From: Priestia megaterium NBRC 15308 = ATCC 14581
GTDB taxonomy: Bacteria; Bacillota; Bacilli; Bacillales; Bacillaceae_H
DNA length: 64,000 bases
Reading direction: 5' to 3'
NCBI RefSeq assembly: GCF_000832985.1
Contig: NZ_CP009920.1
Span: 4,830,501-4,894,500, forward strand
A program made the translations under genes and the position numbers. Position 1 is the stretch's first letter. The number at the start of each line of letters is the position of its first letter. Positions 1 to 64,000 of this stretch are shown here, in pieces. Under the pieces are notes generated by a model. That model saw nothing but the letters and a program-made list of their open reading frames with translations, was not told the origin of the DNA and did no database searches.

Positions 1-489
1 CGTATAATCTAAACGGTCACTGTACATAAATAAAAAGTTTGCACAAAGCGTTAAATCAAACTCGTTCTTTTGAAACGGCAAATTAGGAAGTGCTCCGTAC
101 TGATAGGCTTCAGGATTCTTTTTCATATGAGCAATACAATCTTTTAATGCTCTTTTTCGATGTTCAGTTAAATCATCAATAGACGAAAAATACTTCCACA
201 CATACTGTTCCTGTACGTGCTGCATTTGATTCATCGTATGAATTAAATCCAGGCTTCCTTTCTTTTCAAGCTCTTCTGCCGTAAATTTATAGGCAATATC
301 ACAGCTAGTAGCCTCCGTACCTTGCTGCAAGGCATGAGCAGTAAAAGAACAGGCCCCGCTAGCACAGTCTAACACTTTTTTTCCTTTTAAATGCTTTTCA
401 TTCAAATTAAACATAGCTCTATACTCTTCAAACGTTCTGCCGATAAAAACAACTCGGTCAATTCCTAACTTTTTCTCTGCTAAACTCAA
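1..489 (-). CDS. class I SAM-dependent methyltransferase, 3' end outside window
   Basis: The frame stays open from a TTG at 487-489 to the left edge, giving 163 codons with no stop. A glycine-rich SAM-binding motif (VLDCASGACSF) lies near residue 40, and the visible part ends in FDLTLCANFLFMYSDRLDY, a motif IV-like stretch typical of small-molecule methyltransferases. An AGGAG lies about 10 bases upstream of the TTG. The substrate cannot be told. It is transcribed away from the marR/DUF3147 pair, with no visible link to it. Confidence 0.75.
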   Translation of the reverse strand, partial: MSLAEKKLGIDRVVFIGRTFEEYRAMFNLNEKHLKGKKVLDCASGACSFTAHALQQGTEATSCDIAYKFTAEELEKKGSLDLIHTMNQMQHVQEQYVWKYFSSIDDLTEHRKRALKDCIAHMKKNPEAYQYGALPNLPFQKNEFDLTLCANFLFMYSDRLDYT

Positions 490-556
490 CTCTACTCAGC
501 TCCTATCTTTTACTTAGACTTTCATTTTACAGAAAATTGGGTTAAATTCCAATAGT

Positions 557-907
557 TTATGTAGTAATTAGTTTAACCACTATCTTTTGAAGGCCTAAAA
601 ACAGGCTCCAACACATAACTCCTATTGATAAACTCATAAACAAATGAAGAGAGTTTTTTAAGCAAATATAGACGACAGCAAGTAGTAAAATAGTGCCTGG
701 CAGTCCATAAAGAACGCCGAGTGTAAACTGACTGACCACTTCCTTTTTTTCTCCTTGCACTGATAACCATATAATACTTAGTAAGCTCACAATTGGAAGG
801 GCAGCCACAATTCCACCGTATGTCGGAAATCTTTTGGCCATTTCTGTTACCCCTGCAATAATAAGAGCAGACATTAAAATTTTGATGATACTATACATGT
901 TTTGCAC
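557..907 (-). CDS. DUF3147-type small membrane protein
   Basis: This 116-aa protein has four hydrophobic segments separated by short loops and matches my recollection of the DUF3147 family of unknown function. The GTG start at 907 overlaps the end of the upstream marR-type gene by 17 bases, so the two are very probably co-transcribed and translationally coupled. An ATG three codons in (898) is an alternative start; neither has a strong ribosome binding site. As the partner of a MarR regulator it may be the regulated membrane component, but that is inference. Confidence 0.7.
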   Translation of the reverse strand: MQNMYSIIKILMSALIIAGVTEMAKRFPTYGGIVAALPIVSLLSIIWLSVQGEKKEVVSQFTLGVLYGLPGTILLLAVVYICLKNSLHLFMSLSIGVMCWSLFLGLQKIVVKLITT

Positions 908-1298
908 GCTCGCTCAATAACTGAAAAGCCTGTTGAATCAGCTGTTTTTCAGATGCTGTCATTTCGCGTAAAATAGCTGATACTTTTTCTTCATCCAAGC
1001 TTGAATTCCGTTTTAACAGGTCTTTTCCTGCTTCTGTTAAATGCAGAATTACTTTTCTTTCATCATGTATATCTCTATTTTTATATACATACCCCTTATC
1101 AATACTTCTCTTTACGTGTTCAGATGCCGTATTATGTGAAACGTGTAAATAATCCGCAATTTCTTTTATTCCAACCGAAGATGATTTATCTATATGCTGT
1201 AAAAGACGTATTGTTTGGTGTGTAATTTTCTCTTGATGCGTATAGTGCAAATGATAATAAATAGACGTCCAATAACTGTTTAACTCTTCTACTTTCAT
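891..1298 (-). CDS. MarR family transcriptional regulator
   Basis: The 135-aa protein has the winged helix-turn-helix of MarR proteins: IKEIADYLHVSHNTASEHVKR (about residues 44-64) as the helix-turn-helix, followed by a wing with RDIHDERKVILHLTEAG, which contains the conserved D-x-R-D/E-R-x wing motif. A good AAAGGAG precedes the ATG. It is the first gene of a two-gene unit with the DUF3147 protein. A palindrome covering its own -10 element (see 1315-1366) suggests autorepression. The ligand is unknown. Confidence 0.88.
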   Translation of the reverse strand: MKVEELNSYWTSIYYHLHYTHQEKITHQTIRLLQHIDKSSSVGIKEIADYLHVSHNTASEHVKRSIDKGYVYKNRDIHDERKVILHLTEAGKDLLKRNSSLDEEKVSAILREMTASEKQLIQQAFQLLSERAKHV

Positions 1299-1314
1299 GA
1301 TCCTGCTCCTTTAT

Positions 1315-1366
1315 ATCGTATTTTTAGTTATTATCGTATTATACGATATATATATATTACAGGAAC
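1315..1366 (-). promoter_or_regulatory. marR promoter with palindromic operator over the -10
   Basis: On the minus strand a -35 TTGTTC (1361-1366) lies 17 bases from a perfect -10 TATAAT (1338-1343). The -10 sits inside the palindrome ATCGTATTATACGAT (1333-1347, central T). A further TATCGTAT-like half lies at 1315-1321 beside the ribosome binding site. This is the expected geometry for MarR autorepression; binding is inferred. Confidence 0.55.
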
Positions 1367-1466
1367 AACAGCCAGGTTTCAATACTACCTTCTTTTTATC
1401 TGACATCTCACATAATAATACGATTTAACAGTTACACTAATCGTACACACTGTGAAAGGCGGTTGT

Positions 1467-1964
1467 ATGACATTGATTCTTCGACTGTTAAAATGGGTTC
1501 CGAATCTCTTTACGATTGGAAATTTGCTAAGCGGCGTATTTTCCATAGCTTTTAATATGAATAGCTACGAACGCTTAGCTGCTCTTTTTATTTTTCTAGC
1601 CGCTTTTTTCGATTTATTTGACGGCAAAATTGCGAGAAAGCTGAAAGTTAACAGTGCGTTTGGTGTAGAGCTAGATTCTTTGGCTGATATTATAAGCTTT
1701 GGCGTAGCGCCTGCAATGCTATTTCATACTCTTTCTCCCCACTCTTGGCTAACCGTACTCGGTTTTATGATTTATCCAAGCATGGGCGCATTAAGATTAG
1801 CTAAATTTAGTGCAAATCCAACCATAGGTTATTTTATAGGGCTTCCTATTCCTTTTCCCGCTCTAATTATCGCACTGCTTGGCATGTTTTATTACGTAAA
1901 CCCTTACCTTATGATTATTTTAGCTATTTTGATGGTTAGCCCTATTCGAGTGATGAAAATTTAG
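1467..1964 (+). CDS. pssA: CDP-diacylglycerol--serine O-phosphatidyltransferase
   Basis: The integral-membrane CDP-alcohol phosphatidyltransferase makes phosphatidylserine from CDP-diacylglycerol and serine. The complete catalytic signature D-G-x2-A-R-x8-G-x3-D-x3-D is present around residues 49-71 (DGKIAR...GVELDSLAD), and the rest is hydrophobic transmembrane helices. The ATG at 1467 is preferred over the GTG at 1452 because AAAGGCGG stands just before it. At 165 aa it is slightly shorter than the Bacillus subtilis protein and ends abruptly after SPIRVMKI. No psd gene is adjacent. Confidence 0.88.
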   Translation: MTLILRLLKWVPNLFTIGNLLSGVFSIAFNMNSYERLAALFIFLAAFFDLFDGKIARKLKVNSAFGVELDSLADIISFGVAPAMLFHTLSPHSWLTVLGFMIYPSMGALRLAKFSANPTIGYFIGLPIPFPALIIALLGMFYYVNPYLMIILAILMVSPIRVMKI

Positions 1965-1970
1965 ATGCAA

Positions 1971-1999
1971 TAAAAGACAGACAAAATGCCTGTCTTTTA
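1971..1999. terminator. bidirectional terminator between convergent genes
   Basis: The inverted repeat AAAAGACAG (1972-1980) / CTGTCTTTT (1990-1998) ends both pssA and the convergent small gene, whose stop codon lies inside the stem. Confidence 0.75.
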
Positions 2000-2224
2000 T
2001 AGTGCTGTCCATTCTTCGAACAGCATTTTATGCTTGAATTTCAGCTCATGTTCTCTTTTTTCAAGCTGAGCTTGTAAAGAGAGCCACTCGCTATTATCAG
2101 GTGCTGAGCATAATTTTTCTTCAAGGGACAGTAAGGAATCCAGTACGTCTTCAAGCTGAGCAGCCACTTCTCTTTGCTGTTTTATGTTCATTTTTTTCAA
2201 CAGTAGTTTTTCATTTTTCTTCAT
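1997..2224 (-). CDS. small charged coiled-coil-like protein, unknown function
   Basis: A 75-aa, Lys/Glu-rich, helical protein whose heptad-like leucine spacing (LEDVLDSLLSLEEKL) suggests a coiled coil. The ATG at 2224 is chosen over the TTG at 2254 because AAAGAGGTG lies just upstream. No signal peptide or membrane segment is visible. I do not recognise the family. It has the size and composition of many Bacillus small regulatory or spore proteins, but there is no direct evidence for either. Confidence 0.55.
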   Translation of the reverse strand: MKKNEKLLLKKMNIKQQREVAAQLEDVLDSLLSLEEKLCSAPDNSEWLSLQAQLEKREHELKFKHKMLFEEWTAL

Positions 2225-2447
2225 TTTTTTCACCTCTTTCTTTTCTTTACCCAATGTTGAGTGTTTTAGTATAGAAAGTATATGGTTAAAAATATTTCTA
2301 CTGTAATAAAGATTCTTTAATAGCTTATTTTATTTTTAATGGTCATTTAGAAGATAGTTTAATAAGATTATTGCATCTGATACAATTAGTAATACTTTTA
2401 CAAACCGTGATATACTTAAAAAAAGAAAGGATGATGAATAGAAAATT

Positions 2448-3206
2448 ATGCTGCAAAAATTTGGTTTTTCTCAGTATGAAAGTCAAGTATATGAAGCGCT
2501 GCTTGCGAATGATGGTCCGCTGGATGCTAGTTCGATTGTTACGTATTCGCATGTTCCAAAAGCAAAAATTTATGAAGTGCTTAATCGTTTAATTGATAAA
2601 GGTATTGTAGTAAATACATTGTCCGGGAAAAAGAAACTTTACTCAGCGGTAGCCCTTCAAACCGTCATTCAAAAACTTACTGCTGATTTTGAAAATGACA
2701 TTAATGAATTAAAAACATATAAAATTAAAAAAACGTTTACAGATGACCATGTTTGGAGTTTAAAAGATAAATCCTCTATTTCTGCCCATATTGAACAATT
2801 GATTCATGAAGCGGAATCTTCTATTATTTTATCCGCCTGGAATGATGAGTTAGAACATTACCGCTCATTGCTAGAAGAAAAAGAGAAACAAGGCGTAAAC
2901 GTCGAGGTCTTAACCATAGGAAACTTGCAGACTGCCCTCAAACATTTACATACATTAAATCCAATAGATGATCATAAAAACCTTGAGCCGTCGCAGTTGA
3001 TTATTGTTGACGATGCTTACCTTTTATTTGCCGGCATTGAACATGAGACATGGAAAGCAATAAAAACCATGTCGCAGCCGCTTGTAAAAGTTTTTGCTGA
3101 TTTCTTTTATCATGACGTTGCACTTACCCATATTACAAAGAAATATCAAGAGCAGCTTCTTCAAGATTCTGAGATCATGGAGCTGCTTACTCGACTGCGA
3201 TATTAA
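2448..3206 (+). CDS. TrmB family transcriptional regulator
   Basis: This 252-aa protein carries an N-terminal TrmB-type winged helix (LQKFGFSQYESQVYEALLANDGPLDASSIV, then VPKAKIYEVLNRLIDKGIV as recognition helix and wing) and a C-terminal domain with a phospholipase-D-like fold typical of TrmB ligand domains. TrmB proteins in Bacillus often control an adjacent transporter; here an MFS exporter starts 104 bases downstream in the same direction. The repeated inverted repeats between them (3205-3293) are candidate binding sites. Confidence 0.82.
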   Translation: MLQKFGFSQYESQVYEALLANDGPLDASSIVTYSHVPKAKIYEVLNRLIDKGIVVNTLSGKKKLYSAVALQTVIQKLTADFENDINELKTYKIKKTFTDDHVWSLKDKSSISAHIEQLIHEAESSIILSAWNDELEHYRSLLEEKEKQGVNVEVLTIGNLQTALKHLHTLNPIDDHKNLEPSQLIIVDDAYLLFAGIEHETWKAIKTMSQPLVKVFADFFYHDVALTHITKKYQEQLLQDSEIMELLTRLRY

Positions 3207-3236
3207 AAAGGTTACTAATTCATTAGTAACCTTTTT
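3205..3236 (+). terminator. perfect 15-bp inverted repeat, terminator and possible operator
   Basis: Arms of 15 bases around a 2-base loop begin at the trmB stop codon and end in TTTTT. It can act as an intrinsic terminator for trmB. Its arm sequence AAAAAGGTTACTA recurs 57 bases downstream over the MFS promoter, so it may also be a regulator binding site. Confidence 0.65.
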
Positions 3237-3247
3237 AATATTACCTA

Positions 3248-3293
3248 TTGAAATCCTTTCTAAAAAAGGTTACTATTCTAGTTGTAACTTTTT
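3248..3293 (+). promoter_or_regulatory. MFS gene promoter overlapped by second GGTTACTA repeat
   Basis: TTGAAA (3248-3253) and TACTAT (3271-3276) are 17 bases apart. The imperfect inverted repeat 3262-3293, whose left arm repeats that of 3205-3236, spans the -10. A repressor bound there would block RNA polymerase. The TrmB protein encoded upstream is the natural candidate (inference). Confidence 0.5.
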
Positions 3294-3310
3294 AAAGAGG
3301 GGGTTTTTTG

Positions 3311-4480
3311 ATGAATAAAAAAGTTTACATACTTGCGATTGCTTCCTTTGTTGTTGGAACGGTCGAATTAATTCTAGGAGGCATCTTAGACTTAATTGCC
3401 GATGCATTTCATGTATCATTAGCAAAAGCAGGTTATTTAATCTCTATTTATTCGTTTGTTTATGCCTTGTCTGCGCCGATTTTACTAAATGTGACGGCTA
3501 AGATAGAGCGTAAAAAAGTTTATATGTGGACATTATTTATTTTCTTATTGAGCAATGTATTTTCAGCCTACAGTTCAGGCTATTATATGCTACTGATTGG
3601 ACGTATCCTTGCTGCTGCGAGCGGTTCTTTTATCATTGTACTATCTACCACAATGGCTTCTAGAATGGTAAAACCTAAATACCAAGGCAGAGCAATTGGC
3701 ATCGTATTTATGGGAATCAGCGGCTCACTTGTTTTAGGCATTCCTCTTGGTATTCTGATTGGAAATGCGCTTGGCTGGCGTCAAGTATTTGTTATGATTG
3801 CAATTTTGACTGCCATTATTATGATTACCGTTTGGTTTACAATGGAGCGTCTAGCTCCTGCTCCAATTGTACCGTTAAAAACTCAGGTAAAAGCTTTACG
3901 CAATAAAAAAATGCTCGCTATTCACCTAGCAACATTATTTGTACTTGCGGGCCATTTAACGCTTTATGCGTACTTCACACCATTTTTACAAGAAACACTA
4001 GGATTAAATACAATGATGGTGACCATTATTTATGGTATTTTCGGTCTTGCTGCCGTGGCAGGAGGAGGACTTGGAGGAGCTGTTTCTGATAAATGGAACC
4101 CTTCTTCATCTGTTATCACCATGATTGCTCTCTTTTTTGTTAGCATGATTGCTATGCCTTTTGGCGTTCATTTGCCATTCGTTGTGTTCTTGCTTCTTAT
4201 GATCATTTGGAGTGCGCTCAGCTGGGCGGTCTCACCGGCTCAAAGCAATTTAATTATTCATAGTGCACGCGACACGTCGGACATTTTAATCAGCACCAAT
4301 GCAGCGATTTCACACGTAGGAATTGCGATCGGCTCCTATGTTGGAGGAATTGTCGTTAATCAATACTCTGTTATTTATAACGGCTGGGTTGGATCTATTT
4401 TTGTTTTGCTTGGTCTTTTCTGCTCTCTTTATGCGGTAACGCGAACAGAAAGCACAGCAGATACGCTTCACAGTAAATAA
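3311..4480 (+). CDS. MFS transporter, AraJ-like drug/sugar exporter type
   Basis: The 389-aa protein has 12 hydrophobic segments with the MFS loop 2-3 region reduced to TAKIERKKVYMWTL and a loop 8-9 motif GGAVSDKW, as in the AraJ/CynX-like exporters. The ATG at 3311 is preferred to the TTG at 3308 because AAAGAGGGGG lies 7 bases upstream. It follows a TrmB regulator gene with a separate, apparently repressed promoter. The substrate is unknown. A terminator shared with the convergent DUF523 gene follows. Confidence 0.85.
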   Translation: MNKKVYILAIASFVVGTVELILGGILDLIADAFHVSLAKAGYLISIYSFVYALSAPILLNVTAKIERKKVYMWTLFIFLLSNVFSAYSSGYYMLLIGRILAAASGSFIIVLSTTMASRMVKPKYQGRAIGIVFMGISGSLVLGIPLGILIGNALGWRQVFVMIAILTAIIMITVWFTMERLAPAPIVPLKTQVKALRNKKMLAIHLATLFVLAGHLTLYAYFTPFLQETLGLNTMMVTIIYGIFGLAAVAGGGLGGAVSDKWNPSSSVITMIALFFVSMIAMPFGVHLPFVVFLLLMIIWSALSWAVSPAQSNLIIHSARDTSDILISTNAAISHVGIAIGSYVGGIVVNQYSVIYNGWVGSIFVLLGLFCSLYAVTRTESTADTLHSK

Positions 4481-4488
4481 GCTTTTAT

Positions 4489-4522
4489 AAAAAAGCGTAC
4501 ACACATGGTGTACGCTTTTTTT
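4489..4522. terminator. bidirectional terminator
   Basis: A stem with arms AAAAAAGCGTACAC / GTGTACGCTTTTTT and a 5-base loop separates the convergent MFS and DUF523 genes and has U-tracts in both directions. Confidence 0.85.
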
Positions 4523-4524
4523 GA

Positions 4525-4995
4525 TTATGATGGGTCTCCATGCATTTCAGCTGCAAATTGAGATTCGGACATGACGATAAAACCATGCTTTCTTAGCAAC
4601 GCAGTCGTTACCCCTTCACCGGCTAATTTAACATTTGAAAATGCTCCGTTATATATATGTTCACTTCCACATGAAGGGCTGTTTTCTTTTAGTACAATAA
4701 CAGTAGCTTTTATTTCTTTTGCGATGCTTAGTGCCTTATAGGCCCCGTCTATGTATATATCTGTCACGTCTTTTCCCGATCGTTCAATAACTCGCGCATT
4801 TCCATTTATTACGTCTATTCCCGTTCCTTTTATAATTTCTGCCGGTTCTCTAGGCGTGTGAAATCCACCTAACAGTTCTGGACACATCATCACCGCCTCT
4901 TTATTTTCAACGAGCGCTTCAATTTCCTTAGCTAAGGCACTGCTTCCATTATATCTGCAAGCTTGACCTGCTAAGCAGGAACTAACCAAAATCAC
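4525..4995 (-). CDS. DUF523 family protein
   Basis: A 156-aa cytosolic protein with the hallmark motifs of DUF523: VSSCLAGQACRYNG at the N-terminus, MCPELLGGFHTPREPAEI in the middle and LKENSPSCG near residue 105. The conserved cysteines suggest metal or Fe-S binding. The family is linked in some bacteria to purine or sulfur chemistry, but no function is established that I can cite. A GTG at 4995 is chosen as start because GGGAGGGAG lies 7 bases upstream; an upstream in-frame start would add nine unrelated residues. Confidence 0.8.
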   Translation of the reverse strand: MILVSSCLAGQACRYNGSSALAKEIEALVENKEAVMMCPELLGGFHTPREPAEIIKGTGIDVINGNARVIERSGKDVTDIYIDGAYKALSIAKEIKATVIVLKENSPSCGSEHIYNGAFSNVKLAGEGVTTALLRKHGFIVMSESQFAAEMHGDPS

Positions 4996-5016
4996 AGAAT
5001 TCTCCCTCCCATAAAA

Positions 5017-5066
5017 AAACACTTCTCATTCATCATACAAAGAATATATGATGAATGGAAGTGTTT
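5017..5066 (-). terminator. terminator of the asp23 operon
   Basis: Long stem AAACACTTC-CATTCATCAT / ATGATGAATG-GAAGTGTTT with a U-run on the minus-strand transcript, just after the asp23 stop codon. Confidence 0.75.
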
Positions 5067-5078
5067 ACCTTTTATATT

Positions 5079-5519
5079 TTATTCAAGATCACGCTTTGAC
5101 TCCTGCTCTTTGTCTCGATCCGTTTTCGCTTCAAATTCAGAGCGAGTCATTACGTCCTCTACATGCATATTTACTTCTACTACTTCTAAGCCCGTCATCT
5201 CGTGAACTGATTTTTTTACGTTATTAACGATTTCAGAGAAAATAGCTGGAACATTTTTTTCGTATTCGACAATTACTTTTAAATCAAGGGCAACTTGCTT
5301 TTCTCCTACTTCAGCGTTAATCCCTTTTGTGATATCTTCAGTGCCGCGGAAGCGATCTGTTAACCCGCTCATAAATCCGCCGCTCATTGATAAAATTCCT
5401 TTAATTTCATTAGCTGCAATTCCAGCAATTTTTTTAATGACTTGATCTTCAAATGTTAACGTATTTTGATGTGTATTTTCCTGTGATTTTACTGGTGTAT
5501 TTGTTTCATTAACTGCCAT
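5079..5519 (-). CDS. Asp23/Gls24 family envelope stress protein
   Basis: A 146-aa protein with the Asp23 domain: IKKIAGIAANEIKGILSMSGGF, then KGINAEVGEKQVALDLKVIVEYEKNVPAI and VNNVKKSVHEMTGLEVVEVNMHVEDV. In Staphylococcus aureus Asp23 is tethered to the membrane by AmaP, and the same cluster (amaP, DUF2273, asp23) is present here, so a role in cell-envelope homeostasis is likely. The ATG at 5519 has AAGGGAG about 9 bases upstream and is preferred to the ATG at 5528. It is the last gene of a three-gene operon followed by a strong hairpin. Confidence 0.9.
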   Translation of the reverse strand: MAVNETNTPVKSQENTHQNTLTFEDQVIKKIAGIAANEIKGILSMSGGFMSGLTDRFRGTEDITKGINAEVGEKQVALDLKVIVEYEKNVPAIFSEIVNNVKKSVHEMTGLEVVEVNMHVEDVMTRSEFEAKTDRDKEQESKRDLE

Positions 5520-5546
5520 AACTAACATCTCCCTTAAAGTGATTTT

Positions 5547-5756
5547 CTATCTTCCTTTAGTAAAGAATCCTACCCAAGCATTTATGTCTAAATGACCGTC
5601 TCGCCACTTCCCGATTACATAACCAATTCCCATAAAAGCTACAATTAGCAGCGTGGGACCAAAACCAATTGTTAATAACAAAATTGCCAACACTAAACCT
5701 GCCAGAATACCAAGTACTCGGCCACGGTACGGAATCAATTTATCAGGAGTACTCAT
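5547..5756 (-). CDS. DUF2273 small membrane protein
   Basis: A 69-aa protein with two adjacent transmembrane helices (VLGILAGLVLAILLLTIGFGPTLLIVAFMGIGYVIG) ended by GKWRDGHLD, the usual DUF2273 layout. It always travels with Asp23/AmaP genes in Firmicutes and presumably helps anchor the complex at the membrane. AAGGAGGG lies just before the ATG. It lies 15 bases from amaP and 27 bases from asp23. Confidence 0.88.
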   Translation of the reverse strand: MSTPDKLIPYRGRVLGILAGLVLAILLLTIGFGPTLLIVAFMGIGYVIGKWRDGHLDINAWVGFFTKGR

Positions 5757-5771
5757 TATGTCCCTCCTTCA

Positions 5772-6314
5772 TCACACAACACGCTCTTTCTTTCGTGTTT
5801 GTGTATCTGTTAAGTCAATACGGACCGAGTGAACGGGAAGCTCGAGTAAGGCCTCCACGGCGCGTTTTGTTTCAAGCTGCATTTCTTTTCCTAGTGTTGG
5901 TAGTCGATCTCGTCCAAACAACGAACAGTTGATATACAGACTAACTTTTTCTTTGCGAGAATGAATAGATGCCTGGACTTCAGGAGAGCGTATTCCCTGA
6001 AAGCTTCTAATTGCTCGTAAAGCTGTAGATTCGATTGTTGCTTTAGAAATTGTTATTTTGCCTTCACCAGTTACAATTGCTAAATTCTTTTTAGGCGGTC
6101 TGCTAAATATGCCTGTTAAAAGAAAAATAATAAAAATAACTGCTAAAAATGCGCTTATTGATAAAATTGTGTAGTAAAACCACTCCTGATGCCGCCACTT
6201 TTCTAACCAGTTTGAAAGGTGAGGAACCCTATAAACCATCAGTGCTAACATACCGGAACAAATCAGTCCTGCAATTCCAATAATTGCGATTAAAAACAGA
6301 TTAAAATTATTCAA
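5772..6314 (-). CDS. amaP: alkaline shock response membrane anchor protein AmaP
   Basis: A 180-aa protein with two N-terminal transmembrane segments (about residues 5-27 and 45-67) followed by a cytosolic domain with the pattern ITISKATIESTALRAIRSFQGIRSPEVQASI, which resembles the Asp23 fold. This matches AmaP, the membrane anchor of Asp23. It begins with TTG at 6314 after GAGGTGG and is the first gene of the amaP-DUF2273-asp23 operon. Confidence 0.85.
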   Translation of the reverse strand: MNNFNLFLIAIIGIAGLICSGMLALMVYRVPHLSNWLEKWRHQEWFYYTILSISAFLAVIFIIFLLTGIFSRPPKKNLAIVTGEGKITISKATIESTALRAIRSFQGIRSPEVQASIHSRKEKVSLYINCSLFGRDRLPTLGKEMQLETKRAVEALLELPVHSVRIDLTDTQTRKKERVV

Positions 6315-6461
6315 TTTTCCACCTCATCTCAACGTGAACTCCTACTGCTTTTTTGTTGTGTGTAAAGGGAAGGCAACGAGATATTCAATAGTTAGCCGCA
6401 ATATTTTTTTGATAAACTTTCTAACTGTAAAACTGAATATAAAAAAAACGACCAGGTTTCC

Positions 6462-7292
6462 CTAGTCATTTTTCGCGTCTCTATACGTTGTCTTGTGAGC
6501 TTTGATGAACTTATTACCGTTTATTAAACCGCCAATTAATAAAATAGCGGCCGTTAAATAAAACCAGACCATTAAAATAATAATACTTCCAAGCTGACCA
6601 TAGATTTGCGAGTAGCTTCCAAACTGGACATAGTATCCAAATCCGGTAGATACAACTTGCCATCCTAGCGTGGAGAAAACAGCTCCTGGAAGTACATCTT
6701 TCCACGTTACTCTTGCGCTTGGCATCAGTTTGTAAAAAAGAATAAAAAAGCCTAATAAAAATAATGTCCCAATTCCCCATCTAATTGTCGTCCAGCTTTG
6801 AAACCATATGTCAGGAACTTGGACTTTTGTTAGGACCAGATGTCGAATGACCTCTTCAATAATTGGTACAAATAATGAAATAGCTACCACAACCATAAAA
6901 CCAAAAGTTAAAATTAAATCATTGATTAAACCGCGCAAAAACGTTTGTTTTCTTTGAATATGATACGCGTCATTTAACGAGCGAACCAAAGATTGTATAG
7001 CCATAGATGCGAGCCAAAAAGTCGCCAATAAACTAAAAGATAAAACTTTTTTACCGCTATTGTTAACTGTTTCAATTGACCGTTCAATTACGTCATAGGC
7101 GCTTTTAGGAGTAAATGGTTCAATGAATATCAGCAAATTGTTTGTATCAATTGGAAAGAAACTCAGCAGAGAAAAAAGAAAGATAATAAACGGTACAAAA
7201 GATAACAAAAAATAGTAGGCTGTTTGAGCAGCCTGATCAAAGAAACGCTCCGTAAAAAAACGAGCGGCAACGGTCTTAGATGTTTGAATCAT
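6462..7292 (-). CDS. YihY/virulence factor BrkB family membrane protein
   Basis: A 276-aa membrane protein with about six helices and the family motifs AAQTAYYFLLSFVPF near residue 20, the central RSLNDAYHI, and the C-terminal QIYGQLGSIIILMVWFYLTAAILLIGG. The family was once called ribonuclease BN in error; its real function is unknown, possibly membrane or envelope related. AAAGGAG precedes the ATG. It is monocistronic as far as can be seen. Confidence 0.88.
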   Translation of the reverse strand: MIQTSKTVAARFFTERFFDQAAQTAYYFLLSFVPFIIFLFSLLSFFPIDTNNLLIFIEPFTPKSAYDVIERSIETVNNSGKKVLSFSLLATFWLASMAIQSLVRSLNDAYHIQRKQTFLRGLINDLILTFGFMVVVAISLFVPIIEEVIRHLVLTKVQVPDIWFQSWTTIRWGIGTLFLLGFFILFYKLMPSARVTWKDVLPGAVFSTLGWQVVSTGFGYYVQFGSYSQIYGQLGSIIILMVWFYLTAAILLIGGLINGNKFIKAHKTTYRDAKND

Positions 7293-7575
7293 AACAGCGT
7301 TCTCCTTTACTTTCGCTTCACTTTGTAGTGAAATTCATATTCAATTTTTATGTTTAACATATATTGGATAAGTTTCGGCTTATAAAGCTTTCCTTTTCCA
7401 TTATCCGCGGTTAATAAAGAATTTAACCTGTAAAATTATACAGCCGGTTCATAAAGAAGATAATTATTATAATTACATCTGCCATTACCACCATATCAAT
7501 AGATCTTCTTTTTCTTTCATAAAACCATAAATTCTTTGAGGCTGATCTCCCTTTTTTCTTACTTCTTAAACTTTT

Positions 7576-7938
7576 TTACGCTATGTTAAAAAAGTAAAAC
7601 ATAAGAGCGCCGATCAGCATCATCATCATCATTGAAACAAAAATAACCAAAGCGTGAGAAGATTGATACGTTTGGCTGTTAATTTTTTTGCGGGTTGAAA
7701 AATAATGATAGGTTGAGAAGAGAAGCAAACCTGCACTTGCAGCTAAAGAAAAGATAATAACAGCAATAATAAGAGTATCGGCTGCTTCACTTAATTTTTT
7801 TCCGGAATTGAAATGTAAGCCGCCTGCAACAAAGCCAATGCCGAGTGTGGCAATAGACGTTCGAATCCACGCTAAATACGTTCGTTCATTTGCTAAATGC
7901 TGCTGAATATAAATGGATTCATTTTCTTTTTTAGTCAT
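7576..7938 (-). CDS. DUF202 (YidH-like) membrane protein
   Basis: A 120-aa protein with the DUF202 signature LANERTYLAWIRTSIATLGIGFV at residues 15-37 and two further transmembrane helices. Function unknown; family members are found in many bacteria and in vacuolar polyphosphate polymerase (VTC) complexes of fungi. A GGTGG lies 7 bases before the ATG. The 283 bases separating it from the yihY-type gene contain no ORF that I can support. Confidence 0.85.
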   Translation of the reverse strand: MTKKENESIYIQQHLANERTYLAWIRTSIATLGIGFVAGGLHFNSGKKLSEAADTLIIAVIIFSLAASAGLLLFSTYHYFSTRKKINSQTYQSSHALVIFVSMMMMMLIGALMFYFFNIA

Positions 7939-8073
7939 TTACATACCACCGTCCTTTTATATGTCTTCTATTATAAATAAATGCTCAAACGAAAATAAAT
8001 TGAGGACGCTTCACGCCACATTATACCCGAAAATAACGAATCATTACCATCTTCAAGCGGTCAAAAGAGCTTC

Positions 8074-8129
8074 TTCATAAATCAAAAAAGCCAACGGGAT
8101 AACCTCAGCTGGCTTTTTTGATTTATGAA
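8074..8129 (-). terminator. 20-bp perfect inverted repeat ending the alanine symporter gene
   Basis: Arms 8074-8093 and 8110-8129 are perfectly complementary, contain an A6/T6 tract plus AAGCCA, and include the stop codon of the symporter gene. It functions as an intrinsic terminator on the minus strand. Confidence 0.8.
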
Positions 8130-9583
8130 ACATTTTCCTTATCTTGATCATGCTGATATTCCTCGTCCCAATAATCAGCGTTTTGAATTCCTAATTTTCT
8201 TGGAGAAAAGATAGGGTCTATCCCTAGTTTTCTCTGCTGGCGATAATCTTTTAAAGTTATTAAAGCAGGTTTAGCTAAAATCAAAATTGCAATTAAATTG
8301 AGCCAAACCATTATTCCAACTCCGATGTCTGCTAATGCCCATGCAGTTTCAGCCGTTCGGATAGATCCGTATAAAGTAGTGGCTAAAAGAGCTGCCTTAA
8401 GGAACATGGATACTATTTTATTTTGTTTGCCTTTTATTACGTAAGCTAAGTTCGTTTCCGCAATATAATACTGTGACATAATCGTAGTAAAGGCGAAAAA
8501 CAAGAGAGAAACAGCTACAAACCCTGATCCGAATCCAGGAAGCACCGTCTCAACTGCTTGCTGCGTATATTGAGGCCCGGCTTCAACTCCTTTTAAATGA
8601 TCCACATTGAACGAACCATCTGGCGCTTGGGTGCTGTAAGAACCTGTAATTAAAATCATAAAGGCTGTAGCAGAGCATACAAGCAGCGTATCAATATAAA
8701 CTGAAAAAGCTTGCACTAAACCTTGCTTGGCAGGATGTGAGACTTCCGCTGCTCCTGCGGGGTGAGCTCCGGTACCTTGACCCTCTTCATTTGAATATAC
8801 ACCTCGCTTGACTCCCCACGCTATAGCCATGCCAATAATTCCGCCGAACGTAGAATCAAGTGCAAATGCACTTTTAAAGATTAAAGCAAGCACTCCTGGT
8901 AAAGCTTGAATGTTCAATCCGATAATCACTAACGAAACAAGGACATATCCCATGGCCATAAACGGAACAACATATTGTGCCACGGCAGCAATACGCTTAA
9001 CGCCTCCAAAAATAATTAATCCTAAAATAACAACAAGTACAATTCCAGAGGTTAAAGGCGGAATTGAAAATGCATTATTTACCCCTGCTGTAATTGAATT
9101 TGCTTGCACTCCTGGTCCAAGTACACTCATAGCTAGCAGTGCGGCAAAAGCGAAAATCAGTGCGTACCACTTCTTCCCCATGCCTTTTTCAATATAATAA
9201 GCAGGCCCACCTCGGTATTCTCCTTTATCTTTTACTTTATAAATTTGAGCAAGTGTTGATTCAATAAATGCACTAGCTGAACCTATAAAAGCAATAAACT
9301 ACATCTAAAAAACTGCTCTTGGACCACCGAATGCAATTGCTGTTGCAACTCCCGCAATATTTCCAACTCCTACGCGCCCTGATAAAGCAAGTGTTAACGA
9401 TTGGAAAGACGAAACGCCCGATTCAGAACTTTTTCCATTAAACAATAAAGTAACCATATCTTTCAAATATCGAACTTGTACAAATCTAGTGAGAATAGTA
9501 AATAAAAGTTCCACTCCTATACATAGGTAAAGCATCGGCGTACTCCAAATCATTTCACTTATTGTACTAATCATCTGCTCCAA
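8123..9583 (-). pseudogene. alanine/glycine:cation symporter (AgcS/AlsT-like), two in-frame amber codons
   Basis: The reading frame from TTG 9583 to the stop at 8123 is 487 codons, the full length expected of an AlsT-type sodium:alanine symporter, and homology runs without a frame change: GRVGVGNIAGVATAIAFGGP, then AFIGSASAFIESTLAQIYKVK, then GEYRGGPAYYIEKGMGKKW. It is interrupted by TAG at 9305-9307 and TAG at 9299-9301, exactly where the family has F-W-M-W. Codon 5' of these (9317-9319) is AGA where the family has GGA (GGPGAVF), so three G-to-A changes on the coding strand sit within 20 bases. An AAGGGGG precedes the TTG. Without suppression, only a 92-aa N-terminal fragment is made, so the gene is probably dead; a sequencing problem is the main alternative. 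Confidence 0.85.
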
Positions 9584-9965
9584 TATGAATTCCCCCTTAA
9601 AACACTTTGCACATTATGAATAATGAGAACATAGTTTTAATATAGAGTTAAAAAACAGAAAATCCACTCTTTTTTTAAGGTTGTTTTACACATTATTTGA
9701 TAAATAGACAACATTTGCGGATATAACGTATATTTTGGACAGATTATCTGACGCATTTTTCAGTGATGCGTAAGTTCTTTACATAATCCCCACTGTCACA
9801 GCATAAGGTAATAAGTGAACCAAGGGTCACTTTACGTTCTAAGCCGAGCTTACACACAGCACATCTTTCTGTTTTCATTTCACGTTAATAGTTCACTAAG
9901 TGAATCATTTTATTTTTAAATATTTCTGATATATGGTATAATTTAAACTGACAAAAAGATGCTGC
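9584..9965. promoter_or_regulatory. divergent intergenic region with palindromes and MFS promoter
   Basis: No ORF is supported. A TATAAT at 9937-9942 (weak -35) is the probable -10 for the MFS gene at 10048, placing the transcript start near 9949. Upstream lie two related dyads: AAGTGAACC AAG GGTCACTT near 9812-9831 and TTCACTAAGTGAA near 9892-9904, both built on GTGAA/TTCAC halves and so possibly one regulator's operators. Confidence 0.4.
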
Positions 9966-10047
9966 ATGTATGCTAAAAGAGCAGGCCGTATGGTTTCGCT
10001 CTTTTGTTGTTTTCACGCCATGCGGCACAACGAAAGAAGGAAATAGA
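9966..10047 (+). promoter_or_regulatory. structured leader with 26-codon upstream ORF, candidate attenuator
   Basis: An ATG at 9966 opens a 26-codon frame that stops with TAG at 10044-10046, one base before the MFS start. The RNA can form AAAAGAGC (9975-9982) with GCTCTTTT (9998-10005), followed by TTGTTGTTTT and so terminator-like, or the alternative CCGTATGG (9986-9993) with CCATGCGG (10018-10025). This resembles ribosome-mediated attenuation of drug exporters and resistance genes. A second ATG at 9970 is in frame with the exporter and would add 26 residues, which no MFS protein needs. Confidence 0.4.
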
Positions 10048-11247
10048 ATGGAATTATGGAAACGAAACTTGTACATTTGCTGGTTCGGTTCTTTTTGCAC
10101 CACAGCCGGGATGAGTTTAGTTATTCCGTTTTTACCGCTTTATATTGAAAAGCTGGGAGTTCACGATACAAGCTCCATCAGCAGATGGGCTGGTATTGCC
10201 TTTGGATCTACCTTTTTAATGGCGGCTATTGTTTCTCCTTTATGGGGGAGTTTGGCCGATAAATATGGGCGAAAGCTTATGCTCCTTCGCGCAAGCTTGG
10301 GTATGGCAGTTGTTATGACTTCCATTGGTTTTGTGCAAAATGTCTATCAGCTTGTCGGACTGCGCTTTTTAATGGGTGCCGTTTCCGGCTTCATCTCTGC
10401 AGCCATTACATTAGTAGCGACTCAAACACCTAAAGAGCACAGCGGTAAAGCATTAGGTACGTTGTCTACAGGGGCTGTATCAGGATCTTTATTAGGACCG
10501 CTAGTAGGCGGCTACTTAGGAGATACAATCGGGCTACGCCACGTCTTTTTCGTGACGGGTGCATTTATGTTTTTGTCTTTTTTAATTGTAAATTTAATTC
10601 AAGAAGACAAAAAAGAGACGGCGAAAACGACGAAAGAATCTAACATTGGGTTACTGTCTCTTAAAAATTCAAAGGCCGTGATTGGTGTATTTGTTACAAC
10701 TTTTTTACTGCAGCTTGCGGTTATGGCTATTCAGCCAATCGTTACACTGTATGTAAAACAACTGTCTGCTCATACCGATCACCTTGCCCTTATTTCAGGT
10801 TTTGTCGTAGCGGCAACAGGAATTTCAAATATTTTAGCTGCATCAAAACTTGGCAAAGTCAGCGATCGCGTGGGTCCTCAAAATGTGCTTCAAATATGCC
10901 TGCTCATCGTAGCGGTTATTTGCGGCTTACAGGCCTTTGTGCATAGTACTTGGCAGCTATTCTTACTTCGTTTTTTACTCGGTTTTGCAATGGGAGGATT
11001 ATTACCTTCTATTAATTCTTATTTAAAGAAAATTGTACCGGACTCTATTACAGGTAAAATGTTTGGCTATAATCAAACAGCGCAATATTTTGGGAATTTA
11101 GCCGGTCCAGTCATTGGCGGACAAATTGCCGGAGCTAAAGGAATTCCTTACGTATTCTTAACAACTAGTGTTCTTCTACTATTGAATGCTGGGTGGGTGT
11201 ATTATCAACGCCATCACGGACAACAGCTAGACGGTAAAGCCGCATAA
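10048..11247 (+). CDS. MFS multidrug efflux transporter, MdtG/NorB-like
   Basis: A 399-aa, 12-helix transporter of the drug:H+ antiporter 1 type. The loop 2-3 signature GSLADKYGRKLMLL lies near residues 68-81, and the antiporter motif C GAVSGSLLGPLVGG is present near residues 152-166. It exports drugs or dyes in homologues; the substrate here is unknown. The ATG at 10048 has AGAAGGA seven bases upstream. The preceding leader (9966-10047) may control it by attenuation. A strong hairpin follows. Confidence 0.85.
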   Translation: MELWKRNLYICWFGSFCTTAGMSLVIPFLPLYIEKLGVHDTSSISRWAGIAFGSTFLMAAIVSPLWGSLADKYGRKLMLLRASLGMAVVMTSIGFVQNVYQLVGLRFLMGAVSGFISAAITLVATQTPKEHSGKALGTLSTGAVSGSLLGPLVGGYLGDTIGLRHVFFVTGAFMFLSFLIVNLIQEDKKETAKTTKESNIGLLSLKNSKAVIGVFVTTFLLQLAVMAIQPIVTLYVKQLSAHTDHLALISGFVVAATGISNILAASKLGKVSDRVGPQNVLQICLLIVAVICGLQAFVHSTWQLFLLRFLLGFAMGGLLPSINSYLKKIVPDSITGKMFGYNQTAQYFGNLAGPVIGGQIAGAKGIPYVFLTTSVLLLLNAGWVYYQRHHGQQLDGKAA

Positions 11248-11279
11248 AAAAACCTTCCGTTTTAACGGAAGGTTTTTTT
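11246..11279. terminator. bidirectional terminator
   Basis: AAAAAACCTTCCGTT / AACGGAAGGTTTTTT directly after the MFS stop codon; it also serves the convergent zinc-ribbon gene. Confidence 0.88.
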
Positions 11280-11280
11280 A

Positions 11281-11586
11281 TTACCACAAGGGTTCTTCTT
11301 CGCTGCTTACTTCATAAGAAAGTGGCATCATAACAACCGCTGCTATGAAGAAAATAAGCTCCGCGACAACAATGGATGGAAAGGAAAAGTCAAATAGTGA
11401 GAGAATAAGCCAAATAATAAGGGGTGCAAATGAGTAGATTGATAATCGCTTTTGGGATTTTGCAGAGATATACTGTTGTTTGTCACAGTGTGGGCATTCT
11501 AAAACGTTTCTAAATGTTAACAGTTGTTTAAAGGTTGTCCTCCAGTTCCATTTATGATTACAATTTTGACAGGTGGCCATGGGCAT
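11281..11586 (-). CDS. zinc-ribbon membrane protein (TIGR04104-like)
   Basis: A 101-aa protein with an N-terminal zinc ribbon (CQNCNHKW, then CPHCDKQQY about 25 residues later) and two C-terminal hydrophobic helices. It fits the family of putative zinc-finger membrane proteins with the pattern C-x2-C-(x20)-C-x2-C. Function unknown. ATG at 11586 (four bases after AGGAG) or 11580 (ten bases after) may be the start. Confidence 0.75.
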   Translation of the reverse strand: MPMATCQNCNHKWNWRTTFKQLLTFRNVLECPHCDKQQYISAKSQKRLSIYSFAPLIIWLILSLFDFSFPSIVVAELIFFIAAVVMMPLSYEVSSEEEPLW

Positions 11587-11690
11587 CACGCTCCTAAAAA
11601 GAATTTATGTACATATAAAGTATACGTACAAGTTGACAAAGAGTTTCATTTTTATGATTAAAAACGTTTTTACTATTATAACATAAAACA

Positions 11691-11727
11691 AAATAAAAGG
11701 CTTTTTACAAGAAAAAGCCTTTTATTT
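11691..11727 (-). terminator. terminator of the merR-MFS operon
   Basis: Stem AAATAAAAGGCTTTTT / AAAAAGCCTTTTATTT with a 5-base loop just beyond the MFS stop codon. Confidence 0.85.
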
Positions 11728-11733
11728 CAACTT

Positions 11734-12906
11734 TTATTTAGATACAGCTTCATTCGTTTGAGAAGCTGTTTTTACTTTTATAACCATAATAACAAAAGCT
11801 AGCAATCCAAGAATCGCTGCTACGAGAAAAGGAGCTTGAGGCGCTACGGCATTGCCGATAACTCCTGATAATAAAGGAGCAAACGCTGCGCCTAACCATC
11901 TTAAGAAATTATATCCTCCAGATGTAATTCCTCGTTCATAAGGAGATACTTCCATTACATGACTCGTAAATAATGCATTATTAAGTCCTGATACAAGACC
12001 TGCTGCCATGATTAAAACAATGCGCAACCATGTTGCATCAAAGGCAAATAAACAAATTAAAATAAGTGAAAAAACAATTAAGCTAACATGCAACACTTGT
12101 TTTGGCTGATATCTTTTTTCTAACTGATGTGCTAAAACCGCTGAGCCATAAGCTAAACATAACCCCCATCCAAAGAAAACAAAGCCAATTTGAAGAGCTC
12201 CGATCGATAGAATAAGCGGCGTATAAGCTAACACTGTAAAAAATCCGTAGTAATAAAGCATGCCTGATACAGCGCCTTGAGTAAATGTTTTTAATTTATA
12301 AAGTTTAATCATGTCTTTAAAACCCGCTGCTTTACGAGGCTTAGTGCTTGCAGGCTGTTTAACAATCGTTAATACTAAAATAAAGGCGATAAAAATTAAA
12401 GCACTTGTACCGAAAAAAGGCAATCTCCAAGAAGCATTTCCTAACACGCCTCCTACAAGCGGTCCTCCGGCCATTCCCAAACCGATCGCAGCTTCATATA
12501 ACCCTACTGCTTTTTTCACTTCACCTGATAATGCAATAAGCAGCGTCATAGCTGTTGCAAAGAAAAACGAATTACCAAGTCCCCATCCTGCTCGGAAAAT
12601 GGAAAGCTGAGGAATATTGTTAGAAAACCCGCATAGTGCTGCAAAAATCGTCACAATGATAAGTCCTGTTACCATCAAACGCTTGTCTCCTACACGTGAT
12701 GCTAAGATACCTGCTGGAATCATCATAATAGCCATCATTAACAAATAGGAAGTAAATAACATTTCTACTTGCCAATGAGAAGCTCCAATTTGCTTAGCAA
12801 TCTCCGGTAAAATCGGATCTACTACCCCGATTCCCATAAATGCTAAAAAAGTAGCTACTACCGTAATAATTTGACCTAATCGGTTATTTGAATGCTGTCC
12901 TTCCAC
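11734..12906 (-). CDS. MFS transporter, DHA1 drug exporter type
   Basis: A 390-aa, 12-helix MFS protein with GILASRVGDKRLMVTG in loop 2-3 and IGLGMAGGPLVGGVLG as antiporter motif C near residue 150, both typical of drug:H+ antiporters. A GTG start at 12906 lies 10 bases after AAAGGAG and inside the end of the merR gene (31-base overlap), so the two are translationally coupled. Regulation by the MerR protein is very likely, so the pump is probably induced by its substrate. Confidence 0.85.
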   Translation of the reverse strand: MEGQHSNNRLGQIITVVATFLAFMGIGVVDPILPEIAKQIGASHWQVEMLFTSYLLMMAIMMIPAGILASRVGDKRLMVTGLIIVTIFAALCGFSNNIPQLSIFRAGWGLGNSFFFATAMTLLIALSGEVKKAVGLYEAAIGLGMAGGPLVGGVLGNASWRLPFFGTSALIFIAFILVLTIVKQPASTKPRKAAGFKDMIKLYKLKTFTQGAVSGMLYYYGFFTVLAYTPLILSIGALQIGFVFFGWGLCLAYGSAVLAHQLEKRYQPKQVLHVSLIVFSLILICLFAFDATWLRIVLIMAAGLVSGLNNALFTSHVMEVSPYERGITSGGYNFLRWLGAAFAPLLSGVIGNAVAPQAPFLVAAILGLLAFVIMVIKVKTASQTNEAVSK

Positions 12907-13322
12907 TCTTTCATCTCTCCTTTTGTTTTTGTTTTTTCATGTATTTCCATAGCAGATTCTCGCATTTCTTTTAATTCTGTTTTAAATGCCTGCATTTTAA
13001 CCACTTTAAATTCAATCATCTTGATTTGATTTTCCAGTAAATTTTCTATTTTAATTATCTCTTTCGCTGATAATCCTTGCTGCTCACTTCTTTCTTCAAT
13101 CATTCTTTTGAGCGACATAAACCGCTGCAGCTCCTGTAAAGAAAAACCGAGAACTTCTTTTGCTTCTGCTACTTTCCTTAGTTCTTTTACCTCTTCTTCG
13201 GAATAAATCCGTGCATTTCCTTTTGTGCGCTGCGGGGGCAAAATGAGTCCAATCTCTTCATAATACCGAAGAGCACGCTTGGTCAAACCGGTCATTTTCG
13301 TCACGTCATCGATTAAATACAT
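12876..13322 (-). CDS. MerR family transcriptional regulator
   Basis: A 148-aa protein with the MerR N-terminal winged helix (IDDVTKMTGLTKRALRYYEEIGLILPPQRT, then NARIYSEEEVKEL) and a long dimerisation helix (about residues 78-130). There is no metal-binding cysteine set, which suggests an organic ligand or a multidrug sensor. The gene precedes and overlaps a drug-type MFS gene. Its promoter has the operator inside a long spacer (13347-13405). Confidence 0.9.
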   Translation of the reverse strand: MYLIDDVTKMTGLTKRALRYYEEIGLILPPQRTKGNARIYSEEEVKELRKVAEAKEVLGFSLQELQRFMSLKRMIEERSEQQGLSAKEIIKIENLLENQIKMIEFKVVKMQAFKTELKEMRESAMEIHEKTKTKGEMKEWKDSIQITD

Positions 13323-13346
13323 GCTTTCCCCTTCACCCCCTTCAAC

Positions 13347-13405
13347 ATTAACGTTAACGTCAACTCTATATTACTATTATAGATTAACGTTAACGTTAAT
13401 GTCAA
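13347..13405 (-). promoter_or_regulatory. MerR-type promoter with tandem AACGTTAACGTT operators
   Basis: On the minus strand TTGACA (13400-13405) and TATAAT (13376-13381) are 18 bases apart, and the spacer contains the palindrome AACGTTAACGTT. A second copy of the GTTAACGTTAATGT dyad lies downstream (about 13347-13361), next to the ribosome binding site. An over-long spacer filled by a dyad is the hallmark of MerR-regulated promoters, so the operon is probably autoregulated. Confidence 0.75.
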
Positions 13406-13446
13406 TAACAGTAAGACATTTTATGTAAATTTAAAAAATATGTGCA

Positions 13447-13475
13447 CAAAAAACCTATTGATAAATCAATAGGTT
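13447..13475 (-). terminator. terminator of lipoprotein gene
   Basis: Stem AACCTATTGAT / ATCAATAGGTT with an AAAAAA tract on the + strand, i.e. U-run on the minus-strand transcript. It covers the 3' end of the lipoprotein gene. Confidence 0.7.
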
Positions 13476-14136
13476 ACATCAATATGTCATATAGCTGCTG
13501 TGCTGTTTCTCCTGTTACTTTACCGTATACCCCTCTTCTTTTAGAAGTAAGTTCCGCACTCTCGGCGGTGAATCGTACATTGTATACGACTCCTTCATAA
13601 GTAAGCTGTACATCTGGATCAAGAGCGATGCTGTAATCAGCTTTTTTCCATTGAATTTGTTTCATAATTGATTCTACAGCTAAAGCATCTTCTGAACTTA
13701 ACATTTTATCTCCTGCTTTTATAGGCTTGCCCTCCCTTTTTTTATTAAATTTTAGTTCAGAATGAGAAAATGAAAATTCAAGTTGGTTTTTATCATGCGC
13801 TATGAAATCTTGGGGTAGTTCTACATAGCGGACAACTTCTCCTTCGTATACAAACACAAGCATTTGATTAGCAGCAGATATTTTTTTCATCATCTCTTCA
13901 CTGATCGGTGCGTTTACAAGTTTTTCTACGTCGGCTTTCTTGCTTTTGTTTGTTAACAAATATCCTTTTTCCCATTTAAAATCACTTAACTTCGATACAT
14001 CCACTGAGCTTACACCTTTTTTTTCAAATGATTGCTGAATATTCTCCCCCATTTCTTTGTCGTTGGTGACTTGGGCATTAGAACTGCACCCTACTAAACA
14101 ACAAAAAATAAGGCCTATTGCTATAAGAGCCTTCAC
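13474..14136 (-). CDS. secreted lipoprotein, unknown function
   Basis: The 220-aa product starts with a lipoprotein signal peptide (MKALIAIGLIFCC then lipobox LVGC, Cys at about residue 18), so the mature protein is anchored outside the membrane. The GTG at 14136 is preferred to the upstream ATG at 14178 because AGGAGGAAGG stands 9 bases before it and the signal peptide then has normal length. The remainder is a soluble, Lys-rich domain that I do not recognise. It is monocistronic. Confidence 0.7.
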   Translation of the reverse strand: MKALIAIGLIFCCLVGCSSNAQVTNDKEMGENIQQSFEKKGVSSVDVSKLSDFKWEKGYLLTNKSKKADVEKLVNAPISEEMMKKISAANQMLVFVYEGEVVRYVELPQDFIAHDKNQLEFSFSHSELKFNKKREGKPIKAGDKMLSSEDALAVESIMKQIQWKKADYSIALDPDVQLTYEGVVYNVRFTAESAELTSKRRGVYGKVTGETAQQLYDILM

Positions 14137-14384
14137 TTTTGCCTTCCTCCTCTCTCTCATTCTTTTAGACAATTCCAACTTTGTACCATTTTAACATATA
14201 ATTCCTATTTTTCGTGAAAACAAAGAAAGAATACGCTTACATAATTTTACGCATATAAATTTGATTTATTTATAAGTTTTTTCTGAATATTTTAAGAAAA
14301 TTTTAATATTTTATTTAGTTCGTTTTTAAACTTTATCTTTAGACTAAAAAATAAGTTAAAAATAAATAACGCAGGAGGAAAACA

Positions 14385-14972
14385 ATGACTTGTCTATCTG
14401 AAGTTTTAAAGTTTAATGAAAAATTTGTAACAAATAATCAATTTGAGGCTTTTCAAACATCCAAATTTCCTAACAAAAAAATAGTCATCTTAACTTGTAT
14501 GGATACACGTTTGTTAGAATTACTTCCTAAAGCCATGGGGCTAAAAAATGGAGATGCAAAAATAGTGAAAAATGCCGGAGCTGTTATCTCCCATCCCTTT
14601 GGCAGCGTCATGAGAAGTATATTAGTTGCCGTCTACGCTTTGCAAGCTGATGAAGTATGTGTCATCGGTCATCATGAATGTGGAATGACGGGCATGAAAG
14701 CTGAAGCTATTTTAGCCTCTGCTGAACAAAGAGGGATTAGCACGGAACAGATTCGCAATCTAAAATATGCCGGCATTGATTTAGAATCATGGCTGACTGG
14801 GTTTGAATGTGTAGAAGATAGTGTCGAAAACAGTGTGGATATGATTCGAAATCACCCTTTATTACCAAAAGACGTTCTTGTTTCTGGAATGGTCATTCAT
14901 CCTTCAACAGGAAAACTTGACGTCGTTGTCAACGGCTATTCCCAAGACCGAGCTGAAACCGTAAGCTCATGA
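14385..14972 (+). CDS. beta-type carbonic anhydrase
   Basis: A 195-aa beta-carbonic anhydrase interconverting CO2 and bicarbonate. The zinc ligand set is visible: Cys38 with Asp40 and Arg42 in CMDTR, and His/Cys in IGHHECGMTG near residues 96-103. AGGAGG precedes the ATG. It is 16 bases upstream of a SulP transporter gene in the same operon, an arrangement that points to bicarbonate uptake coupled to hydration. Confidence 0.88.
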   Translation: MTCLSEVLKFNEKFVTNNQFEAFQTSKFPNKKIVILTCMDTRLLELLPKAMGLKNGDAKIVKNAGAVISHPFGSVMRSILVAVYALQADEVCVIGHHECGMTGMKAEAILASAEQRGISTEQIRNLKYAGIDLESWLTGFECVEDSVENSVDMIRNHPLLPKDVLVSGMVIHPSTGKLDVVVNGYSQDRAETVSS

Positions 14973-14988
14973 AGGAGGATTTTATCGA

Positions 14989-16608
14989 ATGCTAAAAGAT
15001 AACCGATTTCAAGGCTATTCAGCAGGGCATTTACAAAAAGACATTATCGCCGGTTTGGTTGTTGGGGTCGTTGCTATTCCTTTAGCAATGGCCTTTGCTA
15101 TCGCTTCTGGTGTAAGACCTGAATACGGGATTTATACCACCATTATCGCAGGGATTATGGTTTCAATATTAGGCGGATCGAAATTTCAAATTGCAGGTCC
15201 AACGGGTGCATTTGTTCCGGTGCTGCTTGGAGTTGTCATGCAGTATGGTTATGAGAACCTCATTATTGCCGGCTTTATGGCTGGAATTATGATTACGCTT
15301 CTCGGAGTATTTAAGCTAGGGAAATTTATAAAGTTTATTCCGCGCCCTGTGACGATTGGATTTACAGCAGGAATTGCGATTATTATTTTCTCAGGTCAGA
15401 TCGCTAACTTTTTAGGATTAAAAGGAATTGCAAAGCATGAAGAATTTCATTTAAATATGATTGAAATCCTACGAAAAATTGCAACGATTAACATTTACAG
15501 CGTCATCATAGCCGCTATTTGTTTAGCTATCGTGATTACAACGCCAAAGTTTTTACCTAAAATTCCGGGTGCCCTTCTAGGTCTTCTTGTCTCCACACTT
15601 GTAGCCATTACACTGTTCCCAGGAAAAGTGGCAACGATTGGCTCTACTTACGGTGCCATTCCGAGTAAACTACCATCTTTTAGCTTCCCAGATTTAACAT
15701 GGGATAACATCGTGATGCTATTTCCGGCTGCCTGCGTAATTGCAATGCTTGGCGGTATTGAATCTTTACTATCAGCTGTTGTTGCTGATAATATGGCCAA
15801 AACCAAGCATAATAGCAATAAAGAGCTTGTGGGCCAAGGAATTGCTAATATTGCTACCTCTCTATTTGGCGGAATTCCAGCAACTGGTGCCATTGCCAGA
15901 ACAGCTACCAATATCAAAAACGGCGCAGCTTCTCCGTTATCAGGAGTCATACACGGCTTAGTTGTTTTATTGGTCCTTGTGATGCTAGCTCCTTATGCAT
16001 CAAACATTCCGCTGGCAAGTATGGCACCTATTTTAATGTTTGTGGCTTGGAATATGAGTGAGCGTAAAGAATTTGCGCATATTTTAAAAACCAAGTCAGC
16101 TGATTCATTTGTACTGGTAGCTACGTTTTTATTAACAGTTTCAATCGATTTAACAACAGGTGTAGGCATGGGTCTACTTTTAGCTATTGTTATGTTTGTG
16201 AAACGAATGAGCGGATCACTGAAGATTTCAAAGGTTTTAGCGGAAACATCTGAAAACGCTCACAAATCTGATTTGATGGAATATACCATGCAAGGATCTC
16301 TTTTCTTTGGATCAGCTGAAGTATTAGAAGATTCCTTTGATAAGATCGCTGAAGCGAAACCGAAAGTTTTATTGCTTCGAATGAGCCAAGTCTCCTTTAT
16401 TGATACATCTGGAGAAGCTTTACTATCGAAGGTGGTCGAACGTTTGAAAGATTCGCATAGCCAAGTCGTTATTTCTGGCTTACAGCACCAGCCGAAAGAA
16501 ATGTTAAAGTCAACCGGTCTATATGATAAAATCGGTGAAAAAAATATATTTTCCTCAGAACCTCCCGTGAGTAAGATTAAAGCTCGTCATAGAATCGTTA
16601 CTACGTAA
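14989..16608 (+). CDS. SulP family anion (probable bicarbonate) transporter with STAS domain
   Basis: A 539-aa protein with about 12 to 14 membrane helices (residues 20-410), the SulP signature around AGLVVGVVAIPLAMAFAIASG near residue 24, and a cytosolic C-terminal STAS domain (about 430-525, with MSQVSFIDTSGEALL). The family moves sulfate, bicarbonate or dicarboxylates. Co-transcription with a beta-carbonic anhydrase favours bicarbonate. GGAGG lies 10 bases before the ATG. Confidence 0.85.
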   Translation: MLKDNRFQGYSAGHLQKDIIAGLVVGVVAIPLAMAFAIASGVRPEYGIYTTIIAGIMVSILGGSKFQIAGPTGAFVPVLLGVVMQYGYENLIIAGFMAGIMITLLGVFKLGKFIKFIPRPVTIGFTAGIAIIIFSGQIANFLGLKGIAKHEEFHLNMIEILRKIATINIYSVIIAAICLAIVITTPKFLPKIPGALLGLLVSTLVAITLFPGKVATIGSTYGAIPSKLPSFSFPDLTWDNIVMLFPAACVIAMLGGIESLLSAVVADNMAKTKHNSNKELVGQGIANIATSLFGGIPATGAIARTATNIKNGAASPLSGVIHGLVVLLVLVMLAPYASNIPLASMAPILMFVAWNMSERKEFAHILKTKSADSFVLVATFLLTVSIDLTTGVGMGLLLAIVMFVKRMSGSLKISKVLAETSENAHKSDLMEYTMQGSLFFGSAEVLEDSFDKIAEAKPKVLLLRMSQVSFIDTSGEALLSKVVERLKDSHSQVVISGLQHQPKEMLKSTGLYDKIGEKNIFSSEPPVSKIKARHRIVTT

Positions 16609-16610
16609 TA

Positions 16611-16650
16611 AAAAAGAGATCCGAACGATTAATCGTTCGGATCTCTTTTT
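16611..16650. terminator. bidirectional terminator, repeated element
   Basis: Perfect stem AGATCCGAACGATT / AATCGTTCGGATCT flanked by A and T runs, between convergent sulP and response-regulator genes. The core is nearly identical to the hairpin at 51845-51872. Confidence 0.88.
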
Positions 16651-16651
16651 T

Positions 16652-17335
16652 TTAAATATTAAACCGGTACCCTGCTCCCCAAACCGTTTCTAGGTACTGA
16701 GGATCTGCTGGATTTTCTTCTAACTTTTCTCTTAGTTTTCGAATGTGAACTGTTACGGTTGAAATATCTCCTGAAGAATCAAATCCCCAAATTTTTTCAA
16801 ATAGATGTTCTTTACTTAATACTTGATTTGGATGAGAAACGATAAACTTCAGCAAATCGAATTCCTTCGCTGTAAAAAACACTTCTTTGTCATTCACAAA
16901 TACTCTTCTAGCGAGCGTGTCAATCGCTAAGCCATGAATGCGAATCATACGCTTTTCCTGCTTATCAGAGAGTCTTTCATATCTCGCTAAATGCGCTTTG
17001 ACTCTTGCGACCAGCTCCCCAGGGCTGAATGGCTTGGTAATATAGTCATCTGCACCTAGCCCGAGCCCTCTAATTTTATCAATTTCTTCTTTTTTAGCTG
17101 AAACTAAAATGATTGGAATATCTTTTGCAGCTCGAATTTGCTTGCACACTTCAAATCCGTTCACTTTAGGGAGCATAATATCCAAAATAACCAGATCAAA
17201 ATGTTCATTTAACGCTTTTTCTAATCCCTTATCCCCGCTATATTGAACGTCTATTTCAAAATCGTTAATTTCTAAATAATCTCTTTGCAATTCAGCAATA
17301 CTTACTTCATCTTCAATTAATAATATCTTCTTCAT
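16652..17335 (-). CDS. OmpR/PhoB family response regulator
   Basis: A 227-aa DNA-binding response regulator. The receiver domain has the acidic pair in LLIEDE, phospho-acceptor Asp in LVILDIMLPKVNGFE (about residue 52) and Lys in DDYITKPFSPGEL. The C-terminal winged helix includes LSKEHLFEKIWGFD and VTVHIRKLREKLE. ATG at 17335 is chosen because MKKILLIEDE is the normal family start and GGTGA lies upstream. It overlaps the end of the sensor kinase gene by 23 bases. The targets are unknown. Confidence 0.9.
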   Translation of the reverse strand: MKKILLIEDEVSIAELQRDYLEINDFEIDVQYSGDKGLEKALNEHFDLVILDIMLPKVNGFEVCKQIRAAKDIPIILVSAKKEEIDKIRGLGLGADDYITKPFSPGELVARVKAHLARYERLSDKQEKRMIRIHGLAIDTLARRVFVNDKEVFFTAKEFDLLKFIVSHPNQVLSKEHLFEKIWGFDSSGDISTVTVHIRKLREKLEENPADPQYLETVWGAGYRFNI

Positions 17336-18803
17336 GTGTATCACCATTTTCATTCATTTTTTGCAAAGAAAAGAAAATACTTGTTCCTTCGCCAAGCTTA
17401 CTTAGTGCCCAGATGTCTCCCCCGTGGCGTTCAACAATTTGTTTTGCAATGGCTAGTCCAAGTCCACTTCCTCCAGTATTGCTGTTGCGGGACTGTTCTG
17501 CTCGATAAAACCGGTCAAAAATATGCGCTAATGCTTCAGGTGAAATTCCAGAGCCGTTGTCTTTTACTTCAATAATGAGTTCACTTTCGGTAGCAGAAAG
17601 AACGATATCGATTCTTCTTTTTTCTTTATCCATAAATTTAATGCTGTTGGTTGTTAAATTTATTAAAACTCTCCGTAGCTGCTCAGCATCTGCCTTTGCA
17701 TACAGTGTCGTTAGAGAATCATTAGAAAATAAAACATCAATATCATGTTCACTCATTTCAAACTGAAGCTCTTGCACATAACTTTCCATAAATGCTGAAA
17801 TATTAAGTTTTTTAAACACAAATGGAATTTCGTGCAAATCCAATTTAGAAAATAAAAACAGCTCATCGATTAACGCATTCATGTCTTTTGCTTTTGTTGA
17901 AATCGTTAACAAATATTTAGAAAGCTTATCTGGCGTATTAGCTACTCCATCTTGAATTCCTTCTACATATCCTACAATGGAAGTAATAGGAGTTCGTAAA
18001 TCGTGTGAAATACTTGAAAGCAGCTGCTTTCGATTATCTTCATATTGAATTTGCAGTTCAACAGAAGATTTTAGTTTTTGCCTCATTTCTTCAAAAGCTT
18101 GCGTTAATTCGCCTATTTCATCCTTTGAATTAGCAGAGATCTCAAAGTGAAGATCACCTTGTTTTATTTTTTCAGCCGCTTCTTTTAATTCACGAATGGG
18201 TTTAATAATGCTTCTTGAAACAAGATAGTTTAAAAATCCAATAATCACAATGACTAAAATTAATAGTAGAAAGATTAAAAAAGGGAAAATTCGATTAATA
18301 ATGCCTACATAAGGGCTGATTTTTCGCAAAACGTAAATGCTTCCTTTTTCTTGATTCGAGAAATGAAAATCAAGGTTGATATATGTAAAGTACTGCTTGC
18401 CTATGCGCAGCATGTCCTGCTGATACGAATGATTTCCTTTACTTTTTTGATGGTTTGGCAAGTATTTACGAAGGTTTTCTCCTTTAATGGATTCTGAAGC
18501 ATATACAACCTCTTTGTTTTTTTGAATCACAATATCAATATTTTCAAATTCATATTTTTTAACCGTCTCCGGCCGCAGCAGCTGCTCCGGTTTTTCTTCA
18601 CTCAATAACTTTAAATCCAAGAATGCATTTTCTTCTTCTGGCGTTAACAATTTGTACTCATAGGAGTGACTGTACAGTTTTCTTACAAAATCGGCGTCTC
18701 CAGTAATGGAGAAGAAAATGAGAAAGCCCGATAAAAAAAGCAAAATAATAAAGACAAACACAATACTGATATACGTTAAAATAAAACGCAGCTGAATTGA
18801 CAT
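17313..18803 (-). CDS. membrane sensor histidine kinase
   Basis: A 496-aa kinase: transmembrane helix at about residues 8-32, an extracytoplasmic sensor loop of roughly 135 residues, a second helix at about 170-195, a HAMP segment, then HisKA with the phospho-His in SSISHDLRTPITSIVGY near residue 270 and an HATPase domain with N (INLTTNSIKF), G1 (VKDNGSGIS) and G2 (GGSGLGLAI) boxes. It is first in a two-gene operon with its response regulator. The signal is unknown; the loop resembles no domain I can name. Confidence 0.92.
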   Translation of the reverse strand: MSIQLRFILTYISIVFVFIILLFLSGFLIFFSITGDADFVRKLYSHSYEYKLLTPEEENAFLDLKLLSEEKPEQLLRPETVKKYEFENIDIVIQKNKEVVYASESIKGENLRKYLPNHQKSKGNHSYQQDMLRIGKQYFTYINLDFHFSNQEKGSIYVLRKISPYVGIINRIFPFLIFLLLILVIVIIGFLNYLVSRSIIKPIRELKEAAEKIKQGDLHFEISANSKDEIGELTQAFEEMRQKLKSSVELQIQYEDNRKQLLSSISHDLRTPITSIVGYVEGIQDGVANTPDKLSKYLLTISTKAKDMNALIDELFLFSKLDLHEIPFVFKKLNISAFMESYVQELQFEMSEHDIDVLFSNDSLTTLYAKADAEQLRRVLINLTTNSIKFMDKEKRRIDIVLSATESELIIEVKDNGSGISPEALAHIFDRFYRAEQSRNSNTGGSGLGLAIAKQIVERHGGDIWALSKLGEGTSIFFSLQKMNENGDTHEEDIIN

Positions 18804-19073
18804 TACTTACCCTATGCCCCTTTGGCTTTAACAAAACTATTTGATAGACTAGTAAAGGTGAATAACAAATAGATCGTTAGACATTATACATATAGCAAAA
18901 ATTAAAACAACAAAACAAATGTATATTCTCACTTTACCGTGATAGAGTGAGAATGAACACCACCTTTTTTACCATTTTATGAATTACTGGAAAATTATGA
19001 TCTATTTTTCATAATATTCTTAGGCTTAAAGTTATAATATATGCCTTAATATTTAAAAAAAGGAGACTTTTTA

Positions 19074-19574
19074 ATGAAAATTATTAAAGCTACTTCCTCT
19101 AACATCCCTTCTGTTGCCCGTCTATACGTAGACAGCTGGCGCATTACATACAAAGGGTTAGTACCTGATGCTTATTTAAAAAGCTTGTCTTATGAACAAA
19201 GTACAGAAAAATGGTCCCTTTTTCTTACCGAGCCTTCTCATTTTATTTTGCTCGCTATCGATGAACAAGGAAAGATTGTCGGCTTTTCAGCAGGTAAGCC
19301 TCATTTGTCCCGTGCTGAAATATACGCGCTATACGTTTGCAAGGAAGTGCAAAACCAAGGAATTGGTCATCTTCTATTTTCTCATTCAGTAAAAGAATTT
19401 GCTGATCAGCAATATACGTCTATGATTATTTGGGCTATGAAGAAAAATAAGAAAGCAGTTCAGTTTTATAAAAAATTAGGCGGCAAAAAAATCTTGAATC
19501 GCACAAGTCAGTTTGGAGAAACTAAAGTTGAAGACGAAGCATACGGTTGGGAACGTCTTCCTTCTAATAAATAA
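19074..19574 (+). CDS. GNAT family N-acetyltransferase
   Basis: A 166-aa GNAT enzyme that transfers acetyl from acetyl-CoA to an unknown amine. Motif A is the CoA-binding VCKEVQNQGIGHLLFSHSV near residues 90-108. The N-terminus WRITYKGLVPDAYLKSLS is typical of a common Bacillus GNAT subgroup. AAAGGAG precedes the ATG. It is a single gene closed by a long palindrome. Confidence 0.88.
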   Translation: MKIIKATSSNIPSVARLYVDSWRITYKGLVPDAYLKSLSYEQSTEKWSLFLTEPSHFILLAIDEQGKIVGFSAGKPHLSRAEIYALYVCKEVQNQGIGHLLFSHSVKEFADQQYTSMIIWAMKKNKKAVQFYKKLGGKKILNRTSQFGETKVEDEAYGWERLPSNK

Positions 19575-19608
19575 ACGAGCACACTAGTGTGCTCGTTTAT
19601 TTATTAGA
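19563..19608. terminator. 46-bp perfect palindrome, bidirectional terminator
   Basis: Two 23-base arms are perfectly complementary with no loop bases, spanning the GNAT stop codon; centre ACACTAGTGT. It ends the GNAT gene and can end the convergent SMI1/KNR4 gene. Confidence 0.8.
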
Positions 19609-19616
19609 AGATAATA

Positions 19617-20156
19617 TTATTGAGCCGTCGTCTTTTTGTCCGTTGAATGAACTTTATTACAAAGCTCATTCCAGTGCCAAAAACAATTCCCTTGACTCAC
19701 TATAAAACAATCCAGCCATTTCTGAAAATTCATATGTAATACATGTGCATCTTGAACCGATGCGTTCCGCTTTTTTACTATTATATATGCAGAGTGCGCT
19801 GATTTTTTGGAGTCAATGATAATCTCTTCTTCTCCAACAGACCCAATTGTCATATAGAGACTCTGACTTTTATAAGCTGTTTCTCTTACATCTTCTAAGC
19901 TATAAAGATTCCCTGCTATTTTTTTGTCAGCATCAATGAACAAATTACACCCATTTGTTAGCTGCAAAAACTGCTTGTAGTCTTCAGGAAGTGATACATG
20001 CATTTCTTCTTCAAAAACATTCAGTTGATTCTTGCTTACTCCATCAAAAAAAGTACACGTGGTTCTGTATACTTCTCCTTCATTTTTACACACTTCTATA
20101 ACATTATTGTTTTCCCACAGCCGCTTTCGAAGTGAATTTATTATTTTTTCAATCAT
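19617..20156 (-). CDS. SMI1/KNR4 (SUKH) family protein
   Basis: A 179-aa protein with the SUKH core: VSKNQLNVFEEEMHVSLPEDYKQFLQLTNGCNLFI near residues 39-75, followed by the usual beta-rich region. SUKH proteins in Bacillus commonly neutralise polymorphic toxins. No toxin gene lies next to it here, so it is either an orphan immunity gene or has a housekeeping role. GGAGGAAGAG precedes the ATG. Confidence 0.82.
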   Translation of the reverse strand: MIEKIINSLRKRLWENNNVIEVCKNEGEVYRTTCTFFDGVSKNQLNVFEEEMHVSLPEDYKQFLQLTNGCNLFIDADKKIAGNLYSLEDVRETAYKSQSLYMTIGSVGEEEIIIDSKKSAHSAYIIVKKRNASVQDAHVLHMNFQKWLDCFIVSQGNCFWHWNELCNKVHSTDKKTTAQ

Positions 20157-20280
20157 ACTCTTCCTCCAAGCGTTGGATTTAAAACGGTTACATTACATTA
20201 ATTAAACAATAATGTGCTAATTCCTTCTTTCCTACTAAATTATACGACAAACTTTAGAATTTCATGTTCAAATAACATAG

Positions 20281-20306
20281 AAAAAAGCAGCGAATATCGC
20301 TGCTTT
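20281..20306 (-). terminator. terminator of amino-acid permease gene
   Basis: AAAGCAGCGA / TCGCTGCTTT with an A-run on the + strand (U-run on the transcript). Confidence 0.8.
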
Positions 20307-20311
20307 ACAGG

Positions 20312-21904
20312 TTATACAGGTGCTTTTTCTTCCTGTTCAGGATGGTGATCGTAATCAATAAGCGCTTTTGGAAGGCCCGTATATTTAGCCCAATAATAAA
20401 TCCCAAGAGATACGACCGCTATGATAATTAAGTCTACAGGCGTATCGATCAAACCCTTTCCTCCGCCGAACGAACCAATATAAGAAATAAAGAGCATGAT
20501 GATATAATAAGCAACTAACCACCAAGTTGATTTAATCTGCTGACGAAGACTTACTTCGTTTTTAGGCACATATTTAGTAAAAATCAAATATATAACAAAC
20601 ATAACCAATTGAGAAGTTAACAACCATGAAATAGTCTTCCATCCTGACCAGTAGACAATAAAGGAAGCAAAAATAAAGGATAATGGACCAATTATACTCA
20701 TTCCTCTTAATTTAAAAGGCTTTTCCAAATCTTTTGCGTTCACCATAAAGGCCGCTGATGAAATTGGTGCAATCGCGTAAGAAAGAATAAGCGCAACAGA
20801 GCATACGTTTACGAGTGCATTCCATGAAGGAAATGGCAGTGTCCAAAAAATCGAAAGTCCTAATGAAAGCCATAGAGATGATCGAGGAATCCCTGTTTTT
20901 TTATCCACATGAGCAAACGTTTTAAATAGCGTACCGTTACGAGACCAAGCATAGATAAGTCTAGATGTTGTATTCATAAAAATATTACCGTTACCACCCG
21001 GTGATAAAATAGCGTCTAAAATAACAAGTGTTGCTAGCCAGCCAAGGCCAAGAACAACAGCGATGTCTTTAAATGGCAGTGAGAATTTATCTTGAATGCC
21101 GGACCAACCGCCTTTAATCATGTCAGATGGAATAGCTCCGATAAATAATACTTGTAGGGCAGTATAAATGAGAGCTGCTAGAATGATACAAATCACAAGA
21201 GCAATTGGAATATTACGCTGAGGATTTTTCACCTCTCCAGCTACAGATACAATTGGATGAAGGCCTAAGTAGGCAAACATAACCCCGCCTGTGGCAATGG
21301 CGGCCTGGATACCATCAAACCCCCCGGGAGCAAACTCTCCCATCGTAAAGTTTCCTGACTTAAAATAAAATGCCAGCGTTACGATTACTGTAAGCGGTAC
21401 AAAATATTTAAAAATAGAAATGATAATATTCGATTTTGCAAATGCTTTTACACTCCAGTAATTGAGTAAAAAGAATAAGCAAAGCAACACAAATTGTAGA
21501 ATCCATCCAGATATCGTCGGTGAATCAGATCCAGATTTTGTTAAACCCGGAAACCAGTAGGCCACATACTGTCTCACAGCTGTTACTTCGATAGCGATTA
21601 AGCTAGTGTACGCTACAATAGTAATAAATGAAATCATATAGCCTACAAGATGACCGTGTGAATAAACAGGATATCGAATAATTCCTCCTGTACGAGGCAA
21701 GGCAGCCCCTAGCTCAGCGTATACAAGGCCTATTAATAAAATAATAACTCCACCAATAACCCAAGAAAAACTTCCTGCAGGACCGGCTTGCGTAGCGACA
21801 TTACTAACGGCAAACAGCCAAGCGGAGCCAAAAATAGCCCCTAATCCAATCAATGTTAAATCTAACAGGGATATCGTCTTTTTAAACGGACCTTTATTCT
21901 CCAT
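20312..21904 (-). CDS. APC family amino acid permease, similar to aspartate transporter YveA/AspP
   Basis: A 530-aa permease with about 12 to 14 helices. The APC consensus appears at the start (LLDLTLIGLGAIFGSAWLFAVS, with G-A-I-x-G-S), and GEVKNPQRNIPIAL is present near residue 225. Length and start resemble the B. subtilis aspartate:proton symporter YveA from memory, but substrate specificity is not certain. AAAGGAGGAAGC precedes the ATG. It is monocistronic. Confidence 0.8.
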   Translation of the reverse strand: MENKGPFKKTISLLDLTLIGLGAIFGSAWLFAVSNVATQAGPAGSFSWVIGGVIILLIGLVYAELGAALPRTGGIIRYPVYSHGHLVGYMISFITIVAYTSLIAIEVTAVRQYVAYWFPGLTKSGSDSPTISGWILQFVLLCLFFLLNYWSVKAFAKSNIIISIFKYFVPLTVIVTLAFYFKSGNFTMGEFAPGGFDGIQAAIATGGVMFAYLGLHPIVSVAGEVKNPQRNIPIALVICIILAALIYTALQVLFIGAIPSDMIKGGWSGIQDKFSLPFKDIAVVLGLGWLATLVILDAILSPGGNGNIFMNTTSRLIYAWSRNGTLFKTFAHVDKKTGIPRSSLWLSLGLSIFWTLPFPSWNALVNVCSVALILSYAIAPISSAAFMVNAKDLEKPFKLRGMSIIGPLSFIFASFIVYWSGWKTISWLLTSQLVMFVIYLIFTKYVPKNEVSLRQQIKSTWWLVAYYIIMLFISYIGSFGGGKGLIDTPVDLIIIAVVSLGIYYWAKYTGLPKALIDYDHHPEQEEKAPV

Positions 21905-22153
21905 AAGCTTCCTCCTTTGGATGAATCATCACTTTTGTTGTTTTTTTTGACAACATTCATATATATTCGATAATATACGTCAAAATTTTTATTACTATAC
22001 CCATTCAAAATTACTTTGAATCCCTTTTCTTGATTTCTAGAGATTAATTAACAGAAAATTCTTAAAAATAACTCTTATATTCAAGACACACTAAAACTTT
22101 TTCTTCTCTTCTTTAATAGGTAAAATACTCAAGAGATGAAAGGAGTTAGACAA

Positions 22154-23722
22154 ATGACTTTACCGGAAAATTTGCCTGTTGATTTTACAGCTTACAGCCA
22201 CTTAACATTCCTTCCGCTCGGACGCAAAAATAAATCGATTCGGTCCGTAGGAAGTAAACATACTAAAGGGCTACTTGGACGTTTAAATGACTACTTTGAG
22301 CGAGCAATGAATGAGTTATCTCAAGAAGATATAGTCCTTTTTCAAACGTTCTTATTTGGAAGTCATAGGGGCGGTTTTCCTGTGGCAATTGATAAAAATG
22401 AAGACGTTTATCCTCACTTTTGGAAACCAGCTTCATTTCTATGGAAAGAATATAATAAGAATCGCTGCCTTCCTATCCATCATGATGAGTTTTATTCTCA
22501 AGATTTTACGGTTTTAACTAAAAATGAGTTGGAAAACTACCTCGGAAGTATTATGAAAGATTACATGTTTTGCGCTAGGATACATGATTCTTTCAAAGAA
22601 GAATGGATTCAACATATTAATAAGTGTTTCTTCAAACATCCGCTCATTTCCCTTTATCATCGAAATGCAGATGTGATTGAAGCAATTGAACAATCAAAAA
22701 AATCACCTTTGCTTTTTATTATGAAAAACCCTGAGCAAATTGCTTTTTGGCGCAATCGGATTGAAATCATTATGAGACCTTTTCGATCTCTTTCTCACGC
22801 CGCCTTTGAGAGAGGATTTTCAGATACGGAAGATACGGTATTAACTGTTCACGGAGAAAATGAGATCATTCGCTTAACTTCAGAAAACAGAGGTCTCGCC
22901 GTAACATATGATGTCACAAATGATGCCATTTCACTCGATGATGAGTATAATGTAGTGCTAGCAGCGAAACGCTTAGCTACAACTCAGCGCCAGTTCGAAG
23001 AGATTATAGATGAAAATGAAGAAGTGATTCAAAAACTACTGGTCTTTTTTAAATGGAAAAGTCTTTTAAAGCATCATGAAGTGCACATCAAAGAAATCCA
23101 AGACAAATTGTGCAGCCTAACCACTTATCAACTTAATCAAAGACAAGTTTTACAGGAAAACGATCCCTTTCTTTCCTTCATTCAAAAGGTATTACAAGTA
23201 AAAACACCGAATGCAAATCTCGAAGTTGGTTCCATTCAATGGTTTTCGCAATGGGATTTTCCAGATGTCACCCTGCTGCAGGAAACAAACAAATTTACAT
23301 GTTGTATGGCTCCAAACGAAATAGAAAAGAAAATGACAGAAATAAGCGCTAAGATAGAAAATGAACTTCATAAGCAACGTCAGGATCTGCTTTCGACTCC
23401 GCTAAAAATCGGTCAAATAACTTTTGATTCAAACCAAATGCTACGGTTACTAACACTTATAGATACCTTAAAGAACACGGAAACTCAGCAGAGTTACGTA
23501 CAAATTTTAGAAGGTGTTTCTACTAACAGTATTCGTCAAAAAGAGCTCGATAAAATACCCGCATTTGGATTATTAAATTCCGTGAAGCGCAAGTGTATCG
23601 TTACGTATTTACAAGAATTACAAAACTATCAGCTGCTTAAAAAAGAGAAAAAAGGATTCAGCCTCACTCCAAAAGGCGAAGCCATCCGACGTCTATTTGA
23701 AGAAGAATCACGGAGAATATGA
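22154..23722 (+). CDS. unrecognised protein with RQC-like C-terminal winged helix
   Basis: A 522-aa cytosolic protein. I do not recognise residues 1-430. The last ~85 residues (VSTNSIRQKELDKIPAFGLLNSVK, then YLQELQNYQLLKKEKKGFSLTPKGEAI) match the pattern of the RQC winged helix found after the helicase core of RecQ: a short helix, L-x3-F-G-x-L, a helix, then a hairpin and LTPKG. There is no helicase, nuclease or ATPase motif here, so it may belong to the stand-alone 'RQC-minor' DNA-binding group. ATG at 22154 has AAAGGAG 8 bases upstream. Confidence 0.6.
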   Translation: MTLPENLPVDFTAYSHLTFLPLGRKNKSIRSVGSKHTKGLLGRLNDYFERAMNELSQEDIVLFQTFLFGSHRGGFPVAIDKNEDVYPHFWKPASFLWKEYNKNRCLPIHHDEFYSQDFTVLTKNELENYLGSIMKDYMFCARIHDSFKEEWIQHINKCFFKHPLISLYHRNADVIEAIEQSKKSPLLFIMKNPEQIAFWRNRIEIIMRPFRSLSHAAFERGFSDTEDTVLTVHGENEIIRLTSENRGLAVTYDVTNDAISLDDEYNVVLAAKRLATTQRQFEEIIDENEEVIQKLLVFFKWKSLLKHHEVHIKEIQDKLCSLTTYQLNQRQVLQENDPFLSFIQKVLQVKTPNANLEVGSIQWFSQWDFPDVTLLQETNKFTCCMAPNEIEKKMTEISAKIENELHKQRQDLLSTPLKIGQITFDSNQMLRLLTLIDTLKNTETQQSYVQILEGVSTNSIRQKELDKIPAFGLLNSVKRKCIVTYLQELQNYQLLKKEKKGFSLTPKGEAIRRLFEEESRRI

Positions 23723-23746
23723 GATTATATCTCGCGTGATTCTTTT
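23704..23746 (+). terminator. terminator of RQC-like gene
   Basis: AGAATCACGGAGA / TCTCGCGTGATTCT then T8; one bulge. The stop codon is in the loop. Confidence 0.7.
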
Positions 23747-23881
23747 TTTTGATTTTGAAGACTACTTTCTCTATTAAATGCTTATCATAATTAGAAATCT
23801 CCATTCATATAATCATTACTAGATTAGCAAAGTCCTTCATACCTATTAGCCTGATGCTGACATAGAGAGGAGATTTCGCCA

Positions 23882-25051
23882 TTGAAATCTAGTAATCGCG
23901 CCAATTTTGTAGTGTTAACATATAAGATGGTTCTTGTTATTTTATCCATTGTTTTAATGACATCATCTATCATTGTTCTAGTGAGTTACTCAGCATTTAA
24001 AGAACAGTTCAATTCTTCTATTGTCTATCAAACGTTATCGAAGCATAAAGCGGAGAGCCTTTATTATTTGATGAGCCAAGAAAACCACCACTTTTCAACG
24101 GCTTTCGATAAAAACTACTCGCCTCCAGGTCTTTCTTCTACACTGCTAGAGTTATCAACAAGTATTCGAGCAGAAGACGCGAGAAGCTTGTTTGGTTCAG
24201 AACTTCCTGGATTCAGTATTTACGACTCCAATATTATCATCGCCGGTGAAGGCACAAATTTCACAAACTTCCCTAGAGAATCTGCACCGCCGTTAGATGA
24301 AACACTAAAAGAAAGAAATTCTACTACAAAAGTTCAGCAACCTAAAGAAAACAATGGTACGAATGCTCCAAATAATAATACAACTGGCGGAAAAAAGGTA
24401 TTTTATATTTATCATACGCACAGCTGGGAATCTTACTTGCCTCTATTAGGACTTGAAGGTGATCCAGATGCTAATAAAGCTGTAGATAGTAAAACCAATA
24501 TTAATATAGTCGCAAATATGCTAGGAAAAGATTTAGAGGCTCAGGGAATTGGGGCAGAAGTAGATCAAACCAATATTGGACAGAAATTAAAAGAAAAAGG
24601 CTGGAACACCAACCAATCGTACGCCATGTCTCGCACAGTAATTGAAACGGCGATGACTGAGAATAGAGATTTAACTTACTTTATCGATTTGCACCGAGAT
24701 TCGCTTCGAAAAGATAATACAACCATTAAGATTAACAATAAATCGTATGCAAAAGTTGTGTTTGTTTTAGGGAAAGCGAATCAAAACTTTGAACAAAACT
24801 TAAAAATGGCAAAAGCGCTTCATGAAGGTCTTGAAAAGAAATATCCTGGGTTAAGCCGTGGAGTTATTGGCAAAAACAAATCCAGCGGTAACGGTGTATA
24901 TAACCAAGATGTTTCTAAAAATGCGATTTTAATTGAAGTGGGCGGAGTTGATAATAACTTTGATGAACTAACCAATACAACAAAAGCACTGTCTGATGTC
25001 ATTAGCCAATTTTACTGGCAAGCTGAAAAAGTAGATGCCCCTGCTCAATAA
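23882..25051 (+). CDS. spoIIP: stage II sporulation protein P
   Basis: A 389-aa cell-wall amidase/endopeptidase that works with SpoIID and SpoIIM in forespore engulfment. An N-terminal membrane helix (about residues 15-38) is followed by a linker rich in Asn/Thr and the SpoIIP catalytic domain: FYIYHTHSWESYLP, TYFIDLHRDS and ILIEVGGVDN carry the zinc-binding His and Glu. It starts with TTG at 23882, 9 bases after AGGAGA. It is not next to gpr, unlike the classical spoIIP locus. Confidence 0.92.
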   Translation: MKSSNRANFVVLTYKMVLVILSIVLMTSSIIVLVSYSAFKEQFNSSIVYQTLSKHKAESLYYLMSQENHHFSTAFDKNYSPPGLSSTLLELSTSIRAEDARSLFGSELPGFSIYDSNIIIAGEGTNFTNFPRESAPPLDETLKERNSTTKVQQPKENNGTNAPNNNTTGGKKVFYIYHTHSWESYLPLLGLEGDPDANKAVDSKTNINIVANMLGKDLEAQGIGAEVDQTNIGQKLKEKGWNTNQSYAMSRTVIETAMTENRDLTYFIDLHRDSLRKDNTTIKINNKSYAKVVFVLGKANQNFEQNLKMAKALHEGLEKKYPGLSRGVIGKNKSSGNGVYNQDVSKNAILIEVGGVDNNFDELTNTTKALSDVISQFYWQAEKVDAPAQ

Positions 25052-25079
25052 AAAAAGCCCTCTTCACTGAGGGCTTTTT
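25049..25079. terminator. bidirectional terminator between spoIIP and cobalamin operon
   Basis: AAAAAAGCCCTC / GAGGGCTTTTTT with a six-base loop; ends spoIIP and, in reverse, the long cobalamin operon. Confidence 0.88.
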
Positions 25080-25617
25080 AAAATTCAATTCCTTTTACAG
25101 CAGGAATTCCTTCATCATAATAATGTTTATGAGGCTTCATTTCCGTCACAAGATCTGCTGCATCCATCACTTCTTTTTTGGCAGAACGCCCGGTAATGAC
25201 CAAATGCATATGCTCAGGGCGCTTTTGAATAAGGTCAATTACTTCGTGTAGCGGTAGCACATCATCAATAGGAAATTTCTCGATAGCCAGTGCATTATTT
25301 AACTCGTCTAAAATAACTACATCATATTCGTTCGAGAAGACTTTTTCCTTCGTTAGCGCCCAAGCTTTTTGCAAAGCTTCACGATGTTCAGGCGGTGTTT
25401 TTGTCCACGTGAAGCCGACTCCTGTTTGAATCATTTCAATTCCTATTCTGTCAAACATCAGCTTTTCGCCATATGTACGCTGAGGAGATTTAATAAATTG
25501 AATCATTAATACTTTTTGTCCGCGTCCCGTAGCGCGCAACGCAAGACCTAAAGCAGCGGTTGTTTTTCCTTTACCGTCTCCGGTATAAATTAACGTAAGA
25601 CCCCGTTTGTCTTTCAA
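25078..25617 (-). CDS. btuR: cob(I)yrinic acid a,c-diamide adenosyltransferase
   Basis: A 179-aa CobA/BtuR-type ATP:corrinoid adenosyltransferase that attaches the 5'-deoxyadenosyl ligand. The P-loop GDGKGKTTAALGLALRA lies at residues 13-29 and the Walker B-like VVILDELNNAL near 100. It starts with TTG at 25617 after AGAGG and is the last gene of the operon, 31 bases after cbiY. Confidence 0.92.
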   Translation of the reverse strand: MKDKRGLTLIYTGDGKGKTTAALGLALRATGRGQKVLMIQFIKSPQRTYGEKLMFDRIGIEMIQTGVGFTWTKTPPEHREALQKAWALTKEKVFSNEYDVVILDELNNALAIEKFPIDDVLPLHEVIDLIQKRPEHMHLVITGRSAKKEVMDAADLVTEMKPHKHYYDEGIPAVKGIEF

Positions 25618-25648
25618 TCTAAAAACCTCTTTTTCTTCGAATTTCAGT

Positions 25649-26217
25649 TTACAGCCATGTTGTTTTTTCTGTAAACGGTGTTCTAGCAGGCTCTTTCATT
25701 TTTATAAGAGACTCTTCATTTGGATAGCCTAGAAATACGTTTCCTACTACGACTTTACCTGAAGGCTTGCCGATAAACTCATACAGCCTCTCGTCTCGAA
25801 CAAGACCAACGCCTCTTGTTCTCCAAACGAATCCAAGACCTAGTTCTTTAGCTGCTAGCCACATGGAATGAATCGCGCATGAAACCGCATATTTGTTGTC
25901 TTCAGTGGCTTCGTCGTCTCCTTCAACTGTGTCAGCATTACGACGATATGGACAGGCGTATTTTTTACTGCTTTTAACGAACTTTCTACTAAATGGGGCT
26001 TTGTAGGAAAGCGCTCCTTTAAATAAGCTTCAGCCAGTTCTTCATACTTCTTTTTTGCTTCTCCTTGAATCACATAAAAGCTCCAAGGCTCTCTCATTCG
26101 GTCATTTGGAGCCCATGTCGCTGCTTCAAGCAGCTGTTCGATTTTCTCTTGCTCTACTTCACGTGCTTCATGATCTCGTACCGCTCTTCGTTCTTTTAGC
26201 TGTGAGATAATCGTCAT
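25649..26217 (-). pseudogene. cbiY: nitroreductase-family protein CbiY, frameshifted
   Basis: From ATG 26217 (AAAGGAGGAGACAAT upstream) the product is MTIISQLKERRAVRDHEA..., a nitroreductase-like flavin protein. Homology switches frame at about 25936-25938: the frame reading ...VHIVVM continues in the next frame as ADTVEGDDEATEDNKYAVS and on to FTEKTTWL. Inserting one G to restore ATGGCTGAC gives an uninterrupted 189-residue protein, so a single-base deletion is the lesion. It occupies the cbiY position of the B. megaterium operon; its role in B12 synthesis is not established. As it stands the product is a truncated ~113-residue protein. Confidence 0.85.
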
Positions 26218-26237
26218 ATTGTCTCCTCCTTTTAACA

Positions 26238-27008
26238 TTAAAGCAGAATATTTTCCGCTCTTTCTTCGAACCATTTTATTTTTTCTCTAATTGTCACTAC
26301 CTCACCTACAAGCACGATAGCAGGATGAGCAATTTCTGCTTTTTTTGCTATTTCTTCGATTGTGGCAAGCGTTCCTGTTACGGTGCGCTGATACTTCGTT
26401 GTGCCCCATTGAACAAGCGCTACTGGCGTATGTTTATCTCGTCCATGGTCCATCAATTGCTTGCATATATGAGATAAATTTCCAACGCCCATGTAAAACG
26501 CAATTGTATCTATTCCTTGAGCAAGCGCTGACCAATTTAAATAATCTTTTCCTTTTTCTTCTCTTCCATGACCCGTTACAATCGCAAAAGAAGTGGCATG
26601 ATCTCTATGGGTAACAGGAATTCCTGCATAAGCTGGAGCTGCAATTCCTGACGTGATACCAGGCACTACTTCGTAAGGAATTCCTTGAGTAGCAAGCACT
26701 TCCGCTTCCTCTGCTCCGCGGCCAAACACAAAAGGATCGCCTCCTTTTAAGCGCGTCACTACTTTTCCTTGAAGCGCTTTTTCAACAAGCAGTTCGTGAA
26801 TACGATCTTGGATGACTCCGTGCTTGCCCGGTAATTTCCCGCAAAAAATAAGCTCCGCGTCTTTTTTAGCATAGTTTAACAACTGTTCGTTGGCTAAGCG
26901 GTCATATAAAATAACATCCGCTTCTTGAATACACTCCATTCCATATACGGTTATTAGCTTCGGATCTCCTGGTCCAGCTCCTACTAAATATACTTTTCCA
27001 ACTGTCAC
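26238..27008 (-). CDS. cobA: uroporphyrinogen-III C-methyltransferase (SUMT)
   Basis: A 256-aa methylase converting uroporphyrinogen III to precorrin-2, the entry point to cobalamin and siroheme. Conserved blocks: YLVGAGPGDPKLITVYG, DVILYDRLAN, KGGDPFVFGRGAEE and VVPGITSGIAAPAYAGIPVTHR. This is the gene called cysGA in B. megaterium. It starts with GTG at 27008, overlapping the cbiA stop by 4 bases. Confidence 0.95.
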   Translation of the reverse strand: MTVGKVYLVGAGPGDPKLITVYGMECIQEADVILYDRLANEQLLNYAKKDAELIFCGKLPGKHGVIQDRIHELLVEKALQGKVVTRLKGGDPFVFGRGAEEAEVLATQGIPYEVVPGITSGIAAPAYAGIPVTHRDHATSFAIVTGHGREEKGKDYLNWSALAQGIDTIAFYMGVGNLSHICKQLMDHGRDKHTPVALVQWGTTKYQRTVTGTLATIEEIAKKAEIAHPAIVLVGEVVTIREKIKWFEERAENILL

Positions 27009-28387
27009 ACGGCATCTCTTCTTTCTTTTTTTACCGCTTTACACTGTTCCACCCAGTTTTCTACCATCTTCGTAGAAGAGCCAAAATGAAAGTGCGTATA
27101 GCCGGCAATTAAATTATTGTTCATATAGCCTTCTTCTTTCATTCCTCGCATCCCTTTTGTATCATAGGCAGGCGAAAACTCTTTCTCTGAATGAAAGGTT
27201 GAATAATGAAATTCATGGCCTTTAGCTTGTATATCGCCTTTAAATAAAAAATTCCCCTGCTTTCCCGTCACTTCTCGGTACCCTAAAGCAGCTAATTTTG
27301 TCTGCATTCTTACTTGTCCGGGAATAAGCCCCACCATTTCATGGCATGTATCATCTGTTGTGACAATACCATCTGTTAAAAACATAAAGCCTCCGCACTC
27401 AGCAAGCGTAGGAATCCCTTTTTGAATAGCTGCTCGAACAGAATTTTTAACGTCGATTTGCTGAGCCAGCGTTTCAGCAAATTCTTCTGGAAATCCGCCT
27501 CCGATATAAAGACCGTCAGCATCTTGTGGAACCACTTCTCCTTTTAAAGGCGAAAATTCTACAAGCTCTGCTCCGTAAGCTTTTAACAATTCGAAATTTT
27601 CTTCATAATAAAAGTTAAAAGCCGCATCTCTCGCTACAGCAATTTTCACTTGAGGTACGGACGGCTTTGTAAAGATAGGCTCATTAATTTCTATTTTAGG
27701 AGCTAAAGCCAGTTCATATACTTTTTCGATATCAATTGTATCATGAACAAGCTTTCCTAACTGTTCAAAAAACGGTGTTAACTCTCCTCGTTCAATCGAC
27801 GGAATGAGCCCGAGGTGACGTTCAGGAATCGTAAGATCATCGTTTCTTTTCAAGTAGCCTACTACAGGGATATGACATTCCTGCTCAATCGCTGCCTTAA
27901 CAAGTTTATAATGCCCTTCACTTCCAACACGGTTAGCAATCACACCGACGATGTTAGCTTCGGGTAAAAATTGCTGAAAACCTTTTACAATCGCCGCTGC
28001 ACTTCTAGCCATACTAGCACAATTGACAACTAAAAGGACAGGGCTATTGGTGATTAAGCTGATTTCTGCTGTTGTTCCTTCGTTCGTTAACGGGTTTTTC
28101 CCATCGAAAAATCCCATAACTCCTTCCATGATGGAAATATCAGCATCTTCACTAGCACGAGCGACAATTTCTCTAACCATATCGTGTTCAAGCATCCAGC
28201 TGTCTATATTTCGAGATGTTCGTTCTGTAACAGTCGTATGATACGTTGGATCAATATAATCGGGTCCGCATTTAAACCCTTGAACTCTGTAACCAGCTTG
28301 TCTTAATGCTGCCATCAGCCCGATTGTAAGTGTTGTTTTCCCTACGCCACTTCCAGTACCGGCAATGACGAGTCTTCTGTTTGACAT
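27005..28387 (-). CDS. cbiA: cobyrinate a,c-diamide synthase
   Basis: A 460-aa glutamine- and ATP-dependent amidotransferase that amidates side chains a and c of the corrin ring. The N-terminal dethiobiotin-synthetase-like domain has the P-loop AGTGSGVGKTTLTIG. The C-terminal glutaminase domain has GGFPEEFAE and the nucleophile Cys in LAECGGFMFL near residue 335. ATG at 28387 is chosen because AAAGGAG precedes it; an earlier in-frame start at 28408 would overlap cbiG. Confidence 0.95.
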   Translation of the reverse strand: MSNRRLVIAGTGSGVGKTTLTIGLMAALRQAGYRVQGFKCGPDYIDPTYHTTVTERTSRNIDSWMLEHDMVREIVARASEDADISIMEGVMGFFDGKNPLTNEGTTAEISLITNSPVLLVVNCASMARSAAAIVKGFQQFLPEANIVGVIANRVGSEGHYKLVKAAIEQECHIPVVGYLKRNDDLTIPERHLGLIPSIERGELTPFFEQLGKLVHDTIDIEKVYELALAPKIEINEPIFTKPSVPQVKIAVARDAAFNFYYEENFELLKAYGAELVEFSPLKGEVVPQDADGLYIGGGFPEEFAETLAQQIDVKNSVRAAIQKGIPTLAECGGFMFLTDGIVTTDDTCHEMVGLIPGQVRMQTKLAALGYREVTGKQGNFLFKGDIQAKGHEFHYSTFHSEKEFSPAYDTKGMRGMKEEGYMNNNLIAGYTHFHFGSSTKMVENWVEQCKAVKKERRDAV

Positions 28388-28400
28388 GTTGTTCTCTCCT

Positions 28401-29525
28401 TTAGTCATAGGGAATAAGCGCCACTGAAATGGTTACATTCCCTGACTTTTTCTTCACAAGTTCAAGCTTATCAGCACCGCTGTATAACATAGCAGCAGGT
28501 TCACTGACGCCATATGCACCTGTATATTTAAAGACAGTATCTGAAGGCTGTTGGATACTTATGCTGTTTAGCTCTTGGGGCGAATAATAGACAAACTCCC
28601 ATCCGTACTTAGACGCCACTTCTAACAGCCCTTCTTCATCTTTCTTTAACTCTATTGTACATAATGCTTTTACACTTTTCATTGAAAACTGAAGTTCAGC
28701 AAGCGTTTTTTCAATAACGGTTTCAATTTCAGCTGTACTTGTCCCTCGATTGCATCCCATCCCAATCGCTAATACTTTTGGCCGGTAAAGAACACCGTTT
28801 TCTAAGATTGCTTCTTCCTCTTTTTTTAAATTGCGATGCGTTACGATCAAAGCTGCATGTGGCGATGCTTCAAGAGCTGTCTGAATCGATGAATATGTTT
28901 TAATGTTAGCTGGAACAGGGTGCTCATAATGCCACCAGTTCTTTTCACCTGATTCTTGAACCACTGCTATTTCTTCTTCATTCACCACAGAAGCGCTGAC
29001 AGGCGTTAGTTTTTCTGCTGACTCCCACACCCATCCAAAGCGCTTACCAAATAAATCAACTGGAATTGTTTTTTGCACATCGGATGCTGTTGTAATAACA
29101 GGATGAGCTTCAAGAACTGCCGCAACTTCACGCGTAAGCTCATTTGCTCCTCCGATATGACCCGAAAGCACGCTGATGACATTTTCGCCTTTATCATCAA
29201 TGACAACAACCGCAGGATCCGTTTTTTTATCTTTTAAAATAGGAGCAATCATACGTACAACTGCTCCGAGTGAGATAATAATAATAAGCCCTTTATACGA
29301 TTCAAAAAGAGAAGGCAAAAGCATCCGAACGCTTCCTGAAAACAGCTGAATGTTCTGCTCTTGTTCGTCTCCTTTTTCAAACTTGCTCATGTAATACACA
29401 TCAGACTGCTGAAAAGTGCGGCCTAGATTTCTTGCAATTTCCACGCCGTGTTTTGTGATAGCTACAACGGCATAATCTCCGCGCTGTGTAATGAGGGCTT
29501 TTTTTCCTTCTTGGAGTTGAATCAT
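28401..29525 (-). CDS. cbiG: cobalt-precorrin-5A hydrolase
   Basis: A 374-aa enzyme that opens the delta-lactone of cobalt-precorrin-5A and releases acetaldehyde. The N-terminal half has SLGAVVRMIAPILKDKKTDPAVVVIDDKG and VLSGHIGGANELT; the C-terminal domain has LAIGMGCNRGTS. It overlaps cbiF by 4 bases, indicating coupling, and precedes cbiA by 13 bases. Confidence 0.94.
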   Translation of the reverse strand: MIQLQEGKKALITQRGDYAVVAITKHGVEIARNLGRTFQQSDVYYMSKFEKGDEQEQNIQLFSGSVRMLLPSLFESYKGLIIIISLGAVVRMIAPILKDKKTDPAVVVIDDKGENVISVLSGHIGGANELTREVAAVLEAHPVITTASDVQKTIPVDLFGKRFGWVWESAEKLTPVSASVVNEEEIAVVQESGEKNWWHYEHPVPANIKTYSSIQTALEASPHAALIVTHRNLKKEEEAILENGVLYRPKVLAIGMGCNRGTSTAEIETVIEKTLAELQFSMKSVKALCTIELKKDEEGLLEVASKYGWEFVYYSPQELNSISIQQPSDTVFKYTGAYGVSEPAAMLYSGADKLELVKKKSGNVTISVALIPYD

Positions 29526-30298
29526 TCCGACTTCACTCCTCTTCGAAAGCCATGGGTAAATGTTTTGTCATAAAGTTTTGAACGATAATCTTTGTCATGA
29601 ATGTGTGGATCAAGTGCCCAGCCTGCCAAAATCATCGCCTGCTTGCGAATGCCGTTTGTTCGCATAGCATCATCGAGGTCTTTTACCGTTGTGCGAACAA
29701 TTTTTTCATCTGGCCACGTTGCTTTATAGACTACTACAATCGGCGTGTCTTCACTCCAACCCGCGCTTATAAATTCTTTCATTACTTTTTTTGTGAGCGT
29801 CGCGCTTAAAAATAACGCAATGGTACATTTATGTTTTGCTAAATCAGTTAATTTTTCAAACTCAGGTACAGGCGTTCTTCCTTCAGCACGAGTTAAAATA
29901 ACCGTTTGAGTCAAATCTGGAATGGTTAATTCTGCTTCAGCCGCTGCAGCAGCAGCGAATACGGAGCTGACGCCCGGAACGATTTCAATATCAACGCCTT
30001 CTCTTTTTAAAAGCACCATTTGTTCCATAATGGCTCCGTACATAGCAGGATCTCCGGTATGTACTCTTACAACCATTTTTCCTTCACGCATGCGTTCAAG
30101 CATCGTACCGACCATTTCTTCTAAATGCATACCCGCTGTTTTTAACACTTCAGCTCCTGGTTTAGACTTAGCAACTAGCTCTTGACTTACCAGTGAGTCA
30201 GCGTACAAGACAACATCTGCTTGCTGAAGTAATTTTAAGCCTTTTACGGTAATTAAATCTGGATCTCCGGGTCCAGCTCCGATTATGTATAACTTCAT
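29522..30298 (-). CDS. cbiF: cobalt-precorrin-4 C11-methyltransferase
   Basis: A 258-aa SAM-dependent tetrapyrrole methylase. Conserved blocks: YIIGAGPGDPDLITVKG at the start, VVRVHTGDPAMYGAIMEQM near residue 77, and VPGVSSVFAAAAAAEAELT near residue 105. The B. megaterium CbiF was the first enzyme of this family with a crystal structure. It overlaps cbiL by 4 bases. Confidence 0.95.
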   Translation of the reverse strand: MKLYIIGAGPGDPDLITVKGLKLLQQADVVLYADSLVSQELVAKSKPGAEVLKTAGMHLEEMVGTMLERMREGKMVVRVHTGDPAMYGAIMEQMVLLKREGVDIEIVPGVSSVFAAAAAAEAELTIPDLTQTVILTRAEGRTPVPEFEKLTDLAKHKCTIALFLSATLTKKVMKEFISAGWSEDTPIVVVYKATWPDEKIVRTTVKDLDDAMRTNGIRKQAMILAGWALDPHIHDKDYRSKLYDKTFTHGFRRGVKSE

Positions 30299-30996
30299 TT
30301 TCGCACCACCATTAGCGTTAAGTATTGTAAATCAGCTCCTTCTAGTTCTGAAGCTTTCCAGATAATTTCTTCATCTGACGTTACTTTTGTCACCACTGAC
30401 GCTTTTTCAAGCAGATCAAGCTCTTTTAAAAGACCAACCATAAAATCGATGACTTTGGCCACTTTAATAAAAATGACGCAGTCGTTTTCCATTAATACTT
30501 TTTTCATTGTTTCATAATCTTCACGAGCAGGAACAATCGCTACATGTTCATCACCGTCTGCTAAAGGAATACCTAAGCGAGATGCCACTCCATTAATAGA
30601 TGAAATGCCAGGAATTACTTGAATCGGAGCTTCAGGGTGACACTCTTGCATTAAACGCATCATGTGAATAAACGTGCTGTAAAGCATAGGGTCGCCCTCT
30701 GTCACAAATGCTACATCTTTTCCTTCTTCAAGCTTTTCCCATACTCGCTCCACCGTTTCGGTCCATTTTTTCTCTAAGATAGCAGGATCTTTTGTCATGG
30801 GAAACACAAGGCCGAGCATGTCTTTTTCATTTGCACTGAAATAGACATCAATAATTTTTTGGGCATAGCTTTTGCTTCCTTTTTGCTTTTTCGGATACGC
30901 AATAACGGGTGATTCTTTTAATTTACGAAATGCTTTTACCGTGATTAGTTCTGGATCTCCTGGTCCAACTCCAAGTCCGTACAATGTTCCAATCAT
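30295..30996 (-). CDS. cbiL: cobalt-precorrin-2 C20-methyltransferase
   Basis: A 233-aa tetrapyrrole methylase with GTLYGLGVGPGDPELITVKA at the N-terminus, FVTEGDPMLYSTFIHMM and VIPGISSINGVASRLGIPLA. It adds the C20 methyl group that is later removed during ring contraction. The ATG at 30996 fits AAAGGAG with 7-base spacing; ATG 31002, which overlaps the cbiET stop, is the alternative. Confidence 0.94.
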   Translation of the reverse strand: MIGTLYGLGVGPGDPELITVKAFRKLKESPVIAYPKKQKGSKSYAQKIIDVYFSANEKDMLGLVFPMTKDPAILEKKWTETVERVWEKLEEGKDVAFVTEGDPMLYSTFIHMMRLMQECHPEAPIQVIPGISSINGVASRLGIPLADGDEHVAIVPAREDYETMKKVLMENDCVIFIKVAKVIDFMVGLLKELDLLEKASVVTKVTSDEEIIWKASELEGADLQYLTLMVVRK

Positions 30997-30998
30997 GT

Positions 30999-32195
30999 TC
31001 ATTCTCCTTTTTGAGCTGTAATAATATAAATAGGGTTTAAAGCATCAAAGCGTGTTAAATGTAAAATTGGCTTGCTCCTTGAAATTTGTGCAAGGGTAAC
31101 AGCAGTCTCAAATCCTCGCTCTTTAAAAGCTTTCATCGCTTCTGCTAAATTTTCAATTGTCACGGCGTTTAATACGATACGTCCTTCTGAATTTAAGCGG
31201 CTGCAGCACACGTCCAAAATGGTTTCCATGCCTCCTGCTGTCCCTCCAATAAACACTGCATCAGGATCAGCAAACTCATTTAGTCCTTCTGGTGCTTTTC
31301 CGTGCACAGTGTGGGCATCAACCCGAAATTTCGCTAGATTTTCCCTGCAATTTTCTAAGTCTGCTTCATTTTTTTCCACAGCAAAAATTTGTCCTTCACG
31401 CGCAATTTTAGCCGCTTCAATTGCCACTGAACCTGTACATGTTCCGATATCCCACACGACGCTGTCTTTCTTTAGCTGCAGGGCGCTAATACTAAGTGTA
31501 CGAACTTCTTTTTTAGTGATAAGTCCTTTATCCGGCTTGCGTTGAATAAATTCATCATCTTCTATTCCAAGAGGCCAAACTGGGCTTTTTTCTATCTGTT
31601 TTAATATCACGACATTAAGCGGAGAAAAGAGTTGATTCGCCGCTTCTTCCAGCGAAAGCAGCTGACAGCGCTCCGTTTTCCCACCTAAATTCTCTGCTAC
31701 AAACATCTTGTATTCTGTCATGCCAAATGACAATAAGTAGTTTGCCAGAGCACTAGGAGAATTTTGCTCATCGGTTAGAATCGCCACTGTTCTATAGCCG
31801 TCAATGCGCTGAGCCAGCCCTTTTATGCTCCTGCCGTGCACGCTTGTAAAATAAGCGTCTTGCCATCGCTCCTTTAGGCGTGAGAATGCAAGCTGAATAG
31901 AACTTAAATAAGGGTATATTTCAACGTCTAGCTTCGTAGAAAGATAGCTTCCTATTCCGTAAAATAACGGATCACCTGAGGCTAACACAACCGCATTTCC
32001 TTCTTCGTTTTTTAAACGTTCAACAAGAGAAGAAAGCCCTCCTTCAATCGCCACTTTTTCTCCTTTGAAATCTTGAAAAAAATCAAGGTGACGCTTACCT
32101 CCAACTAGCACATCGCTTTCATAAATCCACTTTTCATACATAGGAAGCAAACTTAACTTTCCGTCGTCACCAATTCCAATAATTTTAATTGCCAT
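30999..32195 (-). CDS. cbiET: bifunctional cobalt-precorrin-7 C5-methyltransferase / C15-methyltransferase-decarboxylase
   Basis: A 398-aa fusion. Residues 1-200 are a CbiE-type methylase ([30 protein letters not shown]). Residues 205-398 are CbiT, a Rossmann methyltransferase with [19 protein letters not shown] and the decarboxylase-associated [15 protein letters not shown]. Fusion of CbiE and CbiT is the normal state in this operon. It overlaps cbiD by 11 bases. Confidence 0.94.
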
Positions 32196-33288
32196 GTTGC
32201 ACCGCCTGTCCTAAAAAATCTCCTTTTAATGTGTAAAGAGACGTATCGACATCGATTCCGTCCCCTACTTCCTTTAACGCTGATAAACAGCAGTACTCGC
32301 ACAGTTTTTCAAAAAACTGATGATGACCGCTTTGTGTCATTAAATCTCCCACTTGAGAAGCTGTGTTTGCACCTTTTATTTCCTCTACCAGTTCAGCAGA
32401 AGCGCCTGACTCAGAAGCTGCTTTTGCTAAAAAATTAAAATCAATGGGTGCACTTTTTGAATGAACCATCATAACGCCTTGCGCGACTTTTGAAAACTTT
32501 CCCATCATGCCTACGAGCGATACTTTTTTCATTCCTTGCTTTTTACATTGTTTTAACGTAAATCCAACAAAATCTCCCATTTCGATAAATGCTTCTTCCG
32601 GAAGATCTGGGAACTGTTTCATTCCATACTTTTCGCTTCGGCCCCCTGTCGTAATGACGACGTGCTCACAATTACTTGCTTTAGCAACGCTGATTGCCTG
32701 CACGATGCTTGCTTTATAAGCAGCTGTTGAGAACGGAACGACAATCCCCCGCGTCCCCAGTATCGAAATGCCTCCTAAAATACCTAGACGCGCATTTAAT
32801 GTCTTTTTCGCCATTTCTTCTCCCTGAGGAACCGAGATGACAATCTTAACGCCTTTTTGTATATTGTATTGGGCTAAAAGCTGTTCAGCCGTTTCTTTCA
32901 GCATCTTTCTTGGAACAGGGTTAATGGCTGCTTCACCGACAGGAACCGGGAGGCCGGGCTTTGTCACACGCCCTACTCCCACTCCTCCATCAATGATAAT
33001 GCCTGCACCATTACACCACGAAACTTCAGAAATAATCAGCGCTCCGTGCGTGGCATCGGGATCATCTCCAGCATCTTTAATGATGCTAGCTACAGCGCTG
33101 CTTGTACGATACTCGCATTCTTCAAGATGAAACGTAGCAAAGCGGCCGACAGGTAGGTAAATCGTTGACTCATCTTGCACTTCTCCTGAAATTAGCGTAA
33201 GCAGAGCTGCTCTCGTAGCTGCCGTTGCACAAGCGCCCGTCGTATAGCCTTCTCTGAGTTTCTTAGGTTCTTTTGGTACTTCCTTCAT
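32185..33288 (-). CDS. cbiD: cobalt-precorrin-5B C1-methyltransferase
   Basis: A 367-aa SAM-dependent enzyme of the anaerobic pathway, unrelated to the canonical tetrapyrrole methylases. Typical blocks: [20 protein letters not shown] at the N-terminus, [15 protein letters not shown], and [19 protein letters not shown]. Its presence, with cbiG and cbiX, marks the oxygen-independent route. It follows cbiC by 3 bases. Confidence 0.95.
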
Positions 33289-33291
33289 GCG

Positions 33292-33939
33292 TTACACCTG
33301 ATCTGCAAGAATTGAAATTGCATTTAATGCAGCAACCGTTACCGTACTGCCGCCTTTTCGCCCGATGTTTGTAATAAACGGCACGTCAAGTTTTGCAAGT
33401 TCTTCTTTAGATTCAGCTGCTGAAACAAATCCTACCGGCAGACCAATAACAAGCCCAGGCTTCGCTTCTCCTTCTTTAATCAAACGAATTAATTCAAGTA
33501 AAGCTGTGGGTGCGTTCCCAATTGCAAAAATTCCACCGTCTGCTTCTTTGATGGCTTTTCGCATAGAAATAATTGCACGCGTTGTATTTAAGCGCTTTGC
33601 TTCTTCCATTACGTCCGGATCTGAAATATAAACTTTGATTTCACCGCCGTGTTTTTCAATTCGCTGCTTGTTTGTTCCTACTTGCACCATTTGTACATCT
33701 GCAACCACTTGCTTGCCGCTGCGAATAGCTTTAATTCCTGCTTGAATCGCATCCGGATGAAACAGCATGCTGCGTCCAAGCTCAAAGTCTGCAGACGCAT
33801 GAATTACGCGCTGAACAATTGGGTACTGTTCGTCTGTAAACGGATGAGACCCAAGCTCTTCTGTAATCATCTCAAAACTTTTTCCTTCTATTTGCTGAGG
33901 CTGAACAGTTAACGGTTTAAATTCTGTACGAAAATCCAT
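33292..33939 (-). CDS. cbiC: cobalt-precorrin-8 methylmutase
   Basis: A 215-aa enzyme that moves the C11 methyl to C12 to give cobyrinic acid. Motifs: VIHASADFELGRSMLFH (the His is the catalytic base), VADVQMVQVG, and the C-terminal GLPVGFVSAAESKEEL. The ATG at 33939 lies 9 bases after AGGAG and follows the cbiJ stop; an upstream TTG at 33948 would leave no spacing. Confidence 0.95.
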   Translation of the reverse strand: MDFRTEFKPLTVQPQQIEGKSFEMITEELGSHPFTDEQYPIVQRVIHASADFELGRSMLFHPDAIQAGIKAIRSGKQVVADVQMVQVGTNKQRIEKHGGEIKVYISDPDVMEEAKRLNTTRAIISMRKAIKEADGGIFAIGNAPTALLELIRLIKEGEAKPGLVIGLPVGFVSAAESKEELAKLDVPFITNIGRKGGSTVTVAALNAISILADQV

Positions 33940-33944
33940 CTCAA

Positions 33945-34712
33945 TCAACTCCTAGTTTGGTTTACTAAAGCATGAACCACTTCTTCAAAAGTGGAATACA
34001 CGGTCCCATACTCAATTTTCGGTCGCCCAATCATAATAATATCTAAGCCTAACTCTTTGGCTGCTTCCACTTTTTCATCCACAGATCCAACTTTTCCGCT
34101 TTCTTTTGTGACCATGACCGTCACTCCGTATTGCTTATACAGTGCTCGATCAAACTCTTTTGTAAAAGGCCCTTGAATAGCAATAATATTTTTTTGCGGA
34201 AATCCTAATTGCTGGCACTTTTCCATATTATCCAGCCTTGGAAGCATACGAGCAACAAGCCGTACATCTGAAAGAGGAAGCAGCTTTTCTGTAAAAACCT
34301 GCAGCGTTTTGCTGCCTGTTGTCAGCATAATAACTCCTTTTTTCTCAGCTGCTACTTCTGCTGCTTCTTCATACGTAGAAACCATCGTCATATTATCATA
34401 GGCAAAAGCCTGCGAAGCCCGCTCATAGCGTATGTAAGGAATCGCTGTTTCAGCAGCCGCGCCGATAGCATTTTTAGATGCTTCTTCTGCAAAAGGATGA
34501 CTTGCATCCACAATAGCTTTTACACGATGTTCGTTTACAAAATCCATCATATCTTCTTTTTTGAGACGTCCAATTTTCACTTTCACTTCTGCACGCTGTA
34601 ATTCGATAGCTGCGTTTTCGGTTACAACCGTTGCCGTAACCTCATGACCTGCTTTTTTCACTTGCACGGCTAATGCACGTGCATCGCTAGTTCCGGCTAA
34701 CAATAAAATCAT
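33945..34712 (-). CDS. cbiJ: cobalt-precorrin-6A reductase
   Basis: A 255-aa NADH/NADPH-dependent reductase of the corrin macrocycle. It starts MILLLAGTSDARALAVQVKKAG and contains VDASHPFAEEASKNA, ITTGSKTLQVF-like LTTGSKTLQVF, and IAIQGPFTKEFD, the CbiJ/CobK pattern. It overlaps cbiX by 4 bases. Confidence 0.93.
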   Translation of the reverse strand: MILLLAGTSDARALAVQVKKAGHEVTATVVTENAAIELQRAEVKVKIGRLKKEDMMDFVNEHRVKAIVDASHPFAEEASKNAIGAAAETAIPYIRYERASQAFAYDNMTMVSTYEEAAEVAAEKKGVIMLTTGSKTLQVFTEKLLPLSDVRLVARMLPRLDNMEKCQQLGFPQKNIIAIQGPFTKEFDRALYKQYGVTVMVTKESGKVGSVDEKVEAAKELGLDIIMIGRPKIEYGTVYSTFEEVVHALVNQTRS

Positions 34713-35620
34713 TTTAGCTCGCCGACCTTATCTTCATGGTGGTCGTGGTCATGATGGTGATCGTGGTGATGGTGTCCGTGATCATGGTCATGATCGTGAT
34801 GATGGTGGTGATCAATATGCTCCATAATGCCGAGGCGATATTGACACGTATCGCAGTTCATTTTCACTTCACCTTCTAATCCTTCTTCAGCACGTTCTTT
34901 TAAAATTGTCTGCAGTTTTGGATGAAAACCGAAATAGCCAGCTAGCTTAAATTCGATGTTTTCATGCTGCATTTTATACTGCTTCACCATTTCTTCTAAT
35001 CGCTTAATTAGTACTCCTGTAAATAAGAAATACGGGAGAATAACCACTTTTTTAGCGCCCAGTTTTAAACATCGCTCTACCCCTTCATCAATCAGTGGAG
35101 CAGTCACGCCCATAAAAGAAGTTTCAACGATTTTATAGTTTGTTTTTTCCCAAAGAAGGCGCGTAATTTTATATAGATCACTGTTTGCATCAGGATCACT
35201 TCCTCCTCGCCCTAAGACAATAACAGCCGTGTCTTCAGCTGGAGTTTCTAAATTCTCTCCTGATTCTTGTAATCTCGTTTTTAAAATTTCCAGGGCTTCT
35301 TCATGAACGCCAATGGGACGTCCGTATACGAAGTTTACGTGTGGATATTTTCCCTTAGCTTCATCTATAGCCGCCGGAATATGTATTTTAGAGTGGCCGG
35401 CAGGCAAGAGCATAATTGGAATTACAACTACATCTTTTGCTCCTTTTGCCACACATGTATCAATGCCTTGACTTACATTTGGGCGTTCAAATTCTAGAAA
35501 ACACGTTTCTACTAAAATAGATGCGTCCCAATCATGCTTCATAGTCGAAATAAATTCGCGAATTTGATCGTTCCCTTCAGGATCTCTGCTTCCATGACCG
35601 ACAAATAAAACTGATTTCAT
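34709..35620 (-). CDS. cbiX: sirohydrochlorin cobaltochelatase, long CbiX with His-rich tail
   Basis: A 303-aa chelatase inserting cobalt into sirohydrochlorin. Two CbiX repeats are visible: VLFVGHGSRDPEGND at residue 4 and IVLGRGGSDPDANSDLY near residue 135; VIPIMLLPAGHSKIHIP carries a metal-binding His. A C-terminal MNCDTCQYRLG provides Cys ligands of the Fe-S centre known in B. megaterium CbiX. Residues of about 270-296 (34730-34815) are almost all His and Asp, a known metal-storage-like tail. AGGAGGG precedes the ATG. Confidence 0.95.
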   Translation of the reverse strand: MKSVLFVGHGSRDPEGNDQIREFISTMKHDWDASILVETCFLEFERPNVSQGIDTCVAKGAKDVVVIPIMLLPAGHSKIHIPAAIDEAKGKYPHVNFVYGRPIGVHEEALEILKTRLQESGENLETPAEDTAVIVLGRGGSDPDANSDLYKITRLLWEKTNYKIVETSFMGVTAPLIDEGVERCLKLGAKKVVILPYFLFTGVLIKRLEEMVKQYKMQHENIEFKLAGYFGFHPKLQTILKERAEEGLEGEVKMNCDTCQYRLGIMEHIDHHHHHDHDHDHGHHHHDHHHDHDHHEDKVGELK

Positions 35621-35638
35621 ATAATGCCCTCCTATTTT

Positions 35639-37261
35639 TTAATCTCCACACGGAGCTGGTTCTACTTTTATTTTTGGTGTTATATCTTGATAGTCGAATC
35701 CATAAACGTTCTTCACACGCTTAAAGAATTTATGAAATCGCTCATTAGGATGACCTTTTTCTTTATATTCATGGACAATGTTCTCGACTATTTCAATAAT
35801 GTCATCAGGTGCTATGCCTTCCGCCACAATTTGACCTGAATGCGCATTGCGTCCAACCGTTTTAGCTCCTAAAAATAAATCAAACGCACCTTTTCTATAG
35901 ACAATGCCGATATCTTCTTGAACTGCGCCATAGCAGGCCATGCCGCATCCATTAATACCAAGCTTCAGCTCTTTTGGCATGTCCATTCCCCCGAGGCGCT
36001 TTTGTAATTCTTCCGTATGTGGAATAGCATCGCTTTTTTCTCCGTCACAAAAATCACACGCTTTGATTGTGAACACATCTCCGACCGGAGATAGTAAAAA
36101 GGAAGCTGCTTGGAGCTTTTTAATAATCACATCTGGTTGAGTCGTTGGGATTTGCAGTTTGATTTGATGGTCAGGTGTATACTCCATCGTACCTTTTTCA
36201 CCAACAACTTCTGCTAGTGTTGTCATTTGAACAGGCGTGAATTTCTTATTTGCAAGTCCTGGACTAACCGCCACTTCGAAAATGGACTGTATTGGCTGAT
36301 GTACGACCGCAGAAGTAGGTTCACCTAAAATTGCTTGAAGCGCTTCTTCTGCAAGAACTCGTGAAGTTGCTGTTTCTTCTGGTGTGGTCTGAACTGCTTC
36401 AATAGCTGAAGCTGTTTGCTTTACAGTCTCTTCTTGATCGAGAGCCCACGGTTCCGCTTCTTTTCGAAGTCGCTGATGCGGTCTTAGCGGCTGCTCCGTT
36501 TGGTTAAGGGTATATTTCCGCTGATATCCGCGCGGTGTAATCATTAAATCGTCGTAAAAAAACGTAGATGAATTCCCGACAACAACGGTAGTCAGCATGC
36601 CAATTTCATGATTTAACATGTCTTTTAAGTTGGTCATTACGACTTCTTCACGGTGACGATAAGCGCTTTTCACAAGACCAACAGGCGTATCAGGAGAACG
36701 GTACTTTAATAGAATCCTCTGTGCTTCAACAATTTGTCTTGTTCGTCTTCCGCTTTTTGGATTGTAAAAAGCCACTACGAAATCTGCTTGTGCAGCTGCT
36801 TCGATTCTTTTTTCGATTAGTTCCCATGGCGTAAGGTGGTCACTTAAACTAATTGTACAAGCATCATGCATCACGGGCGCTCCAAGGAGGGATGCGCATG
36901 AATTAATAGCCGAAATGCCAGGAATTACTTCCAGCTCTACGCCCGTTTCTTTTTTCCAACCTTTTTCAATCAACACTTCATACACAAGGCCTGCCATTCC
37001 ATATACTCCTGCATCTCCGCTTGAAATGACAGCCACGGTTTTTCCTGCTTCAGCTTGCTTTACAGCTTCTTGTGCACGGCTTACTTCTTCGGTCATTCCC
37101 GTACTAATAATTTGCTGATTCGTTAACAGTCCTTGAATTAATTCCACATAGGTTTTGTAACCGATGATCATATCACTTTCTTGAATGGCTTCTCTTGCTC
37201 GCTGTGTAATATGTTCAAAGCTTCCCGGCCCAAATCCGATAACTAACAGTTTACCTTTCAT
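35639..37261 (-). CDS. cbiH60: cobalt-factor III methyltransferase CbiH60 with C-terminal Fe-S domain
   Basis: A 540-aa fusion. Residues 1-245 are the CbiH C17-methyltransferase / ring-contraction domain (VIGFGPGSFEHITQRA, VAVISSGDAGVYGMAGL, VIPGISAINSCASLLGAPVMHD, VVAFYNPKSGRRTRQI). A Pro/Glu/Thr-rich linker follows. Residues ~335-540 resemble the nitrite/sulfite-reductase half-domain with a 4Fe-4S motif in CDFCDGEKSDA and CGMACYGAVQED. The 60-kDa form is characteristic of B. megaterium. AAAGGAGGAGC precedes the ATG. Confidence 0.94.
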   Translation of the reverse strand: MKGKLLVIGFGPGSFEHITQRAREAIQESDMIIGYKTYVELIQGLLTNQQIISTGMTEEVSRAQEAVKQAEAGKTVAVISSGDAGVYGMAGLVYEVLIEKGWKKETGVELEVIPGISAINSCASLLGAPVMHDACTISLSDHLTPWELIEKRIEAAAQADFVVAFYNPKSGRRTRQIVEAQRILLKYRSPDTPVGLVKSAYRHREEVVMTNLKDMLNHEIGMLTTVVVGNSSTFFYDDLMITPRGYQRKYTLNQTEQPLRPHQRLRKEAEPWALDQEETVKQTASAIEAVQTTPEETATSRVLAEEALQAILGEPTSAVVHQPIQSIFEVAVSPGLANKKFTPVQMTTLAEVVGEKGTMEYTPDHQIKLQIPTTQPDVIIKKLQAASFLLSPVGDVFTIKACDFCDGEKSDAIPHTEELQKRLGGMDMPKELKLGINGCGMACYGAVQEDIGIVYRKGAFDLFLGAKTVGRNAHSGQIVAEGIAPDDIIEIVENIVHEYKEKGHPNERFHKFFKRVKNVYGFDYQDITPKIKVEPAPCGD

Positions 37262-37274
37262 GCTAGCTCCTCCT

Positions 37275-37661
37275 TTATGCGTTACTTTTTACTTTATCAA
37301 TTCCTTCTATGGAGTCACTGTTTTCCGGGGAAACGAAACCATTTTGATCATATTCATAAATAATCGATTCCTTTATACTGCAGCCTCCTGCTAAATGTTC
37401 TTCGACAATCCGGTGAGCCACGGTTTCAGTGACCTGCTTGTACCAATCTCCTGAAGGATACACAATAGCTACAGGAGCATCTTTACATCGTCCGTTACAG
37501 CGTGTACGCGTTGTATGAACCGTTTCATCCAAATCCAGTTCCGTCACTTTATTTCGAATAGCTTGGGTGGCTTCTTCTCCACCTTTTCTCATACAGCTGC
37601 TTCCATTACAAATCAATACGTGATGTTTTGTTCCGTTTAAGTTCCACGTCGTCACACTCAT
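37275..37661 (-). CDS. cbiW: thioredoxin-like 2Fe-2S ferredoxin, CbiW
   Basis: A 128-aa protein with the thioredoxin-like 2Fe-2S fold: ligands in VLICNGSSCMRKGGEEA near residue 17 and TRCNGRCKDAPVAIVYPSGDWY near residue 57. It is the first gene of the operon and probably supplies electrons or repairs Fe-S centres of CbiH60 or CbiX (inference). ATG at 37661 follows AAAGGAGCGA; the open frame to 37739 passes through a terminator hairpin and is rejected as coding. Confidence 0.9.
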   Translation of the reverse strand: MSVTTWNLNGTKHHVLICNGSSCMRKGGEEATQAIRNKVTELDLDETVHTTRTRCNGRCKDAPVAIVYPSGDWYKQVTETVAHRIVEEHLAGGCSIKESIIYEYDQNGFVSPENSDSIEGIDKVKSNA

Positions 37662-37674
37662 TCGCTCCTTTACT

Positions 37675-37707
37675 AAAAAAAGCGCCTCTATCAATGATAG
37701 AGGCGCA
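37675..37707 (-). terminator. riboswitch expression-platform terminator, proximal
   Basis: A 12-bp perfect stem (37682-37706) with a U7 run (A at 37675-37681) ends 5 bases before the cbiW ribosome binding site. It is the switch terminator of the proximal cobalamin riboswitch. Confidence 0.85.
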
Positions 37708-37767
37708 GAAAAATTCAAACTAAGTTTTTGCACTTCCACCTATATCCCGTAGGGTAAGCTTCGCATT

Positions 37768-37920
37768 AAAGAAAGGCTGGTTTCCTGACTTCGATTCATC
37801 ACTTGACTGCGCCTTCCCGAATACAGTGGCATATGCAATCAGCTCATCTTCACAGTGGCGGGTACCGCGCTGGCTTCACACCAGACTTCCCATTTAACAC
37901 AATGTAAACATTGCGCACCT
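37768..37920 (-). promoter_or_regulatory. cobalamin riboswitch, proximal
   Basis: The minus strand carries the conserved cobalamin aptamer blocks in order: GGGAAGTCTGGTGTGAAGCC, then GGTACCCGCCACTG, a second GCCACTG, TTCGGGAAGGC and finally the B12 box AGTCAGGAAACC. It lies 60 bases upstream of a terminator that precedes cbiW. Confidence 0.92.
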
Positions 37921-37952
37921 TTTTTGCACGATATGTAGTTTTACGACATGAG

Positions 37953-37983
37953 AAAAACCCGCTTCGCTAATATGCGAGCGGGT
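37953..37983 (-). terminator. terminator between the tandem riboswitches
   Basis: On the minus strand ACCCGCTCGC pairs with GCGAAGCGGGT (one mismatch/bulge, loop ATATTA), followed by TTTTTC. It stands downstream of the distal aptamer and upstream of the proximal one. Confidence 0.8.
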
Positions 37984-38068
37984 AAAACGTCAGAATAAGA
38001 GTGTACACGAATGCCACTTTAAGCCAACGTTTCCCTTCCCGCTCCCCGAAGAAATAGAAACTTCACAA

Positions 38069-38215
38069 TAAAGACAGGTCTCCTGACTTGTGTATCATTC
38101 TACTTGAGAACCTTCCCGTGATTTTTCCACAGTGGTTATACTCGTTCGTCCACACTTACAGTTGCGGGGGCAGTACTGGTCTTTCACCAGTTTCCCTATT
38201 AAGCCTTCTTGGCAT
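38069..38215 (-). promoter_or_regulatory. cobalamin riboswitch, distal
   Basis: A second complete aptamer on the minus strand: AATAGGGAAACTGGTGAAAG, GACCAGTACTGCCCCCGC, AACCACTGTGG, CACGGGAAGGTTC and the B12 box AAGTCAGGAGACC. With the proximal copy it makes a tandem leader of roughly 550 bases before cbiW. Confidence 0.92.
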
Positions 38216-38342
38216 CTTTGTTGTTGCTGTTTGATATATATGAACCTTTTAAACTATCAGAATAATAGAAGTAACTACCATATCATAGCGTACATTTTTT
38301 TTTATTTCAACTCTATTCTTTTCGAAAGATACAAGCATCTAT

Positions 38343-38379
38343 AAAAAAAACAAGAGCATAAAGTCAGCTCTTGTTTTTT
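38343..38379. terminator. terminator of 52-aa ORF
   Basis: AAAACAAGAGC / GCTCTTGTTTT with an A8 run on the + strand, just after the stop codon of the small minus-strand gene. Confidence 0.8.
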
Positions 38380-38381
38380 CA

Positions 38382-38540
38382 TTATATAGCTACTAATGTT
38401 AAATGAGGATCGTTATAATACACCACTTCTGAAAGAACTTTACAGCCATTTGTTTTGGCAAAAGCTTCTCTCGCCTGCTTTTCAGTTTCAAATTCAAACA
38501 TTTTCATTTCTTTTCCAGCATATACCGTCAGTACCCACAT
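38382..38540 (-). CDS. 52-aa protein, unknown function
   Basis: An ORF starting MWVLTVYAGKEMKMFEFET and ending NDPHLTLVAI, bounded by GGAGG 11 bases upstream and a clean terminator downstream. The sequence looks like a small alpha/beta fold (a strand, EMKMFEFETEKQAREAF helix, strands KVLSEVVYY). Amphipathic pattern and expression signals support a real gene. I recall similar short Bacillus ORFs but cannot name a family. Confidence 0.65.
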   Translation of the reverse strand: MWVLTVYAGKEMKMFEFETEKQAREAFAKTNGCKVLSEVVYYNDPHLTLVAI

Positions 38541-38890
38541 GAAAAGATTCGCCTCCGATTATTGTAGGGATCGTTATATCCACATTATGCCGAAACCATT
38601 TCCTTTTGAAAACCCATTCTACAAAACTTGTCACAAGAAACTTTTAAAAATTTAAAAACATTTTAACTTCTGTAAATGAACAAAATGTACAAAAGGTTTA
38701 AGCAATATTACACCTCTTTAAAAAGGTGCTTTTTAACCAACTGTTGCTTCACCAGTAAAAAATATATAGTATTTATTAAAAAAAAGAAGCCGGACAGCCG
38801 GCTTCTTTTTTAGGAAAGGAAAGTACAGACATCACAATCCCGTACTTCTCTTTATTTTGCATAAAAATACACTAATTAAATATTCCTTTC
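38541..38890. other. 350-bp intergenic region
   Basis: AT-rich and without a supported gene. It holds the terminator 38778-38813 and a weaker hairpin CACCT/AGGTG followed by CTTTTT at 38711-38734 on the + strand with no gene to end. The promoter of the 52-aa ORF should be in its left part but I see no convincing -10/-35 pair. Confidence 0.4.
38778..38813 (-). terminator. terminator downstream of M42 peptidase gene
   Basis: AAAAAAGAAGCCGG / CCGGCTTCTTTTTT, four-base loop, with U-run on the minus-strand transcript. Confidence 0.8.
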
Positions 38891-39928
38891 TTAAAACAGA
38901 ACCATGTTCGACTGCACATAGTGATAAAGAAGCTTATACGTATGGTTTAATGAATCTTGATGCGTTCTCTCAAACGCATGAGAAGAATCAATTCCTGGAC
39001 CAATTAAGCCGTGTACGATATCATGTCCAGCACGAATAGCAGCAGAAGCATCTGACCCGTAAAACGGATAAATATCTAATTTGTACTGAATATCATGCTG
39101 CTTAGCTAGCTCCACCAAATGCTTTCTCAAACCGTAATGATATGGGCCGCTTGAATCTTTTACACAAATAGACACGGTGTATTCATCGGTAGATTGTCCA
39201 TCTCCCATAGCACCCATATCAACCGCTAAGTATTCTACTGTTTGAGGTGTAATGTTCGAATTTCCTCCGTATCCAATTTCTTCGTTATTTGAAATGAGAA
39301 AATGCGTAGTGTATGGCAGTTCGATCTGTTCTTCTTGAATTGTTTTCATGAGCTGAAGCAATAAAGCTACGCTTGCTTTATCATCGAGATGACGAGATTT
39401 AATAAAACCGCTTTTTGTTATTTCTACACGAGGATCAAACGAAACAAAGTCGCCGACTTCAATTCCAAGGCTGCGAACATCTTCTGCGCTATGTACTTTT
39501 TCATCCAATCGAATTTCTATATTTTCTTGATTTCGCTCAGCTTTCCCTGCATCTTTATACACATGAACAGATGTTTGATGCATAAGGATGGTTCCTGTAA
39601 ATACTTCTCCTGATGAAGTTTCAATTTCACAATATTCTCCTTCAATAGAATTGTAACGAAACCCTCCAATCAAGTCGATTTTCAGACGTCCACTCGGTTT
39701 GATTTCTTTTACCATAGCACCTAATGTATCGACATGAGCCGTCAGCATGCGGTGGTGATCTGTATCTTTACCGGGAATAGTAGCGACTAAGCCTCCTTTT
39801 CGATTGCGATACGTTTGAATATTTAGCTCTTTTACATAGTCTTCGACAAATGAAATTATCTTTTCTGTATTTCCAGAAGGACTGGGAATCGAAACAAGCT
39901 TTTTAATTAACTGAACAGTTTCCGTCAT
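38891..39928 (-). CDS. M42 family metallopeptidase (glutamyl aminopeptidase-like)
   Basis: A 345-aa dinuclear-zinc aminopeptidase. Metal and catalytic motifs: MLTAHVDTLGAMV near residue 66, SRHLDDKASVALLL near residue 175, FLISNNEEIGYGGNSN near residue 208, AVDMGAMGDG, and the C-terminal GIDSSHAFERTH. M42 enzymes trim peptides in the cytosol. ATG at 39928 follows AAAGGAAGTG; the longer frame to 40009 runs through a terminator. Confidence 0.9.
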   Translation of the reverse strand: MTETVQLIKKLVSIPSPSGNTEKIISFVEDYVKELNIQTYRNRKGGLVATIPGKDTDHHRMLTAHVDTLGAMVKEIKPSGRLKIDLIGGFRYNSIEGEYCEIETSSGEVFTGTILMHQTSVHVYKDAGKAERNQENIEIRLDEKVHSAEDVRSLGIEVGDFVSFDPRVEITKSGFIKSRHLDDKASVALLLQLMKTIQEEQIELPYTTHFLISNNEEIGYGGNSNITPQTVEYLAVDMGAMGDGQSTDEYTVSICVKDSSGPYHYGLRKHLVELAKQHDIQYKLDIYPFYGSDASAAIRAGHDIVHGLIGPGIDSSHAFERTHQDSLNHTYKLLYHYVQSNMVLF

Positions 39929-40002
39929 TATGACACTTCCTTTGTCTCTCATTTCTTTTATTTTATCATATGTTTCAAAAAAGATAACAGGCAGCTCCAA
40001 AC

Positions 40003-40036
40003 AAAACAAGCCGGGCAGCTGCCCGGCTTGTTTGTT
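40003..40036. terminator. terminator of Glt-type symporter gene
   Basis: Perfect stem AACAAGCCGGGCAGC / TGCCCGGCTTGTTT-type with no loop bases, flanked by A and T runs. Confidence 0.85.
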
Positions 40037-41308
40037 TTAAGCTATGTTTGATTTCTTTAATTCATTTGTATAATTTAATGATTTTTGCTTATCAAATTCG
40101 CCTTCAGACTTCGACATCACAATTGCAGCTAAAGCATTTCCTACTACGTTAACTGTGGTACGCATCATATCAAGAATGCGGTCAATTCCTGCAATAAATG
40201 CCATGCCTTCAAGAGGGAAGCCCATAGATTCAAGTGTAGCAAGTACAACTACAAACGATGCCCCTGGTACACCAGCCATTCCTTTTGAAGTTAACATTAG
40301 CACAAGAAGGAGCTGAATTTGATCCATAATGGAAAGGTCGATGCCGTACATTTGAGCAATAAATAGCGATGCCAGGGCCTGATAAATGGTTGAACCATCT
40401 AAGTTAAACGTGTAGCCTGTTGGAATAACAAACGATGTAACCGATTTAGAACAACCGAAGTCTTCCATCTTTTTGATAAGAGATGGTAAAACGGCTTCTG
40501 AACTTGCCGTTGTAAAAGCAAGAAGCAGCTCGTCTTTTAACACTTTTATCAGCGTAAACATGCTTGTTCCAGCCATTTTAGCAATAATTCCAAGAACCAC
40601 AAGCACAAAGAAAATCATGGTGAAGTAAACGGCGAACACTAATTTTCCTAATGGAATAAGTGATCCGACACCAAACTTTATAATATTAACACCAATAAGT
40701 GCAAATACACCTACTGGAGCAAATTTCATCACCAAATTAGTTACCCAAAACATTGCATCCAAGACGCCTTCAAAAAAGGCTAAAACAGGTTTTCCTCTCT
40801 CTCCAATCGAAGCTACGCCTACACCAAACAGTACGGAAAATAAAATGATTGGTAAAAGATCGCCTTCTGCTACGGATTGAAAGACGTTTGTCGGAACAAT
40901 ATGAAGAAGCTCTTGAGCAATCCCTGTACTTTCAGACGTTTTTGCCGTTGCCTCATATTGAGAAATATCGCTTTTTTCAATATGTCCCATATCAACCCCT
41001 GCACCAGGGTGGAATAAGTTCGCGGCAATAATCCCGACTACAATAGCAATGGTTGTAACAATTTCAAAATAAAGAATTGTTTTTCCGCCAAGCTTACCTA
41101 ATTTTTTGATATCGCCTACTCCTGCGACCGCTACGATTAATGCTGAAATCACAATCGGTACGACAATCATCTTAATTAAATGAATAAATATGTCTCCAAC
41201 CGGCTGTAAAATAGAAATGGCTGTATCGCTTCCATAAAAAATTGCACCTACAGCTACGCCTAAAATCAGTCCAATTAGAATCTGAGTTGCTAGACCTAAC
41301 CTTTTCAC
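40037..41308 (-). CDS. dicarboxylate/amino acid:cation symporter (DAACS), GltT-like
   Basis: A 423-aa glutamate/aspartate or C4-dicarboxylate symporter. Family blocks: LIKMIVVPIVISALIVAVAG, TTASSEAVLPSLIKKM (the serine-rich HP1 loop), VIPTGYTFNLDGSTIYQ, and the HP2 region TSKGMAGVPGASFVVVLATL, followed by AGIDRILDMMRTTVNVVGN. It most resembles B. subtilis GltT/GltP. GTG at 41308 lies seven bases after AAAGGAG. Confidence 0.88.
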   Translation of the reverse strand: MKRLGLATQILIGLILGVAVGAIFYGSDTAISILQPVGDIFIHLIKMIVVPIVISALIVAVAGVGDIKKLGKLGGKTILYFEIVTTIAIVVGIIAANLFHPGAGVDMGHIEKSDISQYEATAKTSESTGIAQELLHIVPTNVFQSVAEGDLLPIILFSVLFGVGVASIGERGKPVLAFFEGVLDAMFWVTNLVMKFAPVGVFALIGVNIIKFGVGSLIPLGKLVFAVYFTMIFFVLVVLGIIAKMAGTSMFTLIKVLKDELLLAFTTASSEAVLPSLIKKMEDFGCSKSVTSFVIPTGYTFNLDGSTIYQALASLFIAQMYGIDLSIMDQIQLLLVLMLTSKGMAGVPGASFVVVLATLESMGFPLEGMAFIAGIDRILDMMRTTVNVVGNALAAIVMSKSEGEFDKQKSLNYTNELKKSNIA

Positions 41309-41566
41309 TCTCTTGCTCCTTTCGCACAGTTGACTTTCATCCATCGAGCATATGCGGTTCCGCGAACCGTGTATAAATATACATCCTTACAGCACCTTAT
41401 GTAAACAGTTCTTTACTAAAAGGGTGTAAGGCCGCACATGCGAATTTTTAAAAGCCACGGTTCTGTTTTATCATATCAAATAATTGTTGTATATTGAGAT
41501 TTTTTTGCTAAGTATTTTTCTATTTTTGCTATTTCAGCGAATAAATTAAAAAAATAAAATTTTATA
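41309..41566. other. left part of divergent glt/brnQ intergenic region
   Basis: No gene is seen. The stretch contains the upstream signals of the symporter gene but no clear -10/-35 pair; a C/G dyad GCGGTTCCGCGAACCG lies near 41351-41366, directly upstream of the symporter and possibly an operator. Confidence 0.35.
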
Positions 41567-41642
41567 TTGAAATATACATTTTAGGTTAGTATAATACGAT
41601 ACATGTTTATTTTTATTATTCGAATATAAAATTCTGAAAATT
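41567..41642 (+). promoter_or_regulatory. brnQ promoter with CodY-like box downstream
   Basis: TTGAAA (41567-41572) and TATAAT (41590-41595) are 17 bases apart. AAAATTCTGAAAATT at 41628-41642 matches 13 of 15 positions of the CodY consensus AATTTTCWGAAAATT and lies about 27 bases after the expected transcript start, a position suited to repression. CodY is known to repress branched-chain amino acid uptake genes in Bacillus. Confidence 0.65.
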
Positions 41643-41694
41643 TTAATTATTCAACACGATAATAAAAAGCATTTATAATTTTGGAGGTTTTAAC

Positions 41695-43050
41695 GTGTCA
41701 AACAAAGTTCCTTTTTCATTTATAGTGGTTATTGGCTTTATGCTTTTTGCCCTATTCTTCGGCGCAGGTAATTTAATCTTCCCTGCAATGTTAGGTCAGT
41801 CTGCTGGAAGCAATATTTGGTCAGCAAACGCTGGATTTTTAGTAACGGGTGTAGGTCTGCCTCTTCTAGGCGTTCTCGCATTTGGTTTTTCCGGAAAAGA
41901 GGATTTGCAGTCTTTAGCTAGTCGCGTACACCCAGCTTTCGGTATTATCTTTACTACGATTTTATACTTGGCAATCGGACCGCTTTTTGCGATGCCAAGA
42001 ACGGGAAGCGTTTCGTTCGAAATTGGCGTTAAGCCTTTTTTATCAGAAAATCCAGGGCATCTTCCCCTTATTATTTTCACGGTAATTTTCTTTACTATTA
42101 CCTGCTTTTTTTCGCTAAATCCTGCGAAAATTGTCGATTTAGTAGGAAAAGTTTTAACACCTATTAAATTAACGTTTATTGGAATATTGGTAGTTGTAGC
42201 TGTTGTGAACCCAATTGGAAAATTTGAAGCACCAAGCGAAGCTTATACAACACACTCATTTTTTAAAGGCTTCCAAGAAGGCTACTTAACAATGGATACA
42301 CTAGCATCATTTGTTTTTGGAATTATTATTATTAATGCAATTAAAGAAAAAGGAGCAAAAACTAACCGACAAATCATCACAATTTGTGCAAAAGCTACGG
42401 CTATCGCTGCCGTTATTTTAGCTCTTATTTATAGTGCATTGTCCTATATGGGTGCTTCAAGCGTATCAGAGCTTGGACGTCTTGATAACGGAGGTACGGT
42501 TTTGGCTGAAGTATCAAATTACTACTTTGGCTCTTATGGAGGAATTCTTTTAGGTCTGATGATTACCGTTGCTTGTTTAACAACAAGTGTAGGCCTTGTA
42601 ACATCTTGTTCATCTTTCTTCCATAAGCTGTTTCCAAGGGTTTCTTATAAGTTGATTGCTGTCATTTTATCAGCATTCAGCGCTGTTGTAGCAAACTTTG
42701 GTTTAACAGAATTAATCGCTATTTCGGTTCCGGTCTTAACAGCTATTTATCCGTTAGCTATTGTGTTAATTGCTTTAACATTCTTACATCCTTTATTTAA
42801 AGGACGTTCTGAAGTTTACCAAGTAAGCCTTCTGTTCACGTTTATCGTTAGTTTATTTGATGGCTTAAATGCTGCTGGATTCAAAATTGCGGCAGTAAAC
42901 GATCTGTTTACATCGATCCTACCTATGTATGGAGTGGGTCTCGGCTGGGTAGTTCCTGCTATTGTAGGAGGATTAATCGGTCTTGGCATTACCTTCCTTC
43001 GTACAAATGATAATACGAACAGAAACACTTCAAGAAAATTGATTAAATAA
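41695..43050 (+). CDS. brnQ: branched-chain amino acid:cation symporter BrnQ
   Basis: A 451-aa membrane protein with 12 predicted helices and the LIVCS family start FIVVIGFMLFALFFGAGNLIFPAMLGQSAG, then FFTITCFFSLNPAKIVDLVGKVLTP. It imports leucine, isoleucine and valine with Na+ or H+. It starts with GTG at 41695 after GGAGG. It is monocistronic, with a CodY-like operator upstream and a strong terminator downstream. Confidence 0.93.
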   Translation: MSNKVPFSFIVVIGFMLFALFFGAGNLIFPAMLGQSAGSNIWSANAGFLVTGVGLPLLGVLAFGFSGKEDLQSLASRVHPAFGIIFTTILYLAIGPLFAMPRTGSVSFEIGVKPFLSENPGHLPLIIFTVIFFTITCFFSLNPAKIVDLVGKVLTPIKLTFIGILVVVAVVNPIGKFEAPSEAYTTHSFFKGFQEGYLTMDTLASFVFGIIIINAIKEKGAKTNRQIITICAKATAIAAVILALIYSALSYMGASSVSELGRLDNGGTVLAEVSNYYFGSYGGILLGLMITVACLTTSVGLVTSCSSFFHKLFPRVSYKLIAVILSAFSAVVANFGLTELIAISVPVLTAIYPLAIVLIALTFLHPLFKGRSEVYQVSLLFTFIVSLFDGLNAAGFKIAAVNDLFTSILPMYGVGLGWVVPAIVGGLIGLGITFLRTNDNTNRNTSRKLIK

Positions 43051-43080
43051 AAAAGAGGATGCGAGTGCATCCTCTTTTTT
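43049..43080. terminator. bidirectional terminator after brnQ
   Basis: AAAAAGAGGATGC / GCATCCTCTTTTT with a 4-base loop. Confidence 0.88.
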
Positions 43081-43091
43081 ATTATGGCGTC

Positions 43092-43469
43092 TTATGAGTA
43101 AGGAGTTTTTTTCTCCATTAACTTCACTTCTTCTTTTAACACATGTTTTTCGTATAGATATTTATCCGTTCGTTGAAAATGATATTTATCAGCTTTTTCT
43201 TTTTCAGATGTGGTCAAAAGCACTCGACGATCAGAAGCATCTGACACACCAAACGTTTCATTTTGATAAGTAGCATACGGAGCTACAAAAAACACTTCTT
43301 CAACAGCATCACGAGGAACTTCTTTTGTAAAAGTCGTGTCATTGTATGAAATGAATCCATTTGCTACATCGCCTTTATCATAGCTAATCAGCTTTACACA
43401 CCCGTTTTCCGTTTCATAACATTCGTAATCCCGTTCATTATATGCTGCATACAAACCTTTTCGAATCAC
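43092..43469 (-). CDS. 125-aa protein, candidate immunity partner
   Basis: A soluble, acidic 125-aa protein (MIRKGLYAAYNERDYECYE...), beta-rich, without signal peptide or membrane helix. The beginning 'I-R-K-G-L-Y-A' and repeat of a second Y-A-T-Y segment resemble, from memory, immunity-type proteins coded after toxins in bacilli. It starts with GTG at 43469, with AAAGGA overlapping the stop codon of the preceding membrane-protein gene, so translation is coupled to it. Family assignment is uncertain. Confidence 0.55.
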   Translation of the reverse strand: MIRKGLYAAYNERDYECYETENGCVKLISYDKGDVANGFISYNDTTFTKEVPRDAVEEVFFVAPYATYQNETFGVSDASDRRVLLTTSEKEKADKYHFQRTDKYLYEKHVLKEEVKLMEKKTPYS

Positions 43470-43483
43470 AAAAAACCAGTCCT

Positions 43484-44641
43484 TTACATTGGATTAGCAA
43501 CCGCTGGCACAAATCGTTTTTCTTCTGCCATATAGGTAGCTAAAAGTACTTCTTCCCCATTTACCACTTGGTATAGTTCCGCTCCGTTTGCTGGTGGATA
43601 ATAGTTATCAAATTTGAACTCTGGAACGGTTTCCCCGTTTCGAGATCCTGTAAACCCATTAAGCGTACATGGAGGTCCGTCTATTGTTTTTCCTCCGAAC
43701 ACAGTTCCGTAGGGAATATCAACATGGCTTACCGCTTGCGATTTGAATTTGATTACACCGTACGTCGATCCTTCTTCAGGAAACGGCCTTTTACCTGAAC
43801 CATCGGTGTAATCTAAACGTAAGCTTTCAACAAAATCTTTGTACGAAGCAATATCATGAACATCTTCAGCTTTAGCTACATATCCTCCCACTGCCGTATA
43901 AGATCCATCTACATACTTTTCAATATCTTTAGCAGGGATCGTTTTTTGCAGCAGCGTATCTTTTGTAAGGGGAGAAACAGAATCACGTATAGCCTTCATT
44001 ACTTCTATTTCATGAGAAGTTAATGTTTTAGCATCCTTTAATTTTAGTTCATTAAACTCCTTTTTTGTAAGATTGACGCGCTTCAGCACTTCATTAATTT
44101 TTTGATCGAAATCTTCTAAGCTTTCTAAATCTGAAGCCGTATAATGAGCATCAACTGTCCTTACATCTTTATATACTTTTTTAACTTCATTTAATTCATA
44201 CTGTTCTACTTCATCAGCCGTTTTAAACGTTTCAACGCTTGAAATGGTTTTGCCATTCGTATCAGCTACAACGTAACCGTCTTCAGCTTTTATTACATAT
44301 CCGACTTCTCCGTTACCTAACGCAATTAAGTCTGACTGTTGAAAAACGGCTTTCTCTTTTTCTTTTTGAAATTCCTTATCTGTCATTCCCTTAGTAACGA
44401 GAGCTTTAAGTTCTGATATGTCTTTACTGTCTTTTTGATTTGCTTCTACTTTCTCAGCTGTAACTGATGAAGTTTCTGTATTAGATGGAGAATGAGTGAC
44501 CGTCCCGATGACAAAAATAAGACCAAACACAATCCCTATGCCATACAAAAATTTGCTTGTTTTATGAGCTCTAAATAAAATTCCTAACACAATGCAAACA
44601 ATACCCGCAATCAAGCTATCTACTAATAATAGATGTCCCAA
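43484..44641 (-). CDS. membrane-anchored extracellular protein, candidate contact toxin
   Basis: A 385-aa protein. Two hydrophobic helices at residues 5-20 and 31-48 are followed by a ~100-residue charged linker, a helical middle, and a C-terminal domain of about 120 residues (STYGVIKFKSQAVSHVDIPYG, then GPPCTLNGFTGSRNGETV, then GAELYQVVNGEEVLLATYM). The C-terminal part has the look of the tip domains of polymorphic toxins, but I cannot assign a fold or active site. TTG at 44641 has AGGAGG 7 bases upstream. The 125-aa gene follows after 14 bases. Confidence 0.55.
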   Translation of the reverse strand: MGHLLLVDSLIAGIVCIVLGILFRAHKTSKFLYGIGIVFGLIFVIGTVTHSPSNTETSSVTAEKVEANQKDSKDISELKALVTKGMTDKEFQKEKEKAVFQQSDLIALGNGEVGYVIKAEDGYVVADTNGKTISSVETFKTADEVEQYELNEVKKVYKDVRTVDAHYTASDLESLEDFDQKINEVLKRVNLTKKEFNELKLKDAKTLTSHEIEVMKAIRDSVSPLTKDTLLQKTIPAKDIEKYVDGSYTAVGGYVAKAEDVHDIASYKDFVESLRLDYTDGSGKRPFPEEGSTYGVIKFKSQAVSHVDIPYGTVFGGKTIDGPPCTLNGFTGSRNGETVPEFKFDNYYPPANGAELYQVVNGEEVLLATYMAEEKRFVPAVANPM

Positions 44642-44783
44642 CCAAACCCCTCCTCTTTAATTCTTATTTATGTTAAAAAAATCCACAAAAGAGGTCAATA
44701 CAATTAATGTAAATAAAGTTTTAAATAGGAATATATTCATAATTATTACTAATTAATCCCTTTTAGTAGGTCTCAAAAATAAA

Positions 44784-44811
44784 ACACACCACCTAAAAAT
44801 AGATGGTGTGT
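44784..44811 (-). terminator. terminator of IDEAL-domain gene
   Basis: ACACACCACCT / AGATGGTGTGT with a six-base loop and AAAA on the + side, i.e. U-rich end on the minus strand. Confidence 0.6.
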
Positions 44812-44827
44812 GAAGTATAGTAAGTAA

Positions 44828-45025
44828 TTAAGAAATTTGTTTAAGTTCTGATGAGAGTTTTAAAAACTCTTCTTTATTTTTCATCAATAGCGTGCGGTCG
44901 ATTTCTTCTTTTAGCTGTGCTTTACGAAATTCTGCAATCGCCTTGTCTAAAATCATCTCAGCGAATAATGCATCAAGCACCTTTCCGTTGGATTTTTGCG
45001 GTGAATTAAGTAAATTCTTTTTCAT
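44828..45025 (-). CDS. IDEAL domain protein
   Basis: A 65-aa protein whose core ALFAEMILDKAIAEFRKAQLKEEIDRTLLMKNKEEFLKL is the IDEAL domain of Bacillus, found at the C-terminus of ComK-degradation-related and other proteins and also alone. Single-domain versions are of unknown function. AAGGAG precedes the ATG. It appears monocistronic. Confidence 0.85.
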   Translation of the reverse strand: MKKNLLNSPQKSNGKVLDALFAEMILDKAIAEFRKAQLKEEIDRTLLMKNKEEFLKLSSELKQIS

Positions 45026-45120
45026 AAGAAATCAACTCCTTGGCTTTTTTATAATATAACACAAATATTCTGACTTTTCAATCATTTAAACCAAGTATTT
45101 TAAATCTATTTTTTTCACAT

Positions 45121-45158
45121 AAAAAGGCCGCCCTTTTGTTATAAAGCGCGGCCTTTTA
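45121..45158 (-). terminator. terminator of amt operon
   Basis: AAAAAGGCCGC / GCGGCCTTTT with a 13-base loop, directly after the amt stop codon. Confidence 0.75.
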
Positions 45159-46442
45159 TTACGAATCTGAGGCTTTTTCTTTTACTTCCGCATAGTAATT
45201 TTCATATTCAATAAATTCAGGAGCTTGATGAGCTGCCATGATACCGTGGTAGCTGATATCTAAGCCCACTTCTTCTTCTTCTTCCGTAGATCGAAGCGGA
45301 ACCACCAAGGAAATAACCTTTAACCCTATCCACGTCGTAACAAATCCCCAAGCGCATAGAGCGATTAACCCAAGAAGTTGAACTCCAAGTAACGTCCAGC
45401 CTCCTCCTGTAAACACACCGCCGTCTGTAGAAAACAAACCTACAGCCAACGTGCCCCATATTCCCGAAGCAGCGTGTACAGGAAAAGCTCCTACAGGATC
45501 GTCGATTTGACGTGCTTCGAGCCAGTTTGTAGCTGCCATCATTAATAAGCCAGATACAGCTCCAATAAAAATAGCAGATGGTGTGTTAACAAAAGCGCAC
45601 CCGGCCGTAATGCCAACCAGTCCAGCAAGCGATCCATTTATTACAGAAGGTGCATCTGAACGGTTGTAGCGAAATAAAGTATAAAATAAAGTAGCTGCTC
45701 CGCCTGCTGCTGCTGATAACATTGTGACAATAGCAATGTGACCAATTCTAACGTCAGTGGCACTTAGCGTACTTCCTGCGTTAAACCCGAACCATCCAAA
45801 CCATAATAAAAAAGCACCCACTGATGCAAGCGGCAAATTGCTGGGAAGAGAAACAGAACTAATTCCATTTTTCGTGAACTTCCCTTTTCTCGGTCCAATC
45901 ATTATTGCAGCTGCTAAAGCTGAAAAACCACCAAGAGCATGGATAACCGCCGAACCGGCAAAATCAAGCATCCCTAACTTACTAATCCATCCGCCTCCCC
46001 AGATCCAGTGGCCGGCTATAGGATAGATAAATGTAGTCATCAAAATCGCATATAAAAGGTATGCACGGAAATTAATTCGTTCTGCCACTGCTCCAGAAAC
46101 GATAGAAATGACCGCAATAACAAATGCACATTGAAACAACCAAAACGTTTCAAGCCCAATTGGAATGTCAAGGTGCGATAAATTACCTGATAGCGCAAAA
46201 CCGCTTTTACCGACAACTCCGCCTAAATCATCTCCGTACATTAATCCAAAACCAATTAAATAGAAACAAAGCGTTCCTATTGTAATATCAGCGAATACTT
46301 TCATAATAATATTCACACTATTTTTGTAGCGGACAAAACCTGCCTCTAGCAAGGCAAAGCCGCCTTCCATTAACAAAATCATCGCCGCTGTTAACACGAC
46401 CCACGTTGTATTTATCCCTAAACTTAGTTCATTAACACTCAT
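45159..46442 (-). CDS. amt: ammonium transporter (Amt/NrgA family)
   Basis: A 427-aa channel with 11 membrane helices. Hallmarks: WVVLTAAMILLMEGGFALLEAGF near residue 14, the periplasmic aromatic gate and His twin (VIHALGGFSALAAAI, VHAASGIWGTLAVG) and GFNAGSTLSATD. It imports ammonium. It lacks the usual partner glnK/nrgB; instead a 138-aa unknown gene precedes it with a 4-base overlap. A well-formed promoter and a GlnR/TnrA-like box lie upstream of that gene. Confidence 0.92.
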   Translation of the reverse strand: MSVNELSLGINTTWVVLTAAMILLMEGGFALLEAGFVRYKNSVNIIMKVFADITIGTLCFYLIGFGLMYGDDLGGVVGKSGFALSGNLSHLDIPIGLETFWLFQCAFVIAVISIVSGAVAERINFRAYLLYAILMTTFIYPIAGHWIWGGGWISKLGMLDFAGSAVIHALGGFSALAAAIMIGPRKGKFTKNGISSVSLPSNLPLASVGAFLLWFGWFGFNAGSTLSATDVRIGHIAIVTMLSAAAGGAATLFYTLFRYNRSDAPSVINGSLAGLVGITAGCAFVNTPSAIFIGAVSGLLMMAATNWLEARQIDDPVGAFPVHAASGIWGTLAVGLFSTDGGVFTGGGWTLLGVQLLGLIALCAWGFVTTWIGLKVISLVVPLRSTEEEEEVGLDISYHGIMAAHQAPEFIEYENYYAEVKEKASDS

Positions 46443-46855
46443 ATCCCAACGCCTCCACTGCTTTTTAATCGTTTTATTTCTTGTACAATAGCAGGCGAAA
46501 GTGTAATTTCACTTGTTTCTTCATTTTCCGCTTTTATTAATTCAAGAACTTCATGAAGTTCTCGCATTTGTGCTTTAAGGTGATCAATTTTTTTAAAGCG
46601 TTCCTTTACGTATACCATATACTCGACCGCTTGATGCTGACTTAAAGGACGCCCGGTAAAAAATTTACGAAACGGCGATAGTGATTGATACCAAGCTTCT
46701 TCAGCACGTTTCTTCTCTTCGTATTTACTAATTTTCGTTTTTATATCTTCTATTTCTTGTGCTTTAGCTTCTTTTAACTTCATTATAAATTCAATTAATT
46801 TTAATTGAGGCAATGTAATGACCACATTATGATAAAGTTCATCCACTATAACCAT
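46439..46855 (-). CDS. 138-aa coiled-coil protein co-transcribed with amt, unknown function
   Basis: An acidic/basic helical protein; residues 28-60 (KEAKAQEIEDIKTKISKYEEK) and 90-112 (KKIDHLKAQMRELHEVLELIK) look like coiled coils flanking a short SPFRKFFTGRPLSQHQAVEY segment. It is not a PII protein: the T-loop and PII core motifs are absent. The overlap ATGA-type junction with amt (46439-46442) implies coupled translation, so a regulatory role on Amt is plausible but untested. ATG at 46855 follows AAGGAGA. Confidence 0.6.
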   Translation of the reverse strand: MVIVDELYHNVVITLPQLKLIEFIMKLKEAKAQEIEDIKTKISKYEEKKRAEEAWYQSLSPFRKFFTGRPLSQHQAVEYMVYVKERFKKIDHLKAQMRELHEVLELIKAENEETSEITLSPAIVQEIKRLKSSGGVGI

Positions 46856-46917
46856 GTTATATCTCCTTACATAAGATGTTATATTCTGATTATATGTAGA
46901 ACACTATAGTAAGTCAA
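46855..46917 (-). promoter_or_regulatory. amt operon promoter with GlnR/TnrA-like box
   Basis: TTGACT (46912-46917) and TATAAT (46889-46894) are 17 bases apart on the minus strand, so the transcript begins near 46882. TGTTATATCTCCTTACA (46855-46871) fits TGTNAN7TNACA at all fixed positions and overlaps the ribosome binding site. The promoter is convincing; the box may be a coincidence because it includes the Shine-Dalgarno. Confidence 0.55.
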
Positions 46918-47188
46918 TGTAATTTTTTGAAAACTCTTTAAATAGTAAATGCGCCCTATCTTTTTAATACTTATAGAATATTAAGTCCGTATGTGTTGAA
47001 ATATGACGTTATTTGTTTTATCGTAGGAAGAGGAATCATGTTAGTTCCCTATTTTAATTTTATTTACCTAGGCAATTATTCACTTTATTTCTTATAAACT
47101 TTTATTAAACATAGGGTTACGAGGTTCTTCACTTATTTTTTCAACGAAATGAGTTGATTTTATCTCGTATTAAAATTAAAATAGAATT
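46918..47188. other. intergenic region between amt and DUF1641-ndh operons
   Basis: AT-rich, no ORF supported. Upstream elements for both divergent promoters would lie here; nothing else stands out. Confidence 0.4.
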
Positions 47189-47206
47189 ATGTGCAAGATT
47201 TCACAA
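47182..47206 (+). promoter_or_regulatory. candidate Rex operator upstream of DUF1641-ndh
   Basis: ATGTGCAAGATTTCACAA (47189-47206) matches 12 of 14 fixed positions of the Rex consensus TTGTGAAN4TTCACAA. It sits immediately after a -10-like TAGAAT (47182-47187), and another TTCACAA half-site follows at 47208-47214. In B. subtilis the orthologous yjlC-ndh operon is Rex-controlled by NADH/NAD+ ratio. Confidence 0.6.
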
Positions 47207-47284
47207 CTTCACAATGTAGTTTGAAAGTCTAGCAGATAACTAGGAACTACATATGCAACAGTATCCAGCAAAGGAGGACTTTTC

Positions 47285-47737
47285 ATGTCTCAATCAACTA
47301 TTCAAAAATCAGCTGCAGAGGAAAATGCTGCTGTACAAACAGAAGCGGCAGTTAACAAAGGTCAAGCGGATGTGTTAGATCAATTGTTAAAGCCTGAAGT
47401 ACAAGAAGCTCTTACTGTTCTTGTAGATAATTTACCAAAATTATCTGAAATGGTAACGGTGCTTACAAAAACTTACGACGTTGCGCAATCATTATTAACT
47501 GACGACGTATTAAAAGAAGATCTACTTGGTGGAGTAAAAGAATTTATCGAGCCGGTAGAAGGAACAGTAAAAGGTCTTGCAGCTACTGCAATCGAAGCAA
47601 ACGATCGTGCAGAAGCAAATGCTTCTAATTCAATCGGTTTATTCGGTTTATTACGCATGCTTAAAGATCCACAAGCTCAAAAACTATTCCGCTTTGCACA
47701 AGCGTATTTAGACATTACAAACGAAAAACAAAAATAA
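47285..47737 (+). CDS. DUF1641 family protein (YjlC-like)
   Basis: A 150-aa protein with the DUF1641 core NLPKLSEMVTVLTKTYDVAQSLL and a C-terminal GLFGLLRMLKDPQAQKLFRFAQAYL. It precedes ndh by 33 bases, as yjlC does in B. subtilis. AAAGGAGGAC lies upstream. Codon use is strongly biased, like that of ndh, which suggests high expression. The molecular function is unknown. Confidence 0.88.
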   Translation: MSQSTIQKSAAEENAAVQTEAAVNKGQADVLDQLLKPEVQEALTVLVDNLPKLSEMVTVLTKTYDVAQSLLTDDVLKEDLLGGVKEFIEPVEGTVKGLAATAIEANDRAEANASNSIGLFGLLRMLKDPQAQKLFRFAQAYLDITNEKQK

Positions 47738-47770
47738 TTTTCATTAAAAAGTGTGGACGGAGGATCGACT

Positions 47771-48949
47771 ATGTCAAAACATATTTTAATTTTAGGCGGC
47801 GGTTACGGTGGTTTATTAACTGCAATGACAGCTCGCCAACACCTAAGTGCGGATGAAGCAAAAATTACAGTAGTGAACCGTTTTGCTACTCACCAAATCA
47901 TTACAGAATTACACCGTCTAGCTGTAGGCGGCGTTTCTGAACAAGCGGTAGCTTTACCACTTGATAAATTACTTAAAAACTACAACGTTGATTTAAAAAT
48001 TGCAACGGTAAAAGAAATCTCACCAGATCAACGTGAAGTATCTCTTGAAGATGGTACAAAATTAAGCTACGACTACCTTGTTACAGCTTTAGGTAGTGAA
48101 ACTGCTTACTTCGGTATCCCTGGTTTAGAAGAGCACAGCTTCGTTCTTAAATCAGTAAATGATGCAAACCGTTTACGTGCACACGTAGAAGCTTGTATCG
48201 CTGAATACAGCAAAACAAAAAATAAAGCTGACGGTACAATCGTAGTTGGCGGCGGCGGATTAACAGGTATCGAACTTGTTGGTGAATACGCTGACTTAAT
48301 GCCAAGCCTATGTCTAAAACACGGTGTTGATCCAAAAGAAATTTCTCTATACTGTGTAGAAGCAGCTCCTACAGTTCTTCCAGGCTTCCCTGCTGAATTA
48401 GTAGAGCGCGCTCAATCAAGCTTAACAAAACGTGGCGTTACATTTGTTACTGGTACACCTGTAACAAAAATGGATGCTACAACTGTTGAACTTAAAGACG
48501 GCAGCAAAATTGAAACAAAAACAATGGTATGGACTGGCGGAGTTCAAGGTAATTCTGTAGTTGCTAACTCAGGTATCGAAGTAAACCGCGGTCGTGCACT
48601 TGTAAATGAATTCTTACAATCTACATCTCATAAAGATGTATTCCTTGCTGGTGACTCAGCGGTTGTAATGGGTCCAGAAGGTCGCCCTTACCCACCTACT
48701 GCTCAATTAGCTTGGCAAATGGGTGAAGTTGTAGGCGTGAACTTAGCAGTAGCTATTCGCGGCGGAGCAATGGAATCATTCGTTCCTGTCTTCTCTGGTA
48801 CACTAGGAAGTCTTGGACGAAAAGATGCAATTGGTACAATCGGCGGAAACAAAACGCAATTAAAAGGTTTACCAGCATCACTTATGAAAGAAGCAAGTAA
48901 CGTTCGTTACTTATCTCATATCAAAGGATTATTTGCATTAGCTTATTAA
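47771..48949 (+). CDS. ndh: type II NADH dehydrogenase
   Basis: A 392-aa membrane-associated flavoprotein that oxidises NADH and reduces menaquinone without proton pumping. FAD-binding GGGYGGLLTAM near residue 9, NAD-binding IVVGGGGLTGIELVGEY near residue 159, the FAD/quinone motif DVFLAGDSAVV, and PPTAQLAWQMGE near residue 315 are present. ATG 47771 follows GGAGG by 7 bases. Arg is coded almost only by CGT/CGC, unlike neighbouring genes. Confidence 0.92.
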   Translation: MSKHILILGGGYGGLLTAMTARQHLSADEAKITVVNRFATHQIITELHRLAVGGVSEQAVALPLDKLLKNYNVDLKIATVKEISPDQREVSLEDGTKLSYDYLVTALGSETAYFGIPGLEEHSFVLKSVNDANRLRAHVEACIAEYSKTKNKADGTIVVGGGGLTGIELVGEYADLMPSLCLKHGVDPKEISLYCVEAAPTVLPGFPAELVERAQSSLTKRGVTFVTGTPVTKMDATTVELKDGSKIETKTMVWTGGVQGNSVVANSGIEVNRGRALVNEFLQSTSHKDVFLAGDSAVVMGPEGRPYPPTAQLAWQMGEVVGVNLAVAIRGGAMESFVPVFSGTLGSLGRKDAIGTIGGNKTQLKGLPASLMKEASNVRYLSHIKGLFALAY

Positions 48950-48956
48950 TCCGTCT

Positions 48957-48991
48957 TAAAACGAAAGAGGAATTCTCCTCTTTCGTTTTTT
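48957..48991. terminator. bidirectional terminator
   Basis: AAACGAAAGAGGA / TCCTCTTTCGTTT with a 6-base centre, between convergent ndh and AEC genes. Confidence 0.85.
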
Positions 48992-48994
48992 TAT

Positions 48995-49951
48995 TTACAT
49001 AAGCCAAGAAATAAGAAGCGGCAGCGTAATCAACGATAAAATAGCACTAATGACAAAAGCAGATGCGGTTTCGTTTTCCAAGCTTTCAAACCGCAAAGCA
49101 ATCATCGCAGCTACAGCAGACCCAGGAAAAGCTACCAGCAAAATAGCTTTTGTCACTTCATCTGAAGATAATCCTATCCATACTGCAATTCCGAGCATAA
49201 CGATGGGTTGAACCGCTACTTTTAAGACGGCGATCCCAAGCGCACCTTTACTGAAGTTAATTTTTCCAATTCCAATCGTTACTCCTACCGCAAACAAAGC
49301 TGCTCCCGATGTGATACTTCCGATTTGATCAAGCATATCCTGTAAAAGTTTAGGTGACTGAAAGCCGCAAAGCGTTAAAATCACTCCAATTAACGGTACA
49401 CATGCCAAAGGCTCAGATAAACCATGCAAAATGGAATGAACCGTTACTTTGAATAAACTTGTTTTCTCTTCCCCCTCTTTTCGCCCCCGTTGTCCAACGG
49501 TTCCTAAAATCGTTGCCAGCGGGTCTAAAATCGCGTTTACTACGATTCCTGTTATGGCAATTGGAATCGCTACGGCGCCTGCACCGAACAATCCTCCGAG
49601 TACTGGAATGCCCATAAAAGCAAACGTTGGCTGAGCTGAGTTTAGGGCAAACATAGAAGAAGAAGTTAACGTATGCTTCCCTGCATACTTCACGACGAGC
49701 AATATAATGATGTAAAACCCGACGATTCCTAAAATCAGCGCTACTAAAAACGGCCATTCGTCTATGAGTGTTTTTCTTGGAGTTGTCGTTACACCTACAA
49801 ATAAGTGTGCAGGAAGCGCAAACTTCGTTACTAATGTGTTGAGCCCCTTAGACGTTTGCTTATTAAATTTTTTAAAGTGCCCTGCTAAATAACCAAGCAA
49901 AATGACAAAAAAGATAGGCGCGAGAATGAGAAAAATTTGACCTATGCTCAT
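48995..49951 (-). CDS. AEC family (auxin efflux carrier-type) transporter
   Basis: A 318-aa, ~10-helix carrier of the AEC family: [35 protein letters not shown] at the N-terminus, [18 protein letters not shown] in the middle and [16 protein letters not shown] near the end. Bacterial AEC members move malate or malonate. It lies 12 bases after the malic enzyme gene in the same operon, so malate is the likely substrate. A paralogue of the same length lies at 57308-58264. Confidence 0.85.
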
Positions 49952-49963
49952 TTATCATTCACC

Positions 49964-51667
49964 TCATTCATTTCTTGCCTTAACCGGTTTATAAACAGGC
50001 TGCCATGCCGCTGCTTCTACAAGTTCAGTTACATTTTGCTTGGTAACAGTTGCTACGTTATCTTTTACAGCAGCATCAGCAACTGCTACAGCAACCGCCT
50101 TTGATACTTTTTGAAGATCTTTAATGTTGGGAAGAAGCGTATCTCCTTTTGTGTCTGTTTCTGCTATACGCGCTACTGCATTGGCTGCTTCTGCAAACAT
50201 AGATTCAGTAAACTTTTGAGCGCGAACCACAATTGCACCTAAACCAAGACCCGGAAACACAAAAGCATTATTAGCCTGTCCGATTTCATAAGTGTGCCCG
50301 TTATATTCAACGGGTTCAAATGGACTTCCCGTTGCAATAAGGGCTTTTCCTTCCGTCCATTTTATAATATTTTCTGGAATAGCTTCAGCAAGTTTAGTTG
50401 GGTTTGAAAGCGGCATAATCACCGGACGCTCTACATGCTTTGCCATTTCTTTAATAATTTCTTCGGTAAAAGCATCCGTGACGCCTGATGTTCCAATTAA
50501 AATAGTCGGCTTCACTTGCTTGACAAGCTCCAACAGTGAAATTTTATTTTCATCGTCTTTTTCCCATTCTTTAATCTCTTCATTTTGGCGAACATACGGC
50601 TGTTGAAAAGGAGCTAAATCTTCCATATCTTCGGTTAACAGACCTCTGTAATCATATGCCCAAAAACGATCATACGCTTCTTCTTCAGATAGCCCTTCAA
50701 GCATCATCGCACTATGAATACGATCAGCATTCCCGATTCCGGCAGATCCCGGTCCAAATACAACAACCCTCTGATCTTTTAGGGGCGTTCCTGTAATACG
50801 CACCGCTGTTAAAACGGCTGCAAGAGTAATCACTCCCGTTCCTTGAATATCATCATTAAACGTTAAAATTTTATCGCCGTATTCTTTCATAATGTGACGC
50901 GCGTTAATATTCCCAAGATCCTCCCAATGAAGAAGCGCTTTAGGAAACTTGGTCGTTATTTCTTTTACAAATTGAGCAATAAAGCGATTATAGTCTTCTC
51001 CTTTTACTCGCTCATGACGATTTCCTAAGTACAAAGGATCTTCAAGAAGCTTTTTGTTATTGGTCCCCATGTCAAGAACAACAGGCAGTACGCGGCTTGG
51101 ATCAATTCCCGCTGCCGCTGTGTAGACCGCTAACTTTCCAACGGCAATATTTATCCCTCCCACACCCCAGTCCCCAATGCCGAGAATACTTTCTGAATCC
51201 GTTACAACGAGCAAATCAATATCTTCGCCGTCGAGTCCTAAGTTTTCAATCGCCTCACTTAACCGATCCGCTTCATTTACGGATAAATATAGTCCGTCAG
51301 GTCGATGGTATTCATGGCTGTATTCTTGAATGGATTGACCTACAGTAGGCGTATAAATAATGGGAAGCATTTCACTTAAATGATCGCTTAATAAACGATA
51401 AAATAAGACAACGTTCCGATTATGCAGATCATTTAACGAATTATTTTTTTGAAGATCATTTGGCGCTTTTTTGAACTGCTCATATGCTCTTTTTGCCTGT
51501 TCTTCTAACGTTAAAACCGTTGGAGGAAGAAGTCCCTGCAGATGAAGCTCTTCTCTCTCTTCTTCAGTAAAAGCAGAACCTTTATTTAAATAAGAAGTGG
51601 ATAAAACTGATTTTCCTTTTAGTGAAGTTGAAATTGACCCACCTTTTTCTATTTTATATGCTCTCAT
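49964..51667 (-). CDS. NAD-dependent malic enzyme
   Basis: A 567-aa oxidative decarboxylase turning malate into pyruvate. [18 protein letters not shown] near residue 90 and [29 protein letters not shown] near residue 160 are malic-enzyme signatures; the NAD fold has [16 protein letters not shown] near residue 310 and the metal site HWEDLGN plus FNDDIQGTG. Length fits the larger (SfcA/MaeA) type. It is first in an operon with an AEC transporter, a malate-use unit. Confidence 0.93.
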
Positions 51668-51908
51668 GTTTTTTTACCTCTTTTCCTAAACAATTAGATA
51701 GGGTTAGGGTCAGCAAAGAGATATATTTTTAACCATTTATTTTTAATGAAAACAAAAAAGAGATTGAGCCATAACTACATCAATCCAATCTAAAAACGAC
51801 AAACGGGATAAATGAGACCTAACAACGTTCAACCTAACAATAAAAAATCCGAACGATTCATCGTTCAGATCTTCCTTACACGAAAATACGTTTTTTCCGC
51901 CTCGTTTT
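51668..51908. other. intergenic region before malic enzyme gene
   Basis: About 240 bases with no supported gene. It contains the malic enzyme promoter region on the minus strand and, at 51845-51872, the terminator of the broken amidohydrolase gene. Confidence 0.35.
51845..51872 (-). terminator. terminator, repeated element
   Basis: ATCCGAACGATT C ATCGTTCAGAT followed on the minus strand by a U-run. It differs in only two bases from the core of the hairpin at 16619-16642. Confidence 0.75.
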
Positions 51909-52694
51909 TTATACCACGCTATAGTTTTCCTGCTCACTTTCTGAGTAATTAGGTGGCTGTATATGTGAAGGCACAAGACATTCATAGCTTTCCCCTTCTA
52001 GTCTATCCTCCAGCTCTTGTTTGGCTTGACTAATCAGCTCTTGATTTTCTATCATTTCAATCGCCGTAGCCGCGATGGCTTTTCCAGCCAATAACATCGC
52101 ATCGTGGGCATACTCCGTTTTCCCTTGAGCAACAGCTTGCCATGTATGAAACGGCGTAGCATAAGCCCACGTTGCAGTCACGCACTGTGCAGTGGGAACA
52201 TTCCAGCTAACGTCTGCGACATCAGTTGATCCTGTCATGAAGGAAACATTTTTAGACATAGGAGCAATTTGGTTGAAAACCGGATGATCCGCTAAAGCTC
52301 TGTCTAGCAGTGAACCCACTTGTTTTTTTGCTGCTTCTTTATCTTCGGCGGATGTAGACTCGTAAATAGCTTTGGCAAAAGCTATTTCTTCATGTTTCAC
52401 TTCAGCCAAATTTATTTGCATCATTTGCTTATGCATCAGCTGCTCCATTGTTTGATTTGGAATTAGATTAGCGCAGGCTCCTTGAATTTCCTGTTCCATT
52501 TGTGTTTCAGTCATTAAAGCCGCTCCCTTTGCAATTTTCACAACCCGTTCATAAAGTTCTTTTACTTGAGATGGTTTCGGAGCACGAATTAAGTACATCA
52601 CTTCCGCTTCTGCTTGAACAACATTAGGAGAGATGCCTCCGCTATTTGTAATCGCATAGTGTACGCGCGCTTCATCTATCATATGTTCACGCAT
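51909..52694 (-). pseudogene. AbgB-like amidohydrolase (M20 family), N-terminal half missing
   Basis: The 261 residues align with the C-terminal half of p-aminobenzoyl-glutamate hydrolase subunit B type peptidases: REHMIDEARVHYAITNSGGISPNVVQAEAEVMYLIRAP at the start and VSFMTGSTDVADVSWNVPTAQC later. Family members are about 470-480 aa and the lost half contains most metal ligands (the H-x-D and D-E-E motifs), so the product cannot be a normal hydrolase. No ribosome binding site precedes the apparent ATG at 52694. It abuts a likewise 5'-truncated PucR gene on the other strand. Confidence 0.8.
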
Positions 52695-52698
52695 ATAA

Positions 52699-53499
52699 AT
52701 GCTGAAAAAACAAACGTTAGTCGATTTATTTTACAAGCGAACACATGAATTATTTAGTGAATACTTATCGTGTTATGACACCACTTTGCTGTATCAAAAA
52801 GCAGCTGAGCTAAACATTGATACAAAAAAGCATATTCTGATCGCTCTCATTACCATTCGTTCACAAGCGGACCTGCAGCTCTTAAACTTACACCTTCATC
52901 GCCTTGTATCTGACATCAAATCGGTTTTCAGCTCAAAAGCACCGGTCGTATACGGATTCGATACCAAAGTAACCATTGTATTTACGCTTGACCCTTATGA
53001 AAAACATCATGCTATTATCAAACAATTAGAAGATTTACTCTCAAAATGGCGTTACTACAATGAATGTCATGTAAAAACAGGGATTGGAAGTCGGTATTCT
53101 CATTTTACTCAAATAGGAAAAAGTTATAGTGAAGCTGAAAAAGCTGTCTCTTACCTGCTGTCTCAGCAGCAAGATGGATGCATGTTGTATGAGGAAATAG
53201 GAATTAACCGACTATTTATTAATCAATCAAAAGAAGAGGTCAAAACCTTTATTGATGAGGTATTTCTCCCTCTTAAGAACAATCATTCAAACGATGAACC
53301 TTTAGAGCAAACGCTAGAAGCGTATTTCGATAATAACCGCTCTGCTTCACTTACAGCTAAGCAGCTTCATATTCATGTTAATACACTCTATCAGCGGTTG
53401 AAAAAAATTGAAGGAAAAATGAACATATCATTTACAAACAGTGAACACCTATTAAAAGTTCAGCTAGCATGCTATTTAAAAAAATTTCATTACAGCTAA
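52699..53499 (+). pseudogene. PucR-family regulator, probably N-terminally truncated
   Basis: The 266-aa product contains the middle (GGDEF-like) region, KTGIGSRYSHFTQIGKSYSEAEKAVSYL, and the C-terminal PucR helix-turn-helix LEQTLEAYFDNNRSASLTAKQLHIHVNTLYQRLKKIE. Full PucR/CdaR regulators have an extra N-terminal sensory domain and are about 380-550 aa. No Shine-Dalgarno stands before the ATG at 52699, and an in-frame stop lies directly upstream. I infer loss of the 5' part; a naturally short regulator is the alternative. Confidence 0.6.
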
Positions 53500-53533
53500 A
53501 AAACCGATTCTTATTTTTAAGAATCGGTTTTTT
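53498..53533. terminator. bidirectional terminator
   Basis: AAAAACCGATTCTTA / TAAGAATCGGTTTTT with a three-base loop between convergent genes. Confidence 0.88.
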
Positions 53534-53987
53534 CAGTAGAAAGAACAGCCTCAATTGATTGCTTCCAGCGGCTCAGTACCTCTTTGGAATCATGAAGCTG
53601 AAATTGAATTCCTGATGTTAAAACTGCATATTTTGCGTAATCTTCTTTAACAGCGGCTACTTCTCCCGTAAATAGCTCATAGCCTGATAACACAGGAGCT
53701 TCTTTTTTTAGCCAAAATTTAATGTAATAAGCTTTTCCTTCAACAACTAATGTAACGGTTGCCCTATGATTCTGTATCATGTTTGTTGAAGAGGTTGTAT
53801 CTTTCCATACTAACAGCTTGACGCGTGAAGAGCTAATAGCTACCAGCTCTCCTGCGCTAATCATGGCTACATGAGGAAAACCCTCGGATGTCACTGTAGA
53901 TAGCAGCATTGCATCATGCTGTTTCCTTTCTAAGTCTTTTCCATTTAAAAATACGCGCACGGCTTTTGGCAGCTCTGCTTTATTCAT
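53517..53987 (-). CDS. pyridoxamine 5'-phosphate oxidase-fold protein
   Basis: A 156-aa protein of the FMN-binding split-barrel type (LSTVTSEGFPHVAMISAGELVAISSSRVKLLVWKDTTSSTNM, then NHRATVTLVVEGKAYYIKF). It follows bsdD by 21 bases in the same direction and is probably part of the bsd operon. AAAGGTGG precedes the ATG at 53987. Its role in phenolic acid metabolism is not established. Confidence 0.8.
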   Translation of the reverse strand: MNKAELPKAVRVFLNGKDLERKQHDAMLLSTVTSEGFPHVAMISAGELVAISSSRVKLLVWKDTTSSTNMIQNHRATVTLVVEGKAYYIKFWLKKEAPVLSGYELFTGEVAAVKEDYAKYAVLTSGIQFQLHDSKEVLSRWKQSIEAVLSTEKTDS

Positions 53988-54008
53988 TTTACTTACCACC
54001 TTTGCTTA

Positions 54009-54233
54009 TTAAGATCGAGGTGGCACAGGAGGCACGTGCGTTGCCAGCGGTACGTCTTTTGGATTGACTTTAAATGGTCGAGGGTATTTTTCAGGATTGG
54101 TGATGGTCTCAGGTTCAGAAGAACGCCAGGTAAACAAACACACGTTGCATAAGTAAATCTCCCAGGCTCCTTCAACTGGTGATTTAGATACTAAGTTCGC
54201 TTGTTTGGCTTCACATCTTGGACAAGTATGCAT
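54009..54233 (-). CDS. bsdD: non-oxidative hydroxyarylic acid decarboxylase subunit D
   Basis: A 74-aa protein with CPRCEAKQ and LCNVCLFTWRSSEPE zinc-ribbon cysteines, the typical BsdD. It is the small subunit of the phenolic acid decarboxylase complex with BsdB and BsdC. It lies 16 bases after bsdC. GGAGG precedes the ATG. Confidence 0.9.
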   Translation of the reverse strand: MHTCPRCEAKQANLVSKSPVEGAWEIYLCNVCLFTWRSSEPETITNPEKYPRPFKVNPKDVPLATHVPPVPPRS

Positions 54234-54249
54234 GTCGATTCCTCCTTGT

Positions 54250-55671
54250 TTATTTTTGCATCATATTCGTTAAGATTTTTTCCCATTTTTCAGTTTCAAG
54301 TGGTGTATCTAAAGGCTGAGAATAGTGGCCTCTTGTTTCCGGTGCAACTGGTGTTGTAGCATCCAAAATCATTTTATCTGTAATACCAGCCGGCTCAGAT
54401 CCTGGATCAAGTGGCAGAACTGAAAGATTAGGCACTGTTATAACATCGTGTTTTGGGTGCATTTTTGTTGATAGCGCCCACATGACTTGCGGTAAATTAA
54501 ACGGATCCACATCTTCGTCTACTAAAATAACTAGCTTGCAATATCCTAATCCATGCGGCGTAGTCAATGCCCTCATACCAACCGCCTTAGCAAATCCTCC
54601 GTATCGGCTTTTCGTTGAAATGATAGCAACGAGACCATGAGTATACATCGCATTCACAGCTTCAATCTCTTCAGGATATGCTTCTTTTAGCTGCTGATAT
54701 AAAGGAACGCTTGTATTAATTCCAATTAAATAATCTGTTTCTGTCCAAGGCATACCGATATATAAACTTTCAAAAATAGGATCTTTGCGATGGTATACAT
54801 GATTGATTTTGATAACAGGCATGCTTCTGCCGCCTGAGTAATGACCTGTAAATTCGCCAAAAGGACCTTCATATTCACGTTCACCAGCTAAAATTTCTCC
54901 CTCTAAAATCACTTCTGCTCCCCAAGGTACATCTAAATCAGAAAGCTGAGACTTCACAATTCTGTACGGCTCACCTTGAATAGCTCCTGCCATTTCATAC
55001 TCAGATTGATCGTAATGAAGCGGCGTAGCGGCTGCTGTAACAATCGCAGGTTCACATCCTAAAGCAATTGATACAGGGAGGTTTTCACCTTTTTCTTCGG
55101 CTTGTTTTAAATGAATGGCAATATCATGCTGTGGCACGGGCTGAATGCCTAGACGATCTTTCCCTTTGACCTGCATACGGTATATCCCTACATTTTGTTT
55201 ACCGAAGTTCTCCTTATCATGCTGATCACGAGAAATAACACACGCTTTATCTAGATAATAGCCTCCGTCTCCTTGATTTAAGCGAAACAACGGCAAAAGA
55301 TCGAATAAGTTAATATCGTCTGTTATTTCACACTCATGAAACGGCGCTGTCTCTTCTCTTTTCACTTTGACAGGAAATTTTTCATATCTCCGAGCAAACT
55401 CAAAGAACTGTTCTTTTACAGGAGTCGATTTAGGCAGCCCCATCATTAACGCGTGATTTGACCAGGAACCCATTACGTTTAGAGCTACCTTTGCATTGTG
55501 ATATCCATAAATATTAGTAAACAATAATCCCGGCGTTTGATCTCCTAAATTACTGATGGCTTGACCTGCTGAACCCAAATCAGGATCAGGCTGCACTTCA
55601 TCAGTAATCGTCAGCAGCTGCCCTTCTTTATGTAGCGTATCAAGGAAATCTCTAAAGTCTTTATAAGCCAT
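54250..55671 (-). CDS. bsdC: UbiD-family phenolic acid decarboxylase BsdC
   Basis: A 473-aa prenylated-FMN-dependent decarboxylase acting on vanillate or 4-hydroxybenzoate. UbiD features: MAYKDFRDFLDTLHKEGQL at the N-terminus, the prFMN/metal region IALGCEPAIVTAAATPL and the E-x5-R-E-E equivalent in EYEGPFGEFTGHYSGG, and a C-terminal IDPGSEPAGITDKM-like LDPGSEPAGITDKMILDAT. It overlaps nothing but lies 2 bases after bsdB. Confidence 0.92.
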   Translation of the reverse strand: MAYKDFRDFLDTLHKEGQLLTITDEVQPDPDLGSAGQAISNLGDQTPGLLFTNIYGYHNAKVALNVMGSWSNHALMMGLPKSTPVKEQFFEFARRYEKFPVKVKREETAPFHECEITDDINLFDLLPLFRLNQGDGGYYLDKACVISRDQHDKENFGKQNVGIYRMQVKGKDRLGIQPVPQHDIAIHLKQAEEKGENLPVSIALGCEPAIVTAAATPLHYDQSEYEMAGAIQGEPYRIVKSQLSDLDVPWGAEVILEGEILAGEREYEGPFGEFTGHYSGGRSMPVIKINHVYHRKDPIFESLYIGMPWTETDYLIGINTSVPLYQQLKEAYPEEIEAVNAMYTHGLVAIISTKSRYGGFAKAVGMRALTTPHGLGYCKLVILVDEDVDPFNLPQVMWALSTKMHPKHDVITVPNLSVLPLDPGSEPAGITDKMILDATTPVAPETRGHYSQPLDTPLETEKWEKILTNMMQK

Positions 55672-55673
55672 TT

Positions 55674-56255
55674 TTATTTTCCTCCTTGTGATAAATGTTT
55701 AATTCCTTGCCATCTTTTTGCTTCAGGAAGCTCAATTCCCAACTGATCTAACGTTCGAACAGCAATATGTGTGACAATATCGTCGATCGTCTTAGGTTTG
55801 TTATAAAAAGCCGGCATAGGCGGCACCAGGATAGCTCCCATTTTTGAAAGATCCAGCATGTTTTCTAAATGAATCGTATTTAAAGGCGTTTCGCGAGGAA
55901 GTAGCACAAGTGGCTTTCTCTCTTTTAACATCACATCTGCCGTTCTCGCTATTAAGTTATCTGCTAGTCCCATTCGAATAGATGCTAATGTTTTCATACT
56001 GCAAGGACTAACAATCATTCCATCTATACGAAAAGAGCCGCTCGAAATTTTTGCTGCTTGGTCTTGATATGAATAACAATAATCTGCTAGCGCTTCTACT
56101 TGCTGAACGCTATAGGATGTTTCCAGCTTAATTGTGGCATGAGCCCAAGGCGACATGACTAAATGCGTTTCAACAGAAGCCTTCTTTAACAGCTCTAAAA
56201 TTCGAATACCTAAAATAGCTCCCGTGGCTCCCGTTATTCCTACAGCTATTTTCAT
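55674..56255 (-). CDS. bsdB: UbiX-like flavin prenyltransferase BsdB
   Basis: A 193-aa enzyme that makes prenylated FMN for BsdC. VGITGATGAILGIRILELL at the N-terminus binds the flavin; IVSPCSMKTLASIRMGLADNLIARTADVMLKERKPLVLLPRETPLN is the UbiX signature. It is the first gene of bsdBCD, divergent from the LysR regulator gene. GGAGGAAGG precedes the ATG. Confidence 0.93.
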   Translation of the reverse strand: MKIAVGITGATGAILGIRILELLKKASVETHLVMSPWAHATIKLETSYSVQQVEALADYCYSYQDQAAKISSGSFRIDGMIVSPCSMKTLASIRMGLADNLIARTADVMLKERKPLVLLPRETPLNTIHLENMLDLSKMGAILVPPMPAFYNKPKTIDDIVTHIAVRTLDQLGIELPEAKRWQGIKHLSQGGK

Positions 56256-56329
56256 TTCCCTTCCTCCTCTCTGTTCTGGTTACACATTTAACTTTACACT
56301 TATTTTCCATACAATTAAAATATTGATAA

Positions 56330-56355
56330 AGTATATAATAATACCTTTAAAGTAT
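56330..56355. promoter_or_regulatory. bsd divergent control region with LysR-type box
   Basis: ATACCTTTAAAGTAT (56341-56355) has the LysR T-N11-A form (ATAC-N7-GTAT). It lies between the bsdB promoter region (TATACT on the minus strand, 56330-56335) and the lysR gene start, as expected for an activator that also controls itself. Confidence 0.45.
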
Positions 56356-56368
56356 GGAGTTGAATACA

Positions 56369-57238
56369 GTGGAATTAAGACAGTTGCATTATTTTATTGT
56401 CATAGCTGAAGAATTAAATGTGACCAAAGCGGCGAAGCGTCTGCACATGGCTCAGCCTCCTCTAAGCAGACAGCTAAAGCAGCTCGAAAATGAGCTAGGC
56501 CTTTTGCTTTTTGAACGAAACAATAACAAGCGCTTATTGTTAACGGTAGAAGGAGAGCTTTTTTTAAAACGAGCGAAAGACATTGTGCAAAGGGTCGAAA
56601 AATCAGTATTGGAAGTACAGGAATGCAAAAACGTAACAAATGAAAAGCTTGAAGTAGGATGTACAATCTACTGTGCATCAACCGTTCTCGATAAGCTAAC
56701 TCTTATTCAAAAACAGTATCCAAACAGTACATTTAATATCTATGAAAACGAACCTGCTCATTTAAACGAATTATTGACGGAAGGAAAAATTGATGTAGCG
56801 GTCACTACTACAGACTTACCTTATCAACATGTCAAAACAAAAACACTTGCACCAGATATCTTTGTTGTAGCGGTGCCGAAAGAAAGCGGTTATGCAGAAG
56901 AAAAGATTTCAGTAGCCGAAATTGCTTCTCTCCCTCTTATTCTTCTTCGTTCAAATCGAGAAATAAGCATATACAATCGCATTATAAAAGAATTTGAAAA
57001 GATGGATATAGCACCTAATATTTTATGCGAATGCCATGACTCAGCTATGCTTCTTAATTTAGTATGTCGTGGCCTTGGTGCTGCTATTGTTCCTTATTCG
57101 ATGCTATCTTCTTTTTCGCTAGAACATATTAAAATTTTAAACATAGAAGACAATCCATTTGTAATTGAGCCTTTAGTTACGTGGCGTACCGATAGTTATC
57201 TTCCCAAAATCGCTCAAGAATTTTTAAAGCTTTTTTAA
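56369..57238 (+). CDS. bsdA: LysR-type regulator of the bsd operon
   Basis: A 289-aa LysR protein: ELRQLHYFIVIAEELNVTKAAKRLHMAQPPLSRQLKQLENELG is the N-terminal helix-turn-helix, with an effector-binding domain after residue 85. In B. subtilis BsdA activates bsdBCD in response to phenolic acids such as salicylate, and the divergent arrangement is the same. GTG at 56369 is preferred over ATG 56354 because GGAG lies 9 bases upstream and the protein then starts with the usual family residues. Confidence 0.85.
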   Translation: MELRQLHYFIVIAEELNVTKAAKRLHMAQPPLSRQLKQLENELGLLLFERNNNKRLLLTVEGELFLKRAKDIVQRVEKSVLEVQECKNVTNEKLEVGCTIYCASTVLDKLTLIQKQYPNSTFNIYENEPAHLNELLTEGKIDVAVTTTDLPYQHVKTKTLAPDIFVVAVPKESGYAEEKISVAEIASLPLILLRSNREISIYNRIIKEFEKMDIAPNILCECHDSAMLLNLVCRGLGAAIVPYSMLSSFSLEHIKILNIEDNPFVIEPLVTWRTDSYLPKIAQEFLKLF

Positions 57239-57250
57239 GTATAGATACAC

Positions 57251-57286
57251 AAAAAAAGGCTTTGCTAAAATAGCAAAGCCTTTTTT
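57251..57286. terminator. bidirectional terminator
   Basis: AAAAAAAGGCTTTGCTA / TAGCAAAGCCTTTTTT with a three-base loop between convergent bsdA and AEC genes. Confidence 0.9.
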
Positions 57287-57307
57287 ATTTTATATTGATA
57301 TATGTGA

Positions 57308-58264
57308 CTACATTAACCAAGAAATTAATAGCGGTAATGTAACAAGTGACATAATGGCACTAAGTACGAATGCTGAAGCTGTTTCACCAGCTAGGCTGTC
57401 AAAGCGCACTGAAATCATTGCTGCTACAGCTGAACCTGGGAACGCTACTAATAAAACTAATTTTACGATGTCAGCTGATGATAGACCCATTGCTGTTGCA
57501 ATTCCTAACATTACAAGCGGCTGAATAGCCACTTTTAAAATCGCAATACCAAATGCTGCTGGGCTAAATTGAATTTTACGGATACCAATTGTTACCCCAA
57601 CTGCGAATAGCGCCGCACCAGATGTAATTGAACCGATTTGGTCTAAGCTGCTTGATAGTAAATCTGGAGATTGGAACCCACATAATACTAATACTACTGC
57701 GATTAACGGAACACAAGCTAATGGTTCAGAAAGACCATGTAAGATTGATTTAATCGTTACTTTAAATAAGCTTTCTTCAGAATCTCCTTCACTTCTTTCG
57801 CGTTGTCCAACCGTACCAATAATAGTTGCTAAAGGATCAAGCATCGCATTTACTACGATACCCGTAATAGCGATTGGAATTGCTACTACATCCGCGCCAA
57901 ACAAGCTACCTAATACGGGAATACCCATAAATGCAAACGTTGGCTGCGTAGAGTTTAAAGAGAACATAGACGCGCCTGTTAGTGAGTATTTGAATACATA
58001 TTTTGCAACAAGTAAGAAAAGAACATAAAATCCAATAATACCAAGAACTAATGCTAATAAAAACGGCCATTTTTCAATAAGCGTTTGTTTTGATGTTGTT
58101 GTAATACCAACGAATAGATGTGCAGGTAACGCAAATTTTGTTACAAGCGTATTTAACCCTTTAGATGTTGTTGCATCAAACTTTTTAAAATACCCTGCTA
58201 AATAACCTAGCAAAATAACAAAAAAGATTGGGGTTAAAATAATAAAGATTTGACTAATTTCCAT
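57308..58264 (-). CDS. AEC family transporter, second paralogue
   Basis: A 318-aa carrier with the same length and block order as the AEC protein at 48995-49951: [39 protein letters not shown], then [18 protein letters not shown], then [15 protein letters not shown]. Most residues are identical by eye. ATG 58264 follows GGAG by 9 bases. It is monocistronic, with a ~700-bp upstream gap, and uses noticeably more A/T-ending preferred codons than the other copy. Substrate probably malate or a similar dicarboxylate. Confidence 0.85.
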
Positions 58265-58971
58265 TTTTGAACACTCCATTGTTTAGATTAGAATCAATCA
58301 TATAAATTTGCTTTCTTAGAAAGATAATTATTTTCTAAGGCTTGTCTATGGATATTGTTTACGTCAGGCCATTCATCTCCCCTTTTGCTAAACATCTCTA
58401 CAAATATGAAGTAACGTATAATGGTTCATGAAAACGCATGGACTTTGTTTTTCTGCAATCATTTATTTACTTCGAAACTGTTCATTTAATCAACATCAAA
58501 TCACATAAAACTTGTCATACAATACAGTAACTCTACAACCTTAGTAAAAACTTGTCATACAATCATGTTGTTGGCTTACTCAGGCTGAAAAAAAACACCT
58601 TCAAATGAAAGATGCTTAATCTTGTGACGAAAGAAAGCGACTTCTGATTGATGAGGAAGAATCTCTAAGAGTTTGAAACTCTCAGTTAAAAAGTTCCATA
58701 ATTTCACAAAGTTTTTACAAACTATCTTACTTATTTGTATATTGCTTTCTGTGACGAATTTATGAACATGTTTTAACTTAACATTTGTAGGACAATTATT
58801 CAATTACATTGATTAAAATTTTAATGAAAAAAATATTTTAATCCTGCTTTTTTTACATAAAACGGATTAAAATAGTCACAAAGACCTATGTATTATCGGT
58901 TAAAAAGAAGATGATTCATCTATCACCTTCTTTTGCTCACTTTATTTAATAATGACATTTCGATCATAACG
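58265..58971. other. 707-bp intergenic region with tandem repeat
   Basis: The 17-base sequence AAAACTTGTCATACAAT occurs at 58507-58523 and again at 58547-58563, 40 bases apart. An open frame of 75 codons (58576-58803, minus) has no Shine-Dalgarno and an implausible start. The stem AAAAGAAG-TGA / TCA-CTTCTTTT at about 58902-58934 is a probable terminator for the downstream minus-strand gene. The rest is AT-rich with no clear feature. Confidence 0.5.
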
Positions 58972-59376
58972 TTACTTTATTTTAGCATCAATAATGGAAA
59001 AATTGTGTTCTTCTGAAAACCACGTTTTAATTTTTTCTTTTGCTTTCAGTTTAACACCTTCATCAATGTACATGGCAACTTGAATCAATGCAAGCCCTAG
59101 AGCTCCTAAATCATCTGTAAATCCCACTCCTGCTGCAAAGTCTGGAATTAAATCTAAAGGAAGAATAAAATAACCTAACGCTCCTATAATGACTGCTTTT
59201 GCTTTTGGGGGAATATCAGGTTTTTGCAGCGTGTAGTATAAAAGCAGTACGGCATAAACAACGTTTGCTCCCGCTTTTTTACCAAACTTTTTAAGCTTGT
59301 CCCAAAATTTTTCTTCCGAATAATATTTGGCTGTTTCCTCTGTACGAACGGGTACAATTTCTTGTTTCTCTTCCAT
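58972..59376 (-). CDS. YkvA/DUF1232 family membrane protein
   Basis: A 134-aa protein with AVLLLYYTLQKPDIPPKAKAVIIGALGYFILPLDLIPDFAAGVGFTDDLGAL, the DUF1232 core, in which P-L-D-L-I-P-D is the signature. The function of the family is unknown. ATG 59376 has AAAGG 9 bases upstream and is preferred to the GTG at 59385. A hairpin lies shortly downstream. Confidence 0.88.
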   Translation of the reverse strand: MEEKQEIVPVRTEETAKYYSEEKFWDKLKKFGKKAGANVVYAVLLLYYTLQKPDIPPKAKAVIIGALGYFILPLDLIPDFAAGVGFTDDLGALGLALIQVAMYIDEGVKLKAKEKIKTWFSEEHNFSIIDAKIK

Positions 59377-59453
59377 ATCGATCACCCTTTCATTACCATA
59401 TGTACTTATTATAAACGATTATCTTTACCCAATTCCATTGATAGATGAAACTC

Positions 59454-59480
59454 CATAAACCTGCACAAAGCAGGTTTATG
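59454..59480 (-). terminator. terminator of 93-aa ORF
   Basis: CATAAACCTGC / GCAGGTTTATG with a five-base loop, overlapping the stop codon of the gene upstream on this strand. Confidence 0.65.
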
Positions 59481-59757
59481 AATTTTTTAACGAATAGTGC
59501 TTCATGACGATGGTAACTAGGTCATTCAGCGCTGTTTCACTTTTAGAATGATTTTCAAACTGCTGAATGAGATCCATATGTTCAAGCAGCACTTCGTAAT
59601 TACCCGTCATCTTTCTGAGAACTTGATATGCGGAACTATTCAAATCCACTTGTATTTTCAAATCATCCAGCTGTGCTAAATACTCGTTCCAGCGCTGGTC
59701 TTGTTCTAGCAGCAGCCATACAATTTCCTTTATCGCCTTCCGCACATTGGACTCCAT
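59476..59757 (-). CDS. 93-aa protein, unknown function
   Basis: A helical, Leu/Glu-rich 93-aa protein (MESNVRKAIKEIVWLLLEQDQRWNEYL...), without membrane helix or signal. AAAGGAGATGAAAAG precedes the ATG at 59757, giving good support for translation. I recognise no family. Confidence 0.6.
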   Translation of the reverse strand: MESNVRKAIKEIVWLLLEQDQRWNEYLAQLDDLKIQVDLNSSAYQVLRKMTGNYEVLLEHMDLIQQFENHSKSETALNDLVTIVMKHYSLKNS

Positions 59758-59845
59758 CTTTTCATCTCCTTTGATACACAGATATAACAAAGTCTATGAA
59801 AAAAACAAGCTTTCTCATTCCCGTATTAAACAAAAAGAGTTTCTT

Positions 59846-60481
59846 TTATTTTATAACAAGCCCGCTGAAGAGCTCTTCCCATACTTTATCATCGCGCAGC
59901 ACGTCCATTGAAAAAATAGGTGCATATAAGACACACGTGTAAGGCAAGTCCCAGTTAGCTTCGGACAAAAGTTCTTTTTCACTGTTTGTCAGCAGCAGTA
60001 TATAGAAATCGTTTTTGACCATTCGCTTTAAAATATGCTCTAATTCTTTCGCTTCTTCATACGTTCCACCCATACGAATAAACAATATACAAGAACTGGT
60101 CTCCATCGACGTTAAAAACCGCTCCGTTCTCCGCTCATACTTTTCTTTGACTTCACTGTACGAAAGCCAGTTATCTTCTGTATTGATAGACGACGGAAAA
60201 TCATGAGCAGAATCAATTTGATACACCTTATCACGCAGTCTAAGGGTGGAACCGTCTCCGAAAGAACTAACATAGGTTAAATGTTCATATAAAAATAAGT
60301 CTTTACAGCGGTTTTTCAACAGCTGATTGACATGAGAAAGAGAAATGCTAATACACCAATCAATCACGCCGGCTTGTTTTCGCAAAGCATATTTTTTCAT
60401 GTATATCCCTGGAAAACAGTTATAGCCTAAACTGTATATCATATCGTACTGCTTGCTTTTTAGTTCATTTAAAGTAACCAT
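59846..60481 (-). CDS. DUF1796 family putative cysteine peptidase
   Basis: A 211-aa protein with the DUF1796 pattern: DMIYSLGYNCFPGIYMKKYALRKQAGVIDW (Cys near residue 22 as candidate nucleophile), then FIRMGGTYEEAKELEHIL and LPYTCVLYA. Proteolytic activity is only predicted for the family. ATG 60481 follows GGGAGG by about six bases; the longer frame upstream overlaps the divergent LLM gene region and looks non-coding. Confidence 0.75.
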   Translation of the reverse strand: MVTLNELKSKQYDMIYSLGYNCFPGIYMKKYALRKQAGVIDWCISISLSHVNQLLKNRCKDLFLYEHLTYVSSFGDGSTLRLRDKVYQIDSAHDFPSSINTEDNWLSYSEVKEKYERRTERFLTSMETSSCILFIRMGGTYEEAKELEHILKRMVKNDFYILLLTNSEKELLSEANWDLPYTCVLYAPIFSMDVLRDDKVWEELFSGLVIK

Positions 60482-60715
60482 ATTCATCCTCCCTTCTACT
60501 ATAAAATATGACAGCTTTTTATAGAAAGAGGCGGCTTCTGCCTTATACCGTACAAGCTTTTTGTTTCTCAAAAGCTTGTGTAAATAAAGAACAATAACAT
60601 AAAGGAAAATAATCGAAGCAAAATATTTTGGAACTCGAAAGATTATTGTTAAAATACTTGTATTCCATTGAAATAACAAGGCCTATGAAGTCTTTAAAGA
60701 AAGAAGATGAAATTG

Positions 60716-61720
60716 ATGAGTAAAGCATTAAAAGATATTCCGATTTCCGTACTGGATCTTTCTCCTGTAGTTGAAGGAGGAACTGTATCTGACTCACTTA
60801 GAAATACATTAGATTTAGCTCAGCACGCTGAAAAATGGGGGTATAACCGCTACTGGCTAGCTGAACATCATAATATGACAGGTATCGCAAGCTCCGCTAC
60901 ATCTGTTGTAATTGGTCATGTAGCTGCAGGCACGTCACGCATTCGCGTAGGCTCTGGAGGTATTATGCTTCCTAACCATTCTCCGCTTGTTATTGCTGAG
61001 CATTTTGGCACGCTTGAATCACTATTTCCAGGACGTATTGATTTAGGCTTAGGAAGAGCGCCAGGGACGGATCAGCTGACAGCACAGGCGCTGCGACGCG
61101 ACCGCAGAAGCGACGGCAGTGACTTCCCAGAACAGCTAACTGAACTGCAAGAATACTTTAAACCGGCTTCAGAAAGTCAGATGCGCGTTAAAGCTGTTCC
61201 CGGTCAAGGTTTAAATATTCCGATTTGGCTGCTTGGCTCAAGCGGTTTTAGCGCACAGCTTTCTGCACAGCTAGGTTTGCCATTTTCATTTGCAAGTCAC
61301 TTTTCACCTAATAATACAATGACAGCTCTGAACATGTATCGCCGTTATTTTAAGCCGTCCGACGTGTTAGACAAACCATATGCAATGTTAGGTGTAAACG
61401 TAATCGCTGCTGATACAGATAGAGAAGCTGAACGTTTGGCTACTTCTATGCAGCAGCAGTTTCTAAATTTAATTCGAAACACACCGGGTAAACTAAAAGC
61501 TCCTGTGGATAATATGGATGAACTATGGACTGACTTTGAAAAAGCTTCTCTCCAACAGCAGCTGGGCTCTTCTATTGTCGGAAGTCCTGAGACGATTAAA
61601 GTCAAGCTTGAACAGTTTATTGAAGAAACAGAAGCAGATGAACTGATGATTAACGCTCAAATTTACGATCACAAAGCTCGCCTTCGTTCGTACGAAATTG
61701 TTTCTCAGCTGTTCAAATAA
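60716..61720 (+). CDS. LLM class flavin-dependent oxidoreductase
   Basis: A 334-aa bacterial-luciferase-like monooxygenase. Pattern: [19 protein letters not shown], then [60 protein letters not shown], the family core. FMN and reduced-flavin use is inferred from the family; the substrate is unknown. ATG 60716 is preferred (AAGAAG 9 bases upstream), ATG 60707 is the alternative. Confidence 0.88.
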
Positions 61721-61752
61721 TAAAAAGGCCGGACACGTCCGGCCTTTTTATT
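61718..61752. terminator. bidirectional terminator
   Basis: AATAAAAAGGCCGGA / TCCGGCCTTTTTATT with a 5-base centre between convergent LLM and glcF genes. Confidence 0.9.
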
Positions 61753-63067
61753 TGCTTTCTACTGCTTCAAGAAGTAAATCTGCAAGATGAACGGCCCTTA
61801 CACTTTCTTCTACTCCTTCTCTAACTACCCCTAGCTTCATTTGAATGAGACAGCCCGGGTTTGCTGTTACAATCGTATGTGCATGGGCTTCTTTCACTTT
61901 TTCCATTTTATAATCTAAAATTTGCATAGACATCTCTTGTTCCGTTAAGTTATAAATACCAGCTGAGCCACAGCAATGATCCGCATTTTCCATTTCATTA
62001 AACACCGTTCCGTTAATCGCTTGGATCAGTTTTCTCGGTGCGCTGGACGTTTTCATCACGTTTCTTAAATGACACGAGTCTTGATACGTAATAATTTGAC
62101 TTGGAAGCGATAACTTTTGTTTTTCCACAAACTGCTGCTGCAATAAAATCTCTGAAAAATCTTTGACTTTGGCAGAAAAAGCAGCTGCTCTTTCTTTCCA
62201 TTCGGGTTCCTCTTTTAATAAATGATCGTATTCTACCAACAGCGCACCGCAGCCTCCTGCATTAAGAACAATATCATCCGCTTGAATGGATTCAAACGCC
62301 ATAATATTTTGCTTCGCTAACTTCTTTGCCTGATCTTTTTCTCCTCCATGCGCATGCAGTGCGCCACAGCACGTCTGCACTTCTGGTATAACGACCTTAC
62401 ACCCCGCTTTTTGTAAAAGTGCAATCGTCGCGTTGTTTGTTTCCATAAACATCGTATCCATTAAACACCCTGTAAAAAAAGCAACCGTACGCTCTCTTGT
62501 TCCTTCTGCTTCAAATAAAAAAGGACGTTTCTTCATTTCTTTTTTTGTTAGCACAGGCGGAAGCGTTTTTTCCATTTGTGCTAAATTACCGGGCAGGACA
62601 TTTAGTATATTTGTTTTTTGAACAGCTTTTTGCAAGCCGCTTCTTTGGTAGAAAGCAAGCAGAGAATGTACATTTTTTAATCGTTCTTTATGCGGGAAAA
62701 GCTGTTCAAACACCATATGCCTGAGCGCTTTTACTGGCCATTTATGCCTTTTTTTCTGCTGAATAATATCACGCGCTTCTTCTAATAAGTGTCCGTACTT
62801 CACACCCGAAGGACAAACAGGCTCACACGCTCGGCAGCCAAGACAAAGATTCAATTGCTTTTCAACAGCTTCATCAGGTTCAATAAGTCCGTCTACAACT
62901 CCTTTCATCAAAGCAATTCTTCCGCGCGGTGACGCTGCTTCATATTGATTCGTTTGTCCATACGTCGGACAGCTTGGCAAACAAAAACCGCATCTCATAC
63001 AATTCATTAACTCGTCATAATCTAACCGTTCTTTGAACGCTTGCTGAATGTCTTTTGTTGCCGTCAT
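61748..63067 (-). CDS. glcF: glycolate oxidase iron-sulfur subunit
   Basis: A 439-aa protein with two 4Fe-4S ferredoxin motifs (CMRCGFCLPSCPTY near residue 22 and CLGCRACEPVCPSG near residue 75) and two CCG domains (VQTCCGALHAHGG, ENADHCCGSAGIYN). It transfers electrons from GlcD to the quinone pool during glycolate oxidation. ATG 63067 overlaps the glcD stop codon by 4 bases. Confidence 0.92.
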   Translation of the reverse strand: MTATKDIQQAFKERLDYDELMNCMRCGFCLPSCPTYGQTNQYEAASPRGRIALMKGVVDGLIEPDEAVEKQLNLCLGCRACEPVCPSGVKYGHLLEEARDIIQQKKRHKWPVKALRHMVFEQLFPHKERLKNVHSLLAFYQRSGLQKAVQKTNILNVLPGNLAQMEKTLPPVLTKKEMKKRPFLFEAEGTRERTVAFFTGCLMDTMFMETNNATIALLQKAGCKVVIPEVQTCCGALHAHGGEKDQAKKLAKQNIMAFESIQADDIVLNAGGCGALLVEYDHLLKEEPEWKERAAAFSAKVKDFSEILLQQQFVEKQKLSLPSQIITYQDSCHLRNVMKTSSAPRKLIQAINGTVFNEMENADHCCGSAGIYNLTEQEMSMQILDYKMEKVKEAHAHTIVTANPGCLIQMKLGVVREGVEESVRAVHLADLLLEAVESK

Positions 63068-64000
63068 GAACGAACCACCACTCTTTTTCTCGTGTCTTTA
63101 GCAAAAATTTTCCCTGGATTCATAATTCCTTGCGGGTCCAAAGCATACTTAATTGCTTTCATCGCAGCTACTCCTTCTCCTCCCATCTTCAGCGCTAAAT
63201 ACGGTGCTTTCATTTCTCCAACTCCGTGTTCACCTGTAATCGTTCCTCCAAGCTCAATGGCTTTATGAAAAATCGCTTCAAAAGCTTGTTCGACGCGGTG
63301 AAGCTCTTCTTCGTCACGCGCATCTGTTAAACAAGTCGGATGCAGATTTCCGTCTCCCGCATGACCAAACGTACAGATCTTAACGTTATATTTTACAGCA
63401 ATTTCATTAATCGCTTTGACCATTTCACTAATTTTAGACCGCGGGACGGTTGCGTCTTCTAAAATGGTCGTTGGCTTCATTCGCGCTAAAGCAGAAAGAG
63501 CTGATCTTCTTGCTGTACTTAACGCTTCTGCTTCTGCTTGTGAAGCTGCTACTTTTACAGATACAGCATTTCCTTCGCTGCAGATACGGGAAATCATTTC
63601 AATATCGCGAGTCACTACTTCCGGCGGACCGTCTTGTTCAATCAATAAGACAGCGTTTACATCTGTTGGTAGCCCAACTTGCGCAAAATCTTCTACTACT
63701 TCACACGTCGGCTGATCTAAAAATTCAAGCGTAGCTGGAATAATCTTATTGGCGATAATAGCTGAAACCGTCTTAGCGGCTGCGTCCATGTCTTCAAACA
63801 GCGCGAGCAGAGTTTGTTTTGTTTCAGGTATTGGAATGAGCTTTAAAATCGCTTCTGTCACGACGCCAAGCGTTCCCTCAGACCCAACAAACAAGTTCGT
63901 TAAATCGTAGCCAGCTACATCTTTAGCCAGCTTGCCTCCCGTCTTAATACAGTCACCGTTTGCGAGAACTACTTCAAGACCAAGAACGTAATCTTTTGTT
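63064..64000 (-). CDS. glcD: glycolate oxidase FAD-linked subunit, 5' end outside window
   Basis: The frame is open from the right edge (64000) to the stop at 63064, about 312 residues. The visible part includes TKDYVLGLEVVLANGDCIKTGGKLAKDVAGYDLTNLFVGSEGTLGVVTEAILKL (FAD-binding domain end) and the C-terminal FAD-oxidase domain with TFGHAGDGNLHPTC and GEHGVGEMKAPYL. It oxidises glycolate or lactate. It is upstream of glcF with a 4-base overlap. Confidence 0.92.
   Translation of the reverse strand, partial: TKDYVLGLEVVLANGDCIKTGGKLAKDVAGYDLTNLFVGSEGTLGVVTEAILKLIPIPETKQTLLALFEDMDAAAKTVSAIIANKIIPATLEFLDQPTCEVVEDFAQVGLPTDVNAVLLIEQDGPPEVVTRDIEMISRICSEGNAVSVKVAASQAEAEALSTARRSALSALARMKPTTILEDATVPRSKISEMVKAINEIAVKYNVKICTFGHAGDGNLHPTCLTDARDEEELHRVEQAFEAIFHKAIELGGTITGEHGVGEMKAPYLALKMGGEGVAAMKAIKYALDPQGIMNPGKIFAKDTRKRVVVRS

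Follow-up and report, generated by a model that had tools for sequence, protein, structure and literature searches.

Two subfamilies of cobalamin riboswitch in a fixed order before the cobI operon of Priestia megaterium and related Bacillaceae

RESULTS

Two complete cobalamin aptamers precede the cobI operon

The window analyzed here, a 64,000-nucleotide stretch of the 5.75-Mb genome of Priestia megaterium NBRC 15308, carries the cobI operon on its minus strand, behind a leader with two cobalamin aptamers (Table 1). The first gene, cbiW, encodes a 2Fe-2S ferredoxin-like protein that scores below every curated cut-off, and its name, like those of cbiX, J, C, D, ET, L, F, G, and A, is taken from the published operon order cbiWHXJCDETLFGA. 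The second gene, which we take to be cbiH60, encodes a precorrin-3B C17-methyltransferase with a C-terminal extension. The third open reading frame (ORF), cbiX by order (34709-35620, minus strand), ends in a long His/Asp-rich tail that is likely a metal-binding segment.

At the Rfam gathering score, the whole window yields two matches, both to RF00174 (Cobalamin) and both on the minus strand; each spans the full length of the model (positions 1 to 189) and lies above the family's gathering score of 31.5 bits. Two copies of the B12-box core GTCAGGANACC are present in the window, one per aptamer, against a chance expectation of 0.03. A gap of 118 nt separates the aptamers and contains no ORF of 40 or more codons on either strand. 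In 167 aptamers, 43 columns are conserved at 93% or more; at these, the upstream copy has no departures and the downstream copy has one. J6/3 of the downstream aptamer reads GGAAACC and might include a base that alters the ligand; several other copies of both types described below share this variant. An earlier note, made from the letters alone, had proposed two complete switches, each with its own terminator, before the B12 operon, and the RF00174 matches and the terminator hairpins bear this out: the covariance model matches both proposed segments, and the boundaries drawn in the note (38069-38215 and 37768-37920) fall within the Rfam matches.

Eight RF00174 aptamers are present in this genome, the window pair included. 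Four of the other leaders precede genes that reach an NCBIfam curated cut-off (ribonucleotide reductase alpha, cobyric acid synthase, metE, and a nickel-type binding protein), and two precede genes that fall below the NCBIfam cut-off of the name given (a BtuF-like binding protein and a HoxN-family nickel/cobalt transporter).

Table 1. Features of the cobI leader and operon, in order of transcription (window coordinates)
Feature	Position	Strand	Basis
Promoter-like site, TTGAAA-N17-TATGAT, sigma-A-like	38282..38310	-	Consensus match only
Upstream aptamer, subfamily A1, L5 CTGCCCCCGCAACTG	38056..38234	-	RF00174, 120.8 bits, E 9.4e-30; tree position
P13-L13 of upstream switch	38029..38061	-	Read from sequence
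Predicted antiterminator, upstream switch	37974..38046	-	RNAfold of leader shortened before terminator 3' arm, -33.0 kcal/mol
Intrinsic terminator 1, followed by TTTCTCAT	37956..37985	-	Custom script, -17.2 kcal/mol
Downstream aptamer, subfamily B, L5 CGGTACCCGCCACTG	37758..37937	-	RF00174, 104.3 bits, E 5e-25; tree position
P13-L13 of downstream switch, CCTA-CGGGATA-TAGG	37739..37753	-	Script and reading of sequence
Predicted antiterminator, downstream switch	37696..37740	-	RNAfold of leader shortened before terminator 3' arm, -15.8 kcal/mol
Intrinsic terminator 2 and U tract	37675..37706 (hairpin 37682-37706)	-	-19.7 kcal/mol; consensus scan and custom script
cbiW Shine-Dalgarno, AAAGGAG, outside terminator 2 stem	37665..37671	-	Read from sequence
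cbiW, first cobI operon gene, 2Fe-2S ferredoxin-like	37275..37661 (ATG 37661)	-	Below every curated cut-off
Presumed cbiH60, precorrin-3B C17-methyltransferase with C-terminal extension	35639..37261	-	TIGR01466, 339.2 bits (cut-off 246.35)
Remaining operon genes, cbiX J C D ET L F G A, leader targets	27005..35620	-	ORFs

Each aptamer has its own predicted terminator and antiterminator

The sigma-A-like site is the sole promoter-like match of at least 9/12 within the 120 nt before the upstream aptamer, and a consensus scan found no match of that quality on the minus strand between the two aptamers of the window. The same TTGAAA-17-TATGAT site is common to all five Priestia doublet genomes examined (G000, G001, G003, G007, and G009), and both switches are likely to lie in one leader. 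Just upstream of this leader lies an ORF of 52 codons (38382-38540, minus strand) that has a ribosome binding site of the GGAGG type and is followed, ahead of the promoter-like site, by a hairpin and T run (38350-38374, minus strand); by eye, a similar ORF stands at the same place in L034 and L042.

In the upstream switch, the L13 sequence CGGGG (38044-38048) is complementary to CCCCG in L5 of its own aptamer, a match found by eye (the script did not parse this L5). The predicted antiterminator pairs GAGCGGG (38038-38044) with CCCGCTC (37976-37982) and AAACGT (38027-38032) with ACGTTT (37985-37990), and overlaps both the 3' side of P13 and the 5' arm of terminator 1. This terminator is identical in the five Priestia doublet genomes, but it is less certain than terminator 2, since a stricter consensus scan flagged the second only.

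The downstream switch repeats this arrangement. Its L13 can pair with UACCCG in L5 of the same aptamer, leaving a single A bulged (UACCCG/CGGGaUA), and the predicted antiterminator, which overlaps P13 and the 5' arm of terminator 2, pairs GGTGGA (37735-37740) with TCTATC (37696-37701), GTGCA (37729-37733) with TGCGC (37703-37707), and AAAA with TTTT. In both switches the predicted folds are mutually exclusive. The U tract of terminator 2 stops a few nucleotides short of the cbiW ribosome binding site.

Doublets are widespread before cbi operons of Bacillaceae

We retrieved 80 named loci that encode a relative of CbiH60 and scanned 76 of them with Rfam (all but L117 to L120). The pairs counted as doublets lie on the operon strand ahead of the operon, with no more than 516 nt between the two aptamers. 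Among the 38 loci that we group as Bacillaceae and kin (L041 to L075, L084, L095, and L109), 21 have a doublet; the other 17 comprise 11 with a single type-A aptamer, 5 with a single type-B aptamer (one of which, L069, begins at a contig edge), and 1 with none (L064). The 38 other loci, mostly of Paenibacillaceae, contain no doublet (0/38), a count in which 25 had at least one aptamer within the fetched flank and 13 had none there, their leaders lying outside view. One locus, L086, has two aptamers 1,991 nt apart that flank a 636-codon ORF. In the window's own family, the operon occurs in 12 of 16 genomes, of which 7 have doublets. The set studied below consists of 26 doublets, those of the 21 loci and of five genomes of the window's family (G000, G003, G007, G009, and G011).

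Beyond the cbi operon, inspection by eye of the match lists of 10 Priestia genomes and 20 named-locus genomes revealed no two aptamers on one strand separated by less than 600 nt. A class-wide search of 151 genomes gave two more same-strand doublets among the best matches listed, both in other families (G091, C3:246896-247503, and G064, C19:23424-24021), with aptamer starts about 410 nt apart.

Each of the 52 aptamers in the 26 doublets received a hairpin-plus-U candidate, in a count made without a shuffle control. Most have a recurrent form, CCGCTC/GAGCGG for A1, CCTTAA/TTAAGG for A2, and GCACCTCTA for B; for several, the terminator picker took another hairpin (e.g., L043_B, L066_A, L068_B, L071_A, L073_A, and L074_A). 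Promoter-like matches precede the upstream copy in 23 of the 26 doublets, where the shuffle rate predicts about 4 matches, and fall between the copies in 7, where about 6 are expected.

Several loci have arrangements of their own. In Peribacillus and kin (L048, L050, L051, L052, L055, L056, and L061), a single A2 aptamer stands at the cbi operon, and a type-B aptamer, presumably heading a divergent unit, lies about 200 nt off on the opposite strand. The 7.6-kb cbiH60 locus of Halalkalibacter alkalisediminis (L064), unlike those of its relatives, contains no cobalamin aptamer that reaches the gathering score. In Neobacillus pocheonensis, the cbiH60 frame is broken, with 11 stops in one frame (L109:3001-4621), which may be a sequencing error or a real lesion.

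Upstream and downstream copies belong to different subfamilies

In a tree of 142 aptamers (unrooted, its bootstrap not settled, and leaving out 26 of the 168 aptamers, from outside Bacillaceae and kin), a branch with support of 100/99 divides all 26 upstream from all 26 downstream copies. The upstream aptamer is always of one subfamily, A, and the downstream aptamer always of another, B, in 26/26 doublets. The difference in loop sequence between the two aptamers that the earlier note had remarked on is thus real and goes deeper than its author saw. Type-A L5 loops are mostly CTG(C/T)(A/C/T)CCCGCAACTG (A1) or GCAGCCCCCGCTACTG (A2), with L13 loops such as CTTCGGGGA or CTTCGGAGGGA; type-B L5 loops are CGGTACCCGCCACTG or CGGTCCCGCCACTG, with the L13 motif CTACGGG. 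The regular expression for L5 missed 4 of 168 rows (L054_A, L084_S, L136_o, and L175_o), which were placed by the tree, and the upstream aptamer of the window was typed as A1 by its L5, the motif being read from the sequence.

Complementarity of L5 and L13 is retained through sequence changes (CCCCG/CGGGG, UCCCG/CGGGA, CCCCCG/CGGaGGG, UUCCG/CGaGAA, UACCCG/CGGGaUA, and UGCCCG/CGGGaCA), in a comparison that lists 32 aptamers and has no random control. Compensated changes distinguish UACCCG/CGGGaUA of the window from UGCCCG/CGGGaCA of P. endophytica, and UCCCG/CGaGGA of other leaders of the window genome from UUCCG/CGaGAA of P. abyssalis. The script returned no L5 for 3 of the 32 (L029_A, L042_S, and L043_A), mis-parsed L109_A, and gave chance matches in five rows (GGTA in L044_B, L058_B, L072_B, and L109_B, and GTCCC in L046_A).

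The pair did not arise by recent local duplication: A and B of the same locus are 56 to 65% identical (median, 61%), the same as A and B of different loci (61%), and cross-locus identity is 72% between A copies and 71% between B copies. A single clade of the type-A aptamers of cbi leaders was rejected (P = 5.35e-7; 36 rows without L054_A, the single type-A rows having been chosen after the first tree, and long branches being present), so that the A copies in the upstream slot represent two or more lineages. One of them, A1, is mixed with leaders of ribonucleotide reductase genes; the other, A2, groups with a cobyric acid synthase leader (L014) and a cobO-like leader (L153, named by eye). For the type-B aptamers of cbi leaders, a single clade was not rejected (P = 0.274, in a test without the long-branched L146, L160, and L162 and without 25 non-Bacillaceae singles, its bootstrap not settled), and they are compatible with a single inheritance. 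By motif, the single aptamers of non-Bacillaceae loci are type B in 25/25 cases, and type B makes up 31 of 42 singles (these 25, 5 of the 38 Bacillaceae and kin, and L035). From its presence in those 25 loci, rather than from a rooted tree, we infer that B is the older type of the cbi operon.

Subfamily also varies with the gene controlled. Among 66 leaders of other genes, A1 occurs in 14/14 ribonucleotide reductase leaders and in 4/52 others (Fisher P = 4e-11, which is overstated because the leaders are related), and type B occurs in 9/9 metE leaders. The gene behind each such leader was taken as the longest ORF starting within 900 nt, eight being identified by NCBIfam, the rest by blastp to these, and L153 by eye. 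The metE aptamer of the window genome (L016) is itself type B, and it groups with other metE aptamers, not with those of cbi leaders.

Either copy can decay

Two loci retain one intact copy beside the remains of the other. P. megaterium CH447_14T (L042) has an intact A aptamer (110.0 bits), and its B site holds a recognizable terminator and scraps of an aptamer, with no RF00174 match even at an E value of 5. Conversely, a Halalkalibacterium locus (L054) has an intact B aptamer (114.8 bits), upstream of which an A copy (L054:1749-1935) scores 37.2 bits without a convincing terminator; this copy is apparently a riboswitch pseudogene, and we excluded it from the type-A clade test and the conserved-core count.

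Within Priestia, the B copies of the five doublets score 98.9 to 109.3 bits versus 120.8 to 123.4 bits for the A copies; each B copy departs from a base conserved in 95% of aptamers (L032_B has two departures); and the B branch of the Priestia clade is longer than the A branch in the 142-aptamer tree. Because of these features and the decay in CH447_14T, Priestia B may be weak or in the course of being lost. The terminator stem after B in L030 (G007) has a mismatch (-12.5 versus -19.7 kcal/mol in the window), which may be another sign that the downstream switch is relaxing in this clade.

An operon protein tree (made by a quick method, with several long branches and many weak forks) interleaves doublets with single leaders; gains, losses, or replacements have therefore probably occurred several times, the tree being silent on which.

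DISCUSSION

We consider it very probable that the cobI leader comprises two serial, complete transcriptional OFF riboswitches of the cobalamin (AdoCbl, Cbl-I) class, with the mechanism and history set out here. One transcript would begin before the upstream copy. When coenzyme B12, the presumed ligand, is bound, L5 would kiss L13 and P13 would stay closed, blocking the antiterminator and letting the terminator form; without ligand, the antiterminator would form and the polymerase would read through. This terminator/antiterminator logic has been established by disrupting and compensating mutants for the metE riboswitch of P. megaterium (PMC10653944). Because the polymerase would have to pass both decisions, read-through should be the product of two probabilities, provided that the decisions are independent; leakage would then be very low and the response, for switches of similar affinity, steeper. 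As to history, A would be a second subfamily, akin to the switches of ribonucleotide reductase (A1) or cobyric acid synthase (A2), of which two or more lineages contributed copies upstream of the older B in Bacillaceae; the pair would then have been retained in many lineages and cut to either copy in others.

The earlier note had expected such a pair to give a shut-off both tighter and more graded than that of a single switch. The first expectation holds in principle, as serial terminators multiply their leaks; the second is not supported in general. When modeled simply, a pair of switches with equal affinity squares the leak and narrows the 10-to-90% span from 81-fold to 40-fold with complete termination, or to 49-fold with 90% termination. 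Among the cases computed, the response broadened only when termination was incomplete and affinities lay at least 10-fold apart, with spans of 113-fold (80% termination, ratio of 10), 127-fold (90%, ratio of 30), and 90-fold (95%, ratio of 30). The reading we favor is of serial, independent OFF switches whose shut-off would be tighter and usually steeper, and more graded only if their affinities differ strongly; such pairs have been described as more "digital" (PMC2258182; PMC9481103).

We weighed three rival readings. The doublet could be a by-product, in which a second switch landed upstream and both are near-neutral, or transitional in a replacement of one switch by another; the coexistence of A-only (11/38) and B-only (5/38) leaders with doublets, the B relic in L042 and the decayed A in L054, and the longer B branch in Priestia all fit this account. 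Yet most of the 26 doublets, which represent about ten genera, keep the cores and, as far as checked, the kissing loops and expression platforms. Such widespread intact cores sit badly with strict neutrality, although the relics show that either copy can go, and we regard the by-product account as unlikely but deserving real weight. The proposal that the doublet is read from two transcripts, with a promoter for each copy or with the upstream switch yielding a short regulatory RNA, can draw on the 7 of 26 doublets with a 9/12 promoter-like match between the copies (at least 11 matches, counting overlaps) and on our estimate that terminator 1 would release an RNA of about 320 nt in high B12. Against it, about 6 such matches are expected by chance across the 26 doublets, neither the window nor the four further Priestia doublets nor the two doublets of the P. 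koreensis type has one, and the copies in the window have no 40-codon ORF between them; we think it very improbable.

The subfamilies might instead read different inputs, whether AdoCbl versus another upper ligand or by differing greatly in affinity or speed of binding, which would turn the leader into a two-input NOR gate or a two-threshold device. Every doublet (26/26) joins an A to a B copy in an unvarying order, and the upstream slot drew on two or more A lineages even though local duplication would have sufficed for steepness; A1 is tied to ribonucleotide reductase leaders (14/14) and B to metE leaders (9/9), and the subfamilies differ in L5 and L13, loops that line the corrin pocket in crystal structures. 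All of these aptamers nevertheless belong to RF00174 with nearly the same conserved core, and common descent of the pair accounts for part of the fixed order without selection. Shelton et al., moreover, reported semiselectivity for corrinoid tails in all the Bacilli riboswitches that they tested in vivo, and tail selectivity was not strongly associated with target function (PMC9600662). On balance, a difference in inputs seems unlikely to us, and the stronger version, in which Bacillaceae repeatedly built a heterotypic NOR gate by placing A1 or A2 upstream of B because the subfamilies sense different things, so that either cofactor form shuts the operon, slightly more so.

Serial OFF switches of two subfamilies, the reading we prefer, matter beyond this operon. 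Tandem switches of one class are usually explained as sharpening the response, which simple duplication would give; here the sensors are heterotypic in 26/26 doublets and keep one order, the upstream copy has separate sources, and natural leaders that have lost one copy or the other allow comparison. The natural series of A+B, A-only, B-only, and relic leaders offers a probe of whether pairs are retained for steepness, low leak, or inputs. P. megaterium is, in addition, an industrial B12 organism whose cobalamin riboswitches have been called the major bottleneck in engineering B12 synthesis (PMC8390425).

Part of this picture is already known, namely, the tandem kind, the class, the mechanism, and the count of eight cobalamin riboswitches, with which P. 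megaterium is credited in PMC8390425. The comparative pattern (the subfamily rule, fixed order, spread through Bacillaceae, and relics) was not met in the literature searched; supplements of the published surveys lie outside it and may record part of the pattern. The cobI operon has been reported to respond to cobalamin with nanomolar sensitivity (Moore et al. 2014, cited in PMC8390425), and the text of that review on the operon speaks of one riboswitch, whereas the leader in the window has two. In a table describing a cbiW sensor, the value 266 stands under the column "The start codon" (PMC5948670); if this is the distance to the start codon, the sensor would hold the downstream switch only, the downstream aptamer of the window starting 277 nt from the cbiW ATG.

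Among known systems, the closest are the tandem AdoCbl switches published as "pseudo-cooperative" (Sudarsan et al. 2006, as cited; PMC2258182; PMC9481103). Tandem arrangements were found in <1% of leaders with these classes in 2007 (Barrick and Breaker, PMC2258182), and 26 AdoCbl doublets were counted by Sherlock et al. in 2022 (PMC9481103); the cobI doublet may be among them. Like those tandems, the cobI leader has two full aptamers of the same class before one operon, each with its own expression platform, although its different subfamilies make it uncertain that both bind one ligand with similar sensitivity; the tandem descriptions in these two papers, in their main accounts, mention no two subfamilies, fixed order, or lineage-wide distribution. 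The P. megaterium metE riboswitch (PMC9600662; PMC10653944) shares genus and class with the cobI pair but stands in tandem with a SAM riboswitch, where each cobI switch is partnered by another cobalamin switch. The cobI leader is not a tandem of the bi-mechanism type, which combines transcriptional and translational control, since both of its platforms end in a hairpin with a T-rich tail and the Shine-Dalgarno sequence lies outside the second stem. Tandem TPP switches and the glycine riboswitch likewise place two sensors for one ligand in one leader, but the glycine aptamers share a single expression platform, whereas the cobI aptamers have one each, with a terminator between them.
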